Shown here in pieces: positions 1 to 64,000 of a stretch of DNA of 64,000 nucleotides. The position numbers were made by a program, and so were the translations under genes. This DNA is from Pseudodesulfovibrio sp. GTDB lineage: Bacteria > Desulfobacterota > Desulfovibrionia > Desulfovibrionales > Desulfovibrionaceae. How positions within the stretch are numbered: position 1 is the stretch's first letter; each line of letters opens with the position of its first letter. Below the pieces are notes generated by a model. The model made no database searches. It saw nothing but the letters and a program-made list of their open reading frames with translations, and was not told where the DNA came from. The DNA lies in NCBI GenBank assembly GCA_016744135.1, contig JADGEX010000001.1, positions 2,119,029 to 2,183,028 on the forward strand, written 5' to 3'.

Positions 1-38
1 CCATAAATCCGGCAAATGTGTAATGCGGTTGCATGATA

Positions 39-506
39 CTACTTGCTCTTGAGTCCGCTGCCAGAATCCTTAACCTCCACCGCAAAAATGGTGGTCATAG
101 CCTTGGCAAAGCTGTCATCAATCTGAATGATACAACTCTTATTGAACTTCTCAAAATTAAGAACGTGGACCGTACTCGCCTTATTGTTGGAAATAAGAGT
201 CCAGTTATCCTTGGTCATGTTGTTCACAAAATACTGGACCAGCTCAAGAACTTCCACACGGCCGGAAAAGCGCATGATGGCCGCACGAAATTTTGCATTG
301 TCCAGCTTATAGGAATCATCGGCGTTATAGTCGATCTCCTTGGGAATCATGATATCGTCGAAATCAAGATAGTAGTCCGGCTCCTGATACTGCGCCTCAG
401 GCGACTGACCAGAACTATCGGCTGAAGAACTTGTGCCAGTGGTCGTACACGCCATAAGCCCGCAAACGAGCATGAGCGGCAACAACAATTTAATAAAAAT
501 ACGCAT
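39..506 (-). CDS. Putative lipoprotein of unknown function
   Basis: A 155-aa protein with a short basic N-terminus, a hydrophobic stretch and a lipobox ending at Cys20 (GLMAC), so it is probably exported and lipid-anchored. A low-complexity Ser/Thr/Gln linker follows (about 21-45). The C-terminal half has alternating hydrophobic segments and the pattern GRV...YFVNNM...NWTL, seen in small envelope lipoproteins of sulfate reducers; I do not recognise a named domain. I chose the ATG at 506 over an upstream one at 542 because a strong ribosome site (GGAGGAAG) sits just before it and the signal peptide begins there. It lies 50 bp downstream of the MerR-type gene on the same strand and may be cotranscribed with it. 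Function unknown. Confidence 0.72.
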   Translation of the reverse strand: MRIFIKLLLPLMLVCGLMACTTTGTSSSADSSGQSPEAQYQEPDYYLDFDDIMIPKEIDYNADDSYKLDNAKFRAAIMRFSGRVEVLELVQYFVNNMTKDNWTLISNNKASTVHVLNFEKFNKSCIIQIDDSFAKAMTTIFAVEVKDSGSGLKSK

Positions 507-555
507 GGTCTTCTTCCTCCGAATAACTTGAAATGTATTCAATGCTTCAATCGAT

Positions 556-1233
556 CTACGATGTCGGCTCTTTCAGCCTGTCGATCTTGTCTTGCAGATA
601 TTTTTCCATCTCGCGCCTATCCTTACGGAGACGAACGAGTTCCGATTCCAAAATTTGCAACTTGGCCTTAATGTCCGACGTGTCGAACGTCAACTTCAAA
701 GCCATCTCCTCAATCTCAGCATCCTTCTGTTCAAGAGCCTGTGTCTGCTCAAGAAAATCATCAGGTATACTACCCTCAGAAACTGGAAGCTGCTTCAACT
801 TCTTCTGGCTCCGAGCAAGAAGGACAAAGGCTGTCTTAAGCTTCTGGATATCTTCCTGCTGATTATCAATAATGGTCTTCTGATCAGCAATCACACCCAT
901 ACAGGAAGCGACTTTGCCTATCACATCATTAAAAGTGGATGCCAATTCGGCATATCCTTCAGTACGAGGAGCAGGCACGTTTGCCCTATGATCGACTTCG
1001 ATGGTCCGTGGAAACTCGGTTCGCAGGGCATCATCAATCTCGGACGTCACACGTCCTTCACCGTACAAACGGGATATGCGCTCGAAAACAACGAGGGATT
1101 CTTCAGGGTACTTTGTGACACGCCCCATCTTGCGGCCCCCAAGAAAATCCTTGAATAGAGCAGCGTACCGACGAGCCGTCGGTGCAGGAATACGAGTGAG
1201 TTTGGCTATCTCAGCCACGGAAAGCCAATTCAT
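556..1233 (-). CDS. MerR-type HTH protein with coiled coil
   Basis: A 225-aa protein. Residues 1-65 form a winged helix-turn-helix of the MerR type (LSVAEIAKLTRIPAPTARRY, then a wing around GGRKMGRVTKY). The rest, especially about 110-150 and 165-220, is heptad-rich and charged, typical of a long coiled coil used for dimerisation. No effector domain or metal-binding cysteine cluster is visible, so it is not a classical metal-sensing MerR. It is divergent from queA with a 158-bp spacer carrying a perfect palindrome (1348-1361) that could be its operator; that link is inference. A second gene of similar architecture lies at 33384-34340. Confidence 0.75.
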   Translation of the reverse strand: MNWLSVAEIAKLTRIPAPTARRYAALFKDFLGGRKMGRVTKYPEESLVVFERISRLYGEGRVTSEIDDALRTEFPRTIEVDHRANVPAPRTEGYAELASTFNDVIGKVASCMGVIADQKTIIDNQQEDIQKLKTAFVLLARSQKKLKQLPVSEGSIPDDFLEQTQALEQKDAEIEEMALKLTFDTSDIKAKLQILESELVRLRKDRREMEKYLQDKIDRLKEPTS

Positions 1234-1347
1234 GTATATGGAATACCATGAATACCGCCAATATCAAGCCCCAAGCGTAAAGTTAGGCATCTTAGAGCTA
1301 ATTTATTGGTATAATTGAGAAAGAAAAAGATTCCGTTGAATTTCTAG

Positions 1348-1361
1348 GTGTTGTACAACAC
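1348..1361. promoter_or_regulatory. Perfect 14-bp palindrome, candidate operator
   Basis: GTGTTGTACAACAC is a perfect inverted repeat in the spacer between the divergent MerR-type gene (1233) and queA (1392). A TATAAT hexamer sits upstream at 1310-1315. The palindrome is 31 bp before the queA start, where a repressor or activator could act. Which protein binds it is not shown by the sequence. Confidence 0.35.
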
Positions 1362-1391
1362 TGAGTTCATACAAAAGATGGATATATATTT

Positions 1392-2474
1392 ATGGAAATA
1401 CCTGAAGATTACCTGCTTGAAAGCTACAATTATGACCTTCCCGAGAAACAGATTGCCCAGGAACCGGCTGATCGTCGCGATGGCTCACGCCTTCTGGTAC
1501 TGAACCGTAAGGCCGAAACAACGACGCCTTCCACGTTCAAAGACCTACTGGATCACTTGCCTGACAATGCCTTGCTCGTGGCCAACAATTCCCGCGTCAT
1601 TCCTGCTCGCATATTCGGCACCAAGGCGACCGGTGGCAAAGTGGAATTTCTGCTGCTCACGCCGCTGCCGCTCATTAGTCCAACAGAAAAAGATGGATGG
1701 ATGACCGCTTCAGTCGAAGGCTTGCTTCGCGCATCCAAGACACCCAAACCCGGGTCCACCATCACCTTTGCCGACGATTTTCGTCTGGTCACAGACACGG
1801 CAGGGGAATTTGGGCGTTGGCAGGTTGAATTGCAATGGAAGGGCGACCTAACAGAATTATTCACCCAACACGGCCATCTCCCGCTTCCGCCCTACATCAA
1901 ACGGCCTGACTGCGAAGCAGACAGGGAGCGCTATCAGACAACGTATGCCAATGAATCCAAAACCGGGTCTGTGGCTGCTCCCACAGCGGGACTGCATTTC
2001 ACGCCCGAAATACGCGAAAAGATCAAGAGTAAAGGCATTGAGTGGGCTGAGGTCACACTCTATGTCGGATACGGAACGTTCAGTCCGGTCAGGGCCAAAG
2101 ACATTCGTGACCACAGCATGCACTCCGAATACATCGAGGTACCTGAAACAACCGCCGAAGCCATTCTCAAGGCAAAAGCGGAAGGTCGTCCCGTCATAGC
2201 GGTTGGTACCACGAGTGCCCGCACCATGGAGGGTATGGTTCGTGAATCTGGCCGAATCGGAAAATATGAAGGTGAAACAAATATTTTCATATCACCGGGC
2301 TATGATTTTAAGGTCATTGACGGTATCCTGACCAACTTCCATTTGCCAGAATCGTCGCTCATCATTATGATCTCGGCTCTCGCTGGAAGAAAAACCATTC
2401 TCTCAGCCTATGAGGTTGCTCTGAAAAACGGCTTTCGCTTTTTCTCCTATGGAGATGCGATGCTTATCATATAG
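1392..2474 (+). CDS. queA: S-adenosylmethionine:tRNA ribosyltransferase-isomerase QueA
   Basis: A 360-aa cytoplasmic enzyme that transfers and isomerises the ribose of S-adenosylmethionine onto 7-aminomethyl-7-deazaguanine in tRNA, giving epoxyqueuosine. Family signatures are visible along the protein: an N-terminal YDLPEKQIAQEPADRRDGSR block, VANNSRVIPARIFG, AAPTAGLHFT near the middle and the C-terminal TNFHLPESSLIIMISALAG. Length matches the family (about 340-360). The ATG at 1392 keeps the full N-terminal motif; the ribosome site before it is weak. The gene is followed after 44 bp by the korDABC operon on the same strand, with no terminator seen between them. Confidence 0.96.
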   Translation: MEIPEDYLLESYNYDLPEKQIAQEPADRRDGSRLLVLNRKAETTTPSTFKDLLDHLPDNALLVANNSRVIPARIFGTKATGGKVEFLLLTPLPLISPTEKDGWMTASVEGLLRASKTPKPGSTITFADDFRLVTDTAGEFGRWQVELQWKGDLTELFTQHGHLPLPPYIKRPDCEADRERYQTTYANESKTGSVAAPTAGLHFTPEIREKIKSKGIEWAEVTLYVGYGTFSPVRAKDIRDHSMHSEYIEVPETTAEAILKAKAEGRPVIAVGTTSARTMEGMVRESGRIGKYEGETNIFISPGYDFKVIDGILTNFHLPESSLIIMISALAGRKTILSAYEVALKNGFRFFSYGDAMLII

Positions 2475-2518
2475 CTGGTTATAACCTTTTACTATCATTC
2501 ACAGAACTGGAGTAATAC

Positions 2519-2752
2519 ATGTCTCGAATCGAGGTCCAGGAAGATAGGTGCAAAGGATGTTTGCTCTGCACCACCGTCTGCCCTGTTGACATCATCGTCC
2601 AGTCGGACCGGTTCAACGTCAGCGGCTACAAAGTTGCTGAGGTACCCGAAGCTGATGCGGACAAATGTACCGGTTGCGCATCCTGCGCCATGATCTGCCC
2701 AGATGTGGCGATCACCGTTTACCGCACCCCAAAAAAGAAGGGGGGCAAATAA
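2519..2752 (+). CDS. korD: 2-oxoacid:ferredoxin oxidoreductase, ferredoxin (delta) subunit
   Basis: A 77-aa dicluster ferredoxin. Two CxxCxxCxxxCP motifs (CKGCLLCTTVCP near residue 11 and CTGCASCAMICP near 48) would each bind a [4Fe-4S] cluster. As first gene of a four-gene set it is expected to be the delta subunit that passes electrons from the thiamine-diphosphate site to soluble ferredoxin. A good ribosome site (GGAG) precedes the ATG. The alpha subunit starts 1 bp after its stop. Substrate preference (2-oxoglutarate or a branched-chain 2-oxoacid) cannot be decided from this subunit. Confidence 0.9.
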   Translation: MSRIEVQEDRCKGCLLCTTVCPVDIIVQSDRFNVSGYKVAEVPEADADKCTGCASCAMICPDVAITVYRTPKKKGGK

Positions 2753-2753
2753 C

Positions 2754-3824
2754 ATGACCAAAAAAGCAGAACGCATTTTTGTTAAAGGTAACGAAGCTAT
2801 TGCACGCGGCGCTCTGGCTGCCAAGTGTCAATGTTTCTTCGGCTATCCGATCACGCCCCAGAACGACATCCCGGAATTCATGTCTTCGGAAATGATCAAG
2901 GCTGGCGGCGATTTCGTCCAAGCTGAATCCGAAGTGGCCGCAGCAAACATGCTGCTCGGTGCCGGTGCTACCGGTATCCGCGCCATGACTTCCTCCTCTT
3001 CACCGGGCATGTCCCTGAAGCAGGAAGCCATCTCATACATGGCCGGCTCCGAAGTCCCGGCGGTTATCGTCAACATGAACCGTGGTGGACCGGGTCTCGG
3101 TGACATCGGTCCGGCTCAGGGTGACTACTACCAGTCCACCCGAGGCGGCGGTCACGGTGATTATCGTCACTTCACCTTCGGCCCCGGCACTGTCCAGGAA
3201 GCCTACGACCTGACCATCCGCGCCTTTGATATCGCCTTTGAGCACCGCACACCGGTTCTCATCCTTGGTGATGCCATTCTCGGTCAGATGAAAGAACCCA
3301 TCACTCCGTGGGAACCCGAAGGAGTTGAATCTGAAGGCGGACATGATTGGGCTATCAACGGTCGTGATGACGGTCGCGAAAAGCGTCTCATCAAATCCCT
3401 CTTCCTTCAGGAAGGTGAACTGGCCGAACAGAACAAACATTTGCAAGCCAAGTACGACTCCTGGACCGATCTGGCCGAATGCGAAGAGTTTGAAACCAAA
3501 GACGCCGATCTCGTTATCTGCGCATACGGCTCCATCGGCCGCATCGCCAAATCCGCCGTCCGCAAGTTCCGCAAGGAAGGCAAAAAAGTCGGCTTGTTCC
3601 GTCCCATCACGCTGTACCCGTTCCCGTCTGCACAGCTCAAGGCACTCGCAGACCAAGGCAAGCGTTTCCTGACCATCGAACACAACCTGGGCCAGATGCT
3701 CGACGATGTCCGCCTCGCTATCCGTACAGTGACCGATTCGGACTTCTATCCCATCTATCCCGGCAACCTGCCCACCCCGGACGAGCTCGAGGAGCCAATC
3801 CTCAAAAGCCTGGAGGGTAAATAA
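2754..3824 (+). CDS. korA: 2-oxoacid:ferredoxin oxidoreductase, alpha subunit
   Basis: A 356-aa subunit carrying the pyrimidine-binding and transketolase-like domains of the family. Visible blocks are GYPITPQNDIPEF near residue 25, the AESEVAAANMLLGAG segment containing the conserved glutamate, and TSSSSPGMSLKQEAISYMAG. The C-terminal third (after about 240) matches the transketolase C-terminal domain. The open frame extends upstream to 2703, but the ATG at 2754, directly after korD and preceded by GGGGG, restores the usual N-terminus. It works with KorB, KorC and KorD to decarboxylate a 2-oxoacid with CoA and reduce ferredoxin. The next gene begins at the base after its stop codon. Confidence 0.93.
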   Translation: MTKKAERIFVKGNEAIARGALAAKCQCFFGYPITPQNDIPEFMSSEMIKAGGDFVQAESEVAAANMLLGAGATGIRAMTSSSSPGMSLKQEAISYMAGSEVPAVIVNMNRGGPGLGDIGPAQGDYYQSTRGGGHGDYRHFTFGPGTVQEAYDLTIRAFDIAFEHRTPVLILGDAILGQMKEPITPWEPEGVESEGGHDWAINGRDDGREKRLIKSLFLQEGELAEQNKHLQAKYDSWTDLAECEEFETKDADLVICAYGSIGRIAKSAVRKFRKEGKKVGLFRPITLYPFPSAQLKALADQGKRFLTIEHNLGQMLDDVRLAIRTVTDSDFYPIYPGNLPTPDELEEPILKSLEGK

Positions 3825-4595
3825 ATGTCAGAAATAAATGAAAAAATAGTATTCGAAAAGCCAGAATCCGTCATTGACCGGCCCACCCATTACTGTCCCG
3901 GCTGCCATCACGGCATCGCCCACAGACTGATCGGTGAGCTGCTCGACGAAATGAACCTGGCCGAAAAGACCCTTATGACAACCTCCATTGGTTGCTCGGT
4001 CTTCCTCTACAATTACCTGAACGTGGATGCTGTCGAAGCTCCCCATGGTCGCGCGCCTGCTGTCGCCACCGGCGTCAAACGTGCTCGCCCCGACCATTTC
4101 GTTTTCACCTATCAGGGTGACGGCGACCTGGCTTCCATCGGCATGGCCGAAATCATGCACGCCGCCAACCGTGGCGAAAAAATGTGTGTAATTTTCGTCA
4201 ACAACACAGTCTACGGCATGACTGGCGGCCAGATGGCCCCAACCACACTCATTGGTCAGACAACGACAACTACCCCCGCAGGGCGTTGCATGACCCACGA
4301 GGGTGCGCCCATCCGCATGACTGAAATCATCGCCTCCCTTGGTGGTGTCGCCTTTGCCGCACGCGGTTCTCTCGACTCGGTCAAGAACATCCGTAAAGCC
4401 AAAAAATACATAAAAAAAGCCTTCGAATTCCAGGTCAACAACACCGGATTCGGCTTTGTCGAACTGCTCTCCGGCTGCCCGACCAACTGGAAAATGACGC
4501 CGCTGCAAGCCAACGAACGTATCCAGAAGGAAATGATCCCATACTTCCCACTCGGCATCTACAAGGATGTGTCTGAGGAAGGGGGTGTCTGCTAA
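3825..4595 (+). CDS. korB: 2-oxoacid:ferredoxin oxidoreductase, beta subunit
   Basis: A 256-aa thiamine-diphosphate subunit. The N-terminal YCPGCHHGI motif (near residue 23) and the cofactor motif GDGDLASIG...NNTVYGMTGGQM (about 98-142) are the hallmarks of the beta chain of 2-oxoglutarate and 2-oxoisovalerate ferredoxin oxidoreductases. It has no extra ferredoxin domain, as expected when a separate KorD is present. Its start directly abuts the korA stop and its stop overlaps the korC start (TAATG), so translation is probably coupled and subunit ratios fixed. Confidence 0.94.
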   Translation: MSEINEKIVFEKPESVIDRPTHYCPGCHHGIAHRLIGELLDEMNLAEKTLMTTSIGCSVFLYNYLNVDAVEAPHGRAPAVATGVKRARPDHFVFTYQGDGDLASIGMAEIMHAANRGEKMCVIFVNNTVYGMTGGQMAPTTLIGQTTTTTPAGRCMTHEGAPIRMTEIIASLGGVAFAARGSLDSVKNIRKAKKYIKKAFEFQVNNTGFGFVELLSGCPTNWKMTPLQANERIQKEMIPYFPLGIYKDVSEEGGVC

Positions 4596-5137
4596 TGCGT
4601 TACATAGATTCCATTATCGCGGGTTTCGGCGGCCAGGGCGTCATGCTCATTGGCAATCTGCTGGCCTACGCAGGCATGAAAGACGGCCTTAACGTCACCT
4701 ACATCCCGGTCTACGGCCCGGAAATGCGTGGCGGTACCGCCAACTGCACAGTCGTGCTTTCCCAAGAAGACATTGGCTCGCCCATCATTCACAGGCCCAA
4801 ATCGCTCATCGCCATGAACCGCCCGTCTCTGGACAAGTTCCAGACACGTGTGGAAGACGGCGGAGTGCATATCATCAACTCCTCGCTCATCGACATGGAG
4901 TTGGCTGATACTGATCGTCTGAAATGCTACGGCGTTCCCTGCAACGAGATCGCCGACAAGCTGGGTAACACCCGCATGGCCAATATGGTCGCCATCGGTG
5001 CATTTGTGCAGGCTACCGGAATCATATCTCTCGACGCCGTCATCGGCTCCCTTGAGAACGTGATCTCCGCGCGCTATCACAAGCTCATTCCCGCCAACAC
5101 AGAAGCCATCAAGGCCGGCGCCAAGCACGTCAGCTAG
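4595..5137 (+). CDS. korC: 2-oxoacid:ferredoxin oxidoreductase, gamma subunit
   Basis: A 180-aa subunit of the pyruvate/ketoisovalerate oxidoreductase gamma type. The N-terminal GFGGQGVMLIGNLLAYAG and the YGPEMRGGTANCTVVLS segment are diagnostic. It completes the D-A-B-C operon and is thought to contribute to CoA binding and complex assembly. The ATG overlaps the korB stop by one base. A strong intrinsic terminator follows 23 bp after its stop, closing the transcript. Confidence 0.93.
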   Translation: MRYIDSIIAGFGGQGVMLIGNLLAYAGMKDGLNVTYIPVYGPEMRGGTANCTVVLSQEDIGSPIIHRPKSLIAMNRPSLDKFQTRVEDGGVHIINSSLIDMELADTDRLKCYGVPCNEIADKLGNTRMANMVAIGAFVQATGIISLDAVIGSLENVISARYHKLIPANTEAIKAGAKHVS

Positions 5138-5160
5138 ATCGGTTACACGATTTAATTAAA

Positions 5161-5197
5161 AGCCCGCTGTCAGCATCTGCTGACAGCGGGCTTTTTT
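5161..5197 (+). terminator. Intrinsic terminator of the kor operon
   Basis: Near-perfect inverted repeat (left arm AGCCCGCTGTCAGCA, right arm TGCTGACAGCGGGCT) with a two-base loop, followed by TTTTTT. It lies 23 bp after korC. Confidence 0.93.
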
Positions 5198-5356
5198 GTC
5201 TCCGACGGCTAGGGGAGCGAGGGTAAAATCAAGACAAAGAAATTAAGAAGACTGTCAAGATGTCTATTTATACCTATCGAATGATTTGAGTATACATTCC
5301 TTCACATTTCAAGGAATTGGGGAAAACCGGGGATATGGTGGTCTGGATTCTCAGGG

Positions 5357-6337
5357 GTGATCCTTGAGAACGAAACTGTGAGCGGCAAGGCTGTCGTATG
5401 GAAATATTCATATGACAAAAAAGGTCGGCTGCAGGAAGCGCATCTTGACGGGCGACTGATCTGTCAGTGCCACTATGACAAAGAAGGGCGCCGCATGCGC
5501 GATTACCTTCCGACCACAGCTAGCGCGAACTACCGGGATTACACCTACACCATGGAGAACCGGCTGCTTCGGGCTGGAAATAATTCGTACACACACGATG
5601 ATAGCGGATTCCGGTCCATCTGGTCCCATGGCGGCACCTATTATCTATACAAATATTCGCACGATTACCGCCTGCTCAGGATGGAGGTGGAAGATCAGAA
5701 TCGGGTCTTCACCTACCGTCATGACGACAACGGCCAACGCATTGCCAAGTATTGCAACGGCCAGTTGGTCGAGGCATACGCATGGCTCGATTTCGTCCGC
5801 CTTGTCGGCTTTCATGACGGACAACACGGATACGAATTCGCCTATCAGGACGAAACCCGCACCCCATACGCAATGCGCCGGGATGATGGCGTAATCGCCT
5901 ACCTCTTCTATGACCAAGTTGGAAGTCTCCGAGTCGTTGCCGATCCGGAAGGCAATGTGATACAGGAAATTCTGTACGATCCATTTGGCGGCATCATTGA
6001 AAACACCAATCCGGGCCTGCGCATCCCTATCGGCTATGCCGGAGGCCTGCACGACCGCGACCTCGGCTTCGTCCGCTTCGGCTGGCGCGACTACGATGCA
6101 AACACCAGCAGATGGACCGCCCCGGACCCCATCGGCGACAAAGGTGGCGACTCAGATTGGTATGGGTATTGTCTGGATGATCCGATGAACAGTGTAGACC
6201 CATTGGGGTTGATCCTATGCAAGGTCTCATTAACCTTGGCGGCCAATATATTGGCATTCATGAAAGGCTCCCCATATTGGCACATGGCCAATGTGGATTA
6301 CCAGATGGCGTCGGCCAAAGTCCCTTGCATGGGGTAG
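5357..6337 (+). pseudogene. Orphan RHS-repeat C-terminal core fragment
   Basis: A 326-codon frame beginning with GTG and lacking any signal or N-terminal region. It contains YD repeats (YSYDKKGRLQEAHLDG, YRHDDNGQRIAKY) and the RHS-associated core (YLFYDQVGSLRVVADPEG, YDPFGGI, GYAGGLHDRDLGFVRFGWRDYD, WTAPDPIGDKGG, NSVDPLGL). Full RHS/Tc toxins exceed 1000 aa, so this is only the 3' part. After DPLGL only about 40 residues remain and they overlap the convergent gspN end by 40 bp, so no toxin domain is visible. The frame is open only to 5285 upstream, and that stretch lacks YD repeats. It is probably a displaced or decayed RHS tail; I cannot exclude that it is expressed. Confidence 0.7.
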
Positions 6338-7044
6338 GGGAAGGATTCGCGGCCCACGGTCATTTCGCCGGTGAGCGTAAACGTAGTGCGAAAAAGATCG
6401 TTGGGGTCAATGATTGCTGAACCGGTCGATTTATACATGATGGGAGCCATCATGGAAAAATCGCGGATATTCATTTTTTCATTTTCAATTTCAGCGGTAA
6501 AAGCAAAATCTTCAACGCTCTTGTCGCCGGGCAGGACCAGCCGTTGTGATCGGATATCCACCCAGCCAGAATGCGGAAGTTTGGCTCCATCCGGCAGGAA
6601 CAGACTGCCTGAAGCACGCAAAGTGCCCTTGAAATCACCGAAACCAAGCAAATATGTCAGGTTGAGGTCTCCTTCAAACTCGAACACCCCATTCGAAAAC
6701 AATTCCAAAGTACACTCAGGCCCGCCGGTATCGAGTCGAACCGTAGCCAGCGGAGAAAAGCCCATGGTCACATAGGCACGCTTGAAATGAAGAGCGCCCG
6801 GAGTCTGGGCCACCGTGACCTTAAAATCCCGCACACGAAAGCTAAATGGACCATCCCGATCCAGTCCTTCCCAGGTCATCCCCACAGAGGGAAGTTGTTC
6901 ATCAACACGGGTCAAAGCAGACGCCCATATCTTATCCCACGGCGTAAACAGTGCGATTCCGATCAGGAACCCCAGCATAATAAGAAAAAAACGAACCAGG
7001 ATTCTTCCAGGCAGTGAGGAATTTGTTTGCAAAGAGGGTTTCAT
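6298..7044 (-). CDS. gspN: Type II secretion system protein N-like
   Basis: A 248-aa protein with one N-terminal membrane segment (about 15-35, ending TPWDKIWASAL) and a predicted periplasmic beta-rich remainder. The pattern LPSVGMTWEGLDRDGPFSFRV and the following amphipathic strands resemble GspN of type II secretion. The ATG at 7044 is preferred over 7098 because of the ribosome site GAGAGGGC and the membrane segment that follows; it leaves 10 bp to the upstream gspM-like gene. With gspM and a gspL C-terminal part it forms the end of a secretion operon, but no GspC, D, E, F or pseudopilin gene is present. Its 3' end overlaps the convergent RHS fragment. Confidence 0.66.
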   Translation of the reverse strand: MKPSLQTNSSLPGRILVRFFLIMLGFLIGIALFTPWDKIWASALTRVDEQLPSVGMTWEGLDRDGPFSFRVRDFKVTVAQTPGALHFKRAYVTMGFSPLATVRLDTGGPECTLELFSNGVFEFEGDLNLTYLLGFGDFKGTLRASGSLFLPDGAKLPHSGWVDIRSQRLVLPGDKSVEDFAFTAEIENEKMNIRDFSMMAPIMYKSTGSAIIDPNDLFRTTFTLTGEMTVGRESFPYPMQGTLADAIW

Positions 7045-7054
7045 CGCAGCCCTC

Positions 7055-7552
7055 TCATCGTGCCAGCACGAGATGTACGTCTGCCAGACGCGGATCATCG
7101 TTGTTACGGGTCAACGTAAAATCAGGGGTTTGCAGGCTGGCGCGATCACGTAAATCTTGCAAAAAATCCGTCAACATAATCAGCGTAAGACCAGTAAATG
7201 TAACCTGTACTCCTTCTACATTCTCATCGAGGTGAGTGGAACGAATGGAGGTCAGACGATCTTCAAGCATCCTGTCGTCAATGATGCGCCACGTGGCATC
7301 CTTGGCCGACAGATGAGCGAGATCACCTCGTTTGGCACGCAGAGATTGTATGCCATGCACAATGGGCACAACCCGTGCGTACTGTTCCTTTTCCGCCTCA
7401 ATCTGTTGAAGAAGGGTGTTGGTAAAAATATATACGCCCACGAACACAGAAAAAAAGACTCCTGCCAGACCAAACAGCGCCATCTTAAAAAATCGCTGCT
7501 GAGCATCAGGAGGCCAACTGCTCCATGGATATGTTCGTTGAGTGCGAGCCAT
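7055..7552 (-). CDS. gspM: Type II secretion system protein M-like
   Basis: A 165-aa protein with a cytoplasmic N-terminus, one membrane helix (about 25-47), a short coiled coil (LLQQIEAEKEQYARVVPIV) and a ferredoxin-like periplasmic domain, which is the GspM/PilO architecture. GspM normally pairs with GspL in the inner-membrane platform that recruits the GspE ATPase. It directly abuts the gspL-like gene (start at 7552, previous stop at 7553). The assignment rests on architecture and on neighbours rather than on a strong motif. Confidence 0.6.
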   Translation of the reverse strand: MARTQRTYPWSSWPPDAQQRFFKMALFGLAGVFFSVFVGVYIFTNTLLQQIEAEKEQYARVVPIVHGIQSLRAKRGDLAHLSAKDATWRIIDDRMLEDRLTSIRSTHLDENVEGVQVTFTGLTLIMLTDFLQDLRDRASLQTPDFTLTRNNDDPRLADVHLVLAR

Positions 7553-8068
7553 TTATTGCAACTCCACATTCAGACTAAAAACTATACGGTCGCCCACAGG
7601 GTCACTTTTATACAACGAAAAAAGGTAATGATCATCATCAGTCAGCTTATCAAAATACGTGGTAAATCCTTGTTCATCCCCAGCAAAAGAGCCTCGTACG
7701 CGCCCGGTCTTGCCGCTCAAGGTTATGCCCTCCAACCGCAAATTTTCATCCGCAGGACGACTCAAAGCCGCAAGCAATTTGAGCGGATCCAGCCCGATGC
7801 TATTGGTAGCCAGAAGTTTGCCGTGTTCAAACTGCAAACGTCCGAACGGCGAAGTACCTATATCCTGCCCGAGAGCTGACATATACTGCGCGTTTATCTC
7901 ACTTCGAATTTCTTCAAGCTGATTATAATGAAAAAGATAGCGCAATCCCTGTCCGCCAAGGAAAAGACTACCAATAACAAACACCCAGACAAAATTCCGA
8001 AGGAATCGTCTGGACGTCTTGCCGGACCTGAATACAGGTATTTTACTGTTGGATTCTGACTTCGTCAT
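7553..8068 (-). CDS. gspL: GspL-like membrane-periplasmic part, probably truncated
   Basis: A 171-aa protein with a short basic N-terminus, one membrane segment (about 25-45), an amphipathic helix (YNQLEEIRSEINAQYMSALGQ) and a compact domain with PFGRLQFE and KLLAALSRPADENLRLEGI, like the C-terminal periplasmic region of GspL. Complete GspL is about 400 aa with a large actin-like cytoplasmic domain that is missing. The ATG at 8068 lacks a good ribosome site, and the frame upstream (to 8149) encodes nothing GspL-like. A copy of the dispersed structured repeat begins 162 bp upstream. I read this as a truncated gene left after loss of the rest of the operon; a short natural variant is the alternative. 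Confidence 0.5.
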   Translation of the reverse strand: MTKSESNSKIPVFRSGKTSRRFLRNFVWVFVIGSLFLGGQGLRYLFHYNQLEEIRSEINAQYMSALGQDIGTSPFGRLQFEHGKLLATNSIGLDPLKLLAALSRPADENLRLEGITLSGKTGRVRGSFAGDEQGFTTYFDKLTDDDHYLFSLYKSDPVGDRIVFSLNVELQ

Positions 8069-8229
8069 AACTCTGATGCATTGAATACGCGAAACCCCGA
8101 CACTGAGCAAGCCATGCCCACATTCGAAACACCAAACAGGAATCCGCAAAACAAAAAACGACGTACCACGTTATACACGCAATACGCCGTCCACAAAGAA
8201 TATTTTTCCACTCCGCACCAACACCGCGA

Positions 8230-8350
8230 GGCTTGGGAGAGTGATACAGATGCTCGGCGAAAGGATTTGAGTTTCCCACAGTCGTAGCCTAGCTACAATG
8301 AGGACAGACTCAATCCTTCCAACGACACAGATGCGCCGCTATCGCAAGCC
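8230..8350 (+). repeat. Structured dispersed repeat, copy 1
   Basis: Shares long identical blocks with copies at 11186, 50574 and 59234, including TTTGAGTTTCCC, GAGGACAGACTCAA and GATGCGCCGCTATCGCAAGCC. Predicted folding: an outer stem (GGCTTGGGA with TCGCAAGCC, one mismatch), a middle stem (GAAAGGATTTGAGT with ACTCAATCCTTCC, one bulged T) and an apical hairpin GTAGC-CTA-GCTAC. It ends 3 bp before the purE stop codon on the opposite strand, so purE mRNA would carry its complement right after the coding region. Confidence 0.85.
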
Positions 8351-8353
8351 GAC

Positions 8354-8836
8354 TTACAAGCTCTCAGCAGCTCTTTCAACCGACTCCTTGAAACCTTCAC
8401 GAGCATCCAGAATTTTCTGCGTCAGTCCGTCATCATGCAAAGCAAGAATCTGGGCAGCCAGCCATGCAGCGTTCTTGGCACCGACCTTATCCAATGCAAG
8501 TGTACCGACCGGGAAACCCGGAGGCATCTGCACAGTGGCAAGCATCGCATCCATACCACCGAACGGAGAACCGGCCAGTGGCACGCCGAGTACGGGCTTG
8601 GTGGTCTTGGCGGCAACAGCTCCTGCAAGATGTGCGGCCAGACCTGCGGCACAGATAAACACCTGCGCACCATCAGCTTCAAATTCTTCAACCAATCGTG
8701 CCGTCCGTTCCGGTGTCCGGTGTGCGGAAGACACCGTAAAAACATGATCAATCCCCAACTCTTTCAGTAAATCAGAGCAAGGACGCATCTTGTCTTCATC
8801 GGAAATTGACCCCATGAAAATTACAACCTTAGGCAT
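8354..8836 (-). CDS. purE: N5-carboxyaminoimidazole ribonucleotide mutase PurE
   Basis: A 160-aa class I PurE, which moves the carboxylate of N5-CAIR to carbon 4 to give CAIR in purine synthesis. Signatures are the N-terminal [10 protein letters not shown] phosphate loop, SAHRTPER with the catalytic histidine, and [24 protein letters not shown]. The ATG at 8836 follows a clear ribosome site (GAGGGAAG); the upstream extension to 8890 is not needed. It is 68 bp downstream of purD on the same strand and probably in one operon. A dispersed repeat starts 3 bp after the stop. Confidence 0.95.
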
Positions 8837-8904
8837 CTCTCTTCCCTCTCGATTGTCCGTTAAAAAAAAGTGCGCCCAATTCAGGCGCACTCGTTTTCAC
8901 GTAT

Positions 8905-10182
8905 CTATTTCAAACGCTTTAAACCTTTATCAGCTATATCATTTCGATAATAACTCTTATCGAAATGAACCTTGCCCACGGCCTCATAGGCCTTTTCCCG
9001 AGCAGCGGCCAAATCATCCCCAAGCGCGGTGACACAAAGGACACGTCCGCCCGAAGTCACGATCTTATCGCTATCGACTTTGGTTCCAGCCTGGAAAACC
9101 TTGACTCCGTCCATAGCATCCGCATCCTCAAGGCCGGTAATTTCCATGCCTTTGGGGTAGGAACCGGGATAGCCTTCAGCGGCTATGACCACACCACATG
9201 CGGTCTGCGAAGTGGATGTCACTTCAATCTGATCCAGCTTGCCGTCGATGCAGGCGAACATGATCGTCAGCAAGTCGGTCTCCAAGCGCATAAGCAACGG
9301 CTGGCATTCGGGATCACCAAACCGGACATTATATTCAAGCACACTGGGGCCGTTTTCGGTGTACATCAGGCCAGCATACAACACACCTTTGAACGGCTGC
9401 CCCTTGGCGGCCAGATGGCGCAAAATAGGCTTAATGCAAAGTTCAGCGGTCTCGGCATATTTATCTTTGGGAAGGATAGGGGCAGGGGAGTAGGCTCCCA
9501 TTCCGCCAGTGTTGGGACCGGTATCACCTTCATAGGCAGCCTTGTGGTCCTGACTGGAGGGCAGCATGGCGTAGTTGGTGCCATCACAAAAACACAGGAA
9601 GGAAGCTTCTTCACCCTTGAGTGTTTCTTCGATGACCACACGGTCCCCGGCTGAGCCGAATACCTTTTTGACCATCATCTCTTCCACAGCTTCAATGGCT
9701 TCTTCTTCAGAGGTTGCCACGATCACGCCCTTACCGGCGGCCAGACCGTCAGCCTTGACCACGAGGGGTGCGCCGCGCTCCTTGATAAAAGCCACGGCAG
9801 CTTCATATTCGTCGAAGACACGAAATGCCGCAGTGGGCACGCCCGCGTCGGCCATGACATTCTTAGAAAAAGCCTTGGAACCTTCCAGATTCGCTGCAAA
9901 GGCGTTCGGGCCGAAACACGGAATGCCTTCCTGTGTAAGCGAATTTTCCAGTCCGAGTACCAACGGCATCTCGGGACCAACGACGACCAGATCAATTTCA
10001 CGATCTTTGGCCAATTTGACCAGAGCCGGAATATCGTCATCTTTAATATCTATATTTTCACCAATCTGGGCGGTGCCGCCATTACCGGGCGCGCACAGGA
10101 TGGATTCAACTTTCGGGCTCTGAGCAAGCTTCCAGCACAAGGCGTGTTCACGCCCACCGGAACCGACAATCAATATCTTCAT
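8905..10182 (-). CDS. purD: Phosphoribosylamine-glycine ligase PurD
   Basis: A 425-aa ATP-grasp enzyme that joins glycine to phosphoribosylamine in the second step of purine synthesis. The N-terminus shows GSGGREHALCWKLAQSP, and later blocks include VVKADGLAAGKGVIVA, GDTGPNTGGMGAYSPAP and RFGDPECQ, all typical of PurD. Length is normal (about 425). It precedes purE on the same strand. Upstream (10183-10495) is a non-coding stretch with a long inverted repeat, so its promoter probably lies between 10183 and 10260. Confidence 0.96.
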   Translation of the reverse strand: MKILIVGSGGREHALCWKLAQSPKVESILCAPGNGGTAQIGENIDIKDDDIPALVKLAKDREIDLVVVGPEMPLVLGLENSLTQEGIPCFGPNAFAANLEGSKAFSKNVMADAGVPTAAFRVFDEYEAAVAFIKERGAPLVVKADGLAAGKGVIVATSEEEAIEAVEEMMVKKVFGSAGDRVVIEETLKGEEASFLCFCDGTNYAMLPSSQDHKAAYEGDTGPNTGGMGAYSPAPILPKDKYAETAELCIKPILRHLAAKGQPFKGVLYAGLMYTENGPSVLEYNVRFGDPECQPLLMRLETDLLTIMFACIDGKLDQIEVTSTSQTACGVVIAAEGYPGSYPKGMEITGLEDADAMDGVKVFQAGTKVDSDKIVTSGGRVLCVTALGDDLAAAREKAYEAVGKVHFDKSYYRNDIADKGLKRLK

Positions 10183-10263
10183 GAGTAAATTCCCCCTCTA
10201 TCTGTTTTCGGGATGTACACGGTGTAAGGAAAATCGGTTTTTTTATCAAGGTTGTGATGCCTC

Positions 10264-10380
10264 CAGCGGCTGGGGGAAAGGGAGAACAAACCCTTTGGAA
10301 AGGGTTCTTTCTCTCCCTTTCCCCCAGACCCCCTATCCCTCTCTTTTCCTAAACTTTTTGGTGCCGCTTCGCGGAGAGGG
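10264..10380 (-). repeat. Inverted-repeat dispersed element, copy 1
   Basis: A perfect 16-bp inverted repeat (10270-10285 with 10312-10327) encloses a second one (ACCCTTT with AAAGGGT). Outside it, read on the minus strand, are the CG-rich hairpin CCGCGAAGCGG and the block AAAAAGTTTAGGAAAAGAG. The same order of parts recurs near 19746, 29076 and 59461. Confidence 0.6.
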
Positions 10381-10436
10381 GCATCAAAATACAATGTTTT
10401 GTGGGTATATAAAAATGAATCATTTGTAGAAACCAT

Positions 10437-10471
10437 AAAAAAACCCGATCTGGTATTTTTACCAGACCGGG
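10437..10471 (-). terminator. Intrinsic terminator of rubrerythrin gene
   Basis: Minus strand: CCCGGUCUGGUA, short A-rich loop, UACCAGAUCGGG (one G-U pair), then a run of seven U. It lies 25 bp after the rubrerythrin stop. Confidence 0.9.
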
Positions 10472-10495
10472 AGATGGGGTCAGCGAGGGTCGAAT

Positions 10496-10993
10496 TTAGT
10501 CGACTTTGGCGTATGCCTTGGGGGCTGCACCACAAATAGGACATTTTTCAGTGGGCTCACCGTCCTGCGTATGACCACAGACGGAGCAGATGTAAAAGTC
10601 AGCTTCGGCAAAAGTATCAGTATCGGCTTCAAGAGCCTGTGTGTACAGCTCGGCGTGAATTTTCTCAGCCTCGTTGGCGAATCCGAAATAACGCAAGATA
10701 GCATTTTCGCCTTCGGCTTTGGCGTCTTCCATCATCTCGGGATACATGGATTTGAACTCAAAAGTTTCGCCCTCGATGGCGGCTTTGAGATTATCCTCGG
10801 TAGAGCCAATACCTTTCATAAGACGAAGGTGCGCATGGGCATGAATGGTCTCGGCGGCTGCAGCTGCACGAAAGAGCTTGGCAACACCGGGCTTGCCATC
10901 TTTTTCAGCCTTTTCGGCAAATGCCAAATACTTACGGTTGGCCTGAGATTCACCTGCAAACGCTTCCTTCAAATTTTCCAAAGTCTTACTCAT
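10496..10993 (-). CDS. rbr: Rubrerythrin
   Basis: A 165-aa non-haem iron protein that reduces hydrogen peroxide in anaerobes. The N-terminal four-helix domain has ExxH-type diiron ligands (ETIHAHAH near residue 50, FEFKSMYPEMMEDAKAEGE, ANEAEKIHAELY). The C-terminus is a rubredoxin-like knuckle pair, CSVCGH and CPICGAAP, binding one Fe(Cys)4. The ATG at 10993 has a perfect AGGAG upstream, 5-7 bp spacing, better than the codon at 11011. Monocistronic, with its own terminator. Its upstream region contains a copy of the structured repeat and may carry a peroxide- or iron-responsive promoter; no operator is evident. Confidence 0.95.
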   Translation of the reverse strand: MSKTLENLKEAFAGESQANRKYLAFAEKAEKDGKPGVAKLFRAAAAAETIHAHAHLRLMKGIGSTEDNLKAAIEGETFEFKSMYPEMMEDAKAEGENAILRYFGFANEAEKIHAELYTQALEADTDTFAEADFYICSVCGHTQDGEPTEKCPICGAAPKAYAKVD

Positions 10994-11185
10994 TGTATTC
11001 TCCTGTCTCAATTTGGTTGCAGCAACCCGACACAGGTGCTGTGAATGTTCATTTGTTGAAAATTAGTAATGATTCTCAAATAGAAAATCAAGAACTATTT
11101 ACCACTGAATACAACACAGTGTTCCATTTTGACAATTCACAAAATGCTGACTCTTCAAAAAAATCTCCGACAACCACAGATGTGA

Positions 11186-11306
11186 GGCTTGCGAGAGGGG
11201 TGTAGCTGCTAGGCGAAAGGGTTTGAGTTTCCCACAGCCGTAGCCTAGCTACGGTGAGGACAGACTCAATTCTTTCAACGACGCAGATGCGCCGCTATCG
11301 CAAGCC
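11186..11306 (+). repeat. Structured dispersed repeat, copy 2 (best preserved)
   Basis: The outer stem is perfect here (GGCTTGCGA with TCGCAAGCC). The middle stem is GAAAGGGTTTGAGT with ACTCAATTCTTTC, using two G-U pairs and the shared bulged T. The apical hairpin is CCGTAGC-CTA-GCTACGG. It lies between the terminator of the small membrane protein gene and the rubrerythrin promoter region. Confidence 0.87.
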
Positions 11307-11320
11307 GAGTAACGAAGCAA

Positions 11321-11378
11321 ACAAAAAAAGAACCGCCTTTGTCTGGGAGGAAAGGATGAATATCCCAGACAAAGGCGG
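11321..11378 (-). terminator. Intrinsic terminator of the 54-aa protein gene
   Basis: A perfect 16-bp inverted repeat (11333-11348 with 11363-11378) is followed, in minus-strand direction, by a T-rich run including seven T in a row. It lies 43 bp after the small gene's stop, which supports that gene being transcribed. Confidence 0.88.
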
Positions 11379-11420
11379 CTCAAACCCGCGTGTTAGTGGG
11401 GAGCATTCGCTCCCGGGAAA

Positions 11421-11585
11421 TTAAACGCCCCTGGTAAACAGAGTCAGGGCAAATGCAGCCATGGCAGCAACTCCAGACAAGATCAAAGGACGGCGGGTGT
11501 TCTTACGAACAATGCGAAGCGGCGCGTTCTGCGAGCCGTTCTGCAAGGCCATCATGGCGAGTCGAGTATCGTTTTCCATGCTCAT
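11421..11585 (-). CDS. Small single-pass membrane protein (54 aa)
   Basis: An untracked short gene. Translation gives MSMENDTRLAMMALQNGSQN at the N-terminus, a basic stretch (RIVRKNTRRP) and one hydrophobic helix (about 34-50, LILSGVAAMAAFALTLF), ending RGV. The positive charges before the helix predict a cytoplasmic N-terminus. A very good ribosome site (AAAAGGAG, 7 bp before ATG) and a strong terminator downstream support it as a real transcription unit. No known family is recognised. It is divergent from the LysR gene at 11763, which could regulate it. Confidence 0.6.
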   Translation of the reverse strand: MSMENDTRLAMMALQNGSQNAPLRIVRKNTRRPLILSGVAAMAAFALTLFTRGV

Positions 11586-11762
11586 AATTTTGCTCCTTTT
11601 CGGGTGCCGTCACCCAAACGCTTTTCCATATCTGCACATCTACGAAACAGCGTGTAATCAATCCAATTGTTTTGTTTGATTAACTCCTTCGGTTTTTCTG
11701 ATGACAAAACCAATCTTAATCGGTATCGATAATTGACTCCATAAAAGAAGGTGATCAACGAT

Positions 11763-12644
11763 ATGGAACTCTATCAGCTCAAGACATTCGTGGTGGTGGC
11801 CGAAGAGGAGCACCTGACCCGTGCGTCAGTACGATTGCATACGAGCCAACCCACGGTCAGTGCACATATCAAAGCGTTGGAAGAAGAACTTGAAACACGG
11901 CTGTTTATCCGCACGCCCAAGGGTATGCGGCTGACAGAGGCGGGTGAACGACTTCGAAATAAGGCGAAGGAAGTTCTTCAGGCAGCAAGGGAATTGACGC
12001 TTGAGGCGCGAAACATGGGCGATGAACTGGTGGGTGATTTATCCATTGGACTGAACACGGACGCCGAATATCTGCGCATCGTGCCACTGCTCAATTCTCT
12101 CGGTGAAGAGCACCCCAAAATCACCATGCAAATCCAACAACGGGCGAGTACATCGGTACAGGACGCCATTCTGAACGGTGTATTGGACTGCGGCTTCATC
12201 TTCGGCGAACCTCGTCATCTGGACATTCATTCCGTTAAACTGAAAGATACACAATTCTTCGTCGCCGTACCGGACATCTGGAAAGACCGTATTCCCGGTG
12301 GGCTTGAAGCTCTTGCCGATCTTCCGTGGATCATGGACCCCAGCGATAACCCGTTACAAAAACTGACTGACCCGTTTTTTCGGGCCAGAAACATCAAGTT
12401 ACCCATTCAATTAGAAGTGGACGGCGACGAGGTTATTCGTGTGCTGGTGGCTGCTGGCAAGGGGGTTTCATTCCTGCGAAAAAACGAAGTCGAAGCAGCC
12501 AACCGCATCGGCCAGACCGTCCACTCCATACCCTTTGATGAACTCTTTATTGATGTCCGTTTCGTTTGGTTGAAACGACGGGATCAGGACCCGGTCATGC
12601 AGGCCGTCATCGATCATGTAAAAAAATCCTGGGACATCAAATAG
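11763..12644 (+). CDS. LysR-family transcriptional regulator
   Basis: A 293-aa regulator. Residues 1-60 are the LysR winged HTH (MELYQLKTFVVVAEEEHLTRAS, TSQPTVSAHIKALEEEL), followed by the linker helix and a two-lobed effector domain (about 90-290). The ATG at 11763 gives the canonical LysR N-terminus and has AGAAGG upstream; a GTG at 11751 is possible. It is divergent from the 54-aa membrane protein gene, the arrangement usual for LysR targets. It runs tail-to-tail into a paralogue at 12650-13531, with only 5 bp between stop codons. Effector unknown. Confidence 0.9.
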   Translation: MELYQLKTFVVVAEEEHLTRASVRLHTSQPTVSAHIKALEEELETRLFIRTPKGMRLTEAGERLRNKAKEVLQAARELTLEARNMGDELVGDLSIGLNTDAEYLRIVPLLNSLGEEHPKITMQIQQRASTSVQDAILNGVLDCGFIFGEPRHLDIHSVKLKDTQFFVAVPDIWKDRIPGGLEALADLPWIMDPSDNPLQKLTDPFFRARNIKLPIQLEVDGDEVIRVLVAAGKGVSFLRKNEVEAANRIGQTVHSIPFDELFIDVRFVWLKRRDQDPVMQAVIDHVKKSWDIK

Positions 12645-12649
12645 GGCGG

Positions 12650-13531
12650 TTATACACCCCATTCCTTACGGACTATATCAATAAGGATAGACATGGACGG
12701 ATCGTCTGCCTGATTCTTACGATACACAAAATTCATCTCCAACGAATGACGCCCCAATAACGGGCATTCCGCACCTTGATTCGACGCCAGCAAACAATCT
12801 GCCTCGTCGTCACGCATTACACCAAGCGCCTTGCCTTCGACGACAAGTGGTCGCATGACTTCTTCCGAATTCACGCTGATAATCTGAGCCGGAACAATCC
12901 CATACTCATTAAACAACTTTACCTGCAATTCCTGAAGCGGACTGTTGCTGGTAGCCACCACCCAAGTATATGCAGAAAGCTCTTCGGGACCGGCCTTGGC
13001 CAAATCCTTTTTCATATGCGCGGCTCCCATGACACAATAAAAAGGATCAGCTAACTTAATAGTGTCAAGATCGCCGTAAGGGTTACCGGAAAAAATGAAT
13101 CCGGCGTCCATATTTCTGGCCCGAATTTCACTGAGAATCACCCCGGAAGGAGATTGGGCAAGCTTCAAGTTAAGACGTGGAAACCGTTCTGCAATCTGAT
13201 TGAGCAGACCACTGACCTTGAGATACTTGGGATCAGCACACAATCCGAGGGCCATCTGTCCGGTGACGGCACCGCCCAGAGTCACAGCCCGGGCTTCAAG
13301 CGTATTGGCTGCGGCAAGGACTTCGATAGCATCATGTACCAATTCAGACCCTGCATGGGTCAACTCCACACCACGCGCCACGCGGTCAAATAATCGAACA
13401 CCAAGTTCCTCTTCAAGGGCCTTGATATGTGCGCTGACCGCTGGCTGTGAAGCATGGACTCGCTTACCCGCACGGGTGAAATTTCCCTCTTCGGCCACAG
13501 CCACGAAAGTTCTAAGTTGATAGAGTTCCAT
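12650..13531 (-). CDS. LysR-family transcriptional regulator (paralogue)
   Basis: A 293-aa regulator with the same opening as its convergent neighbour (MELYQLRTFVAVAEEGNFTRAG, ASQPAVSAHIKALEEELGVRLF) and a similar effector domain, including AGFIFSG where the neighbour has CGFIFGE. Equal length and shared motifs suggest an old duplication. The ATG at 13531 follows GGAGGAAT and is preferred over 13591. It is divergent from the 52-aa membrane protein frame at 13680, so each LysR of the pair has a small membrane protein gene beyond its 5' end. Target and effector are unknown. Confidence 0.9.
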   Translation of the reverse strand: MELYQLRTFVAVAEEGNFTRAGKRVHASQPAVSAHIKALEEELGVRLFDRVARGVELTHAGSELVHDAIEVLAAANTLEARAVTLGGAVTGQMALGLCADPKYLKVSGLLNQIAERFPRLNLKLAQSPSGVILSEIRARNMDAGFIFSGNPYGDLDTIKLADPFYCVMGAAHMKKDLAKAGPEELSAYTWVVATSNSPLQELQVKLFNEYGIVPAQIISVNSEEVMRPLVVEGKALGVMRDDEADCLLASNQGAECPLLGRHSLEMNFVYRKNQADDPSMSILIDIVRKEWGV

Positions 13532-13679
13532 TACGCCTTGATTCCTCCGACGACTCATCGAGCCATCAGCTTTACTTATAGGTGGTCTCATGCATTGTTA
13601 TTGGACCAATCGGCTGTCCTTTCCATATGAGTGATTTCAAGGACTTTATCAAATTTGAGGGCAGACCGAGGAGAATTCC

Positions 13680-13838
13680 ATGTTGCGTGAAGAAAAGACC
13701 AACGGTTTTGTTTACCTGTTCACACCAGAAGATTGCGATACTTTCTATCGCATGCCCAGAATGCTTAAAATTACCAAGGCATTCCTCTGGGTCGGTGTTG
13801 CCTTTCTCATGAGCGTGGGTGTGAGTCAACTGGTCTGA
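13680..13838 (+). CDS. Small membrane protein (52 aa), tentative
   Basis: An untracked short frame with an excellent ribosome site (GAGGAGAATTCC before ATG). The product begins MLREEKTNGFVYLFTPEDCD, then a basic segment (YRMPRMLKITK) and a C-terminal hydrophobic helix (about 34-52, AFLWVGVAFLMSVGVSQLV), resembling a tail-anchored peptide. Its stop directly abuts the convergent GGDEF gene stop. An overlapping frame (ATG at 13627) encodes a Cys-rich peptide with no such features, so I favour the 52-aa reading. No family is recognised. Confidence 0.5.
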   Translation: MLREEKTNGFVYLFTPEDCDTFYRMPRMLKITKAFLWVGVAFLMSVGVSQLV

Positions 13839-15107
13839 TCATCCAAATATAATTTTGTCGCGACCGGTATCCTTGGCTTTGTATAAAGCCTGGTCCGCTC
13901 GCTTCACTAATTCATCGCCTGTCTCTCCGGGTGTGTGCATAACAACGCCGAAGCTGGCTGTAATCCTTCTTGGAACGCCAGTAAAAGCAGAATGCTTGAC
14001 TGCCAAGCGCAGTCTCTCCGCCACCTTGATAGCGCGCTTCTCCCCAGTGCCGGGAGACAGGACGATGAATTCTTCTCCGCCCCAGCGGGCCAAAACATCC
14101 CCGTCCCGAACCTGATCTCGAACCAACTGAGCCATTTCACGCAGCACTGCGTCGCCTACGTCATGACCATAAGTGTCATTGACAGATTTAAAGTGGTCAA
14201 TATCGAACATGATCAGCCCGAAAGCCGTATCAGTCCCTCTCAAACGGCTAAGTTTTTCCATCAGGCTGCGCCGATTAAATGCCTTGGTCAGTGGATCGGT
14301 TGACGCTTCCCCTTGAAAATGAACCCGTTCGTCTTCCAGATCACTCACATCCTGAAACGAAAAAAGCCGCATATCCGTGCCCGGAAACTGGTTGAAGGTC
14401 ACGCTGAAAACCCTTGGCCGTGAACCGGGATTTCGTGGGTTCTCTATGTGCAGCACATGATCGCGATCAACAGGGTCATTGACCATTGATTCGATCCACT
14501 TATGCGGATGCCCGTCGTATATTTCATTATTCTGTTGTAGAATGAAATCTTCCAACCCCATATCCAAAGCACACGCACTTTCTGCTGTATCCAGACCGAG
14601 AAAAATACGTAAGGGCTGGTTCATATATGTCACATCAACCCCATCCACCAGCACGGCTGGACCGGGGAAAAAATCAAGTAATCGGTACAGGGAATAATCA
14701 GCATGAGCCATGCGTCGGGTCATGGAAATATCCCGCGCGCACTGCATGACCGCTTCACGAAGTTGCGAGCCATCCACAGGAAGCCTGAAAAACTTGTCAA
14801 CGCCCAGTTCCACGGCCTGCACCAGCCCATATGGAGCATACGAACCAAAAGTGACGATCACCTTGAGACTGGGCATGGCTTCGCGGGCCTCTTGCAAAAG
14901 AAGCAACCCGTCCAGTTGTTCAATATTCAAATCCATGATCAGGATTTCCGGCTTGAGATCATGAAATAGCCGCAATCCTTCACGTCCATTCACAGCCCCA
15001 TGGACATACGCGTTCCCGCCTTCCAGCAAATCCACCATGCGTTTGCGCTCCAAAGTATCACCTTGGACCACAAGAATATTCAAGAGAATCTTCCCGTTCA
15101 ACTGCAT
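13839..15107 (-). CDS. Receiver-PAS-like-GGDEF diguanylate cyclase
   Basis: A 422-aa signalling protein. Residues about 8-125 form a response-regulator receiver with the phospho-acceptor aspartate in LIMDLNIEQLDG. Residues about 140-260 look like a degenerate PAS sensor. The C-terminal GGDEF domain (about 265-422) has the active motif RWGGEEF and, five residues before it, an RxxD inhibitory site (RDGD), so it should synthesise cyclic di-GMP under product control. The ATG at 15107 lies 12 bp after the fabI stop with AGGGG upstream; longer starts would lie inside fabI. It is thus probably cotranscribed with fabI. No partner histidine kinase is nearby. Confidence 0.9.
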   Translation of the reverse strand: MQLNGKILLNILVVQGDTLERKRMVDLLEGGNAYVHGAVNGREGLRLFHDLKPEILIMDLNIEQLDGLLLLQEAREAMPSLKVIVTFGSYAPYGLVQAVELGVDKFFRLPVDGSQLREAVMQCARDISMTRRMAHADYSLYRLLDFFPGPAVLVDGVDVTYMNQPLRIFLGLDTAESACALDMGLEDFILQQNNEIYDGHPHKWIESMVNDPVDRDHVLHIENPRNPGSRPRVFSVTFNQFPGTDMRLFSFQDVSDLEDERVHFQGEASTDPLTKAFNRRSLMEKLSRLRGTDTAFGLIMFDIDHFKSVNDTYGHDVGDAVLREMAQLVRDQVRDGDVLARWGGEEFIVLSPGTGEKRAIKVAERLRLAVKHSAFTGVPRRITASFGVVMHTPGETGDELVKRADQALYKAKDTGRDKIIFG

Positions 15108-15118
15108 GGCGTTCGCCC

Positions 15119-15883
15119 CTACACACCCATGATATTGTAACCGGAATCCACGAAGACTATATCGCCGGTGGTACCGGAGGAAAGATCTGATGCGAGATAC
15201 AAGGCACATTTGCCCACGTCATCAATGGTAATATTACGGTGCAGAGGAGCTTTTTCCTCAATACGACCAAGAATAGACTTAAATCCAGATATACCCGAAG
15301 CGGCCATGGTTTTGACCGGCCCTGCGGAAATGGCGTTGATACGTACCCCGGCTTCACCCAAATCCACGGACAAATAACGCACACATGCCTCAAGAGCGGC
15401 TTTGGCCACGCCCATGGCGTTGTAGTTGGCAACCACCTTGCCCGCACCGTAATAGCTGAGTGTCAGGACGGAACCACCCTTGTTGAGCAATTTTTCATAC
15501 GCACGACACAGGGCAACCAATGAAAAGGAAGAAACATCCAGAGCTACTTTGTATCCTTCGCGGCTGGTGTCGATAAACCGCCCCTTGAGGTCTTCACGAT
15601 TGGCGTAAGCGATGGAATGAACCAGAATATCCACGTCGCCCCATTGCTCTTGTACGAGCCGTGCGCCGTCCGCAATCTCTCCGTCCGATGTCACATCACA
15701 CTTGAACATGAACTCGCCACCAAGCTCATCACAGATAGGTTCCAGCCTGCGCTTGATCGGATCTGCCGCATAACTGAAGGCAATACGTGCCCCATGTTCC
15801 TTAAACTGCTTGGCGATGCCGTAGGCGATGGAGCGATCGTTAACAACACCGAAAATAAGGGCTTTCTTTCCTTCCAGAAGCAT
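15119..15883 (-). CDS. fabI: Enoyl-[acyl-carrier-protein] reductase (NADH) FabI
   Basis: A 254-aa short-chain dehydrogenase-type reductase that performs the last reduction in each round of fatty-acid elongation. The N-terminal cofactor loop is GVVNDRSIAYGIAKQ, and the FabI catalytic pair Tyr-x6-Lys is Y154/K161 within YNAMGVAKAAL. ISAGPVKTMAASGI and the C-terminal GDIVFVDSGYNIMGV are family signatures. Length is standard (about 255-260). It is followed by the GGDEF gene after 11 bp and preceded by the glycosyltransferase operon end after 59 bp. Confidence 0.95.
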   Translation of the reverse strand: MLLEGKKALIFGVVNDRSIAYGIAKQFKEHGARIAFSYAADPIKRRLEPICDELGGEFMFKCDVTSDGEIADGARLVQEQWGDVDILVHSIAYANREDLKGRFIDTSREGYKVALDVSSFSLVALCRAYEKLLNKGGSVLTLSYYGAGKVVANYNAMGVAKAALEACVRYLSVDLGEAGVRINAISAGPVKTMAASGISGFKSILGRIEEKAPLHRNITIDDVGKCALYLASDLSSGTTGDIVFVDSGYNIMGV

Positions 15884-15942
15884 ACGTTCTCCTTTTGCTG
15901 GCTCGCAGTGTACCTGCGTTGCGCCAGCATGGCGATAGAAAC

Positions 15943-17103
15943 CTACATGGCTGCGAAGACCTTTTCCAAAATTCGTGCACTGTTAGGCCCACCATTCAAA
16001 TCAAGACCAAGCGGGGCGGCTTCCATGTCCAAAGCTTTCGCCATGTGTGAAGCGAGAAGGGTGGGTTCAAGGTCATCGGAAGTGATGACGCGCAGACCAC
16101 CCTTTTTCTCAATACGCCGAGCACGCATATTCTGCTCACGGTTCTGCAAGAAAGGATACATCAGCCCAAAGGTGTTAGTCGCCAACAGATTCATGGTGGT
16201 ATTGTATCCGCCAAGCGATACGGATAAACGAGCCAGTTCCAGATAGGCCAGAAATCGCTTGGTAAACCGTTTGACCGTGATGTGATCGTGTGAAGCAGCC
16301 TGTTCTTTCAATTCCTGAAAATGATCTTCGGTTGCATAAGGACCAGTGAACATAACCAGTTTATGCGGATGGGTTTCATTAAGCTTGGGGGAGGCGCCCA
16401 TGACGCCGGTGAGCATGTCATGCCCGATATGACCGCCGCCCACGGATGTGACGATAAGCGGGGTGTCCCCCAGATTCAATTCATCGGTCAGGGCCGCCGT
16501 CTGGATGGGGTCTGATTGACGCGCGACATAGCCAGTGTAATGGACTTCCGGCACGATCCCGTCCACGCCGGGAAACGTTTCGTCGAGCTTCACCAGCTTC
16601 GGATCGGAATGAACCAGTACATGATCAAAATTAGGATTCAAGTAGCCATGGACGCGCTCAACCTGCCGTTTCATGTCGTCCTTTTCCACCAAAATATCAC
16701 GCACACTACATACGGCCTTGCATTTGCCGTATTCACCCTTGCGGACCTTTTTCAGGATAGGCAACAATTCAAAACGAAATTTCTTGCGCCCAAACGGAAA
16801 CAGTTCGACCATAAAAATATCCGGCTGATATTCAGCCATGATTTCCTTGAACTGACGCAGACGACGTACCAGCACTTCATCGACTTGGGCTCCTTCCTCC
16901 AGCGGAATGAACCGGGTAAACTTAGAATCCATCATCAGGCCGGGAAGCTGAATCTGTGTCATGTTTGCAGGCGGATCGAAATCCACCTTGGCACCGCCTG
17001 TCACCAAAATGACCTCGTGGTCCTTGAGCCCCTTGACGATTTCAAGCGAACGAAACATATGCCCCACGCCAAGGACATGCTGACAATAAAAGACAATACG
17101 CAT
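15943..17103 (-). CDS. Glycosyltransferase, family 28/MurG-like (COG4671 type)
   Basis: A 386-aa GT-B fold protein. The N-terminus YCQHVLGVGHMFRSLEIVKGL is the glycine-rich acceptor loop typical of the MurG/UGT superfamily; the donor-binding half has SVGGGHIGHD (near 215) and SLGGYNTTMN (near 300), where the nucleotide sugar binds. It resembles the COG4671 group of predicted glycosyltransferases. The substrate is unknown. It starts at the base after the stop of the histidine phosphatase gene, which itself overlaps the next glycosyltransferase, so the three probably act in one pathway. Confidence 0.8.
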   Translation of the reverse strand: MRIVFYCQHVLGVGHMFRSLEIVKGLKDHEVILVTGGAKVDFDPPANMTQIQLPGLMMDSKFTRFIPLEEGAQVDEVLVRRLRQFKEIMAEYQPDIFMVELFPFGRKKFRFELLPILKKVRKGEYGKCKAVCSVRDILVEKDDMKRQVERVHGYLNPNFDHVLVHSDPKLVKLDETFPGVDGIVPEVHYTGYVARQSDPIQTAALTDELNLGDTPLIVTSVGGGHIGHDMLTGVMGASPKLNETHPHKLVMFTGPYATEDHFQELKEQAASHDHITVKRFTKRFLAYLELARLSVSLGGYNTTMNLLATNTFGLMYPFLQNREQNMRARRIEKKGGLRVITSDDLEPTLLASHMAKALDMEAAPLGLDLNGGPNSARILEKVFAAM

Positions 17104-17697
17104 TTACAGCTCCATATTGAACTGGCCGGGAGCCAACTCATTTTCCAGACATTCGATACGATGCAGTCGGTACGCTTCAAGCGGATCTGGATCGTTCGGC
17201 ATGAACTCCAAACCGGTCAAGGCATAGGCCAGACACTTGAGCACGCCGTTGTGCGTGACAACTAGGACGGACTTGTCAGGATGTTCCTCGGAAAAATCAA
17301 TAAGCGCGTCACAGGTACGCATAAGAACATCATTGCGGCTTTCGCCTTTGGGAGGGCAAAAATCAAAGCCCTTGTATTCCTGCTGTTTCACCTGCTTCCT
17401 GATCTGCTTCAAATCTTCCTTGGTCAAACCTGTCCATTCACCCCAATCCTGTTCACCGAGCCGAGTGTCTTCATGTATGGGTAACCCAAGCTTTTCATTA
17501 ATGATAGCGGCTGTTTCCTTTGCCCGTCCAAGAGAACTGGTCAGGATGCATTCAAGCCCGCCATCGGCCAAAGTTCCGGCCCATTTCCGAACCATCTCAC
17601 GGCCTTCTTCACTCAGTGAAATATCTTCTGTCCCCTGAATACGAGACTCACGATTCCAGTCGGTCACCCCGTGACGCATGCAAAAATATGTGGTCAT
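17104..17697 (-). CDS. Histidine phosphatase family protein
   Basis: A 197-aa member of the phosphoglycerate-mutase-like histidine phosphatases. The catalytic RHG motif is MRHGVTDWN near residue 8, and a second histidine is in VVTHNGVLKCLAYALTG. It lacks membrane segments. Its start overlaps the stop of the upstream glycosyltransferase gene (ATGA) and its stop abuts the next one, placing a phosphatase between two sugar transferases. It could remove a phosphate from a sugar-phosphate intermediate, as in some glycosylglycerate pathways; this is inference. Confidence 0.87.
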   Translation of the reverse strand: MTTYFCMRHGVTDWNRESRIQGTEDISLSEEGREMVRKWAGTLADGGLECILTSSLGRAKETAAIINEKLGLPIHEDTRLGEQDWGEWTGLTKEDLKQIRKQVKQQEYKGFDFCPPKGESRNDVLMRTCDALIDFSEEHPDKSVLVVTHNGVLKCLAYALTGLEFMPNDPDPLEAYRLHRIECLENELAPGQFNMEL

Positions 17698-18809
17698 TGT
17701 GTGGCTCCATTGCGCACAATATCTTCCATAATGCGCGTCATTTCTCGATAATTATTTTGTGCAGTATGTACGTCCCGAACATATGCGGCGCAGTGCGCTG
17801 CCAGTTCGTTTCGCAAAACAGGATTCAAGGCCAACTGCCTGACCCCCGCTGTGAAATCTTTATGGGTTGCATTGGTAATCAATCCGGTCTGTCCGTGTGA
17901 CACCACCATGGGCGCGCCTTCGTCGTCAGTGGCCACCACTGGAAGGCCGCACATCTGGGCTTCCAGATAGACCATACCCAAGCTTTCCTTCAACCCAGGA
18001 AAAGCAAACATGTCACCCGCACTGAAAATGGTTGCGAGTTCCAAACGATCAATCATGCCCAAAAAACGTACCCGTTCACCAAGTAATTCTTTTGCCCGTG
18101 CTTCCAATTCAGCCCGACACGGTCCGTCACCACCCACGACCAATGTGATATTCTGACCTTCGGCAATAAGCTCGGCGCAGGAATCAAACAACCAACGCAA
18201 TCCTTGTTCCTTGACGCCTGATCGCATCATGGCAACGGTCACGATGACAACAGAATCACCGGTCGACCATTTTTTTCGTAACTGAGCACCAGCCACTGTA
18301 TCCTGTTTAAGTAATCCCTTCGGAAGACCCGGCTGAATGGCGGTATATCGAGACTGCGAAAGTAATTTGGCGCAACCACGCACATCATTTTTTCGGTTGC
18401 AAAAAATATGATCAGCCCGAAGCATGGCCCGTTTGTTCAGCGTATATCCCGACCATGTCGCCAGTTTCTTTCCCCGGTTCTCGGCGTAACTCGCCTGAAC
18501 AATAAAATAGGGAATATTCAAACGATGAGTAGCGGTCGGTCCAAAAACGTCAGGAACCTTGTAATATGAGCCAAATGTCAGCCAACAATCCGCACCTCGA
18601 GCTGCACGAACCATACGGTCCACAGCCAAAAATCCACCGGGCCACAAAGCTGGCTTGCGATAAATTTCCTTAGCCGGGAAATAAGGGAGAGCAAAAACAT
18701 CATGCCCCAGTTCACGGAGGGTATCCAAAAGATCACGCGCAATTGTCACGTCGCCAGAGACAGACGGATTATCAAGCGGCTTGAACGGTGTGCACAAGGC
18801 GATCTTCAC
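17694..18809 (-). CDS. Glycosyltransferase family 4 (GT-B)
   Basis: A 371-aa cytoplasmic glycosyltransferase. The N-terminal domain has the acceptor-side pattern PLDNPSVSGDVTIARDLLDTL, and the C-terminal donor domain has FPGLKESLGMVYLEAQMCGLPVVATDDEG (about 265-295), the E-x7-E nucleotide-sugar signature of family GT4. It starts with GTG at 18809, preceded by GAGAG. It is first in a tightly overlapping set with the histidine phosphatase and the MurG-like enzyme. The acceptor could be a lipid, a glycerate or a cell-surface glycan; the sequence does not decide. Confidence 0.87.
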   Translation of the reverse strand: MKIALCTPFKPLDNPSVSGDVTIARDLLDTLRELGHDVFALPYFPAKEIYRKPALWPGGFLAVDRMVRAARGADCWLTFGSYYKVPDVFGPTATHRLNIPYFIVQASYAENRGKKLATWSGYTLNKRAMLRADHIFCNRKNDVRGCAKLLSQSRYTAIQPGLPKGLLKQDTVAGAQLRKKWSTGDSVVIVTVAMMRSGVKEQGLRWLFDSCAELIAEGQNITLVVGGDGPCRAELEARAKELLGERVRFLGMIDRLELATIFSAGDMFAFPGLKESLGMVYLEAQMCGLPVVATDDEGAPMVVSHGQTGLITNATHKDFTAGVRQLALNPVLRNELAAHCAAYVRDVHTAQNNYREMTRIMEDIVRNGATQ

Positions 18810-18876
18810 TGATAACTCTCAAGTTGTGTACTGTAAAAAAACATCAAAGCTGTCTATTCAATAATCAGCCATGAAA

Positions 18877-19701
18877 TCAATTTTTCGGTGGAACCAATGG
18901 AATTGGTTTCTTCGGCACATCCGGCAAATTTGCCAACCGGGATTCCACGACCCGACGGTTCGGATATGTGTCTACGATAGACTCCAGCAATTCTCTTGCC
19001 TTGGCATGATTCCGGTCGTTTTCATAGATATCAGCCAACAAAAAGATTGAAAGAGCACGTGTTTCTTCGGAAACGCCTTCCAAATTCAACAATGATTCAA
19101 GAGCATTTTTTGCCTGGGACCAACTGGAAATAAAGCTGTAACTTTGCGCCAATTCATACAGGCACTGTGCCTTGTCATCGGTATTTTCTGCACTATCAGC
19201 GCAATACTGCAACGTGGCCGCGACCTGACCATAATTGCCCATATCTCGATACAATCGTGCCATGCGTAACTGCGTCTGCGTTGTCTTATCAGGAAACTCT
19301 GCTGCATGAAGCAAGCATTTTTCAAATGATTCTATTGCTTTGGGTTTATTTCCAAGTACAGAATACACTTCACCAAGCTGGTACATTATTTTCCAGCCTT
19401 CTTCTTGATCATCACCAAGTTCCAGATACATCGCTTCAAGCAAAATCACTGCCCGGTCATATTCTCCTTTGACCGTCACGGCTATTTCACTCAACCGTTC
19501 CCATGCTTCCTTGCGAAAGATTCCTTGTGGTGCGGCCTGCAAATATTGTTCGTATTCCTTTTCCGCTTCGAGATAAAATCCCTTGGAATAGGATGTACGA
19601 GCTTGCTCAATGTCATCTCCCCCCGGGGTAGGCTCAGTGGAACATCCACTCGCACCCATCAGAGATACAAAAAGAAATATTATAAAAAGTAAACGCTTCA
19701 T
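18877..19701 (-). CDS. Tetratricopeptide lipoprotein
   Basis: A 274-aa protein with a lipoprotein signal (MKRLLFIIFLFVSLMGASGC; cleavage before Cys20). Four to five TPR-like helical pairs follow (for example YSKGFYLEAEKEYEQYLQ, GEVYSVLGNKPKAIESFEKC), ending in a Pro-rich tail. TPR lipoproteins usually scaffold envelope complexes, as BamD and PilF do, but length and spacing do not match either. The gene is 67 bp upstream of the GT4 gene on the same strand. The ribosome site AGGGGCGGT precedes the ATG. Confidence 0.82.
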   Translation of the reverse strand: MKRLLFIIFLFVSLMGASGCSTEPTPGGDDIEQARTSYSKGFYLEAEKEYEQYLQAAPQGIFRKEAWERLSEIAVTVKGEYDRAVILLEAMYLELGDDQEEGWKIMYQLGEVYSVLGNKPKAIESFEKCLLHAAEFPDKTTQTQLRMARLYRDMGNYGQVAATLQYCADSAENTDDKAQCLYELAQSYSFISSWSQAKNALESLLNLEGVSEETRALSIFLLADIYENDRNHAKARELLESIVDTYPNRRVVESRLANLPDVPKKPIPLVPPKN

Positions 19702-19745
19702 ACCGCCCCTTTACAACCACATAAAAAACACCCTCTCACTTTCCC

Positions 19746-19862
19746 TCAACTTTCGCGAAGCGCGACACAAAGTTATGGAAAGAAGAGGGTATGAGGGTCA
19801 GGGGAATGAAATCGATAAACCTCTCAAGATTTTTTGTTTTCATTCCCCTGCTCGCCTGCGGC
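19746..19862 (+). repeat. Inverted-repeat dispersed element, copy 2
   Basis: The CG-rich hairpin TCGCGAAGCGCGA, then ACAAAGTTATGGAAAGAAGAGGG and GGGTCAGGGG, matches the order seen at 10264. A perfect 13-bp inverted repeat (19799-19811 with 19838-19850) follows with a 26-bp loop. It lies just beyond the gyrA stop and may act as its 3' hairpin. Confidence 0.55.
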
Positions 19863-19870
19863 GTCCCCCT

Positions 19871-22318
19871 TTATGATTGTTTTTCAGTGAGTTCTTCGTC
19901 GTCATCCATGACCAGGTCGAAACCGGCCACCTTATTGTCGGCATCCATACGCACCAGGCGCACACCCTGTGTGGCGCGGCCTCGTGTCTGGCTGACTTCC
20001 GACACGGACATTCGGATAACCTTGTTCTGCGTGGTGAGCAGAATAACGTCATCGGATTCGTTAACCATGCGTGCACTGATGACCTTTCCGGTCTTGTTGG
20101 TAAGACGCATGTTCAAGATTCCCTTACCACCACGAGTCTGGCTACGATACTGATCGATTGATGTCCGCTTACCAAATCCGCCTTCGGATACCGTCAGCAG
20201 TTGATCGCGGTCAACATCACCAGTAACAACACACGCCACAACTTCATCGTTGGGCCTAAGTGCCATACCTTTGACGCCTGCGGTGGCGCGACCCATAGGC
20301 CGAGCGTCGTTGATATTGAACCGGATAGCGGAACCCTCACGGCTCGCGAGGATACAATCCACATCCCGATCCAATTCACGAACGGTCATGAGTTCGTCAT
20401 TATCACGCAAATTCACAGCCCTGATGCCGGTCGTGCGGCAATTGGCATACAACCCGATGGAGGAACGCTTGATCATGCCCTTCTTGGTCACGAACAGGAA
20501 GAACCTGTCATCATCGAATTCACGCAGCGACAAGCACGTTGCGATATGCTCATCCTTTTCCAGTGGCAGCAAGTTGTTCACATGCCCACCCTTGGCGTAA
20601 CGGCTGCCTTCAGGCACCTGATGGACCTTGATCTTGAACATCTTACCGAAGTTCGTGAACAGGACCAGATGCTGATGATTGGTAGTCAACATGAAGGTGT
20701 GGATAAAATCGCCGTCACCGGTCTGAACACCAGCAATTCCCTTACCGCCACGTCGCTGTGCCGTGTAGTTGGACAGCGGAGTACGCTTGATATAACCGCG
20801 TCTGGACAGGGTGATAACAGTCTCTTCATCAGGAATGAGATCTTCAATATCAATAGAATCGAGGTCTGCCAGGAGCAATTCGGACTTACGCGGTGTGGCG
20901 TAATTTTCCTTAATTTCGGTCAATTCGTCACGAATGACACCTTTCAAAACTTCTTCGTTATCAAGAATAGACCTGAAGTATTCAATTCTCTTCATCAGCT
21001 CGGCCAGTTCTTCAAGCAGTTTGTCCTGCTCCAAACCAGTAAGCTTCTGGAGACGCATATCCAAAATGGCCTTGGCCTGAATCTCGGACAACTCGAAGCG
21101 GTCCATAAGAGAATTACGGGCTTCTTCAGGCGATTGGGATGCGCGAATGAGTTTGACAACTTCGTCGATGTTATCAAGAGCGATGTGTAAACCTTCCAGA
21201 ATGTGGACGCGCTTTTCACACTTATCGAGATCAAACTTGGTCCGACGGATAATCACCTCACGGCGATGATCCAAAAAGTATTTGAGTACTTCTTTCAAAT
21301 TCAACAGCATGGGACGTTTACCAACAACAGCCATCATATTGATGCCGAAACTGGTTTCCAACGGGGTGAATTTGTAGAGAGAATTAATAATGATGTCGGC
21401 GATGGCACCGCGTTTCAGATCAAGGACGATACGAATACCGGTACGATCTGATTCATCACGCAGGTCGGAAACACCATCGACCTTTTTATCATGCACCAGC
21501 TGGGCAATCTTCTCGACCAGCGTGGATTTGTTGAGAGCAAAAGGGATCTCCTTGATCACGATCCGTTCTTTCTTCCCCTTATTGGCTTCTTCCTTTTCCA
21601 CAATACCACGGATTTTGATAGAACCACGACCAGTGGTGTAGGCATCAATCAATCCCTGGCCACCGAATACGGTACCGCCAGTCGGGAAATCTGGACCTTT
21701 CACAAATTCCATCATGGATTCAACAGAACAATCCGGATTGTCCAAGATATGTACACAACCGTCGATAAGCTCGCTCAAATTGTGAGGTGGAATGTTGGTT
21801 GCCATACCGACAGCAATACCAGTGGTACCGTTCAATAAGAGGTTCGGCACCTTGGTGGGCAGGACAGACGGCTCCTGCATTGTGTTGTCGTAGTTGGGAT
21901 TGAAATCAACAGTCTGCTTTTCGATGTCGCCGAGAAACTCGCCGCACAACTTGGCCATGCGAACTTCAGTATAACGCATTGCAGCCGCAGAATCGCCGTC
22001 AATGGAACCGAAGTTACCCTGACCATCCACCAGCATGTCGCGCATAGAGAAATCCTGGGCCATACGGACCAAGGCATCATATACTGCGGAGTCACCATGC
22101 GGATGGTATTTACCGATGACGTCACCGACCACACGAGCAGATTTCTTGTAAGCGCGATTGTGGTAGTTGCCGAGGTCGTGCATGGCGAATAAAATACGCC
22201 TATGCACGGGTTTTAACCCGTCACGCACATCCGGGATAGCGCGTCCTATGATGACAGAGAGGGAATACTCAAGATAACTTTTCTTGAGTTCACTTTCGAT
22301 GGTAATCGTATCACTCAT
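19871..22318 (-). CDS. gyrA: DNA gyrase subunit A
   Basis: An 815-aa type II topoisomerase subunit that cleaves and rejoins DNA while introducing negative supercoils. The catalytic tyrosine is Y116 ([10 protein letters not shown]). In the quinolone-determining region [17 protein letters not shown], the serine (S77) and aspartate (D81) equivalent to E. coli 83 and 87 are present, so it looks quinolone-sensitive. The C-terminal pinwheel contains the gyrase box QRRGGKG (near 540), which separates it from ParC. It is 16 bp downstream of gyrB in the origin cluster. Confidence 0.97.
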
Positions 22319-22333
22319 TCGTTTGCCTCAAAA

Positions 22334-24730
<2,397 letters not shown>

Positions 24731-25900
24731 TTATGCGTTTTCCTCTGTGTAGTAAGTCTCTTCCTGGATCATCATGGGCATGACAATCACCTGATAGTCC
24801 TTGTCGTCCACACCGGTCAGGCCACAAGGGGCTTCAGTACCAGTCAATGTGAACTTCACGGTATCGGAATTGAAATGGTTCAGGATCTCAATGAGATTCC
24901 TGGTTGGAAAGGCGATACGCTGCATGTCGCCGTTAAATGTGGCATCAATAGATTCCCGAGCGGTCCCTGTTTCCTGTCCTTGAGCAGAGATAGTCACTTC
25001 GGACCCATCAAAAGAGAAGTAGGCGCACCGGTTGGAATCGGTGTTGAACAGGGCTACGCGAGACAAGGCATCCACCAGATCCAGTCTGTTTACTTCCAGA
25101 GTCGATACGGAATCATCACCCAACTTCGCCAGGAAGTTGTTGTAATTCGGGTACTGGTAATAAGACAACGGCAATGTAAAAGTTTCCCGTTTGTCGCCCG
25201 TACGGAAGAACAGACGCTTGTCAGAAATGGCCAACTCGATTTCATCAGCGGTCAGCCACTTTTTCAACTCAGTAAGGTATTTCTTCTGGATGAGGATACC
25301 GTCTTCGGGAAGCATGGCGTAAATATCATCGTTTACAAAGTTGAGCATGGAAAATTGATGGCCGTTCAGACCACAGACTTCAACTTTCTTCTCACCCATG
25401 ACTTCGCGCGGTGCCATATAAATACAAGCAATAGCTTCCATAGAATCTTCATCAGAAATGCAGAAGGAGATCTTGTCGATGATCTCATGTAGGAAATCAC
25501 CGGACCAGAAGACCGTTCCATTTTCAGGAAAACTGGAGAACTTCTGAAACCATTCTGGATCATTCACTGGGAATTTGTATTTTCTTGCTTTCTGTTCCAC
25601 CAGGACATTCTGATTTTCTTCGTCCGTATGGATAGTCAGTTCTCCCTGACCGCTTTTGAGTTGCTTGACCAGATCATAGAATGCACGGCCTTGAACACCG
25701 GCAAGACCTTCACCCTCCAAGGTGGCCGGATAGGAACCCATGAACTCAAGATTGGAGTCCGTGCTCATGATATTCAAATTTCCATCTTCGCATTGTAACC
25801 AGATAGTGCGAAGGAATGCGGCGCCTGTTTTGGCCGGGATAATGTTGGCCGACTTCTGGAGCCCTTCAATGATTTCATCTCTGTTCACTTTCAGAAACAT
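24731..25900 (-). CDS. dnaN: DNA polymerase III beta sliding clamp
   Basis: A 389-aa protein of three similar domains that dimerises to a ring around DNA and tethers polymerase. The N-terminus MFLKVNRDEIIEGLQKSANII, an internal LVKQLKSGQGELTIH and the C-terminal DDKDYQVIVMPMMI (ending of the protein-binding pocket) fit DnaN. The length is a little above the usual 366-375 because of a charged C-terminal tail (MIQEETYYTEENA). A good ribosome site (GGAGATATT) precedes the ATG. It is 150 bp downstream of dnaA. Confidence 0.96.
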   Translation of the reverse strand: MFLKVNRDEIIEGLQKSANIIPAKTGAAFLRTIWLQCEDGNLNIMSTDSNLEFMGSYPATLEGEGLAGVQGRAFYDLVKQLKSGQGELTIHTDEENQNVLVEQKARKYKFPVNDPEWFQKFSSFPENGTVFWSGDFLHEIIDKISFCISDEDSMEAIACIYMAPREVMGEKKVEVCGLNGHQFSMLNFVNDDIYAMLPEDGILIQKKYLTELKKWLTADEIELAISDKRLFFRTGDKRETFTLPLSYYQYPNYNNFLAKLGDDSVSTLEVNRLDLVDALSRVALFNTDSNRCAYFSFDGSEVTISAQGQETGTARESIDATFNGDMQRIAFPTRNLIEILNHFNSDTVKFTLTGTEAPCGLTGVDDKDYQVIVMPMMIQEETYYTEENA

Positions 25901-26050
25901 AAATAATATCTCCTTTATTGTGATTTATTAGGTCGGTTCCTTTGTTCCTAAGTAGTCTAACATGCGTAAATATTATGTTTTTTTACGCACACTCACTGTG
26001 TCTAATTTGGAACCTTTTTTTCGTAAAATGCTCTCAATTCACGTTTGTCA

Positions 26051-27346
26051 CTACATGCGACATTTATTCTTCAACGTTTTCAACAGTTGTTTCAATTCAA
26101 AGTCATCTTCCTGTAATTGTTCGATTTTTTTTACCGAATAAAGGACTGTCGAGTGATCTTTTCCTCCAAACGTCCTTCCTAAAGCCGGATAGGATATACT
26201 GAGCATCTGACGGCAAAGATACATGGCAACCTGACGGGCTTGAGCAATATGCTGGTGCCGTTTGGTGCCGATAAGGTCTTTGACGTGGATGTTGAAATGT
26301 TCGGAAACCACGCTGAGAATTTTTTTTGGTGTAAGATCGTCCGTGGTTTTTTCCTCGGTGTTTGCGAGGATATGTTCAAAGTCTTTTTGTGTGAGATTCT
26401 GTTTAACCAATTCCTTGAAGGCGAACAGCTTGAGCAGAATACCCTGCAAGTAGCGAAAATCAGTGAATCGCTGCGCCAAGGTCAGAATTTGATCCTTGGT
26501 AAGGGTCAAACGTTTTGCACGCGCCTGACGCTGAATATAGCCCACTCTGATTTCAAGATCAGGTTCTTTCAGAGTGACGATAAGTCCCCATCCAAGCCTG
26601 GATTGCAGGCTGTCATCAAGAAAGTCGTAACTGGTTACCTTTTCACGGCAAGCTAATACCATTTGCTTTTTATTGTCGTAAAAGTGGTTGAAAATATTAA
26701 CGAGTTCCTGTTGGAAATGAGGATGTTCCTTAATTTTCTGAAAGTCATCAATGAACAGGAAATCATATTCGAATAGATAATTTCTGGCTTTGAACGGGTC
26801 ACCTTTGAATCGTATCGAGTACAGTGAATTTAGTTCATCCATGGATCCCATGAAGACTGTGGAATAATCAGTTTTTTTACTGATTTCATTTCCTACGGAT
26901 TTGAGCAGGTGTGTTTTACCCGAACCACCTGGACCGCAGATAATGAACGGATTGAACAATGATCCGGTCTGCTTGGAAACTTCTTTGGCCGAAGCGATGG
27001 GAAAGTAGTTTTTCTTGTTGATCAGAAAGGTGTCAAAGGTAAATTCCTGACCAAACGGGAAGTCGATGCGTTTAACGACATCGGCAACCTGTACACCTTT
27101 AGGCTTGTCGGATGACTCACTGTCCCTGTAACTGACGAGATAGCCGTTTCCAAAGAACAGGTTGAGCTGGGCTTCAAACTTGTCTTGAATGTCAGTTTCG
27201 AACCATTTAGCAAAAAAAGTATGAGGAAATCCCACAGTCAGTCTTTTGTTTTCCTCTGAATACTCAAATTCAAGAGGATCAAACCAACGCTTGAGATCAT
27301 CATCCGAGCATGTTTGAAGGAGATGTTGACGAAGTGGCTCTTTCAC
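26051..27346 (-). CDS. dnaA: Chromosomal replication initiator DnaA
   Basis: A 431-aa initiator, somewhat shorter than the E. coli protein. Domain I is about 1-80 with a short linker. The AAA+ core has Walker A GPGGSGKTHL (138-147) and Walker B FLFIDDF (197-202). Domain IV (about 340-431) carries the DNA-binding signature GGKDHSTVLYSVKKI; the family consensus is GGRDHTTV, so Lys and Ser replace Arg and Thr. The start is GTG at 27346. It is first in the dnaA-dnaN-gyrB-gyrA order, transcribed away from the AT-rich region at 27347-27791. The altered signature could go with a slightly different DnaA box. Confidence 0.95.
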   Translation of the reverse strand: MKEPLRQHLLQTCSDDDLKRWFDPLEFEYSEENKRLTVGFPHTFFAKWFETDIQDKFEAQLNLFFGNGYLVSYRDSESSDKPKGVQVADVVKRIDFPFGQEFTFDTFLINKKNYFPIASAKEVSKQTGSLFNPFIICGPGGSGKTHLLKSVGNEISKKTDYSTVFMGSMDELNSLYSIRFKGDPFKARNYLFEYDFLFIDDFQKIKEHPHFQQELVNIFNHFYDNKKQMVLACREKVTSYDFLDDSLQSRLGWGLIVTLKEPDLEIRVGYIQRQARAKRLTLTKDQILTLAQRFTDFRYLQGILLKLFAFKELVKQNLTQKDFEHILANTEEKTTDDLTPKKILSVVSEHFNIHVKDLIGTKRHQHIAQARQVAMYLCRQMLSISYPALGRTFGGKDHSTVLYSVKKIEQLQEDDFELKQLLKTLKNKCRM

Positions 27347-27791
27347 TGTGTGGTCTTTTTGTTAAGTGTCTATTTTTATACGTTGAAATTATTATTCGAT
27401 GGAATTTTAAATGAGAGTCTAAAAAAAACCTCGAAATTTCTTAGGATCTATACATTATAATATAGCTAAAGCCAAGCTTTTCAGCCCGTATTAAGGGGAA
27501 AAACAGGCTGTTTTCCCCCACTTTTCCGTCCAATGTGTCTTACTTGTTGAAAACATGGTTTTCCCATGGTGTATCCTGTTTTATTTCCCACCAAAAAGAG
27601 TAATTTTTTATGTTGTGAAAAATACAGATCAACAACGGTGTTTTCCTTCGGGCAAAATTCGATTACAAGTGGTGAACCAATAACCATGATTCTCCCTGCG
27701 ACAAATGTCGTCGAGATATAAAGTTCAGGAGGGGGGGCAGGGGTGTAATTCCAATCCACAGTGGTTCCCTGGCCACCGGAGGCAATGACAT
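27347..27791. other. Candidate chromosomal origin (oriC) region
   Basis: A 445-bp gene-free stretch between leftward dnaA and a rightward gene. Its dnaA-proximal part (27361-27475) is very AT-rich, with a TATAATATAG block, fitting an unwinding element. The middle (27494-27660) has repeated TTTTCC-type words on both strands, including an inverted pair around GGGGAAAAACAG/CTGTTTTCCCC and later CACTTTTCCGT, GGTTTTCCCAT and GTGTTTTCCTT. No perfect TTATCCACA box is seen. The call rests on position next to dnaA, composition and repeated words; it has not been tested by skew or binding. Confidence 0.6.
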
Positions 27792-28961
27792 ATGGCACAG
27801 TTTGAAGTGAATAAAACGGTCAAAGAGATTAACGAACGAATTCGTAAAGGCAAGGCCGTGGTGGTCAATGCCGAAGAAATGATTGCGATCGTGAAGAAGG
27901 AAGGCAAGGTCAAGGCAGCCCAGGAAGTGGATATTGTCACGACTGGAACCTTTTCTCCGATGTGTTCGTCAGGCTTGCTTTTTAATATAGGTCAGCAACC
28001 GCCGGTAATGAGAGTTTCCAAGCTTTGGCTGAATAACGTTCTTTGCTACTCAGGCATTGCCGCTGTAGACGCGTATTTAGGGGCCACAGAGGCTTCTGAA
28101 GACGATCCCCTTAACAAGGTTCATCCTGGCCGCTTTTCGTACGGTGGAGCGCATGTCATGGAAGATTTGCTCCGTGGCAAGGCTGTGCATCTCCGAGCCG
28201 AGTCTTATGGTACCGACTGTTATCCGCGTCGTGAACTGGACAAGGATGTGACTTTGGCTGATCTGCCGAATGCGGTCATGCTCAATCCGCGTAACTGCTA
28301 TCAAAATTATAATGCGGCCGTGAACCTGACCAGCCGTACAATTTATACATACATGGGGCCGCTCAAGTCGAATTGTTCCAATGTCAATTTTGCCACGGCC
28401 GGCCATTTGTCGCCATTGTTCAATGATCCGTATTACCGGACTATTGGAATGGGAACGCGTATCTTCCTTGGTGGTGGTATCGGATATGTTATCGGAGAAG
28501 GCACCCAGCATGTGCAAAAGCCGAAACGGAATGAGCGAGGTCTGCCTGAAAATCCGTCTGGTACGCTTATGCTCAAGGGTGATTTCAAACAGATGGACGC
28601 CCGATATGTGCGTGCTCAGTCACTCATTGGCTACGGCGTGTCACTGGCAGTAGGCGTGGGTATACCCATTCCGATTCTCAACGAAGAGATGGCTTGGTTT
28701 ACCGGTGTGTCTGATGCGGACATCACCATGCCGGTCAAGGATTATGGCTATGACTATCCCAACGGCATCCCCCGTGAATTGGCACGTGTCACCTTCGAGG
28801 AGCTGCGTAGTGGAGAAATAGAGGTCAATGGCAAGGCCACCTCGACTGTTCCTATTACAAGTTACACAATGTCTTTGGAAGTAGCTGACAAACTCAAGGA
28901 TTGGATCGAAAAGGGTGAGTTCTTGCTTTCCGAAAAAGTAGACGACATCCCCAGCTTCTAA
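27792..28961 (+). CDS. COG1900 (DUF39) homocysteine biosynthesis protein
   Basis: A 389-aa protein of the DUF39 family, linked in methanogens and sulfate reducers to making homocysteine from aspartate semialdehyde and sulfide, together with a small NIL/ferredoxin protein. Visible are GTFSPMCSSGLLFNIG with a conserved cysteine, YGGAHVMEDLLRGK, SYGTDCYPR and FLGGGIGYVIGEGTQHV. There is no C-terminal CBS domain, unlike many archaeal members. The ATG at 27792 follows CCGGAGG. It is transcribed away from the origin and closed by a strong terminator; its ferredoxin partner is not in this window. Confidence 0.88.
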   Translation: MAQFEVNKTVKEINERIRKGKAVVVNAEEMIAIVKKEGKVKAAQEVDIVTTGTFSPMCSSGLLFNIGQQPPVMRVSKLWLNNVLCYSGIAAVDAYLGATEASEDDPLNKVHPGRFSYGGAHVMEDLLRGKAVHLRAESYGTDCYPRRELDKDVTLADLPNAVMLNPRNCYQNYNAAVNLTSRTIYTYMGPLKSNCSNVNFATAGHLSPLFNDPYYRTIGMGTRIFLGGGIGYVIGEGTQHVQKPKRNERGLPENPSGTLMLKGDFKQMDARYVRAQSLIGYGVSLAVGVGIPIPILNEEMAWFTGVSDADITMPVKDYGYDYPNGIPRELARVTFEELRSGEIEVNGKATSTVPITSYTMSLEVADKLKDWIEKGEFLLSEKVDDIPSF

Positions 28962-28981
28962 TTAACCAGATATACAATAAT

Positions 28982-29015
28982 AAAAGGCCTGCCGAGAAAA
29001 CTCGGCAGGCCTTTT
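28982..29015 (+). terminator. Intrinsic terminator after the COG1900 gene
   Basis: Perfect arms AAAAGGCCTGCCGAG and CTCGGCAGGCCTTTT around an AAAA loop. The flanking A and T runs would let it work in both directions. Confidence 0.9.
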
Positions 29016-29075
29016 GTCTGCTCTCAATGAAATCTTTGTGTGACTCTAAAAAATGATATTATAAATGGAATTTTT

Positions 29076-29122
29076 CGAAGCACAAAAAAGTTTAGGAAAA
29101 GGAAAGGATGGGGTCTGGCTAC
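29076..29122 (+). repeat. Inverted-repeat dispersed element, partial copy 3
   Basis: Contains TCGAAGCAC, AAAAAAGTTTAGGAAAAGGAA and GGGGTCTGG in the same order as the element at 10264 but lacks the long inverted repeat. It ends next to the ftsX stop codon (29127), so it looks truncated there. Confidence 0.45.
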
Positions 29123-29126
29123 ATTC

Positions 29127-30002
29127 CTATCTCACTGCGACCCAACTTGAACAGATGGACACAAGCGTAACGGCTCCGGCCAATATCATGATTTGATCTG
29201 CGGGCAAAAATTGAATTTCGAACAGAAATGGTGGAAAATTGAAAATCTCTGCAATAAACGAATGAACCATAGCAAGCAGACCTATACCTGCCCCAGATCC
29301 AATGACCCCTTGAATAAATCCTCCAGTCAGTAATGGCCAGCGGATATACGCGGGTTTTGCACCAACCAATGATAGAATTTCGATTTCATCCATGCGGGTA
29401 AGCAGTGAAAGTTTGATGGTGTTGTGCACAACGAGCGAGACGATTAATCCAAGAAATCCAAGCACTGGCCAGATGATGGCATGCGACATGGTCCGCCAAC
29501 TCTGGGCGAGATCCGCTTGAAATGGCGTATAATTGACTTTTGCCACAGCAGGTAAGGAATTGAGTTGTGTGAGCAATTTTTCAGCCCACCCGTTGTTCTG
29601 TGCATCTGGTGGGACGGCGTACGAAGCCAGGCCGGAATAAGGAAGAGGATTGTTTTCTGCCAGCCAAGAGAAATCACCGGTTTCGCCAAGAGTTGTGGCC
29701 AGCTCGGTCAAAGCGCTTTGTGGTGTGAAAGTTTTGAACAACATCAGATGTTCCATGGACTTGATGACTTTCCAGTCTTCGAGCACGGCTTCGACTTTGG
29801 CGTCTGTTTTCCAGTAGATTTGAAATTCTACCTGGCCTCGAGATTTGAGGAGTTCGAGATTGATGTTGTGCAACCCTATGAGAATAAGACCGGTGAGCAG
29901 TGTGACCATAGCCACGGCCACCAGAGTGAGCAACTGGGCAAAAGGATGGAGTCGAAGATCAGCAACGCCTCGTCCGGTGAGTCGGAGAAATTGGGCGATC
30001 AT
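29127..30002 (-). CDS. ftsX: Cell division ABC transporter permease FtsX
   Basis: A 291-aa inner-membrane protein with the FtsX layout: a first membrane helix (about 28-48), an extracytoplasmic loop (about 50-165) and three helices toward the C-terminus (about 170-195, 218-245, 265-288). The loop residues and MDEIEILSLVGAKPAYIRWPLL before the third helix are typical. With FtsE it transmits ATP hydrolysis to periplasmic amidases or hydrolases during division. Its ATG overlaps the ftsE stop (ATGA), so the two are translationally coupled. Confidence 0.92.
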   Translation of the reverse strand: MIAQFLRLTGRGVADLRLHPFAQLLTLVAVAMVTLLTGLILIGLHNINLELLKSRGQVEFQIYWKTDAKVEAVLEDWKVIKSMEHLMLFKTFTPQSALTELATTLGETGDFSWLAENNPLPYSGLASYAVPPDAQNNGWAEKLLTQLNSLPAVAKVNYTPFQADLAQSWRTMSHAIIWPVLGFLGLIVSLVVHNTIKLSLLTRMDEIEILSLVGAKPAYIRWPLLTGGFIQGVIGSGAGIGLLAMVHSFIAEIFNFPPFLFEIQFLPADQIMILAGAVTLVSICSSWVAVR

Positions 30003-30712
30003 AAATTTACCTCGCCAAAAACACTTTCTTTCTCTTCTTCAGGAGCAGTACCGTTGACCTTTGTGATGCGTCCGTCCTCAAGGTGAAGGATCTTTGCATT
30101 GGGTACACATTTCAGAACTTCACGACTGTGCGTAGCCATGATGATCGATGTTCCATAGGTATGGAACTGTTTGAAAATTTCCATTAGATGCATGGTAAGA
30201 TCGACATCAAGATTGCCGGTTGGTTCGTCAGCCAGAATGAGTTCCGGGTTAGCGACCATGGATCGTGCAATGGCAACACGTTGTTGTTCACCACCAGACA
30301 GTCGTTCACAGATGGAATAGCTTTTGGTTTCTAATCCCATAGCCCGTATAATAGCGCGAACTCGTCGTTCCAGATGTGTGCGTGGCATACCTCGAACTTC
30401 TAACGCCATAGCGACGTTGTCGAAGACTGTGCGGGTGGGTAAAATTTTGAAATCCTGAAAGACCACACCGACCTTGCGGCGCAGTTGCGGGATGTGTCGT
30501 TTTTTCAGATTATTCAGCTGGAATCCTGCGACGGATGCCCGGCCTCTGCACATTGGAAGAGCGCCGTACAGCAATCGTAACAAAGTGGTCTTGCCTGCCC
30601 CGGAATGGCCGGTCAGGAAAAGGAATTCACCTTTGCCCAGCGAGAACGAGATATCCTTGAGCGCCCAGTAGGCCCCGAAGTTATATGAGAGATGTTCGAC
30701 ATTGACCATCAT
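29999..30712 (-). CDS. ftsE: Cell division ATP-binding protein FtsE
   Basis: A 237-aa ABC ATPase. Walker [14 protein letters not shown] (near residue 35), Q-loop VFQDFKILP, signature [13 protein letters not shown] and Walker [13 protein letters not shown] are all intact. The close pairing with ftsX defines it as FtsE rather than a LolD-type ATPase. A C-terminal acidic extension ([14 protein letters not shown]) follows the core. The start codon may be either of two adjacent ATGs (30712 or 30709). Confidence 0.94.
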
Positions 30713-30777
30713 GCAGCTCTATGTACCCGTCCCTACAGTTTTTGTACAGCCTGTGCAGATCATGGCGTGTTACTTAA

Positions 30778-31545
30778 TCATGATGTTTCAAGGACAGCAT
30801 ACATTACATCCTGACATGTGTCTTCGTCAGGGACAAATGCGGTTTCACCGATAGCGACCACGGGACGCATGCCAACAATGGAGTTGAGAATATATGCATG
30901 CCGGAATGAATGCAGTTCGTCCAAAGGCAAACGGACAGGAATAATATCGAGAGTTTGCGAAGCTATGGCGAGGGCGGTTGAAGGAAGTCTGTAGGGAGAG
31001 TCTACGGTAACGAATGAACCTTCCTTTTTGAGGACAAGCGCACCAGTGGTGGCTTCAAGAAGATTGTCGTCCAGATCGAACAGAGCGGCATCATCAAACC
31101 CACGCGCCTTGGCCTGTTGCATGGCCAGATGAAAAAACATGTAGCTGGTCGTTTTGTGCGCATTGAGCGTGGAGACGTGGTGATCTTTGCAGACACAGAG
31201 TCGATACGCCTTGTAAGGTTTAGGGTCATGGGCAACAGCGGTGATAACAGGCGATGCGCCGTAGGTTTCAATGGGATAGAATATGTTGACCCGTGCAGTC
31301 TGGCCGGTCAATCCGTTACGGTTGAGAACTTGCTCGATGACTTCTTCGAAGTTCGTAGTTTCATATTCTACGCCAAAGGATCGGAGTGAATAGAGAATAC
31401 GGTCGAGATGCTGGTCAAGATGACAAATATTGTGTCCATTGTAGTAAATGGTTTCAAAAAAGCCTGCGCCATACCGGAAGGCCGGAGCACTTGGGTCGAG
31501 ACTGACGGTTCCGAGCGTGTAGGTGTTGTTATAATAGTGGATCAT
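30778..31545 (-). CDS. pabC: Aminotransferase class IV, aminodeoxychorismate lyase-like
   Basis: A 255-aa pyridoxal-phosphate enzyme of fold type IV. FRYGAGFFETIYYNG near the N-terminus and LLEATTGALVLKK fit the family; the Schiff-base lysine is probably that in NAHKTTSY. Since its start overlaps the pabB stop (ATGA) and pabA lies upstream, the likely role is releasing pyruvate from 4-amino-4-deoxychorismate to give 4-aminobenzoate for folate. Branched-chain or D-amino-acid aminotransferases share the fold but not this context. Confidence 0.85.
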   Translation of the reverse strand: MIHYYNNTYTLGTVSLDPSAPAFRYGAGFFETIYYNGHNICHLDQHLDRILYSLRSFGVEYETTNFEEVIEQVLNRNGLTGQTARVNIFYPIETYGASPVITAVAHDPKPYKAYRLCVCKDHHVSTLNAHKTTSYMFFHLAMQQAKARGFDDAALFDLDDNLLEATTGALVLKKEGSFVTVDSPYRLPSTALAIASQTLDIIPVRLPLDELHSFRHAYILNSIVGMRPVVAIGETAFVPDEDTCQDVMYAVLETS

Positions 31546-32816
31546 GATTCTCCCAGCGCAAGAAATTTTTCTGCTTTGGCCATTGTCTCCTGATACTCTC
31601 TCACGGGATCTGAGTCCACAACGATACCGCTTCCGGCATATGAGTCGAGGATGTGTGTTTTCATGTCGAATGTCGCGGTACGAATGGCAATGGACGAATC
31701 CATGTTTCGTTCGTCTTCAATTATCACGATTGATCCGCAGTATATCCCCCGGCTGTGCGGCTCCAGTCGCTCTATGATCTCCATGGAACTCTTTTTTGGG
31801 CATCCGGTAATGGAGCCACCCGGAAAGGCGTCAAGAAAGAGATCCAGACAATCCTTGTCGGTTCGGAGGGTGCCATGAACGTCGGCATACATTTGGAGCA
31901 GATTATCTACGGCAAACACTGATTTATGGTTTTTTACATGTACGGAGCCATAGTCGCAATTGGCTGAAATATCGTTGCGCACAAGATCCACGATCATGGA
32001 CAGTTCCGCTGATTCCTTAGGAGAATCCGTCAATTGCCGATGTGCATCAGGCGTCAGAACATCGAAACGAAGTGTACCTTTGATGGGTTGGGATAAGACA
32101 TGCCCATCCCGTACAGCCAGAAATCGTTCAGGTGAAGTTGATAATATTCGCTTCTGCCCGCTGATGAGCCATGCGTAAAACGGGGCCGGATGCTCACGGC
32201 ACAGGGTCGTGAAAAGAGCGAGCGGATTGAGTTCGGGACAATGCCATGAAAGGCGGGTGGACAGATTTAATTGATAGGTATGCCCGGATCGGATGTACTC
32301 CAAGGTTCGGTGGACACCATCTTCATATCCATTTTTATCGAGAGATTTTTTCATCCTCGAAAGCGTTGGCCCGTAATCAATCTGTGTATCACTGTGTGCG
32401 GACATGTTGCCCAGCATTTCCGAAAGCGTGTCAATCAATGTTTGATGGCTGGAGGAAAACGTGAGTTTTTCGTTTTCAAAGGAAACAATAGCTTTGTACT
32501 TTTTGAGATGACCGAGCGGAAAATCATATGGCTTGGAAGAAGCGATGCCGCGCAGTTTCATGCCGTAGGTGTAACTTATGAAACCGAGGGTCGGACCAGG
32601 TGAATCAAAACAAAATCCCTTGAGCTGTTCTGGTGTGGTGGTTTCCGTGATAATTAACTCAGTGATAGGATATACGCCGACAACAGAGCGAGTCTGTGCG
32701 GGATACCCATCGGCCGATAAGATCATTTCAGCGTCAAAGTCGCGGGCCAGTAATCCTGCAAACCTGTCAAATTGTGCCTGATTAATTGAGGCCGAGAAAG
32801 TGCAGGGCAAATGCAA
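31542..32816 (-). CDS. pabB: Aminodeoxychorismate synthase component I (PabB)
   Basis: A 424-aa chorismate-binding enzyme. The catalytic loop QPIKGTLRF contains the lysine of the PIKGT motif, diagnostic for PabB rather than TrpE. SIVDLVRNDI, FPGGSITGCPK and IYCGSI follow in normal order. The start is unusual: a TTG at 32816, 35 bp inside the end of pabA, with a strong GGAGG 8 bp before it; the first in-frame ATG would remove about 30 residues. It works with PabA, which supplies ammonia, and PabC, encoded after it. Confidence 0.91.
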   Translation of the reverse strand: MHLPCTFSASINQAQFDRFAGLLARDFDAEMILSADGYPAQTRSVVGVYPITELIITETTTPEQLKGFCFDSPGPTLGFISYTYGMKLRGIASSKPYDFPLGHLKKYKAIVSFENEKLTFSSSHQTLIDTLSEMLGNMSAHSDTQIDYGPTLSRMKKSLDKNGYEDGVHRTLEYIRSGHTYQLNLSTRLSWHCPELNPLALFTTLCREHPAPFYAWLISGQKRILSTSPERFLAVRDGHVLSQPIKGTLRFDVLTPDAHRQLTDSPKESAELSMIVDLVRNDISANCDYGSVHVKNHKSVFAVDNLLQMYADVHGTLRTDKDCLDLFLDAFPGGSITGCPKKSSMEIIERLEPHSRGIYCGSIVIIEDERNMDSSIAIRTATFDMKTHILDSYAGSGIVVDSDPVREYQETMAKAEKFLALGES

Positions 32817-33321
32817 TGTACCCGCCTCCGTCCGGTGTCATAAATGACTCGGGATGAAATTGATAACCGAGAAGTCGCTTTTCAGCGTTACCAAGACACA
32901 TGACGACATCGTCCCGGTTCACAGCCAAAATATCTAATTTGCTGCTAACCATTGTCACTTTGAGCGAATGATATCGAGCCACAACACGTTTCGTACCATC
33001 AAATTTAATGATATCGGTTTTGCCATGTACACATCCATTCAAGCGTCCAGTGGCCCCACCATGCAATTCATTGATGATCTGCATGCCAAGACAAATTCCC
33101 AGCACCGGCTTGTCGGCATTGAATATCCGTTCATATCCAGGATATTCGGCAGGCTCCCCCGGGCCCGGCGAAATAATGATGAGATCATACGCCGAATACT
33201 CGAGTGAATCCAACCGTGAATACGGCTTGATATCAACATTACATCCGGCCACCGCAGAAACCAGCAAATGCTCAAGATTCCGCGTAAAGCTATCATTGTT
33301 GTCTATTAAAAGGATATTCAT
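32782..33321 (-). CDS. pabA: Aminodeoxychorismate/anthranilate synthase glutamine amidotransferase (PabA)
   Basis: A 179-aa class I glutamine amidotransferase. NILLIDNNDSFTRNLEHLL opens the protein, SPGPGEP follows, the nucleophile cysteine is in GICLGMQII and the His/Glu of the triad in YQFHPESFMTPDGG. The ATG at 33321 gives the normal N-terminus; a GTG two codons upstream is possible. Because pabB follows with overlap and carries PIKGT, the main role is probably 4-aminobenzoate synthesis, although such subunits may also serve anthranilate synthase. Confidence 0.92.
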   Translation of the reverse strand: MNILLIDNNDSFTRNLEHLLVSAVAGCNVDIKPYSRLDSLEYSAYDLIIISPGPGEPAEYPGYERIFNADKPVLGICLGMQIINELHGGATGRLNGCVHGKTDIIKFDGTKRVVARYHSLKVTMVSSKLDILAVNRDDVVMCLGNAEKRLLGYQFHPESFMTPDGGGYIAFALHFLGLN

Positions 33322-33383
33322 ACGCACATTGAACCCACACTCGTAAAGTGACCCAAAAGTTAAGGACTGGAGAGGGATGATGG

Positions 33384-34340
33384 CTAAATTTTATCCTTCA
33401 CCTGGCGGAAATATTCCTGAAGGAATTGGGCGGAAGCTTCTGCTCCATTCACGTCGAGTCGTTCAAGCAGCACCACCAGATTTCCTCTGGGCGTGGTGGT
33501 AGAGGAGAAGTATAGCGCTTGCGATTCACCGTTGGGAGAAGTCAGGACAAATATCCAGATGTCGCCGTCACGATGCCAGTAGGTGTTTGAAATGCCGGAT
33601 TCTTCAGCCTCACGAGCGAGGATTTCCACAAATCCAGATAAGGGGAGTCTTCCGGGCACACCCAGAAACTCATCCTGATCGTTTTTAATGACGATAGGCG
33701 TGTTCAGAAAAGCATCGGACGGCCTTTCAAGCTCGGAGGGTTTTTCAAGGGCGTAGGATTTTACCTCACCTTCCGGGCTGCGCACATTGACGATTTTTCG
33801 TGCGCGAACTTTTGTTTCAGGTTCGGCTTTGGGTGCAGTCGTTTTTTCGGGTGGAGTTTCCTGCTTATCAAGGAGTTTCCCGAAAGAATCGTTGTTGCGC
33901 GATTCAAGTTCGAGGAGTTTTTCCAATGCGGATTCGACTTTGCGCAACCGCTGTTCGGCTTTGGCTTGCGCGGTGGCCAAGCCTGCCATGCCCTGCATCA
34001 TTTGTCCGGCAGTGGCAAAGAATTTTTCCATGTATTCCTGCGACACTCCGGCAGGTGCGGCAGTCGGTTGGCCTGTCGCCTGAGTGCGACGAGGACGAAC
34101 CACAGGGGCTTCCTTGAAGTTTTCCTTCAAGACTTTGTGTGTTTCTTCAACAGACATGCCTTGGCCAAAACAATCGCGGATCTTGAGACAGACATCACCA
34201 GCTTCGCTTTTGAAACGGATGGGCTTGCCTCGGGTCAATACGGGGATGAACCCTTGGAATTTGCGGCGGTAACTTTTGATGGTGGTCTCTGACACGCCGC
34301 AGAGTTTGGCGAGGTCTTTATGTGTATAGGTATCTGCCAT
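33384..34340 (-). CDS. MerR-type HTH protein with coiled coil and C-terminal domain
   Basis: A 318-aa protein. Residues 1-70 are a MerR-like HTH (YTHKDLAKLCGVSETTIKSYRRKF, wing around LTRGKPIRFKSEAGD). A Pro/Ala/Thr-rich linker and a coiled coil (about 95-165) follow, then a charged linker and an unrecognised C-terminal domain (about 220-318; SGISNTYWHRDGDIWIFVL, LYFSSTTTPRGN). It shares its general layout with the gene at 556-1233. Its 358-bp upstream region has two sets of tandem direct repeats that may be binding sites. Function unknown; it could also be a structural DNA-binding protein. Confidence 0.72.
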   Translation of the reverse strand: MADTYTHKDLAKLCGVSETTIKSYRRKFQGFIPVLTRGKPIRFKSEAGDVCLKIRDCFGQGMSVEETHKVLKENFKEAPVVRPRRTQATGQPTAAPAGVSQEYMEKFFATAGQMMQGMAGLATAQAKAEQRLRKVESALEKLLELESRNNDSFGKLLDKQETPPEKTTAPKAEPETKVRARKIVNVRSPEGEVKSYALEKPSELERPSDAFLNTPIVIKNDQDEFLGVPGRLPLSGFVEILAREAEESGISNTYWHRDGDIWIFVLTSPNGESQALYFSSTTTPRGNLVVLLERLDVNGAEASAQFLQEYFRQVKDKI

Positions 34341-34698
34341 GATATTTACTCATTCTGGGTTGTATGGGGACTGTATTTTTGGTGGTCAGACTGAGCCGCC
34401 GGGGTCGGGATCTGAGACGTGTATCCCAGATGCAGGAAACCGTGCTTTGTCTGCCTTTCAATGCGTGGGTGAGTGTGTGCGTTTTACCAAGCCTGACAAT
34501 GACCTTTTGGGGTATTAAACCAAATGAAAGCCGGATCACCTGTCCTCCTTATGTCAAATCGTCACCAATCGTCACCCTTGAAAAACAAGAAAAAGTGAAC
34601 AACGAAACTTACCGATCTTTTATCTAGAATTTATCTAGACGTCAAGAGTCGGATCCGTGTTTCCCTTGGTGAAAGGAGTCGAAAAATTGTGAGATCGA
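34341..34698. other. Long upstream region of the MerR-type gene
   Basis: 358 bp without a convincing gene. It holds a small hairpin (GGGAT...ATCCC, near 34409-34432), tandem AATCGTCACC repeats (34557-34576) and TTTATCTAGA repeats (34619-34639). No terminator for either neighbour is clear. Confidence 0.6.
34557..34639. promoter_or_regulatory. Two sets of tandem direct repeats
   Basis: AATCGTCACC is repeated head-to-tail with a 10-bp period (34557-34576), and TTTATCTAGA with an 11-bp period (34619-34628, 34630-34639). Periods near one helical turn suit cooperative binding on one DNA face. They lie upstream of the MerR-type gene; the binding protein is unknown. Confidence 0.35.
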
Positions 34699-35241
34699 CT
34701 AATGGAGTTTGATGGTTGCCACGTTGCTTTTTTTCACGGTGACAAGTTGTCTGTCGAGGTTGTCGTCCACGGTATAAAATGAATACGTGTCCGCGCTGTC
34801 ACTTCCCAAGTAAATACGGGCATCCATGAAGATCAATTCCTTGCCCTTTTTGGTTGTGACAATGAAATTATGCTGATCCTTGAAAATGAAGGCTTCGAAT
34901 TTCATGAAGTCTGTGAATCTGGTGAAGCTAACCACAGTGGATGAACGGCCGTTGAGTTTGCCGGACATATACAAATAGTATTTGTCGAGCTTGATCAATT
35001 CGCTAATCACGATAGTGGAACCGTCCGCGAGTTGCAGGGTACCGACCGGACCATCTGGGATTTCATCCTTGAGGGTGTTGGTGGATTTTAGATTTTGATC
35101 GTTCGAGGATGGCACAGGGGCCGGGGTTGCGGTTTGTTCTGCAGCTTCGGCATCCGGCATGGGCGATTCGACGGAATCATCTTTGGTTCCACAGGCAGCA
35201 AGAGTTAACACGAGCATCAAGGCTATAATAATGGTCCGCAT
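34699..35241 (-). CDS. Putative lipoprotein of unknown function
   Basis: A 180-aa protein with a lipoprotein signal (MRTIIIALMLVLTLAAC; Cys17), a Pro/Thr/Ala-rich linker to about residue 65 and a folded C-terminal region rich in strands (VGTLQLADGSTIVISEL, FIVTTKKGKELIFMDARIYLG). The repeated 'GTLQLADG' and 'TVKKSNVATIKL' pattern suggests a small beta domain. GGAGGACCC before the ATG is a strong ribosome site. I do not recognise a family. It stands alone, divergent from the glycosyltransferase gene at 35425. Confidence 0.72.
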   Translation of the reverse strand: MRTIIIALMLVLTLAACGTKDDSVESPMPDAEAAEQTATPAPVPSSNDQNLKSTNTLKDEIPDGPVGTLQLADGSTIVISELIKLDKYYLYMSGKLNGRSSTVVSFTRFTDFMKFEAFIFKDQHNFIVTTKKGKELIFMDARIYLGSDSADTYSFYTVDDNLDRQLVTVKKSNVATIKLH

Positions 35242-35424
35242 GGGTCCTCCATGGAGTTGTCATTGGAAAGGTGGTTTTAGCAGGTAACTGTAGGAGAATC
35301 CAGAGCCGGGTTGCGTGTCCATAATTTTCATTCTCTAAGTATGAACAGGCGTGTTGATTGTTTGAATCTTCAGCTGATGGTACATAGGTCCTATCTCAGT
35401 ATCCATTGTACGCCGAGGAGGAAT

Positions 35425-36171
35425 GTGAATTATCATCATTTTATCATCACCCGTTTCAATGTGAACATCTATGCTATTGATTTTCCGAAAAGACTTGAAG
35501 ATATTTGGCTTTCGCTACGGTTCGAGTTGTTTCAAAAATACTGTTTCCCTACCGTTCAAGCTCAGGGCAATCAAAATTTTACATGGTTGGTTCTTTTTGA
35601 TGAGCAGACTCCCGATCGGTATAAAACTTTTACCAATATTTATGCCAAATACAGGAATTTCATACCGGTCTATTGCGGGGCATTCAATTCGATTATGTCG
35701 CAAACGATTCGTACCATGCAGAAAATTGCACCTGACGCCGAATGGTTTTTGACGACGCGGTTGGACAACGATGATGCTTTGTCTACAGGATTTGTTCAAT
35801 GCCTGCACGGGGTGGTTGACTCCCTGAATGAAGACGATCTCAAACCATCAGACACATTGTATATAAATTTCCCCAACGGGTTACAGTTCTGTGATGGGGA
35901 ATTTTATGATTTCAAGGATGCGACCAACGCTTTTGTTAGCCTGCTTGAGCGTCGGGATAATCCTCATACTGTTTTTTGGGTGGATCATCCGTCGATTTAT
36001 GACATGGCACCGGTTATCCAGGCTGAAACCGGACCTTTGTGGCTTCAAGTTGTGCATGATCTGAACGTGTACAATTACGTCCGCGGTAAAAAGGTCGAGA
36101 TGGCAGGGGTAGAAAGTCGTTTTCCGTGTGACTTCGAGAATGATGAGTCTACAAAGGAGAACGGCCCCTGA
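35425..36171 (+). CDS. Putative rhamnosyltransferase-like glycosyltransferase
   Basis: A 248-aa protein matching the pattern of 'putative rhamnosyl transferase' family proteins: HHFIITRFNVNIYA at the N-terminus, FELFQKYCFPTVQAQGNQNF, WLVLFDEQTPD and WFLTTRLDNDDAL, the last holding a DxD-like metal site. The start is uncertain: I prefer GTG at 35425 because AGGAGG lies just before it and the conserved block begins there, although the spacing is short; the frame stays open to 35311. A cell-surface sugar role is likely. Its last codons form the left arm of a terminator. Confidence 0.72.
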   Translation: MNYHHFIITRFNVNIYAIDFPKRLEDIWLSLRFELFQKYCFPTVQAQGNQNFTWLVLFDEQTPDRYKTFTNIYAKYRNFIPVYCGAFNSIMSQTIRTMQKIAPDAEWFLTTRLDNDDALSTGFVQCLHGVVDSLNEDDLKPSDTLYINFPNGLQFCDGEFYDFKDATNAFVSLLERRDNPHTVFWVDHPSIYDMAPVIQAETGPLWLQVVHDLNVYNYVRGKKVEMAGVESRFPCDFENDESTKENGP

Positions 36172-36200
36172 TTATGAATTAGATCAGGGGCCATTTTTTT
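36163..36200 (+). terminator. Intrinsic terminator overlapping a stop codon
   Basis: GGCCCCTGAT pairs with ATCAGGGGCC across a 10-base loop and is followed by ATTTTTTT. The left arm includes the final codons and TGA of the glycosyltransferase gene. Confidence 0.87.
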
Positions 36201-38181
36201 AGAATTTATGGAATTCGTCTTCGGGTAAAGCTTTGTGCTCAGACACTGCATTTGCCACCTGATATTGAGGTGTAGAGTCGCATATAGAATCACTGAGTTT
36301 AAAGAAACTGATGGAGGTATCGAGTTGCAGAACCTTGTCAGACAGACTTGATGCCGCTTCGGCAACTTGTGAAGCTGCGGCAGCGTTTTGTTGGACGACA
36401 CGGTCGGATTCCTGCAATGCGCCGGTAATCTGCGTCACGCCGGAATTCTGTTCGGCGGTGGCAGCGGATATTTCCTGAATGAGTTCTGCTGTGGATTGGA
36501 TATCAGGGACAATCTGTTCCAGGAGTTTTCCGGCTTCTTCGGCCACGGCTACACTGCTCGATGAAAGTTCACTGATGCCGGCTGCGGCGTTACCGCTGCG
36601 TTCAGCCAGTTTGCGAACTTCGGCAGCAACCACGGCAAATCCCTTTCCGGCTTCGCCAGCCCGTGCTGCTTCAATCGCTGCGTTCAAGGCCAGCAGATTG
36701 GTTTGTCTGGCTATATCTTCGATTATGCTGATTTCTTCGGCAATTTTCTTCATGGCTTTCACGGTTCTGTTCACTGCCTGTCCGCCAATTTCAGCGTTCT
36801 TGGCTGCTTTAGCCGCCACAGTTTCTGTCTTGTGTGCAGTTTCAGATGCCTGCCGGATACTACCGGACATTTCTTCCATGCTGGCGGAGACTTGTTCAAG
36901 TCCGGCTGCCTGTTCTGTTGCTCCCTGAGATAGACCTTCGCTCGCACTGGCAAGGCCGTGGCATTCAGCAGAAACATCCTCTGATACCTGTTGTACGTCT
37001 TTAAGCGTGTCGTTGAGTTTTGAACTCATCGTGCCCATGGCGCCAAGGATCGTCCCCATTTCATCATTGCGTTTTTTGCAGGTTACATGGCTGAGGTCTC
37101 CTTCGGAAATGCGGGATACGATGTTTGTGCAATCGCATATGGGATTCATGATGGATTTTTGGAGTACCCAGAGAATGATGAGAACTGGCGCTATGACCAT
37201 GGCGAGCATAATACCCATGATAATCCACATGACCGTGGAAATCATGGCTCCCTGTGTGGCGATGTCCATGGACAGGACGATGACACCGATGACTTTACCC
37301 CGATAGTCCTTGACCGGGAATGCTCCCAGAGCGTTGTTTTCGATCAGGGATATGGTGGTGTTCTTCATACCGTTTTGCAGAATGGTATCTGTTGCAATAC
37401 CTTGAGTATCACCATTTTTTTGTCCGTACACAAGAACGTATTTGCCATTTCTGATGGGATTTTTGGCCGGATCTTGTAATTTGGTGGTGATCGGCAGTAA
37501 TTTGGAATCCATGTACAGAAGCGTCTTGATGTCGCCTGATGATTCCATTGTTTTAAGGATTCCTGAAAAACCTATGAGCACTTCCACGGAGCCAAGATGT
37601 TGTCCATCGGTTCCGGTGACAGGGGCCAGACCTCGAATGGTGAATCCGCCGCGTCCCGGTTCGATGCCCTGAACTGCCTTGTGATCCCTGTTTACATCAA
37701 TAACCGTGTTGCGAAAGCTGGAAAGGTCATCTGAAATGTCGACCCATTTCCCATTCTTTTTTGCCTGCTTTTCGCGCCAGACACGGACAAGGCTTCGTGC
37801 GGTGGGCAGGTGAAAATGTGCTCTGAAGCTGGTGCCGACCGTGTCCTTATATCCTTTGAGAACCGGAGCGAGTGCCGTACGCAATTGTTCTCTGGCTTCC
37901 TGTGCCTTGGGGTCCATCGGGTCTTTCATATTACCCATATTGGCTACGGAGAACGCGTCGACAACGGCGGGCATCCTGCTGAAAAGGGCTGCCTGCTCCA
38001 GGGCGTTGCCAGACATTTTGACAATGGATTGCTGCATGTCCTCCACTTTTCCCTTGATGATGAGGGAAACAAAGGACTCTTTGAGGGTGTTGAATTGAGA
38101 ATTGAGGCTAAAAAAACCACCTGCAATCATAACCAACGTGACTATCAGCAAAGGGGCGAATATTTTTGTCCTTATGCCCAT
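36199..38181 (-). CDS. Methyl-accepting chemotaxis protein, dCache_3-like sensor
   Basis: A 660-aa chemoreceptor. A first membrane helix (about 8-27) and a second (about 310-340) flank a periplasmic double-Cache domain with [26 protein letters not shown] and [13 protein letters not shown], the pattern of dCache_3 sensors. HAMP and a long coiled coil follow. The signalling tip [21 protein letters not shown] is intact. The C-terminus ends [10 protein letters not shown], similar to the tails of the other three receptors here. The ligand is unknown. GGAGATTCTC precedes the ATG; the neighbouring genes are not chemotaxis genes. Confidence 0.93.
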
Positions 38182-38296
38182 GAGAATCTCCTGTCGGATT
38201 TTTGTGAATTAGCCGAGAATATAGATGAGTTGAATAATATCCACTATTATAATGTGCCTGAGTCTGTCGGGGGGCACTGATGAAGGGGAAAAGATA

Positions 38297-39808
38297 TTAC
38301 AGTAAGTTTTTAATTCGTTGCTGCTCTTTTGTAATGTAAGAGAACAATTTTCTGGACATGTCGCCATAGACTCTGATTGCTTCCATATCCAGCGGAACAT
38401 CGATGTACTGCATAATGATTCGGTCGTCTCCGTCGTGAATGTGGGGCATGATTCCGGCAAATGAAAACCCCATTTGTTCGCATTCTTCGACCAGCCGCGG
38501 CGAAGCGGGAGCTCCTAGAGGGAGGAACGCATAAAGGGCATCCCGACGGTCCATTTTACATTGATGCAAGCCTTCCGCAATATCCTGTTTCGTGGATTCT
38601 CCGATGGTATGAACAATAATAAAAGCCACGTTGAGTTCATCGGGTAAGGGAAATATGCTGATTGATGATTCACCTGAAGGCGGTTGAGTCTGGCCGTGCT
38701 CAATTTCTCGTGGGATTTCGAGCCATGAGTAGATTTCGGCTACCATATTTGTATGCCGTGGTGGTACGTATATGGTTTTTGGTGAACGATCCAAAGCGAA
38801 GTAGTGGTTTATGACCGAGCCTTTGTTTTGCTTTGAGGTGGCGAGTTCTTTGGCCTGCATGCCAGAAGCGGCGATGCCCAGAAACAGACTGCACGGCCTT
38901 GAACCCATTTCTTGCATACCTTTCTGGGAAAATGTGTGCGTGGTCACAGAGCAATCAAATATGCCCCAATCTCCTTCAGCTTCGGCAATATCAAAGAGTA
39001 GTCGTGCCACTTTCTTGGGCAAACTTGGGGAGCGATATGTTGGGTCCACAAACGCCAGTCCAAGCTCGGGAACTTTGACAGCGGGGTCATGATATTTGAA
39101 GCCAGCGTGACCGATCATGGCACCACTTTCAGGATCATATACCGTGGCGGACAAAAACTCATTGTGTTTCACTTTTTGAGTCAGTGCCTCAAGGTCGTAG
39201 AGAAATTCTTCCTGAGTGTAACCGTAACAGCGCCATGCAAGTCTGCAGACTTCCGGCAGGTCTTCGATTGTGGTCAAGCGGATTTCAGGCTCTTTGACCG
39301 TGATTCGTTTTTTTCCCTTTTTGACGGTTTTTGTGTCGAGTAATTCCGGTGGTAACGCGCCATAGGCCAACCGCTTTTTCAGCCGTGTTTCCTTTCCTTC
39401 CCGACCATGGACGAACAATTCTACTGAATCCATGGATTGGTGCATCAGAAGAGTACCCAGACCGGGTTTATTCATGTTTTCAAGGCAATCGGGCGTGTAA
39501 CGTTCGGCCTGACCCAGATTGAATGGGATACCTTTTTCCCTGATGGAAATAATCAGGAACTCTTCTTCGACGGAAAATTCTATATGAATACGTTCTGAGT
39601 CTTTTACAGGACCGGAGAAGTGGTCAACAGCATTACAAAAAGCTTCATCAACAGCCAATTTGATACCAAAGGTATCTTTCTCATTGAAAGACAAAACCTT
39701 TGCCACCTGCGCTGCACAATCAACAGCGGATTGAGCCATTATTTTGCGAACAGGGAGCGTCAGTTGGGCCAGAAAAAAAGTGACTGTGTGTTTCGTTGAA
39801 GAACTCAA
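38297..39808 (-). CDS. RsbW-like HATPase fused to GNAT acetyltransferase
   Basis: A 503-aa two-enzyme fusion. Residues about 1-150 are an anti-sigma-type HATPase: N-box LAVDEAFCNAVDHF, a divergent G1 box (REKGIPFNL, lacking the usual aspartate) and GLGTLLMHQSMDSVEL. Residues about 175-330 resemble a GNAT acetyltransferase (RLTTIEDLPEVCRLAWRCYG, GAMIGHAGFKYHD). The last 160 residues are unassigned. The start is probably TTG at 39808, because GGAG precedes it and the first strand of the HATPase would otherwise be lost; ATG 39739 is the alternative. It may couple a partner switch to acetylation; a matching PP2C phosphatase lies at 50963. Confidence 0.8.
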   Translation of the reverse strand: MSSSTKHTVTFFLAQLTLPVRKIMAQSAVDCAAQVAKVLSFNEKDTFGIKLAVDEAFCNAVDHFSGPVKDSERIHIEFSVEEEFLIISIREKGIPFNLGQAERYTPDCLENMNKPGLGTLLMHQSMDSVELFVHGREGKETRLKKRLAYGALPPELLDTKTVKKGKKRITVKEPEIRLTTIEDLPEVCRLAWRCYGYTQEEFLYDLEALTQKVKHNEFLSATVYDPESGAMIGHAGFKYHDPAVKVPELGLAFVDPTYRSPSLPKKVARLLFDIAEAEGDWGIFDCSVTTHTFSQKGMQEMGSRPCSLFLGIAASGMQAKELATSKQNKGSVINHYFALDRSPKTIYVPPRHTNMVAEIYSWLEIPREIEHGQTQPPSGESSISIFPLPDELNVAFIIVHTIGESTKQDIAEGLHQCKMDRRDALYAFLPLGAPASPRLVEECEQMGFSFAGIMPHIHDGDDRIIMQYIDVPLDMEAIRVYGDMSRKLFSYITKEQQRIKNLL

Positions 39809-40192
39809 TTATGTCTCCGGTACTATTCGTCAGAAGTTTATTGATAAATTTTGTTGAGTTAATAGCGGATGGCGAAGGTGTTCGCAACGAACTCGGTATA
39901 ATGTGGTTTTTTGTACTTTCAGCGGGGATTTTAGTTGTATGAAATGTGATTTTTATCAATTTTTTGTGAAAAAAAGGGCAAGCTGCGTGCGATTGGTAAT
40001 TTAAGGTCCGGTTTTGATGGTTTTGAAGGAGGAATATCGTCAGTTTGGAAATATGTCGGATGATGGTGCTCTTATGAGGGGAAAAAATTAAATTTAATCA
40101 TTATATTCATATATTATAATAGCCCCTCCTCAGTCAGAAGCATATTTTTCGACTGAAAAAAGATAATAATTTTAATAAGCAGAAAGGGGATT
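39809..40192. other. AT-rich divergent promoter region
   Basis: 384 bp between the leftward HATPase-GNAT gene and the rightward chemoreceptor gene. It includes a TATAAT hexamer in the TATATTATAATAG block near 40130 that could serve the chemoreceptor, and a weak inverted repeat TCAGTC...GACTGA after it. No gene is seen. Confidence 0.55.
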
Positions 40193-41797
40193 ATGATGAA
40201 ATGGTATCAGTCGATTCGGTTCAAAATAATTGGGATGCTTATGTTGGTAACGCTCTTGTCGGCAAGTTTGACCGGGGCGATTCTGTTTAGCCAATATTAC
40301 AGTAGTGAGGTGACCAATCTGGAGGTTGCGCTGAAGAGAAGTGCCGAGACAACTCTGAACAAAATAGGCCTCGACGACGTGAAACCGTATATTAAGGGCG
40401 GTTCTGAAAAAAACGAATTTTTCATGAATAAATTGCATGAATTGGCTGCAATAGTGGATATTTTTGATCTTGCTTACCTCTATGTCGTCGAACGTACCCC
40501 CACTGGCCAGTATAGATTTCTCATGGATGCAGCGATGCTGACAGGCGATCCGAAACCTCTGCAAATTTATGAAGGCGCACCTCCTGAGTTAGATAAGGTC
40601 TATACTTCCCGGAAAATGATTTATCCTGAAATTTATACTGATGAATATGGAACTTTTAAATCCATTTTGAGCCCGATCGTTGTTAACGGGGAAACCATTG
40701 CTGTCATTGGTGCTGATTTTGATGCTTCCTCATTGCAACAGATTCGATCCAAGGTTTTGTTAACATTACTTATCGCCATTATTATTTCTGGTATTATTGC
40801 GGTCTTTATATCTTTCTATTTTAGCCGAAAGATCAACACGGCGATTACTGCGGGAGTAACTATTGCCGAATCCATTGCAGAAGGGAATCTTGCTGTTGAC
40901 GCGAATTATTCCGGCAAGGATGAAATAGGTCTCATGATTTTCACTCTTGTGAAAATGGTCAAGAAGTTGAGGCAGGTTGTCGGCGAAGTTCATTCCGTAA
41001 CCGGCAATGTAACATCAGGCTCGGAAGAGTTGTCTTCAACTTCCATCATTCTTTCACAGGGAGCCACAGAACAGGCCGCTTCCATTGAGGAAGTTTCGGC
41101 GAGCATGGAAGAGATGACTGCCAACATCCAGCAGAATGCGGGCAGTGCTACTGAGACACAAATTCTTGCTAACGGTGCAGCAAAACAAGCAGCGGAAAGC
41201 GGGACGGCTGTATCGAAATCAGTCACAGCCATGCGTGAAATAGCGGATAGAATAAGTATCATTGAGGAGATCGCTAGACAGACGAATCTTCTTGCACTCA
41301 ATGCTGCCATTGAGGCCGCCCGAGCCGGAGAACATGGGAAGGGTTTTGCCGTGGTCGCCGCTGAGGTTCGCAAGCTGGCAGAACGTTCTGGAGTTGCTGC
41401 TGGCGAAATCAGTCAGTTGGCTGTGAGCAGTGTCGATGTAGCGGACCGTGCCGGCGAATTGTTGGGCAAGTTGGTTCCAGATATTCAGCGTACGGCTCAA
41501 TTGGTGGAAGAGATTACAGCAGCCAGTAATGAGCAGAGCTCGGGGGCTTCGCAGATAAATAATGCCATCCGGCAACTCGATGAAGTCGTGCAGCAGAATG
41601 CCGCAGCTTCAGAGGAAATGTCATCCACATCCGAGCAGTTGTCAGCGCAGGCTGTTCAGCTTCAACAGACAGTTTCTTTCTTTGACCTTGGAGAAGTCAA
41701 TCATTCCAATCAGGGAATGGTGAGCAGGTCCCCTAGGGAATATAATAAGAGAGTGTCCGTGGACATGGAGACGGATGGTGGGTTTAAACGTTTCTAA
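40193..41797 (+). CDS. Methyl-accepting chemotaxis protein
   Basis: A 534-aa receptor. Membrane helix one is about 10-33; a compact Cache-like sensor (about 35-180; [28 protein letters not shown]) and helix two (about 185-208) follow. HAMP is short, then a coiled coil with the intact tip [21 protein letters not shown]. The C-terminal tail is [13 protein letters not shown]. It starts with two adjacent ATGs after AAAGGGG and ends just before an intrinsic terminator, so it is monocistronic. Ligand unknown. Confidence 0.93.
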
Positions 41798-41808
41798 CAG
41801 CGCAAACA

Positions 41809-41836
41809 AAAAGGCCGAACTGATGTTCGGCCTTTT
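41809..41836 (+). terminator. Intrinsic terminator after chemoreceptor gene
   Basis: AAAAGGCCGAAC and GTTCGGCCTTTT around a four-base loop, followed by CTTA; 11 bp after the stop. Confidence 0.88.
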
Positions 41837-42007
41837 CTTATTGAGATTTCATCAATATAAAATACAGTATAAATAGGTCAGAAAACATATCGGTGAGTTC
41901 TGTATATTTTGCCTCCATCTATTCGTTAATGTGATATTTGTTTGCGGAATGTCATTGGTTTGGTTAATAACCTCAGTGTTGTTGCCAACTTCAGACGGAT
42001 ACCTCAT

Positions 42008-43537
42008 ATGATAGCCAAAGTTTCCTGCGCTGCCCTTATGGGCATTGATGCTTTTAAGGTTCAGCTCGAAGTCGATTTTTCTCGTTCTGGCATGCCATGT
42101 TTTACCATGGTCGGTCTTGCCGAGGGGGCGGTTAAAGAGTCCAAGGAGCGGGTGTTTTCTGCGCTTAAAAATTGCGGATTCAAGGTGCCGCCAGCCCGGA
42201 TTACCGTGAATCTGGCTCCGGCTGACGTCCGCAAGGCGGGCAGTGCCTATGATCTGCCGCTCGCCATTGGGATTCTGGTCGGTATGGGTGTTATCAAACC
42301 TGAAAATGCTGACGGCTGGTTTTTGGCCGGAGAATTGTCCCTGACCGGCGATCTCAAATCAGTTCCCGGTGTTTTGCCTTTGGCTTTGGCGGCGAGACAG
42401 GAATCCGGCAAGGGTATCATTGTTCCTGCATCCAACGGGCGAGAGGGTGCGGTGGTCAAGGATATCCCGGTTATCGGTGCGACCGACCTTGGGCAGGTGG
42501 TCCGTATGCTGCTGGGCGAGGAGGTGGTTGAGCCGATCGCCGTGGACATCGACACGCTTTGGAGTGAACGGCAGGCACATCGCGTGGATTTCGGTGAAGT
42601 CAAAGGGCAGGAACACGCCAAGCGGGCTATTGAGATTGCTGCGGCTGGCGGACATAATCTTTTGTTTATCGGGCCTCCAGGATCAGGGAAGACCATGCTT
42701 GCCAAGCGGATTCCTACGGTATTACCGCCTTTGCGTTTCGAAGAAGCGTTGGAAGTGACCAAGATATACTCTGTGGCCGGATTGCTTCAGAAAGACCGTG
42801 CACTTATGGTCACACGTCCATTCAGGACACCTCATCATACCATTTCGGATGTCGGTCTCATCGGCGGTGGGCGGTACCCTCAGCCGGGTGAGACTTCTTT
42901 GGCGCATCGAGGTGTGCTTTTTCTCGATGAAATGCCTGAGTTCAAAAAAGCCGTTCTTGAAGTTTTACGCCAACCGCTTGAAGATGGCGAAGTCTCCATT
43001 TCACGTTCGCTCATGACGTTGAAATACCCGGCAGATGTTATGCTTGTGGCGGCTATGAACCCTTGTCCGTGCGGCTATATGTCAGACGATACCCATACGT
43101 GCACCTGTTCACCGTTGGCTGTGCAGCGATATCGGGGGAAAATCTCCGGGCCACTTCTCGACCGTATTGATCTGCATGTGGACGTGCCTGCGGTTCCCTA
43201 CGAGGATTTGAAAAAGGCACGGAGTGAAGTTGATTCTGCCACCATGCGCGCTCGTATTCTGGCTGCACGTGATATTCAGGTTCAGCGATATGAAGGGATG
43301 TATTTTTCGCTGAACGCTGAACTGGATGGCTCGGCATTGGAAGAGTTTTGCGCCTTGGGGGAATCCGAACACGGATTTCTCAAACAGGCCGTGGAATCGT
43401 TGGGTCTATCCGCCAGAGCGTATACTCGCATTTTGCGTATTAGCCGCACCATAGCGGACCTTGCCGGAGCTGAAGAAATAGGTGTCGATCATCTGGCCGA
43501 AGCAGTGAATTACAGAGGGATGGACAGAGAGGGATAA
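42008..43537 (+). CDS. comM: YifB/ComM-family Mg chelatase-like AAA ATPase
   Basis: A 509-aa protein. The N-terminal ChlI-like domain (GMPCFTMVGLAEGAVKESKERV, KVPPARITVNLAPADVRKAG) precedes an AAA+ core with Walker A GPPGSGKTMLAKRIP (near 215) and Walker B GVLFLDEMPEF. CPCGYMSDDTHTCTCS is a Cys-rich insert typical of the family. In naturally transformable bacteria ComM is a helicase aiding branch migration; a role here is inferred by homology. The ATG at 42008 gives the usual N-terminus (MIAKVSCAALMGID); the frame extends upstream to 41942. Confidence 0.93.
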   Translation: MIAKVSCAALMGIDAFKVQLEVDFSRSGMPCFTMVGLAEGAVKESKERVFSALKNCGFKVPPARITVNLAPADVRKAGSAYDLPLAIGILVGMGVIKPENADGWFLAGELSLTGDLKSVPGVLPLALAARQESGKGIIVPASNGREGAVVKDIPVIGATDLGQVVRMLLGEEVVEPIAVDIDTLWSERQAHRVDFGEVKGQEHAKRAIEIAAAGGHNLLFIGPPGSGKTMLAKRIPTVLPPLRFEEALEVTKIYSVAGLLQKDRALMVTRPFRTPHHTISDVGLIGGGRYPQPGETSLAHRGVLFLDEMPEFKKAVLEVLRQPLEDGEVSISRSLMTLKYPADVMLVAAMNPCPCGYMSDDTHTCTCSPLAVQRYRGKISGPLLDRIDLHVDVPAVPYEDLKKARSEVDSATMRARILAARDIQVQRYEGMYFSLNAELDGSALEEFCALGESEHGFLKQAVESLGLSARAYTRILRISRTIADLAGAEEIGVDHLAEAVNYRGMDREG

Positions 43538-43544
43538 GGGGGGC

Positions 43545-44462
43545 TTATTCCTCGAAATCAAGTCCGGCCTTGCTGCGGCCGAGGAGAATGGCGATCATGG
43601 TTGCGATAAAAAGAACCGTGGCTGCAATGAGGCCGTAACGGATCCATTCTGTTTTTTTTGCATGAAAGACGAACCAGTGACTGGCGATGTTCCTGTACTC
43701 GGCTATGGTGATGTCTGAAAATCCTTGATCCATGAGATTCAGGAGAACCGTGTTCCCTTTGGTGACGGCTCCATGAATGGTCTTCGTAAAAAGTATTTGT
43801 TTGACTATCAGCCCGTGTCCACTTCCCTTTTTTCCTACTTCAAAACCCAGGACAGGGTGATCTCCGGCAGCAGCCTGAATAGTGTTGTCTGCAAGTGCCT
43901 TGGCTATGCCGCCGTTGGTGGGGAATTTTTTTACTGTAAGGTTGATCTTGTTTTTGCGGAAAAAATATTCCGTGTACCCATTTTCCAGAATACCAACAGT
44001 ATAGGTATCATAAATTGTTGAGAGGTCGGTGTCGTATTCGATTTTGACAAGCAGAGCGGATTCAAGTTCATGAAATGACATGCTGAAATCAAGGAATTTT
44101 GCCCGTTCTTCATTGATGAACAGGCCGCCGTGGATATCGCATTCGCTGTTGGCAACAAGGGGGATGGTTTTGGCCCATTCTTCAAATCGGAATGTGACAG
44201 GAATGCCTGTTTTGTCTGACCACTTTTTCCAAATATCAATGAGGTATCCCTTGGGCTCACCGTTGATTCCCTGAAAAGAGAGCGGGGCGGAGTTTGGCGG
44301 GTTTACCACCGTCACGCCGTGTGCGAAATACCAGGCATTGTCTCGTTTTGGAGCGGCATCCGTCGAAGACACGGCCGCGGACATCATGGCCATTAATATG
44401 ACCAACATTATGACTGGGGTGTGCACGATGGCAATATGTAGTCTATTGTTCAGAGATTGCAT
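43545..44462 (-). CDS. Family 3 solute-binding protein with C-terminal membrane helix
   Basis: A 305-aa protein. A signal/anchor sequence (about 14-35) precedes a periplasmic binding-protein domain (PLSFQGINGEPKGYLIDIWKKW, RAKFLDFSMSFHELESALLV). Near the C-terminus is a second hydrophobic helix (about 272-293, YGLIAATVLFIATMIAILL) and a short cytoplasmic tail SKAGLDFEE. This is the input half of many sensor kinases or GGDEF proteins without an output domain. No frame downstream continues it; its stop is 8 bp from the convergent comM stop. It may be a truncated sensor or a membrane-tethered binding protein. Confidence 0.78.
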   Translation of the reverse strand: MQSLNNRLHIAIVHTPVIMLVILMAMMSAAVSSTDAAPKRDNAWYFAHGVTVVNPPNSAPLSFQGINGEPKGYLIDIWKKWSDKTGIPVTFRFEEWAKTIPLVANSECDIHGGLFINEERAKFLDFSMSFHELESALLVKIEYDTDLSTIYDTYTVGILENGYTEYFFRKNKINLTVKKFPTNGGIAKALADNTIQAAAGDHPVLGFEVGKKGSGHGLIVKQILFTKTIHGAVTKGNTVLLNLMDQGFSDITIAEYRNIASHWFVFHAKKTEWIRYGLIAATVLFIATMIAILLGRSKAGLDFEE

Positions 44463-44509
44463 ATAGAGAAACGTTAGCTGATTTTAATGGCTGTTGGCAA
44501 CGATACATA

Positions 44510-44546
44510 CAAAAAAAGAGGGGATGCCATGAGCATCCCCTCTTTA
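44510..44546 (-). terminator. Terminator of the NifX/Mrp operon
   Basis: AAAGAGGGGATGC pairs with GCATCCCCTCTTT around CATGA. In minus-strand direction it is followed by TTTT and lies 26 bp beyond the last operon gene. Confidence 0.9.
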
Positions 44547-44571
44547 TTACGTCCGAATGGAATTTTTGTGG

Positions 44572-44931
44572 TTACATTCTGCCGAGAATTTCCGCCAATT
44601 CCACACCATCTTTTTTGCCGGGATCAAGCGGCAATCCTTTAAGTACGCCGAGACCTTCACTTTTGTCGTGAAAGTCTTCGTCGGACAGTGAGGTGACAGT
44701 GGCCGTGTTGACCATAGCGTTCACCTTGATGACTTCCAAGGCCAGCGTCAGGGAGTCAAAGTCGGACAGCCCTTCGTCAATGACGACCAGCTTTACGGCA
44801 CCGTCCTTGACCGCTTCGAGAGCGGCTGCACCGGAGGGTACCACGTCGATGTTTTGTCCGCTGGAATCAGCCAAGGAGTCAATGAACTCGCCTAGAGAGT
44901 CTCCACGGGTTGTTGCAAAGACGATGGACAT
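44572..44931 (-). CDS. Receiver-like protein of the NifX/Mrp operon
   Basis: A 119-aa protein folding like a response-regulator receiver: VKLVVIDEGLSDFDSLTLAL has an aspartate at the position of the phospho-acceptor, TATVTSLSDEDF resembles the conserved Ser/Thr strand, and LKGLPLDP replaces the usual Lys-Pro. The second acidic pair near the N-terminus is missing (VFATTRGDSLGEF), so it is probably not phosphorylated. It begins 2 bp after the preceding nifX-like stop, so expression is coupled. It may regulate or bind the metal-cluster proteins; I know no named family. Confidence 0.72.
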   Translation of the reverse strand: MSIVFATTRGDSLGEFIDSLADSSGQNIDVVPSGAAALEAVKDGAVKLVVIDEGLSDFDSLTLALEVIKVNAMVNTATVTSLSDEDFHDKSEGLGVLKGLPLDPGKKDGVELAEILGRM

Positions 44932-44933
44932 GT

Positions 44934-45308
44934 TTAACGGCCGCCGCCGCAGGTCTGCTCGGCGGTGAAAACAGGCAGGCTGTCGTGCAGGAAGGCTTCA
45001 ATGGCAGTCTTGACAGTCGGTGCACCACTGCCGTGGAAGACTTCAATACCAACTTGGTTGAAACCCATGAGAGGGCGCATACCCATGCCGCCAGAAATCA
45101 GGGCCTTGACATTTTGGTCGGCCAAATACTGGACAGGAGCCATGCAACCACCCTGTTCGTGGGGGCAGCTCGGTACGGTTTTTACCTCTTTGACTTCACC
45201 ATCGGCGATTGCCACGAGAGTGTACATACCGCAGTGGCCAAAGTGGGCGTCAACAGCGGCGTCCATACCACCGGGTTCCGCAGTGGGAACAGCTACGAGA
45301 GTTTCCAT
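44934..45308 (-). CDS. NifX/NifB-family (dinitrogenase iron-molybdenum) protein
   Basis: A 124-aa protein of the Nitro_FeMo-Co family, including NifX and the Desulfovibrio orange protein, which carries a molybdenum-copper sulfide cluster. DAHFGHCGMYTLVAIADGEV and NQVGIEVFHGSGAPTVKTAIEAFL are typical, and CPHEQGGCMAPVQYLAD is an extra Cys pair. The C-terminus CGGGR holds another cysteine. The ATG at 45308 follows GAAGGAG. In this operon it is likely a cluster carrier or storage protein served by the two Mrp-type ATPases. Nitrogenase genes are absent here. Confidence 0.87.
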   Translation of the reverse strand: METLVAVPTAEPGGMDAAVDAHFGHCGMYTLVAIADGEVKEVKTVPSCPHEQGGCMAPVQYLADQNVKALISGGMGMRPLMGFNQVGIEVFHGSGAPTVKTAIEAFLHDSLPVFTAEQTCGGGR

Positions 45309-45334
45309 ATTCCTATCTCCTTCTAAGGGTTTGG

Positions 45335-46216
45335 TTATTTTTTTATGTCTTTGAGCATGGTCAGAATGTCCGACCATGCCTGCTTGAGCGTTTTTGAGAG
45401 TTCACCATCTTCATATTCCGTAATGACTTGGCGATTCAACATGGCGTCGACCACTTTTTTGTCATGGGGGAACCGTCCGATAATGGTATATCCCTTTTCA
45501 GTGCAGTATGTTTCAATCTGCTCTGAAAGCTCTGGATTAATATCCCATTTATTGATCAGGACAGCGACCTTGGTGCGGAATCCGTCACACAGTTCAGCTA
45601 CACGTTTGAGATCGTGCAGGCCGGACAGGGTGGGTTCGGTGACTGCTACGGCAAGATCGGTTCCGGCCATGGAGCTGATGACAGGGCAGCCGATGCCGGG
45701 AGCACCGTCGCACAACACCAGTTCCAGTCCCTGTTCTTCCGCCATTTCTCTCGCCCTTTGTTTGAGCAGAGTGACGAGTCGGCCTGAGTTTTCTTCACCG
45801 GGAAAGAGCTGGGCATGGACCATCTGGCCGAATCGGGTTTGCGACACATACCATTGTCCGCAGTGTCTTTGCGGGAAATCAATCGCTTCGGTTGGGCAAA
45901 GGGCCACACAGAGCTTGCATCCTTCACACAGCATCGGGGCGACCGTGAAAAGGCCGTCCTTCTGGGTGATGGCGTTGAATCGACAGAGTTCCGCACATTG
46001 GCCGCAACCGGCACACAATTCATTGTCAATAACCGCTTCATTGCCGGACTTGAATGATTCTTCGGTTTCATGCTTGGGATCAAGGAGTAAATGCAAGTCA
46101 GGGGCATCCACGTCTAGATCGCACAAGATTGCTTTGTCCGCGAGATGAGAGAAAGCTCCGGTAATGGAGGTTTTCCCTGCACCACCTTTACCGCTGATTA
46201 TGACGATCTCATGCAT
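45335..46216 (-). CDS. Mrp/MinD-type ATPase with two ferredoxin motifs (second copy)
   Basis: A 293-aa P-loop ATPase of COG1149. Deviant Walker A is SGKGGAGKTSITGAF (near residue 9). A ferredoxin insert (about 58-115) has CAGCGQCAELC and CEGCKLCVALCP, for two [4Fe-4S] clusters. Downstream blocks are LCDGAPGIGCPVISS and VTEPTLSGLHDLKR. The ATG at 46216 follows AAGGAGG and overlaps the end of the first ATPase gene by 8 bp. Its partner at 46209-47078 has the same architecture, so the two probably form a heterodimer in cluster assembly or transfer. Confidence 0.9.
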   Translation of the reverse strand: MHEIVIISGKGGAGKTSITGAFSHLADKAILCDLDVDAPDLHLLLDPKHETEESFKSGNEAVIDNELCAGCGQCAELCRFNAITQKDGLFTVAPMLCEGCKLCVALCPTEAIDFPQRHCGQWYVSQTRFGQMVHAQLFPGEENSGRLVTLLKQRAREMAEEQGLELVLCDGAPGIGCPVISSMAGTDLAVAVTEPTLSGLHDLKRVAELCDGFRTKVAVLINKWDINPELSEQIETYCTEKGYTIIGRFPHDKKVVDAMLNRQVITEYEDGELSKTLKQAWSDILTMLKDIKK

Positions 46217-47078
46217 GGCGTGCCTCCTTGGCTTCAACGGCTGCTGTCCGCATGTTTTCGCGCAGGGCGGTGAAGGTTGATTCAAGCGGCTTCAGAGCCT
46301 TGGCGATAACCTCTCCTTTGGAATAGGCTTCGGCCACTTCGCGGGAATAGGGAATTTCGGCCCATACGGGAATGTCGTTGTCCCGACAGAATTCCTGCAC
46401 GGTGTTGTCGCCAATCCCAGCTCGGTTGATGACCGCGCCCATGGGTTTTCCCATAGGTTTGAATGCTTCCCAAGCGAGTTTGAAATCATGGAATCCGAAA
46501 GGTGTGGGTTCCGTGACGAGCACTATGCAGTCAGCGTCCATGACAGCGGCGATGGCCGGGCAACTTACGCCGGGAGGGGCATCGATGAGGATGTCGCCTT
46601 TGGCGCTAAGTGCCGGAAACTCGGTACGAATTTGCCTCATAAGTGGAGGGCTCATTGCTTCGCCTATACGGAGGCGTCCCATGATGAATGTGTTGCCGTC
46701 CGTCGTGCCCCGGCATATTTCACCGAGTTCCCGTTTTCCGGGAGTAAGTGCGCCTTCCGGGCAGACTTCAAGACAAGCTCCGCATCCGTGGCACATTTCC
46801 GGGAAGGTGAGCAGAGTGTCGGCCATGATAGTTATTGCTTTGAATTGGCAAATGTCGGCACAGGCCCGGCACTTGGTGCATTTGTCTTCGTCGGCCTCGG
46901 GCACCTCAATGTACGCCTTCTGGATGTCGTCCAGTTCAGGCTTCAGGAAGAGATGCAAATTCGGTTCTTCGACGTCCAAATCCACCAGAGTGATGGGAGA
47001 GTCCCACAAGGCGGCCAGGGATGACGCCATTGTCGTCTTACCCGTGCCGCCTTTGCCGCTGGCTACGGCGTAGATCAC
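46209..47078 (-). CDS. Mrp/MinD-type ATPase with two ferredoxin motifs (first copy)
   Basis: A 289-aa paralogue of the next gene. Walker A is SGKGGTGKTTMASSL, the ferredoxin insert (about 63-120) has CTKCRACADICQ and CHGCGACLEVCP, and the switch-like motif is LIDAPPGVSCPAIAA. It starts with GTG at 47078, overlapping the stop of the DUF134-NifX gene (GTGA), so production follows that regulator. Proteins of this type occur in Desulfovibrio loci for the orange protein, near division-related genes; a function in Fe-S or Mo-Cu cluster handling is plausible but not shown. Confidence 0.9.
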   Translation of the reverse strand: MIYAVASGKGGTGKTTMASSLAALWDSPITLVDLDVEEPNLHLFLKPELDDIQKAYIEVPEADEDKCTKCRACADICQFKAITIMADTLLTFPEMCHGCGACLEVCPEGALTPGKRELGEICRGTTDGNTFIMGRLRIGEAMSPPLMRQIRTEFPALSAKGDILIDAPPGVSCPAIAAVMDADCIVLVTEPTPFGFHDFKLAWEAFKPMGKPMGAVINRAGIGDNTVQEFCRDNDIPVWAEIPYSREVAEAYSKGEVIAKALKPLESTFTALRENMRTAAVEAKEARHA

Positions 47079-48091
47079 TTGTTGCCCCCGGACTGTGCAT
47101 TGGCGTTGTCAGCCATGGGAACTTCACCGTTCTTGAATTTTTCAACAGCTTCGCCCACGGTCATGCCATCTACATCCTGACCGATTTTGATGCCGGCAGC
47201 CTGCAGGGCAGTGAAGGCCTTGGGACCGACATAGCCGGTCAGGAGCACCTGAGCACCGGCGTTGGCAACATTTTCGGCAGCCTGGATTCCGGCACCCTGA
47301 GCCATGGCTTGGGAAGAACCGTTGTCCACGTATTCGGCGTTCATGGTTTCGAGGTCAACGATGACGAATCCGCCTGCGCGGCCAAAACGGGGATCAACTT
47401 TGTCGTTCAGGGTCGGTCCATCACTGGTAACTGCAATTTTTTTCACGGTAATATCCTTGAATTGTTGTGTTGTATTGGCTTGTTGAGGAGTATTGTCGGT
47501 TCCCATGGCTCGGCCCATGCCAGCGTTACCGCCGCCCATGCCTTGACCGCCCATTCCGCGGCCTCCGCCGCCCATTCCACGGCCCTGACCTTGACCTTGG
47601 CCCATTCCTCGACCCTGACCGCCTACGCAGCGCCCCTGGCCAGTCTTGCGACCTTGGCCTTGACCTCCGCCCTGGCCACCCATGCATCGTCCGCCGCCTC
47701 CGGCTCCTGATCCATTTCCATTCATACCTGGCATAGCTTCTTCTCCATCAGTTGTGGACGAGTCGTCCGCTTGCATTTTGGGGCAAGATGCCCCTTTACA
47801 GGCGAGGGTGTAATGGCCGCCTTCGATGCGAATGGCGAGTCCGTTGGTCAACGCATTAGCGACGATAGACCTGGCTGCGCAGAGGATTCGTCCGAAGGTG
47901 GCGCGGGAAACCCCCATCGCCTTGGCCCCATCCATCTGAGAGAGGCCTTCGGCGTCCGCAAGGCGAAGCGCTTCGAGGTCTTCAAAGGTGATTGTGGCGT
48001 TCTTCAGTTTCTGCATGGGAATCCCTTGCGGCTTGTAATAAGTCGCGTCGGGTTCCTGTTGCACCATCCGCCGTTTTTTTCGTCTTCCCAT
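47075..48091 (-). CDS. DUF134 HTH protein fused to NifX-like domain
   Basis: A 338-aa fusion. Residues 1-105 are a UPF0251/DUF134 helix-turn-helix (ITFEDLEALRLADAEGLSQM, AMGVSRATFGRILCAAR). A long Gly/Gln/Met/Arg-rich linker (about 118-205) with two Cys follows. Residues about 212-320 are a NifX-type domain (DPRFGRAGGFVIVDLETM, VGPKAFTALQAAGIKIG). It could sense a metal cluster through the NifX part and regulate the operon through the HTH; three related palindromes just upstream support autoregulation. AGAGGGAC precedes the ATG. The domain pairing is known for the families; the sensing role is inference. Confidence 0.88.
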   Translation of the reverse strand: MGRRKKRRMVQQEPDATYYKPQGIPMQKLKNATITFEDLEALRLADAEGLSQMDGAKAMGVSRATFGRILCAARSIVANALTNGLAIRIEGGHYTLACKGASCPKMQADDSSTTDGEEAMPGMNGNGSGAGGGGRCMGGQGGGQGQGRKTGQGRCVGGQGRGMGQGQGQGRGMGGGGRGMGGQGMGGGNAGMGRAMGTDNTPQQANTTQQFKDITVKKIAVTSDGPTLNDKVDPRFGRAGGFVIVDLETMNAEYVDNGSSQAMAQGAGIQAAENVANAGAQVLLTGYVGPKAFTALQAAGIKIGQDVDGMTVGEAVEKFKNGEVPMADNANAQSGGNK

Positions 48092-48106
48092 AGTCCCTCT
48101 TTCATA

Positions 48107-48172
48107 TGAACAAATGTTGAAGTGACCATACGCTCATAAAAGTCGTCGTCAAGCGAAATGAGCATATGCTCA
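48107..48172. promoter_or_regulatory. Three related 14-bp palindromic sites, candidate operators
   Basis: TGAGCATATGCTCA (48159-48172) is a perfect palindrome. TGACCATACGCTCA (48123-48136) matches it at 12 of 14 positions and TGAACAAATGTTGA (48107-48120) at 10 of 14. All lie within 82 bp upstream of the DUF134-NifX start. Palindromes suit a dimeric HTH protein, and the first gene of the operon encodes one. Confidence 0.5.
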
Positions 48173-48284
48173 AAAAAATATCAGTAATGTTGTAAAATCC
48201 CTCTGAGAGTTGTGCGGTGGGTATCTATTTATTCTGTAATAGAATATGTTATGATGGAAAAAAATAAGAATGCAGGTTCGTAAT

Positions 48285-49034
48285 ATGAAAAAATCATGTT
48301 TTTTGAGTATATTACTCTTTTTATTTTTGTTCTGTGCATCTGCGTACGGAACAGAATTAAAAGAGGTTTATTCAGCGGGCCCGGAGTGGGAGACCTTTAC
48401 GCATAGGGATGGAACCGGGCTGTACCATGAGGTTCTTCGAGAGGTCTTTTCTCTATATGGAATTTCCGTGAAGCATGAATATGTTCCCACAAATCGGGGG
48501 GACGAACTGGTTCTTGCTGGATTAGCAGATATGATGACCTGCGATGACAAGGCGACAAGCGATCAGTTACATATGTCCCGGTATCCTTTGTACGTGGACA
48601 AGTATTATGCATTTTTCAGGAAAGAGCTTGTCGGCCCATGGCGCGGAGTAGATACCCTGCGAGGCAAGGATGTTGCCTGCCAGTTGGGATATTATCATGA
48701 ATGGGATTTCCCTGTGCCTGTGCACATTCGAGACATGTCGTCAGGCGTTAAGTGTTTGCAAATGGTTTTGCTTGAGCGGTCAGATTTTTACGTGGACGAT
48801 ATGCTGTTCATTGAAGACTCCATTGAAAAGTCAGGTCTTTCTTTCAACCGTCTTGACTATGATGCGCAAGAAGTAGGCGTCAGATCGTATCATCCGATTT
48901 TTAATGATACGGAACGTGGGCAGGCGGTCATGCAGTTGTTTGATGAAGGAATGTTTGCTTTACACAAGACGGGAAAACTCAAGCTCATCTATGAAAAATG
49001 GGGACATGATTACCCTGATTTCGACAGCTTTTGA
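48285..49034 (+). CDS. Family 3 periplasmic solute-binding protein
   Basis: A 249-aa protein with a signal peptide (MKKSCFLSILLFLFLFCASA, cleavage near 22) and a binding-protein domain; it lacks the usual lipobox. Motifs such as RDGTGLYHEVLREVF and the closing LKLIYEKWGHDYPDF fit the amino-acid-binding type often found without a transporter in sulfate reducers. No ABC permease or ATPase is adjacent. The ATG at 48285 is preferred over 48270 for the signal peptide. It may deliver ligand to a sensor. Confidence 0.8.
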   Translation: MKKSCFLSILLFLFLFCASAYGTELKEVYSAGPEWETFTHRDGTGLYHEVLREVFSLYGISVKHEYVPTNRGDELVLAGLADMMTCDDKATSDQLHMSRYPLYVDKYYAFFRKELVGPWRGVDTLRGKDVACQLGYYHEWDFPVPVHIRDMSSGVKCLQMVLLERSDFYVDDMLFIEDSIEKSGLSFNRLDYDAQEVGVRSYHPIFNDTERGQAVMQLFDEGMFALHKTGKLKLIYEKWGHDYPDFDSF

Positions 49035-49090
49035 TATTCGGTATTTCAAGTCATGGACAACCGTATGATGCCGGTGTAGTGACCTGCCCC

Positions 49091-49531
49091 ATGCGTACTC
49101 AAGCAGACAGGCTTCGCCACACTATTATGTTTGAAGTCATAGGACTTCTCACTTGCACTCCACTTGCTTCTTGGATCCTTCAACGGGATCTTATTAAGGT
49201 GGGGACTATGTCCATGATCATTTCGTTGACAGCCATGGGCTGCAATTATCTGTTCAATATCGCTTTCGACCATTTGCTCATCAAATTAGGCCGTCGGGTG
49301 AATGATCGTCCACCGTGGCTCAGGGCCGTTCATGCCGTGAGTTTTGAGGCCAGCCTATTGACTATCACCGTTCCATTTGTGGCCTGGTGGTTGAATCTTT
49401 CCCTATGGGCTGCGTTTGTTACGGACATCGGCTTTGCTCTTTTCTTTTTGGTCTATGCCTATCTATATAATTGGGCTTATGACGTTATCTTTCCCATGCC
49501 CGCAGATGACCCTCAACCCGTTATTCGGTAG
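49091..49531 (+). CDS. PACE-family efflux transporter
   Basis: A 146-aa membrane protein with four helices and two 'bacterial transmembrane pair' domains: TMSMIISLTAMGCNYLFNIAFD in the first and WLNLSLWAAFVTDIGFALFFLVYAYLYNW in the second. It resembles PACE exporters such as AceI that move biguanides and polyamines. RHTIMFEVIGL at the start and the aspartate in YLFNIAFDHLL are characteristic. The ATG at 49091 restores the usual N-terminus; the ribosome site is weak. It is followed by a LysE-type exporter after 15 bp. Confidence 0.82.
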   Translation: MRTQADRLRHTIMFEVIGLLTCTPLASWILQRDLIKVGTMSMIISLTAMGCNYLFNIAFDHLLIKLGRRVNDRPPWLRAVHAVSFEASLLTITVPFVAWWLNLSLWAAFVTDIGFALFFLVYAYLYNWAYDVIFPMPADDPQPVIR

Positions 49532-49546
49532 CCCGGAGATTCTTTT

Positions 49547-50179
49547 ATGTTTGGCACTCACGACCTCATACTGTTCATTCTTTCCGGGTTGTTGCTGAAT
49601 ATTACGCCGGGGCAGGACGTTTTCTATATAGTGAGCCGAGGGGCCTCCCTTGGCTGGAAGGGCGGTGTTTTGGCTGCGCTCGGCGTAGGGTCTGGGTGTT
49701 TTGTCCATGTCTTTGCCGCCGCACTCGGTCTGTCCGCTATTTTGGCGACATCCGCCACAGCGTTTACTGTCGTCAAGTATGTTGGTGCCGCGTATCTCGT
49801 TTGGATCGGGGTGAGTATGTGGTGCAAAGGGAGCGGAGATGCTGACGATGCTCAGAAAGGCGCTCTTTCCAGGCGAAAGGTTTTTTCCCAGGGTTTTTGG
49901 ACGAATGCACTTAATCCCAAAGTTGCGTTGTTTTTTTTGGCTTTTCTGCCTCAGTTTGTATCAGCGGATGCCGAGTCCAAGCCGTTGGCCTTTCTCTTTC
50001 TGGGGATTTTGTTCACGATCAATGGAACCCTTATAAATATGATTTGGGCTTGGTCTGCAGCCAAGGCTTCGGATGTGTTTGGCGGCGGTGGTAAGTATGT
50101 CCATTGGATTAAGCGGGCCGCTGGCTCTTTGTTTATTGGTTTGGGCATTCGGCTCGCCATGGCGGACTCGGCGGGGTAG
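49547..50179 (+). CDS. LysE/RhtB-family translocator
   Basis: A 210-aa inner-membrane exporter with about six helices. LLNITPGQDVFYIVSRGASLGWKGGV at the N-terminus and GFWTNALNPKVALFFLAFLPQFV in the middle are signatures of LysE/RhtB amino-acid efflux proteins. It is 15 bp after the PACE gene with CCGGAG before its ATG, so they are likely cotranscribed and may both relieve toxic amines or amino acids. An intrinsic terminator follows. Confidence 0.88.
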   Translation: MFGTHDLILFILSGLLLNITPGQDVFYIVSRGASLGWKGGVLAALGVGSGCFVHVFAAALGLSAILATSATAFTVVKYVGAAYLVWIGVSMWCKGSGDADDAQKGALSRRKVFSQGFWTNALNPKVALFFLAFLPQFVSADAESKPLAFLFLGILFTINGTLINMIWAWSAAKASDVFGGGGKYVHWIKRAAGSLFIGLGIRLAMADSAG

Positions 50180-50211
50180 TTTTTTTTGTTGAGATAAGAT
50201 GTGTAAGGAAG

Positions 50212-50236
50212 GGCCGCTTTGGAAGCGGCCTTTTTT
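50212..50236 (+). terminator. Intrinsic terminator after lysE-type gene
   Basis: GGCCGCTT and AAGCGGCC around TGG, followed by TTTTTT; 32 bp after the stop. Confidence 0.9.
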
Positions 50237-50573
50237 ATTGTGGGATGCGCCTTTGGCGAAAGTCATTGTTGGGTGCTGAAGCACCCAAGGCTTTCCATGC
50301 CCTGCCGGGCGGGCCTTCTTTTTTGGCAGCGCCCAAAAAAGGAGCAAAAAAGGTCGCTTGCGCTAGTTTTGCCGCCCGGTGATCGGCGGCAAGAAGCTGA
50401 TCATCGCGCGTAGCTTTCGGAATTGCGTTCTTCCGCTGTGCTTCAGTGCAATTTCGAACGGAGACGCTGCTGTTGCGCGTTGTCAGCTTCTACGCCTTTC
50501 GATCAAGGGCTGGGTTCGGTGCTTTGTCTGTGAGAAAAACAAAGAGGGTTCTTTTCGATATTCATTCGTCTTG

Positions 50574-50686
50574 AAGCTTGTGTAGCTGGTAGGCGAAAAG
50601 GTTTGAGTTTCCCGCAGCCGTAGCCCGGCTATGGTGAGGACGGACTCAATCTTTTCAACGACGCAGATGCGCCGCTATCGCAAGCC
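50574..50686 (+). repeat. Structured dispersed repeat, copy 3
   Basis: Shares the core with the other copies. The middle stem is GAAAAGGTTTGAGT with ACTCAATCTTTTC and keeps the bulged T. The apical hairpin is CCGTAGC-CCG-GCTATGG, with a G-U pair replacing A-U/G-C. The 5' arm is shortened (AGCTTGTG), so the outer stem is imperfect. Confidence 0.85.
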
Positions 50687-50962
50687 GACTCATGAAACAG
50701 AACCCCCGGTCTCGGGGGCATGAGACCGGGGGATCAAGAGGTGACAGAAGGTTTGGGAAGGTGTGTCTGTATCTTTCTTCAGCGATAGTTGGGGAATCGC
50801 TTGGGATTTGCCTGTGTTGATAATTAGAATCATTCCTAAAAAGACAGATGTTGTCAATACAAAAATTGAACTTATTGAAAAGAGTGGCTCACGCCTGTAA
50901 AAAAAGGCTAGATATGGGTCAAGAAGTGCCGCATGGAATCGTTGATTAATGTTGGGGGAAAT

Positions 50963-52600
50963 ATGGTTGATGATGGTGTATCCATGAAAATCCTTTTGGA
51001 TGAATTGGAAGACCTCAGAGCGCGTCAAGCTGAATGTGAAGACGAGCTGGAGGAATATAGAGCGGGCAGGAAGGGCGCGTGTGCCGAGGTAGACCAGTTA
51101 CGGGAAGCTCGGGAGAAATTGGGACTCGCCAATCTGATCGTTGAAAATTCTCCGGCAGTGCTTTTTCGGCGTAAAGCGGACGATACGTATGCCTTGGTTT
51201 ACGTCTCAGAGAATGTCAGTCAGTGGGGATATTCAGCCAAAGATTTTTTGAGTGGCAAGGTTACTTTCGAGGAAATAGGTCACCCGGACGACAATCAACG
51301 TCTCCATGATGAGATTTTGCGTTATCAGGACCTTGATGTCGAAGAATATGCGCAGGAATATCGTATCAAGACCGCAGAGGGAGACACCCGTTGGGTTTCC
51401 GATGAAACGTCCATCGTACGCGATGAGGACGGCAACCGGATTTTCAATCAGGGTGTGCTCATGGATATCACCCGCCGCAAGCAGGTGGAGGAAGCCTTGA
51501 CCGCCAGTGAATCCAAGTTTCGGCGGACGATTGAAGGGGCTGGTGAGGGATATTTTTTTATGGGTGGAGATTTGACCATCAAGGAAGTCAATGATGCCTA
51601 TTGCAGGATGATCGGCTATGAGCGTGAGGAATTAATGGGCAGACGTCCTCACGATTTCGCTACCCTTGAATATCAGCGTTTTCTTGAAAGTAATAAAGAA
51701 CACTTTCTCAAACAAGATCACCGTCGTTTCGAAGGAAGTATGGTACACAAGGACGGCCATGTGGTGCCTGTGTTGGTCAATGCCAACACTTTGCGGACAG
51801 CGGATGGTGAATTTCTTGGCCATGTGGCTTTTGTGGCTGATCTGACCGAACAGAAAAAAGCGGTGGAGTTGGCGGGAGAAGTGCAGAAGAGCCTGCTTCC
51901 CAAAAAAGCTCCTGATATTCCCGGACTTGACGTGGCCGGGACCAGTGTCGCCAGTGAGGTCGCGGGCGGTGACTACTTCGATTATTTGGAAAGTATGGAT
52001 GTCGATCATCCCGGTTTGACTGTGGCTGTGGGTGACATTTCCGGCCATGGTGTAGATGCGGCCCTGCTCATGACCACGGCGCGGGGTTTTTTGCGTATGA
52101 GGGCATCTCAGCCTGGTACTCCCGTTCAGGTGGTGACCGAGATGAACCGTCATCTCGCCGAGGATCTGGACGGTTCAGGTCGGTTCATGACGCTGTTTTA
52201 TCTTACGTTGGACACGCAAGAAAAAACAGCACGATGGGTTCGCGCTGGCCATGATCCAGCCATGATTTATTGTCCGATTCATGACGTTTTTACGGAATTG
52301 GCCGCTGATGCAGGGTTGCCCTTGGGGGTGACGCATGAATCCTTGTATAGCGAACAGGCCAACGATCTGCTTTCCGGGCAGATAATCGCCATCGGTACTG
52401 ACGGTATTTGGGAGTCCCGGAACAGGGATGGGGAGATGTTCGGCAAGGGCCGTTTCAAGGAAGCCGTGCGCATCCATGCAGAGAGGTCTGCGCAGGAAAT
52501 TTTGGATAGTGTTTTTGAAGCGGTTTATGCCTTTACTGAGGGAGCTAGGGCAGAAGATGACATAACGCTCGTTATCGTCAAATACGGCAAGGAGAATTGA
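50963..52600 (+). CDS. PAS-PAS-PP2C (SpoIIE-type) phosphatase
   Basis: A 545-aa signalling protein. An N-terminal coiled coil (about 5-55) is followed by two PAS domains with PAC motifs (about 65-175 and 185-310; FEEIGHPDDNQRL, GHVAFVADLTEQKKAVE). The C-terminal PP2C domain (about 320-545) shows GGDYFDY, VGDISGHGVDAALLMTTARG, WVRAGHDPAMI and ARAEDDITLVIVKY. Such phosphatases act on STAS anti-anti-sigma factors. I start at 50963 because GGGGGA precedes it; 50933 is possible. No membrane helix is seen. Its stop overlaps the mltF start (TGATG). Confidence 0.9.
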   Translation: MVDDGVSMKILLDELEDLRARQAECEDELEEYRAGRKGACAEVDQLREAREKLGLANLIVENSPAVLFRRKADDTYALVYVSENVSQWGYSAKDFLSGKVTFEEIGHPDDNQRLHDEILRYQDLDVEEYAQEYRIKTAEGDTRWVSDETSIVRDEDGNRIFNQGVLMDITRRKQVEEALTASESKFRRTIEGAGEGYFFMGGDLTIKEVNDAYCRMIGYEREELMGRRPHDFATLEYQRFLESNKEHFLKQDHRRFEGSMVHKDGHVVPVLVNANTLRTADGEFLGHVAFVADLTEQKKAVELAGEVQKSLLPKKAPDIPGLDVAGTSVASEVAGGDYFDYLESMDVDHPGLTVAVGDISGHGVDAALLMTTARGFLRMRASQPGTPVQVVTEMNRHLAEDLDGSGRFMTLFYLTLDTQEKTARWVRAGHDPAMIYCPIHDVFTELAADAGLPLGVTHESLYSEQANDLLSGQIIAIGTDGIWESRNRDGEMFGKGRFKEAVRIHAERSAQEILDSVFEAVYAFTEGARAEDDITLVIVKYGKEN

Positions 52601-54003
52601 TGCGTAGATCGGTCTTTGTGATAGTCCTTGTGTTCTGTTTGGGGAGTGTGACTTTGGCTGCGCCCACAAGTTTGGAGCGCGTTTCTCGTCACTGGACGGG
52701 TGATTTGTCAGAGATGATCACGCAGGGACGACCTGTTCGAGTTCTTGTTTCGTACAATCAAACCAATTTTTTCCTTTCAAAAGGGGTTATGCGTGGGCTG
52801 GAAGTAGACCTCATGAATGCCTACGAGCGGTATTTGTCCAGAAGCAATCCCGGGAAAAAAATACGAATTGTTTTTTTGGCCGTTCCTTTTGATCAGTTGA
52901 TCCCTGCCTTGTTGGACGGTCGTGGCGATGTTGTGGCTGCCGGTCTGACCGTCACCAAAGAGCGAAAAAAAAGTGTGGCATTCTCACTGCCTTATCGAAA
53001 GAACATTAAGGAGATTGTGGTCGGCGGTCATCGAAGTCGGGTACTGTCGAGCTTGGATGATCTGGCAGGAAAAAGAGTTCATGTTATGGCAGGCAGCAGT
53101 TACGTCGAGCACCTGCGGTCTGTGAGCAGTTCTTTGAAAGCGCGTGGACTTGCCCCCGTGGATGTAATTGAGGCAGATCCTAATTTGGTCACTGAAGATC
53201 TTTTGGAAATGGTGGCGCGAGGTCTCATTGGGTATGCGGTGGCTGAAAACCAGTTGGCCGAGGTTTGGAAGAAAAATATGCGTGGGTTGCGACTGTTTAA
53301 TGATGTCGTCATCCATTCGGGCGGAGAATTGGCGTGGGCTGTTCGGCCAGGAAATACCGGATTCAAGGAGAGTCTGGACGATTTTTCTCGGACGGTTCGT
53401 CAAGGGACGCTCAAAGGGAATATGTTTTATAAGCGGTACTTCGTGAATGAAGATCATGTGCTTAATTTCAGGAATCCGTTGGCTGACGGGCGATTACAGC
53501 CCATGGCGAAATTATTTCAAAAATATGCAGAACAGTATGGCTTCGACTGGTTGAAAATTGCTGCTTTGGCATTTCAGGAGTCCGGTTTTAATCAGGATTT
53601 GAAGAGCAACAGAGGCGCGGTGGGAGTCATGCAGATCAAACCCTCCACGGCCAGTGATCCCAATGTGAACATCAAGAATATTGAGAAGTTGGAAAATAAC
53701 ATTCACGCCGGGGTTAAATACCTTCATTTTCTGTGCGAACGCTATTTCAAGGATGTGGACCCTGAACATCGGGTGGATTTTGCGTTGGCCGCTTACAATG
53801 CCGGCCCTGCGCGGGTCCGCGGTTTGCGTACAAAGACTGCGGAGAAGGGCTTTGATCCAAATCTCTGGTTCGGGAACGTCGAGTGGGCAGCGTATGACAT
53901 CATTGGCCATGAAACCCCGGATTATGTCGCGCATGTTCAAATATATTACGCTGCGTACAAGGCCATGTCTGATGTTTTGACCAAGCGGAATAAAGCCATG
54001 TAG
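52600..54003 (+). CDS. mltF: Membrane-bound lytic murein transglycosylase F
   Basis: A 467-aa protein. A signal peptide (MRRSVFVIVLVFCLGSVTLA) precedes a family 3 binding-protein-like domain (about 45-285; RVLVSYNQTNFFLSKGVMRG, FDQLIPALLDGRGDVVAAGL) and a lysozyme-like SLT domain (about 305-460). The catalytic glutamate is about E327 in ALAFQESGFN, followed by GAVGVMQIKPSTA and ALAAYNAGPARV. MltF cuts peptidoglycan, with the N-terminal domain binding muropeptides. It is coupled to the PAS-PP2C gene by an overlapping stop and start, an unusual pairing. Confidence 0.92.
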   Translation: MRRSVFVIVLVFCLGSVTLAAPTSLERVSRHWTGDLSEMITQGRPVRVLVSYNQTNFFLSKGVMRGLEVDLMNAYERYLSRSNPGKKIRIVFLAVPFDQLIPALLDGRGDVVAAGLTVTKERKKSVAFSLPYRKNIKEIVVGGHRSRVLSSLDDLAGKRVHVMAGSSYVEHLRSVSSSLKARGLAPVDVIEADPNLVTEDLLEMVARGLIGYAVAENQLAEVWKKNMRGLRLFNDVVIHSGGELAWAVRPGNTGFKESLDDFSRTVRQGTLKGNMFYKRYFVNEDHVLNFRNPLADGRLQPMAKLFQKYAEQYGFDWLKIAALAFQESGFNQDLKSNRGAVGVMQIKPSTASDPNVNIKNIEKLENNIHAGVKYLHFLCERYFKDVDPEHRVDFALAAYNAGPARVRGLRTKTAEKGFDPNLWFGNVEWAAYDIIGHETPDYVAHVQIYYAAYKAMSDVLTKRNKAM

Positions 54004-54126
54004 TTGCGACGGCGTACTTTTCGTTTTCTCAGAGACTCTCATTGGCATGAAGTCGCTTCTTCGGGTATACTGGAAATAGCCCTCCCGTTTGGAGAGGTGT
54101 TTTCATCGAAACCAAGGAGTAGAGCT

Positions 54127-54546
54127 ATGAAAATCACTCGTATCCTTCTTCCTGTTGACGGTTCCCGTTTGTCGGATGCTGCTGCTGACATGGCGATTGA
54201 TTTGGCGGGCGACAATGCCTCTATTGTTTTACTGCATGTCCGAAGAGCTGTGCCTGTAGGATTGGGACAACCCAATGCCAATGATTTGCTTGAGCACCTG
54301 ACCAAAGGTGCGGAAGAGGTCATGACCCACTATCGAGCTATTTTGTCCAACGCGAATGCAGACTCCCTTGAATTGATTGTTGGCGGCGATGTGGCTGAAG
54401 TCATTGCCAATGTTGCCGATGTGGAAAAGTGTGACCTCATAGTGATTGGTTCCAAGGGGAAGTCGGATCTCGAAGGATTGTTTCTCGGGTCGGTCACACA
54501 CAAGGTCTTGCAGACTACCAATCGACCAGTGCTTGTCGTGAAGTAG
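54127..54546 (+). CDS. Universal stress protein A family
   Basis: A 139-aa UspA-fold protein. ITRILLPVDGSRLSDAAADMA opens it; the C-terminal G-x2-G-x9-G-S motif (GSKGKSDLEGLFLGS) indicates the ATP-binding subgroup. The ATG at 54127 has AAGGAG seven bases before it; the frame extends upstream to 54004 without family similarity. It is 123 bp after mltF, with no terminator visible between them. Role in stress adaptation is known only for the family. Confidence 0.9.
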   Translation: MKITRILLPVDGSRLSDAAADMAIDLAGDNASIVLLHVRRAVPVGLGQPNANDLLEHLTKGAEEVMTHYRAILSNANADSLELIVGGDVAEVIANVADVEKCDLIVIGSKGKSDLEGLFLGSVTHKVLQTTNRPVLVVK

Positions 54547-54617
54547 ACGAAGGGAGATTAGGAATGTCTATCGATTTGGAAATACAGGGTTTGTGCTAAT
54601 CCTGATGGTTTGTTACT

Positions 54618-55415
54618 GTGCGCGCCATGGTTCTAAAAGTTAACGGCATACTACTGTGTATTCTTTTTTTGATGGCGGGATATGTTCCGGCCTCGGCGCA
54701 AGAGACTATTGTCGCGGTTGCCGACAGGTGGATGCCTTACAATGGTCGAGCCGGGTCCAGCGAGGAAGGGTATGCGGTTGAGATACTGCGTGCGATTTTT
54801 GAACCCATGGGCCACCGCGTCGAGTACCGGGAAATGCCGTGGAAGCGAGCAATTGAAGATGTGTTGGCCGGAAAAGCCGACATCCTGATAGGCTCCCTGA
54901 AGAGTGATAATTCAAAGTATCTTTTCCCCAAGGAAACTCTTGGTAAGGATTTGATGTGTTTTTATACCAATCGCCCCGATTGGAAGTTTATCGGTCCCGA
55001 ATCCCTCGCTGGCGTCAGGATCGGGTTAGTGAAAGGGTATATTTATAGGGAATGGGTCCTTGAAAGGCTCAGGCTTTCTCCGCATCAATTTCATATCATG
55101 CATGGCGACGAACCTGTTGTTCGTCTTCTTGGGATGCTCAAGGATAACAGAATTCAGGTTATGCCCGGCAACAAGGCTGTTGTTGAATATTATGTGAAGA
55201 CTCTTGGACTGGAAAAAGATGTCCATCTTGCAGGGTGTTTCACTGACACGAAAGAAAAATATCTGTACTTCGCATTGTCCCCTGCTCAGCCGGAGCGTTC
55301 GAAAGCGCTTGGAGCCTCTCTCGATAAGGGAATATCTCTTATGCGTAAGACAGGACAACTGAATCATCTGTTGATTAAGTATGGCCTTAAGGATTGGGTA
55401 CGGCTCAGAAAATAG
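54618..55415 (+). CDS. Family 3 periplasmic solute-binding protein
   Basis: A 265-aa protein with a signal peptide (about 1-28, ending VPASAQ) and a binding domain: DRWMPYNGRAGSSEEGYAVEILRAI, YREMPWKRAIEDVLAGKADILIGS and ending KTGQLNHLLIKYGLKDW. It lacks an adjacent transporter, like the protein at 48285. The start is GTG at 54618 or ATG at 54627; neither has a good ribosome site. A hairpin follows (55498-55526). Confidence 0.8.
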   Translation: MRAMVLKVNGILLCILFLMAGYVPASAQETIVAVADRWMPYNGRAGSSEEGYAVEILRAIFEPMGHRVEYREMPWKRAIEDVLAGKADILIGSLKSDNSKYLFPKETLGKDLMCFYTNRPDWKFIGPESLAGVRIGLVKGYIYREWVLERLRLSPHQFHIMHGDEPVVRLLGMLKDNRIQVMPGNKAVVEYYVKTLGLEKDVHLAGCFTDTKEKYLYFALSPAQPERSKALGASLDKGISLMRKTGQLNHLLIKYGLKDWVRLRK

Positions 55416-55497
55416 TCATTTTTAAGGGGAATGCGTTCCGTGTTGGTAGTGCGTTTTTTTACGATATATTGAGGATTTTGGTACATTGAATAAACGA

Positions 55498-55526
55498 CAG
55501 GGGCATCCGACTTTCGGATGCCCCTG
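55498..55526. terminator. Hairpin between convergent genes
   Basis: CAGGGGCATCCGA and TCGGATGCCCCTG with a CTT loop lie between a solute-binding protein gene and a chemoreceptor gene that converge. The T runs on either side are poor, so it may be a weak bidirectional terminator. Confidence 0.6.
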
Positions 55527-55546
55527 TGCTATTGGGGGAAGGGAAG

Positions 55547-57565
55547 CTAGAATTTTTCGTAATCCTGATCATCCATATTTATGGAGAAGCCTTTGTCCTG
55601 ATTTGTTGTCTGAGGCTGTGCGGAGGGAAGGGCCTGGTACGGGGTGGTGACCACAACTCTTGCGTTGCTCATGCCACCGTTGCCGTTTTGGACCTTGAAG
55701 AAGGTCATTGCTTGAGCAAGGTTTTCTGCCTGTGCGGCCAGTTCTTCGGATGTAGAAGCCATTTCTTCCGATGCAGAAGCATTTCCTTGAACGACCTGAT
55801 CGAGTTGTCCCACTGAAGAACTAATTTCAGTGATACCCTTGTCCTGTTCAATACAGCTTGAAGCTATCTCCTGCACCAGTTCCGCTGTTCTGCCAATTTC
55901 AGGGACCAGTTCTTCCAGCATTTGGCTTGCCCGGTCGGCAACGCCCATGGATGATTCGGAAAGACCGCTGATTTCTTCTGCGGCCTGCCCACTGCGTTCG
56001 GCCAGCTTACGGACTTCTGCTGCGACCACGGCAAAGCCTTTGCCATGTTCACCGGCGCGTGCCGCTTCAATAGCCGCGTTCAATGCCAGCAGATTGGTTT
56101 GGCGGGCTATTTCTTGAATGATGGTGATGCGTTCGGCAATGGATTTGAAAGCATCCAAGGCTTCTCCAACGGCTTCGCCACTTTCTTTGGCCCTTTCGGA
56201 TGCTTTGACTGCGATACCTTCGGTCTGTTGTGCACTTTCCGTATTGGAGCGGATGCCGGAACTCATTTCTTCTATGGAGGCTGAAATGGATTCAATGGAG
56301 GCTGCCTGCTCAACCACAGACTGCGAGAGTGATTGTGCCGATGCCGACAGTTGTTCACTTCCAGCAGAGACATTTTCAGTGGACTGGTTGACCTCGCCCA
56401 CAACCCCATTAAGTTTGTCAGCCATTTTTGACAGCGAGTTGGCCAATTGTCCTACTTCATCTTTTTGGTTCAGATCCACAGAGGCAGTTAGATCGCCAGT
56501 GGAAACCGTGGAGGCGAAATCCATGCCTTTTTGGAGTGGGAGAATGATGCCTCTGGCAATAATCCACGCAAGCAATATACCAATTAGTATAGAAATCGTA
56601 CTGAAGATTATTACCCCGATTTTTGTGTCATTTGCGGCTTTGAGCATTTCGCTATCAGTCATGATATTTTCGGCGATAATTTCAGTGCTTTGAGTGAGAA
56701 TATTTTGCACGGCATTGAGGGCTGGCAAAGTCTTATTCGTATAAACGGCTTTTGCCTCTTCATACCCCTTTATACGATTATCGTTAAGAGTGAGAACCGA
56801 GTCGATGGCTATCAACGTTTCGTCGGCAAGTCCGGCTGTGATTTGGCGGAACCATGACTGGGCTTCACCGCGTTCACCGGATGCCAAAAATTTGTTGATG
56901 TCGTTGGCGGAGTCATGCAGAGCTGCATGTGGTTCATATATGCCTTTGATTGCAGCCGCGAACTCAGGGTCTGCTTGCATCTTTTTTTGTGTTTCAGCCG
57001 AATAGAGCCATATACCGAGCTTGCATTTGTGAGGGTCGGTTTGAACTCCTGTTGTGGTCGCTTGAGGGTCAAGGAGTGTATTCTTTATTTGTCCAAGCCA
57101 AACAAGATGATCAAGTTTCTTGTCACGCAGGAAGGCTCCGAGTTCAATGTCCGCCGGTGCATATTGGTTACTGATTTCAATGGCGGAGGTGTGCAGCTCA
57201 TTATGGTGTTTTTCAATCTTGGCCAACAGTGGCTTGATGCTTGGGACCAATTTCTCAGCCGCGATACGAGCATCACTGTAGTACCATTTACCGAAAGCGC
57301 ATTGTTTGGGGTTCGTTTGTACGTTCAAGGTGTGGATGTGCGAGTCGGTTAATAGTTCGTTAACCTTTTCAGCCCATTTGAGGTGGTCGACGACTTTTTG
57401 TGTGAAGTTGCCACGCAATTGGTTGCCGGAAATGACTTCTTTCGCATTGCCGACGATTCCTTCGATTCCAAACGTTGACCAAAACCCAAGACCAATGAGC
57501 AATAGTAGTACGGCACCAAAGCCGATTCCAAACTTGATGCAGAGTTTGCAGTCTTTCCAACCCAT
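55547..57565 (-). CDS. Chemoreceptor with tandem CZB-like domains
   Basis: A 672-aa methyl-accepting chemotaxis protein. After membrane helix one (about 12-31) come two zinc-binding chemoreceptor-like domains with equal spacing: H61, C89, H121, H125 and H153, C181, H213, H217, each with Cys-x-[FL]-G-x-W. Helix two is about 311-336; HAMP and an intact tip ([21 protein letters not shown]) follow. The tail is [14 protein letters not shown] domains are usually cytoplasmic and single; here a pair lies between the helices, so probably periplasmic. CTGGAGG precedes the ATG. Confidence 0.9.
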
Positions 57566-57887
57566 TTTATCCTCCAGAAAGGCTAAGTTTCACACCAAAA
57601 AAGTATGAATAGTTTAAGAGGGATATCGACTATTAGGCTGTTAAGAGCATAGTAGTTGTCCTTCAATTATAATTTTTAAATAATAATTATTTTTATTGAT
57701 AATAATTAAATAGGTATATGCTTTGCCGTATGAGTGGACATATTTCTATTGTCTCTGATGGTGGGCTACTGATAAGGTGCGAGCCTTGAAGAGTCGGATC
57801 ATGTGCCTGAAAGTGACATTATCCATATTCATAAGAAGACGACGTATGTTTTTATAAAGGCGTTCAACCCAAAGACTGGAGGGAAAT
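57566..57887. other. AT-rich divergent promoter region of a chemoreceptor gene and glnA
   Basis: 322 bp with a strongly AT-rich centre (57660-57720). I see no convincing sigma-54 site (GG-N10-GC) for glnA and no gene. The last 15 bases contain the glnA ribosome site GGAGGG. Confidence 0.55.
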
Positions 57888-59231
57888 ATGAATATCCCGG
57901 TTTTCAATTGTAAAAATGCAGATGACGTGATGAAGGCGGTCAAGGATTATGACGTCAGCTTCATTCAGTACTGGTTCTTGGACATCCTCGGTACGTTGAA
58001 GAGTTTTCAGGTTACACCCAATGAGCTTGAGGCTTCCTTTGAGGAAGGCATGGGGTTTGACGGGTCTTCTATTCTCGGTTTTTGCCGTATCGATGAGTCG
58101 GATATGGTGGCCATGCCAGACCCGACCACTTTTCAAATCTGTTCATGGCGTCCTTCCGACAGACCTGTTGCCCGCATGTTCTGTGATGTCGTCAGCCCTG
58201 ATGGTGCGCCGTTCGAAGCTGATTCTCGGTACGTTCTCAAGAAGGTCATGGGGCAGGCTGCCGAAAAAGGGTACACCTTCTACGTTGGACCCGAACTTGA
58301 ATTTTTTCTTTTTGCTGACGATCAGGACACAGAAGTTCTGGATGCTGGTGGATATTTTGATGCTCCGCCGCTTGATCTCGGTAATAACATTCGCCGTGAT
58401 ATTATTTTTGCGCTCGATGCCATGGGTATTCAGGTTGAGTACTCTCACCACGAGGTAGCGCCATCTCAGCACGAGATTGACTTGCGGTATGCAGAAGGCA
58501 TGAGGATGGCCGACACAGCCATGACATATCGTGTTGTGGTTAAGGAAACCGCGCGTAAGCACGGATGCTATGCGACCTTCATGCCCAAGCCGATTTTTGG
58601 TGAAAACGGCTCCGGTATGCATGTTCATCAGTCGTTGTTTAAGAATGGCCGTAATGTATTTTATGATGCCAACGATGAGTATCATCTGTCGTCTGAAGGC
58701 AAGTCCTATATCGCAGGTATTCTCAAGCATTCTCCGGAATTCGTGGCTGTCACCAACCAGTGGGTCAATTCTTACAAGCGTTTGGTTCCTGGGTACGAAG
58801 CACCGGTTTATATCGCCTGGGCGCGTCGTAATCGTTCGGCGCTCGTTCGTGTGCCTATGTACAAACCCGGTAAAGAGAACGCCACCCGCATGGAATTGCG
58901 TTGTCCGGACCCGGCTGCCAATCCGTATCTCTGCTTTGCCGTCCAGCTTGCCGCCGGACTCAAGGGCATGGAAGAGGGCTATGAACTGGCCGCACCGGTG
59001 GAAGAAGATATTTTCTCCATGGATGCCCGTCAGCTCAAGAAGAACAAGATTAAGTCCTTGCCCGGCTCTTTGTATGAAGCCGCCATCAACTTGCAGAAGT
59101 CCAGCTTCATGAAAGAAGTCCTCGGTGAACATCTGCACACAGCCTTGGTCGAAAATAAACTTGCAGAATGGGACGAATACAGCACACAAGTTACCGAATA
59201 CGAGCTTGATAAGTATTTGCCCGTATTATAG
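57888..59231 (+). CDS. glnA: Type I glutamine synthetase (GSI-alpha type)
   Basis: A 447-aa enzyme that makes glutamine from glutamate, ammonia and ATP. The N-terminal GFDGSSILGF, metal/ATP motifs PELEFFLF and HHEVAPSQHEID, and FMPKPIFGENGSGMHVHQSL are intact. Its length and the absence of the longer C-terminal adenylylation region (Tyr-containing NLYDLP loop) place it in the alpha group, which is usually controlled by feedback rather than adenylylation. GGAGGGAAAT precedes the ATG. The stop is followed 2 bp later by an inverted copy of the structured repeat and then by a terminator. Confidence 0.95.
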   Translation: MNIPVFNCKNADDVMKAVKDYDVSFIQYWFLDILGTLKSFQVTPNELEASFEEGMGFDGSSILGFCRIDESDMVAMPDPTTFQICSWRPSDRPVARMFCDVVSPDGAPFEADSRYVLKKVMGQAAEKGYTFYVGPELEFFLFADDQDTEVLDAGGYFDAPPLDLGNNIRRDIIFALDAMGIQVEYSHHEVAPSQHEIDLRYAEGMRMADTAMTYRVVVKETARKHGCYATFMPKPIFGENGSGMHVHQSLFKNGRNVFYDANDEYHLSSEGKSYIAGILKHSPEFVAVTNQWVNSYKRLVPGYEAPVYIAWARRNRSALVRVPMYKPGKENATRMELRCPDPAANPYLCFAVQLAAGLKGMEEGYELAAPVEEDIFSMDARQLKKNKIKSLPGSLYEAAINLQKSSFMKEVLGEHLHTALVENKLAEWDEYSTQVTEYELDKYLPVL

Positions 59232-59233
59232 GC

Positions 59234-59350
59234 GGCTTGTGATAGCGGCTCATCTGCGTTGTTGAAAGGCTTGAGTCTGTCCTTGCCGTACGGAGGTACG
59301 GCTGTGGGAAACTTAAAGCCTTTCGTCTAGAGTTCCACTACTCTCCCAAG
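59234..59350 (-). repeat. Structured dispersed repeat, copy 4 (inverted)
   Basis: Read on the minus strand, the middle stem is GAAAGGCTTTAAGT with ACTCAAGCCTTTC, keeping the bulged T but changing the pair next to it to C-G. The apical hairpin is CCGTAC-CTCC-GTACGG, again with a paired change relative to the other copies. It begins 2 bp after the glnA stop, antisense to glnA, as copy 1 does next to purE. Confidence 0.85.
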
Positions 59351-59404
59351 TTTAATCAGGGAGGTGGGCCTTTGAGAGAAAGTTGCATTTTGAAAGATTT
59401 ATTA

Positions 59405-59444
59405 AACAGGCGCATCATGTTTGAACATGGTGCGCCTGTTTTTT
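59405..59444 (+). terminator. Intrinsic terminator of glnA
   Basis: AACAGGCGCA...ATGTT pairs with AACAT...TGCGCCTGTT and is followed by TTTT. It lies 174 bp after the stop, beyond the structured repeat. Confidence 0.85.
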
Positions 59445-59460
59445 GTGGTGCGAGATTAAA

Positions 59461-59532
59461 GGGTCCTCGCCGAAGGCGCGATAAAAAGTTTTGGAGAGTC
59501 CAGAGAGTTTTTTTCAAAAGGTTCTCTGGCAG
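59461..59532 (+). repeat. Inverted-repeat dispersed element, copy 4
   Basis: GCCGAAGGCGCG, ATAAAAAGTTTTGGAGAG and an inverted repeat CCAGAGA...TCTCTGG follow in the same order as in the elements at 10264 and 19746. It is the most divergent of the long copies. Confidence 0.5.
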
Positions 59533-59639
59533 GCCCAGAACAGCGTCCCGGTCACGCTGAAGGCGACCGCCGGTAGACTTTCATCTCGTGTGCCTTGGTG
59601 GTATATAATGGGATCGAACCTGAACAGAGGGATAGACGT

Positions 59640-60752
59640 ATGGCATCGAAAGTATTTTTCTGGAATTTACGGGCAACGGTCAAAGCTCCTTTTGGCAAGC
59701 GTATGCGCAGCCTGCTCAAGGCGGCCAAGGGAAGCCAGTATATTAATGAAGGCGACCTGACGGCGATCAAGCTGCACTTTGGTGAACAGGGCACGACGGG
59801 TTTTTTGCGCCCGTTGTGGATCAAGCCTATTCTGGATTTTGTCCGTGAAGCTGGCGGCAAACCCTTCCTGACTGATGCCTCCACGTTATATGTGGGCCAG
59901 CGCGGCGAGGCCGTTTCTCATGCCATGTGCGCAGCGCATCATGGGTGGGATCCGCTTATGCTGGATGCGCCAGTGATTATTGCAGACGGCCTTCGGGGTG
60001 AATATGAGGTGCCTGTACCGGTAGGTGGCAAACATATTGAAGACGCGTATATCGCAGGTGGCATTGCCGAAGCGGATTTCTTCATTTCGCTCAACCATTT
60101 CAAGGGTCATGAGATGGCTGGATACGGCGGTGCCCTCAAGAATATAGGCATGGGGTCGGCCAGTAAGATGGGCAAGATGCAACAACACTTTTCCACTGGG
60201 CCGATTATTGATCAAGAAGCATGCACTGCGTGTGAAGCCTGCATTAAAGCCTGCAAGCCGGGAGCTTTGTATATTGACGAGGAAACGGGCAAGATCGCAC
60301 TCGACGCGGAAAAATGTGTGGGGTGTGGTGGATGCTTTGTTGCCTGTCGTCATGACGGTCTCAAGGTGGACTGGAAGACAGGTGTGCAGGAATTTTTGGA
60401 ACGGATGATGGAATATTCCAAGGGTGTGTTGGCGACCAAGGAAAGTCCGTGCTTGCATGTGAATTTCGTTATGGACGTAGTGCCCGACTGTGATTGTGTG
60501 GGCTTTACCGATGCCCCCATTTGTCCGGATATTGGCGTGTTGGTGAGCTTTGATCCCGTGGCTGTCGATCAGGCATCCATGGATTTGGTGAATGAAGCCC
60601 AGCCGCTCTATCCCAGCCAGCTGCCTTTTGGAGTCACACCGGGACAGAACAAGTTTTTGGCCATTCATCAGCATGTCCCGGAAGCATTTGGGCTGGACTA
60701 TGCGGAAGAGATTGGCCTTGGTTCACGGGAATATGAGCTGATTAATCTTTAG
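59640..60752 (+). CDS. DUF362 protein with two [4Fe-4S] motifs
   Basis: A 370-aa protein. The DUF362 domain (about 1-185; AIKLHFGEQGTTGFLRP, FISLNHFKGHEMAGYGGALKN) is followed by a dicluster ferredoxin (about 195-255; CTACEACIKACKPG, CVGCGGCFVACRHDG) and then by a second part of DUF362 (FVMDVVPDCDCVGF, VSFDPVAVDQASMDL). Such proteins are widespread in anaerobes; the exact reaction is unknown. The ATG at 59640 is preceded by AGAGGGAT. It is monocistronic and followed by a terminator. Confidence 0.87.
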   Translation: MASKVFFWNLRATVKAPFGKRMRSLLKAAKGSQYINEGDLTAIKLHFGEQGTTGFLRPLWIKPILDFVREAGGKPFLTDASTLYVGQRGEAVSHAMCAAHHGWDPLMLDAPVIIADGLRGEYEVPVPVGGKHIEDAYIAGGIAEADFFISLNHFKGHEMAGYGGALKNIGMGSASKMGKMQQHFSTGPIIDQEACTACEACIKACKPGALYIDEETGKIALDAEKCVGCGGCFVACRHDGLKVDWKTGVQEFLERMMEYSKGVLATKESPCLHVNFVMDVVPDCDCVGFTDAPICPDIGVLVSFDPVAVDQASMDLVNEAQPLYPSQLPFGVTPGQNKFLAIHQHVPEAFGLDYAEEIGLGSREYELINL

Positions 60753-60769
60753 AGAGTACAGTGTAAGAA

Positions 60770-60804
60770 AAGGGGCGGGAGCTTGATATAAGCTCCCGCC
60801 CCTT
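60770..60804. terminator. Bidirectional terminator
   Basis: Perfect 15-bp arms AAGGGGCGGGAGCTT and AAGCTCCCGCCCCTT. On the minus strand it is followed by TTTCTTAC, so it best serves the leftward chemoreceptor gene, and it also ends the DUF362 transcript. Confidence 0.85.
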
Positions 60805-60815
60805 GCTGTTTGGAG

Positions 60816-62834
60816 TTAGAAGCGTTCGAATTCTTCACTGTCGTCCATCTTGAGATCCATGCCACTGGACGCCGATTTGGTTGGTGCGGCCGCGAGTTGT
60901 TGCTGCGGTTGCCGTTTTACAACGGTACGTTGCTGTGCCTGCCGCGATGACGTCCCAAGCCTGAAGAAGCTGATGGCTTGTTGCAGGTGTGCACTTTCGC
61001 TGGCCAGACTTTCAGAAGTGGATGCGATTTCCTCGGAAGAGGACGCGTTCTGCTGAATGATGTGGTCAAGCTGTTGGATGGCGGCGTTGATTTGTTCGAC
61101 GCCGGCACTTTGTTCGTTGGAAGCCGCGGTGATTTCCTGAATGAGCTGAGCCGTTTCCTGAATGTCCGGCACTAACTGGTCGAGCTTTCCACCCGCTTCT
61201 TCGGCCACTCGGACCGTGGAGGAGGAGAGTTCGCTGATTTCGGAGGCGGCCAGACCGCTGCGTTCCGCAAGCTTGCGCACTTCTGCGGCGACAACGGCAA
61301 ACCCTTTGCCGTGTTCACCGGCACGGGCCGCTTCAATGGCCGCGTTCAGTGCCAGCAGGTTGGTTTGACGAGCGATGTCTTCGATAACCGAGATTTTTTC
61401 AGCGATATCGGTCATGGCGTGCATGGCTTGAGATACGGCTTTGCCGCTTTCTTCGGCATTCCGTGCGGCCTTTGAGGCAATTTTTTCGGTTTTGCTGGCG
61501 TTTTCTGCGTTGCCCTGAATATTGGAGGCCATTTCTTCCATGGACGAAGAAACCTCTTCCACGCTGGCTGCCTGTTCAGATGCGCCTTCTGCCATGCTCT
61601 GCGAGGAAGCTGCCAGTTCTTCGCTGCCGGACGCTACGTTTTCCGTTGCGGAACTGACATTGCCGATGACGTTTCTGAGTTGGTTTGTCATGGCCCGCAG
61701 GGCATTTGCCAATGTGCCGATTTCATCTTTTTGATCAACATCAATATCTTTGGTCAGATCGCCTTCAGACAGGCTCTTGGCTAGGGAAATTCCCTTGAGA
61801 ACCGGTTTGGTGATGACATTGGCGATAACCAGAAGCACCACGAAGAGAATAACTACGGCTATGACGGCCATGATGATGGACGTGTAGGCAAAGGAGTCTG
61901 CTTGTTCTCGAACCTTGTTCATGGGAATGACAACAGCCAGGCTCCATGGCTCCCCGGTGCGTCCTACGGAGATGGGGGCGAGAGTAACGTACCAATCACC
62001 TTCGGCGGTCACGGTTTCGTATGAAAAGTCTTTACCCGTTTTGGCCGCATTGACCACGCTGTTTGCATGGTTTGCATCCATAAAATCACGGATGTTTTTG
62101 CCCATCTTGTCGGTATCCGGGTGAGCGACGATGGTGCCTTTATTAGTCATGAGGAAGGCGTAGCCCGTGTCGAATGGTTTAATTTCATTAACGACTTTTT
62201 GTAAGTCGTTAAGGTAGAAATCAACGCCGACAATGCCGATGTTCTTACCGTTCTTTTTGATAGGATGCCCTGTGGAGGCAAGCCAGAATTTTTTGCCATC
62301 CACTTCCCACGGGTACGGCTCGGTAATGGTTTCAATGGACCCGGACATGGGTTTGGCAAACCACTCTTCGTTTTCAAAGTCACCGGCACCGGCAAAGCTG
62401 GGAACAATGGCTCCACCATCGCGGTGGAACCATGTGCGGTATGCGCCGTTGTATGTGCCTCTGTATTCTTCTTCACGGTCATCGAAATTATCGGGGGGGA
62501 AGGTACACCATGCACCAGCAAGTTCATCGTGTCGGTCAAGAACATCAATGACAAAGGCATCAAGGTATTCGCGATCAGGAATGGTAGAATAATTGACCCC
62601 TTGTTCATAAGCCGCAGCCATGGTTCGGGTGGCTGTCATTGCCAGATCCATGGTTTCACCCACTTCAAGGCTGTGGCCATATGCTAACCTGTGCGCGTTT
62701 TCAGAGGCTTGTTCAACGGCCATATCCTGCGCTTTGAAGGTCAGAATGACGGTGCTGGCAGTCATCACTATAAGGACGACAATGAATGTGGGCAGCAAAA
62801 TTTTGAGCTTGAGGCTCCAGTCCTTGAAACGCAT
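60816..62834 (-). CDS. Methyl-accepting chemotaxis protein, dCache_1 sensor
   Basis: A 672-aa chemoreceptor. Membrane helices at about 10-32 and 305-330 flank a periplasmic double Cache domain; [10 protein letters not shown] and the later GVDFYL resemble parts of the amino-acid-binding dCache_1 motif, so an amino-acid ligand is possible. HAMP, long coiled coil and the intact tip [21 protein letters not shown] follow. The tail is [13 protein letters not shown] start at ATG 62834 after CAAGGAG. A sigma-28-like promoter lies at 62877-62904. Confidence 0.93.
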
Positions 62835-62876
62835 CACTTCTCCTTGGATTACGTGAAGGGGTTGGTCTTTCGTAAT

Positions 62877-62904
62877 ATATCGGCAGCTATCTAATAGTAC
62901 TTTA
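62877..62904 (-). promoter_or_regulatory. Sigma-28 (FliA)-like promoter
   Basis: Minus strand: TAAA, a 16-base spacer, GCCGATAT, against the flagellar/chemotaxis consensus TAAA-N15-GCCGATAA. It lies 43 bp before the dCache chemoreceptor start, a suitable position. Confidence 0.6.
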
Positions 62905-62998
62905 TGTGAAAAGATACTGTGACAACATTATATTTTGCCCCATGGTGGAGAAGAAGGGCAGGAGTCGATTTTGGCTGGGAGTAGAATGGAAAGAGGAA

Positions 62999-63667
62999 TT
63001 AAATCAGGCCGGCTGACGCCAATTCGTCCATGAGTTGTGCGACATTGGAACAGATGAAGTTCGGGGGGGAGTCGGTGAAGGCGTCGGCGTTGGCGTTTCC
63101 ACTGGTCACGGCGGCAGAAAGGGTACCTGCTCGATGGCCTGTTTCAACATCCATTGGATGATCTCCGACCATGAGAGATTTGGTCGGGTCGGCGCCGATG
63201 ACTGTGAGTGCTTGGTACAGGTGGGCGGGGTCAGGTTTGAGCTTGGATGCCACCTCACGGGGAATGAAGACACGTGTGTATTGTTCGATGTCAGGGAATA
63301 CCGTTTTGACTGCCGGAGAAATATTACGGGTGATCACCCCCGCGGCAACGCGTCGTTTTGCCAGGTCGGCAAGAACCGGTCTGGTAAATTCGAACAATGT
63401 ACCATCTCTGGCTGCATCCAGTTCCATGGCCGTAATGACCAATCGTCCGCGTGACAAAAATTCCATACCTTCAGCCCGGTCACGCTTCATGACCTGACTG
63501 GAGAGGTCTTCCAACCACTCGAGTGCGGGGCTGGAGTTTGGTACAGGGCGTTCGTCCATGAAGACTTCGCCAAGTGCGGCGATTTTGGTCTTCATCCAGT
63601 CAAAGTCCAGAGGGACATCGGCTAGAGTGCCGTCAAAATCAAAAATTATGGCGTCGAGTTTGCCCAT
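62999..63667 (-). CDS. HAD-family hydrolase
   Basis: A 222-aa protein of the haloacid-dehalogenase phosphatase superfamily, phosphoglycolate-phosphatase type. Motif I is IIFDFDGTLADVPLDFDW near residue 8, motif II lies in AGVITRNIS and the C-terminal motifs in KPDPAHLYQAL and LMVGDHPMDVETG. A helical cap occupies about 20-90. The gene follows nfo after 9 bp on the same strand, so they are likely cotranscribed. It might salvage phosphoglycolate from DNA repair, which would fit nfo; this is inference. Confidence 0.87.
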   Translation of the reverse strand: MGKLDAIIFDFDGTLADVPLDFDWMKTKIAALGEVFMDERPVPNSSPALEWLEDLSSQVMKRDRAEGMEFLSRGRLVITAMELDAARDGTLFEFTRPVLADLAKRRVAAGVITRNISPAVKTVFPDIEQYTRVFIPREVASKLKPDPAHLYQALTVIGADPTKSLMVGDHPMDVETGHRAGTLSAAVTSGNANADAFTDSPPNFICSNVAQLMDELASAGLI

Positions 63668-63676
63668 GCGTGAGAC

Positions 63677-64000
63677 CTATATCTTTTGCGCGAGTTCTCG
63701 CAAGGTCTGTAGATTGCGGATATCATCCTGCAAGTTTTTGTCTTTGGGGGTCTCAAGTGTCTTGGGGACATCGGTAAAGCGAGCGTCCTGCATGAGGTTG
63801 CGGAAGCCATCCAGTCCGATGGTCCCTTTGCCTATGTGCTCGTGTCGATCCTTGTGAGAATTGAATTCGTTCTTGGTATCGTTCATGTGGAAGAATTTGA
63901 GTCGGTCCAATCCGATGGTGCGATCAAACGCCGCAAAGGTGGCCGCGTAGACTTCAGGGGTGCGGATGTCGTATCCGGCGGCAAAGGTGTGACATGTGTC
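63677..64000 (-). CDS. nfo: Endonuclease IV (partial, C-terminal part)
   Basis: The last 107 codons of a deoxyribonuclease IV-type AP endonuclease; the gene continues beyond the window. Reading inward from 64000, DTCHTFAAGYDIRT, RLKFFHMNDTKNEFNSHKDRHEHIG and ETPKDKNLQDDIRNL give the zinc-ligand blocks of the Nfo family, which cuts DNA 5' to abasic sites. The missing 5' part, start codon and promoter cannot be described. The HAD phosphatase gene follows 9 bp after its stop. Confidence 0.93.
   Translation of the reverse strand, partial: DTCHTFAAGYDIRTPEVYAATFAAFDRTIGLDRLKFFHMNDTKNEFNSHKDRHEHIGKGTIGLDGFRNLMQDARFTDVPKTLETPKDKNLQDDIRNLQTLRELAQKI

Follow-up and report, generated by a model that had tools for sequence, protein, structure and literature searches.

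A dispersed bacterial hairpin repeat with covarying base pairs in Pseudodesulfovibrio and in rumen Alistipes

Four imperfect hairpins in a stretch of 64,000 nucleotides from a Pseudodesulfovibrio genome (the stretch is called the window and its genome G000 below) are members of a large family of repeated bacterial hairpins, most of which is uncharacterised. The unit of about 120 nt, which is longer in other lineages, folds on one strand into a rod whose base pairs covary. Copies are dispersed, patchy in number between species and sometimes tandem, and sequence conservation falls off abruptly outside the unit. In most copies the folded strand points with its 3' end towards the 3' end of a convergent open reading frame (ORF), whose stop codon is either flush with the rod or about 60-90 nt away. 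We consider the repeat to be probably (roughly 60%) a non-autonomous mobile palindromic element of the MITE/REP/ERIC kind, in which selection keeps the folded single strand.

The window copies had been proposed in a sequence-only reading, and all four were found at the places and on the strands given there, with paired hairpin limits of 8230-8350 (+), 11186-11306 (+), 50574-50686 (+) and 59234-59350 (-). Each copy is an imperfect hairpin (121 nt) and was scored with a covariance model, R1, which is described below. Copy 1 (8229..8351, +; 117.6 bits) lies with its 3' end 2 nt from the purE stop codon (AIR carboxylase, PF00731; 8354..8890, -). Copy 2 (11185..11307, +; 126.7 bits) is the best kept of the four, and a closing A.G mismatch at 11185/11307 encloses its paired part. 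A terminator-like hairpin with a T-run (11323..11381, -) separates copy 2 from the sequence on its right and puts the copy in the class of sites behind a terminator; this hairpin was read from the sequence and is absent from the terminator scan, its loop exceeding the length allowed there. Copy 3 (50574..50687, +; 87.2 bits) has a decayed 5' outer arm, and the orthologous site in the related genome G051 holds three tandem copies with the arm intact in the last. Copy 4 (59233..59351, -; 86.6 bits) shows partial arm decay, and its 3' end adjoins the stop codon of the glutamine synthetase gene glnA (57888..59231, +). The window also contains a different repeat of about 115 bp at 10256-10382, with the hairpin GGGGGAAAGGGAGA.../...TCTCCCTTTCCCCC; it has matches in at least 16 of the 36 genus genomes, one of them about 130 bp from a rod copy (L010).

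Folding of copy 2 as RNA gave -67.0 kcal/mol, with a z of -7.35 against shuffled sequences, and the corresponding z values were -3.71, -2.98 and -3.11 for copies 1, 3 and 4. For copies 1 and 4 the opposite strand was more stable, by 5 and 8 kcal/mol. The paired differences first pointed out between the four copies were all recovered. The middle-stem pair, near a T left unpaired in all four, is G-U twice and A-U and C-G once each. At the apex, copies 1 and 2 share GTAGC/GCTAC, copy 3 has GTAGC/GCTAT and copy 4 has GTAC/GTAC. By themselves, the four window copies carry little statistical weight and are no proof of covariation: double changes occurred in 3 of 42 predicted pairs, and the RNAalifold covariation term was +0.94 (unfavourable).

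Paired changes that preserve pairing turned out to be real and significant in larger sets, comprising 19 copies from G000 itself, 102 from the genus and 25 from Alistipes. The own-genome copies (alignment A3) were found by BLAST only and aligned with MAFFT, without being fitted to a covariance model; R1 was built from them. Double changes were present in 26 of 49 pairs, compared with 15.8 ± 2.0 in shuffled alignments, and none of 500 shuffles reached 26. The covariation score was 0.323, against 0.146 when shuffled and 0.053-0.088 in controls with slid pairing partners, a comparison which favours the structure because it was derived from the same 19 sequences. Two observations had been named as speaking against a selected fold, namely unpaired changes in further copies and identity through recent duplication. 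Unpaired changes were present, at 12.8% of cells with the other 87.2% paired, which is far below the shuffles. With identities to copy 2 of only 73-89%, the 11 longer own-genome matches are not recent duplicates.

For the genus, 137 copies were reduced to 102 distinct ones (set A4) by dropping identical copies as well as second matches to one palindrome on its antisense strand. These were aligned to R1, and APC-corrected G statistics for 8385 column pairs were compared with a tree-aware null of 60 alignments, in which the substitutions of each FastTree branch were dealt to random columns. Thirteen column pairs were significant at E<=0.05 in this alignment, which leans towards the model to which it was fitted. 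Twelve of them are modelled pairs, and the 13th stacks beside a modelled pair, lengthening the helix outward by one step. The covariance model, search of related genomes and statistics that had been suggested as a check on the fold thus led to significant covariation.

The Alistipes copies were found with R1 and then aligned with MAFFT. In these, 95.2% of cells pair, and double changes were observed in 32 of 48 pairs, versus 15.3 ± 2.1 in shuffles. The tree-aware test has less power in this set and returned two pairs at E<=0.05, both within the structure. The set holds 25 of 30 copies, since L244 (by eye), L252, L254, L257 and L270 were omitted where simple patterns failed to place both ends. 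From other genomes, mostly the top-scoring copies were retrieved, which biases the sets towards well-folded copies, and some are orthologous to one another, which limits the independence of the counts.

In long quasi-palindromes one arm can serve as the template for correcting the other, yielding double changes. Palindromy might accordingly be restored by templated hairpin-correction mutation and not by selection, as such arm-to-arm events would give the double changes seen here. They would also erase mismatches and wobbles. That two phyla retain the same mismatches and G-U pairs makes this origin of the covariation extremely improbable. Most copies keep the closing A.G mismatch, a G.A mismatch in AGAGUGG/CCGCUAU and a tandem G.A motif in CAGAUG/CAGAUG (core AGAU/AGAU). 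U-G wobbles occupy fixed positions, and one pair is a wobble in 93 of the 102 genus copies. The apical hairpin CGUAGC...GCUACG sits on an internal loop, CCGCAG/UGAGGA. The unit in the genus starts with GGCUU directly after an A and ends with AAGCC directly before a G, and it is just outside these boundaries that conservation falls.

The fold seems to belong to one strand. There are 551 G-U cells to 108 A-C cells in the genus set and 123 to 9 in the Alistipes set; with mostly-wobble pairs left out, the genus figures are 188 and 105, one column pair giving 25 of the 105. The '+' strand was the more stable in 97/102 genus copies, 25/25 Alistipes copies and 11/11 phylum stretches, and DNA folding concurred for the two copies on which it was run, the asymmetry being not fully independent of the model that assigned strand orientation.

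The rod also occurs as part of larger structures and in other lengths. A leader hairpin (TGGAGCG..GGGTGC/GCACCC..) precedes the rod in 33 of the 102 genus copies, as detected with a simple pattern, and leader plus rod form a recurrent block of about 180 bp in G002, G041, G049, G046, G010 and G007, with sharp ends (query 550-726 or about 2941-3119). Among the loci from other members of the phylum, the apex pattern was present in all 19 that were read, with up to 5 mismatches tolerated. Judged by the widest fold stretches, the phylum rods measure about 119-135 nt in 6/19 loci (among them L318, which is poorly defined), 176-188 nt in 8/19 and 201-227 nt in 4/19, and the length is undefined in L321. 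Their outer arms vary between lineages yet still pair. A uniform length of 178-179 nt for the longer copies was considered and rejected as an artefact of the stretch chosen for folding. Some rods (L347, L348, L349, L351, L352 and L096) contain a nested insert of about 55 bp with the core AAGATCTTGTACGGCTCGAAGACTCGCCTACAATTCACTTAA. It was seen in either arm, mostly adjoining the A-tract of the lower helix, in rods of G045, of G049 and of a Pseudodesulfovibrio MAG. Another multi-copy sequence (L163, 218-510) was noted in G002, G049 and G046, where part of it forms arrays with a spacing of about 360-380 bp.

The description of the repeat as a four-copy element holds within the window and not for the genome as a whole, which has about 20 copies. 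BLAST with copy 2 as query returned 16 places in G000, four being short matches, and a second query added more. With R1, 35 matches were obtained at 21 places, 19 of which are the model's own copies; the surplus of matches over places arises because both strands of a palindrome can match, and the same applies to the match counts for the genus. R1 matches were found in 25 of 36 genomes of the Pseudodesulfovibrio-like genus. There were none in 16 genomes from other families of the order, and the phylum search gave none in 16 genomes that share the family but not the genus; the spread is therefore uneven. Across the phylum sample, 41 of 395 genomes and 30 of 246 genera (G000 included) matched at E<=1e-4, partly as longer hairpins, with search filters that lose weak matches. 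Five rumen Alistipes MAGs, from a different phylum, have 3-19 R1 matches each, and three other genomes among the 294 sampled from the order of Alistipes have weak matches.

Exact-pattern matches that carried names came mainly from Pseudodesulfovibrio, Desulfovibrionaceae and Alistipes MAGs. Matches from Sphingomonas, Devosia, Lamprobacter and a gammaproteobacterial MAG (L099, L105, L106 and L111, in a scan of 22 stretches) have a fold unlike the element and were set aside as chance. Five shortened or one-armed copies (L093, L095, L098, L101 and L108) were excluded from the count of full copies. L098 and L101 are shortened with the apex missing, and the deletion in L098 extends from one to the other of the direct repeats GCAGATG in the two arms. 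On contig C1 of G051, 20 rod copies among the matches listed lie in one arc, from about 2.66 Mb through the end to 0.31 Mb of 3.70 Mb.

The position of the rod relative to genes was strongly polar. Gene ends were counted from mechanical ORFs that were convergent, at least 100 codons long and ended within -25..160 nt of the rod. Such an ORF was present at the 3' side of the folded strand in 86/102 genus and 20/25 Alistipes copies, compared with 42/102 and 4/25 at the 5' side. In 26 of the 102 genus copies and 14 of the 25 from Alistipes, a convergent stop codon lay within -3..4 nt of the 3' end (6 and 0 at the 5' end), whereas random points in the same loci had a stop codon at this distance in 20/1783 and 3/472 cases. 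A second genus group of 36 copies ends 62-91 nt from the convergent stop codon, and several G000 copies were seen by eye to have a terminator-like hairpin adjoining the rod on the side of the convergent gene. In the phylum loci, judged by the widest fold stretches, such an ORF ended within -3..4 nt of the rod in 7/19 (L310, L311, L316, L319, L322, L323 and L328). Such polarity suggests that specific targeting or a strong filter is at work. At purE the stop codon does not stem from the repeat, since the gene ends at the same place in several relatives without the repeat. Head-to-head pairs of rods, with 5' ends facing and about 94-210 nt apart, were also observed (L070, L084, L132, L153 and L171).

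The copies might instead be host small RNAs or mRNA 3'-end elements, in which the rod is transcribed, acts in stability, termination or regulation, and is kept for that reason. Conservation of G-U pairs and of tandem G.A mismatches is compatible with RNA, and copies adjoin stop codons and terminator-like hairpins. Moreover, ERIC in Yersinia has been reported to affect neighbouring genes by RNA folding (PMC2267715), and relatives of the repeat in Geobacter were named predicted short RNA elements (PMC2700814). Against this, the folded strand runs antisense to the abutting gene, and on the opposite side only about half of the copies have a codirectional nearest ORF (47 vs 53 of 100, counted on mechanical ORFs), which leaves no host transcript that would consistently carry the rod. 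In addition, 11 of the 36 genus genomes have no match and several copies are decayed. We therefore regard a host RNA as an unlikely explanation.

The antisense orientation also recalls integron attC sites, whose structure is conserved beyond their sequence and in which a hairpin lies behind a stop codon with the folded strand antisense to the gene. The hairpin polarity and the flush position of the repeat behind the stop codon correspond to this geometry, and a recombinase acting on the folded strand of an attC-like single-strand site would account for both. It is nonetheless improbable that the repeat is such a site. Integron integrase (TIGR02249) was above its curated cut-off in 0/18 genomes, 11 of them copy-rich, and the weaker matches given by all 18 are of the kind that other tyrosine recombinases give. 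Furthermore, no invariant GTT/AAC box was found at the ends of the 102 copies, and the spacers between those tandem copies that were read are too short for an ORF.

Signs consistent with past movement, and decay of copies, were visible at several sites. Tandem arrays of two and three copies occur in G051 where G000 has one, and four copies spaced 173 nt were found in G045. Decay after insertion has removed the apex at site 1 of G050 and an arm at site 3 of G000. No recent jump was seen in G000, given that 15 of its 19 copies have an orthologue in the G051 stretches fetched and that the same-species genome G042 has an equal 35 matches. In 18 orthologous copy pairs, 34/82 single-sided changes keep pairing, versus about 28% expected with a mild transition bias; four double changes keep pairing and one breaks it. 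Stem positions differ by 5.7% and unpaired positions, including flanks, by 11.4%. Constraint at orthologous sites is thus weaker than between lineages of copies, and a fold held weakly in place and strongly between lineages would be expected if the fold matters for spreading. As a counterpoint, the excess of pairing-preserving changes in these orthologous pairs means that some copies may be kept folded by a host function.

Clean empty sites were found neither at purE nor at two G013 sites, where flanks had diverged or were partly deleted. No target-site duplication was established, as no length or offset consistently stood out in the sets scanned. Equal end 3-mers were present in 3 of 11 phylum copies against 1.0 expected, with ends that are partly set by the fold window. 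The top z scores were 3.2 for the phylum, 3.4 for Alistipes, 5.0 for the genus rods (3/102) and 3.6 for the 33 leader copies (4 seen); they fell at unrelated offsets among many combinations of length and offset and were taken as chance. TNA duplications suspected by eye gained no support from the systematic scan. BLAST against phages and plasmids gave no match for window copy 2 or L319, and viral contigs had 0 matches for two exact patterns; accordingly, no carrier replicon was seen.

REPs are likewise dispersed palindromes rich in GT pairs and often supply the stop codon of a flanking ORF (PMC3733652), which could make the repeat REP-like, with a Y1 (RAYT/TnpA-REP) transposase as its mover. 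The Y1 family PF01797, however, matched in 17/36 genus genomes and was missing from several copy-rich ones, with no match in G002, G006, G041, G049 or G020. As the size and the tag differ as well, mobilisation by Y1 seems very unlikely. The searches for Y1 transposases and integron integrases thus yielded no partner enzyme.

For the preferred reading of a non-autonomous mobile palindrome, we propose that a trans-acting mobility factor would recognise the folded single strand, either as ssDNA or as the RNA of that strand, and would thereby keep the fold. Insertions would survive mainly where genes stay unbroken, and the inserted copies would then decay slowly. A bolder version, which we offer tentatively as possible though doubtful, is a cross-phylum class of mobile hairpins with fixed polarity behind stop codons, the folded ssDNA or RNA form of which would be read by a recombinase or RNA-dependent enzyme other than Y1 or integron integrase. 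The family would represent a structure-defined repeat without an Rfam entry, present in the 30 matching genera of the 246 sampled from one phylum and in Bacteroidota MAGs. With it, one could test clearly whether palindromic repeats spread because their single strand folds, and covariance models will let annotators label such copies.

The element had been thought undescribed, which agrees with Rfam but only in part with the literature. At the gathering score, Rfam 15 gave no match in the window or in six phylum loci; the matches that six own-genome loci had at E<=1 were all sub-threshold and mostly to microRNA models on other hairpins, and were rejected. The 2009 genome paper of G. metallireducens, however, reported that a predicted short RNA element separates dapAB from dapL and recurs at 23 further places (PMC2700814). 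The legend of Figure S1 in its Additional file 4 gives the 24 elements the central palindrome GRCGTAGCGCTGCTACGCC, and similar sequences were noted in G. sulfurreducens, G. uraniireducens and Desulfotalea psychrophila (PMC2700814). GRCGTAGCGCTGCTACGCC is the apex of the present repeat read on the other strand, and both elements are intergenic and multicopy. Two loci from the phylum search (L318 and L321) carry GACGTAGCGCTGCTACGCC, an exact match to the Geobacter central palindrome, and the window copies have a variant of it with another loop. Covariation, strand, stop-codon polarity and wider spread are not stated in the passages of that paper that describe the elements, and the likeness drawn here is that of the central palindrome only (PMC2700814). 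We found no later study of the Geobacter elements in the open-licence PMC literature and no literature on this repeat in Desulfovibrio or Alistipes.

Several known families resemble the repeat more broadly, and it shows the MITE features of short length, multiple copies and inverted ends. ERIC, YPAL and bcr1 are dispersed intergenic repeats of about 100-170 bp, most with a predicted common fold, and the E. coli ERIC has been described as one long stem-loop (PMC2267715). They are like the present repeat in size, dispersal and fold, as judged by description; they are listed there for single host groups, whereas its core is conserved in two phyla. The BRE of Betaproteobacteria, a dispersed repeat of about 90 bp, is similar by description only, being usually intergenic and sometimes present several times per locus (PMC3110155). 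REPs of the GTAG/CGTC type share dispersal, a fold, common GT pairs, sites between ORFs (often convergent or unidirectional ones) and the ability to supply a stop codon (PMC3733652). They are 20-40 bp long with a terminal tag, in contrast to the present repeat, which is about 120 nt or longer, has no invariant end tag and is not tracked by Y1. Dispersed palindromic repeats are therefore well known as a kind; what is unusual here is a core found in two phyla, a fold on one strand and a polarity towards stop codons.
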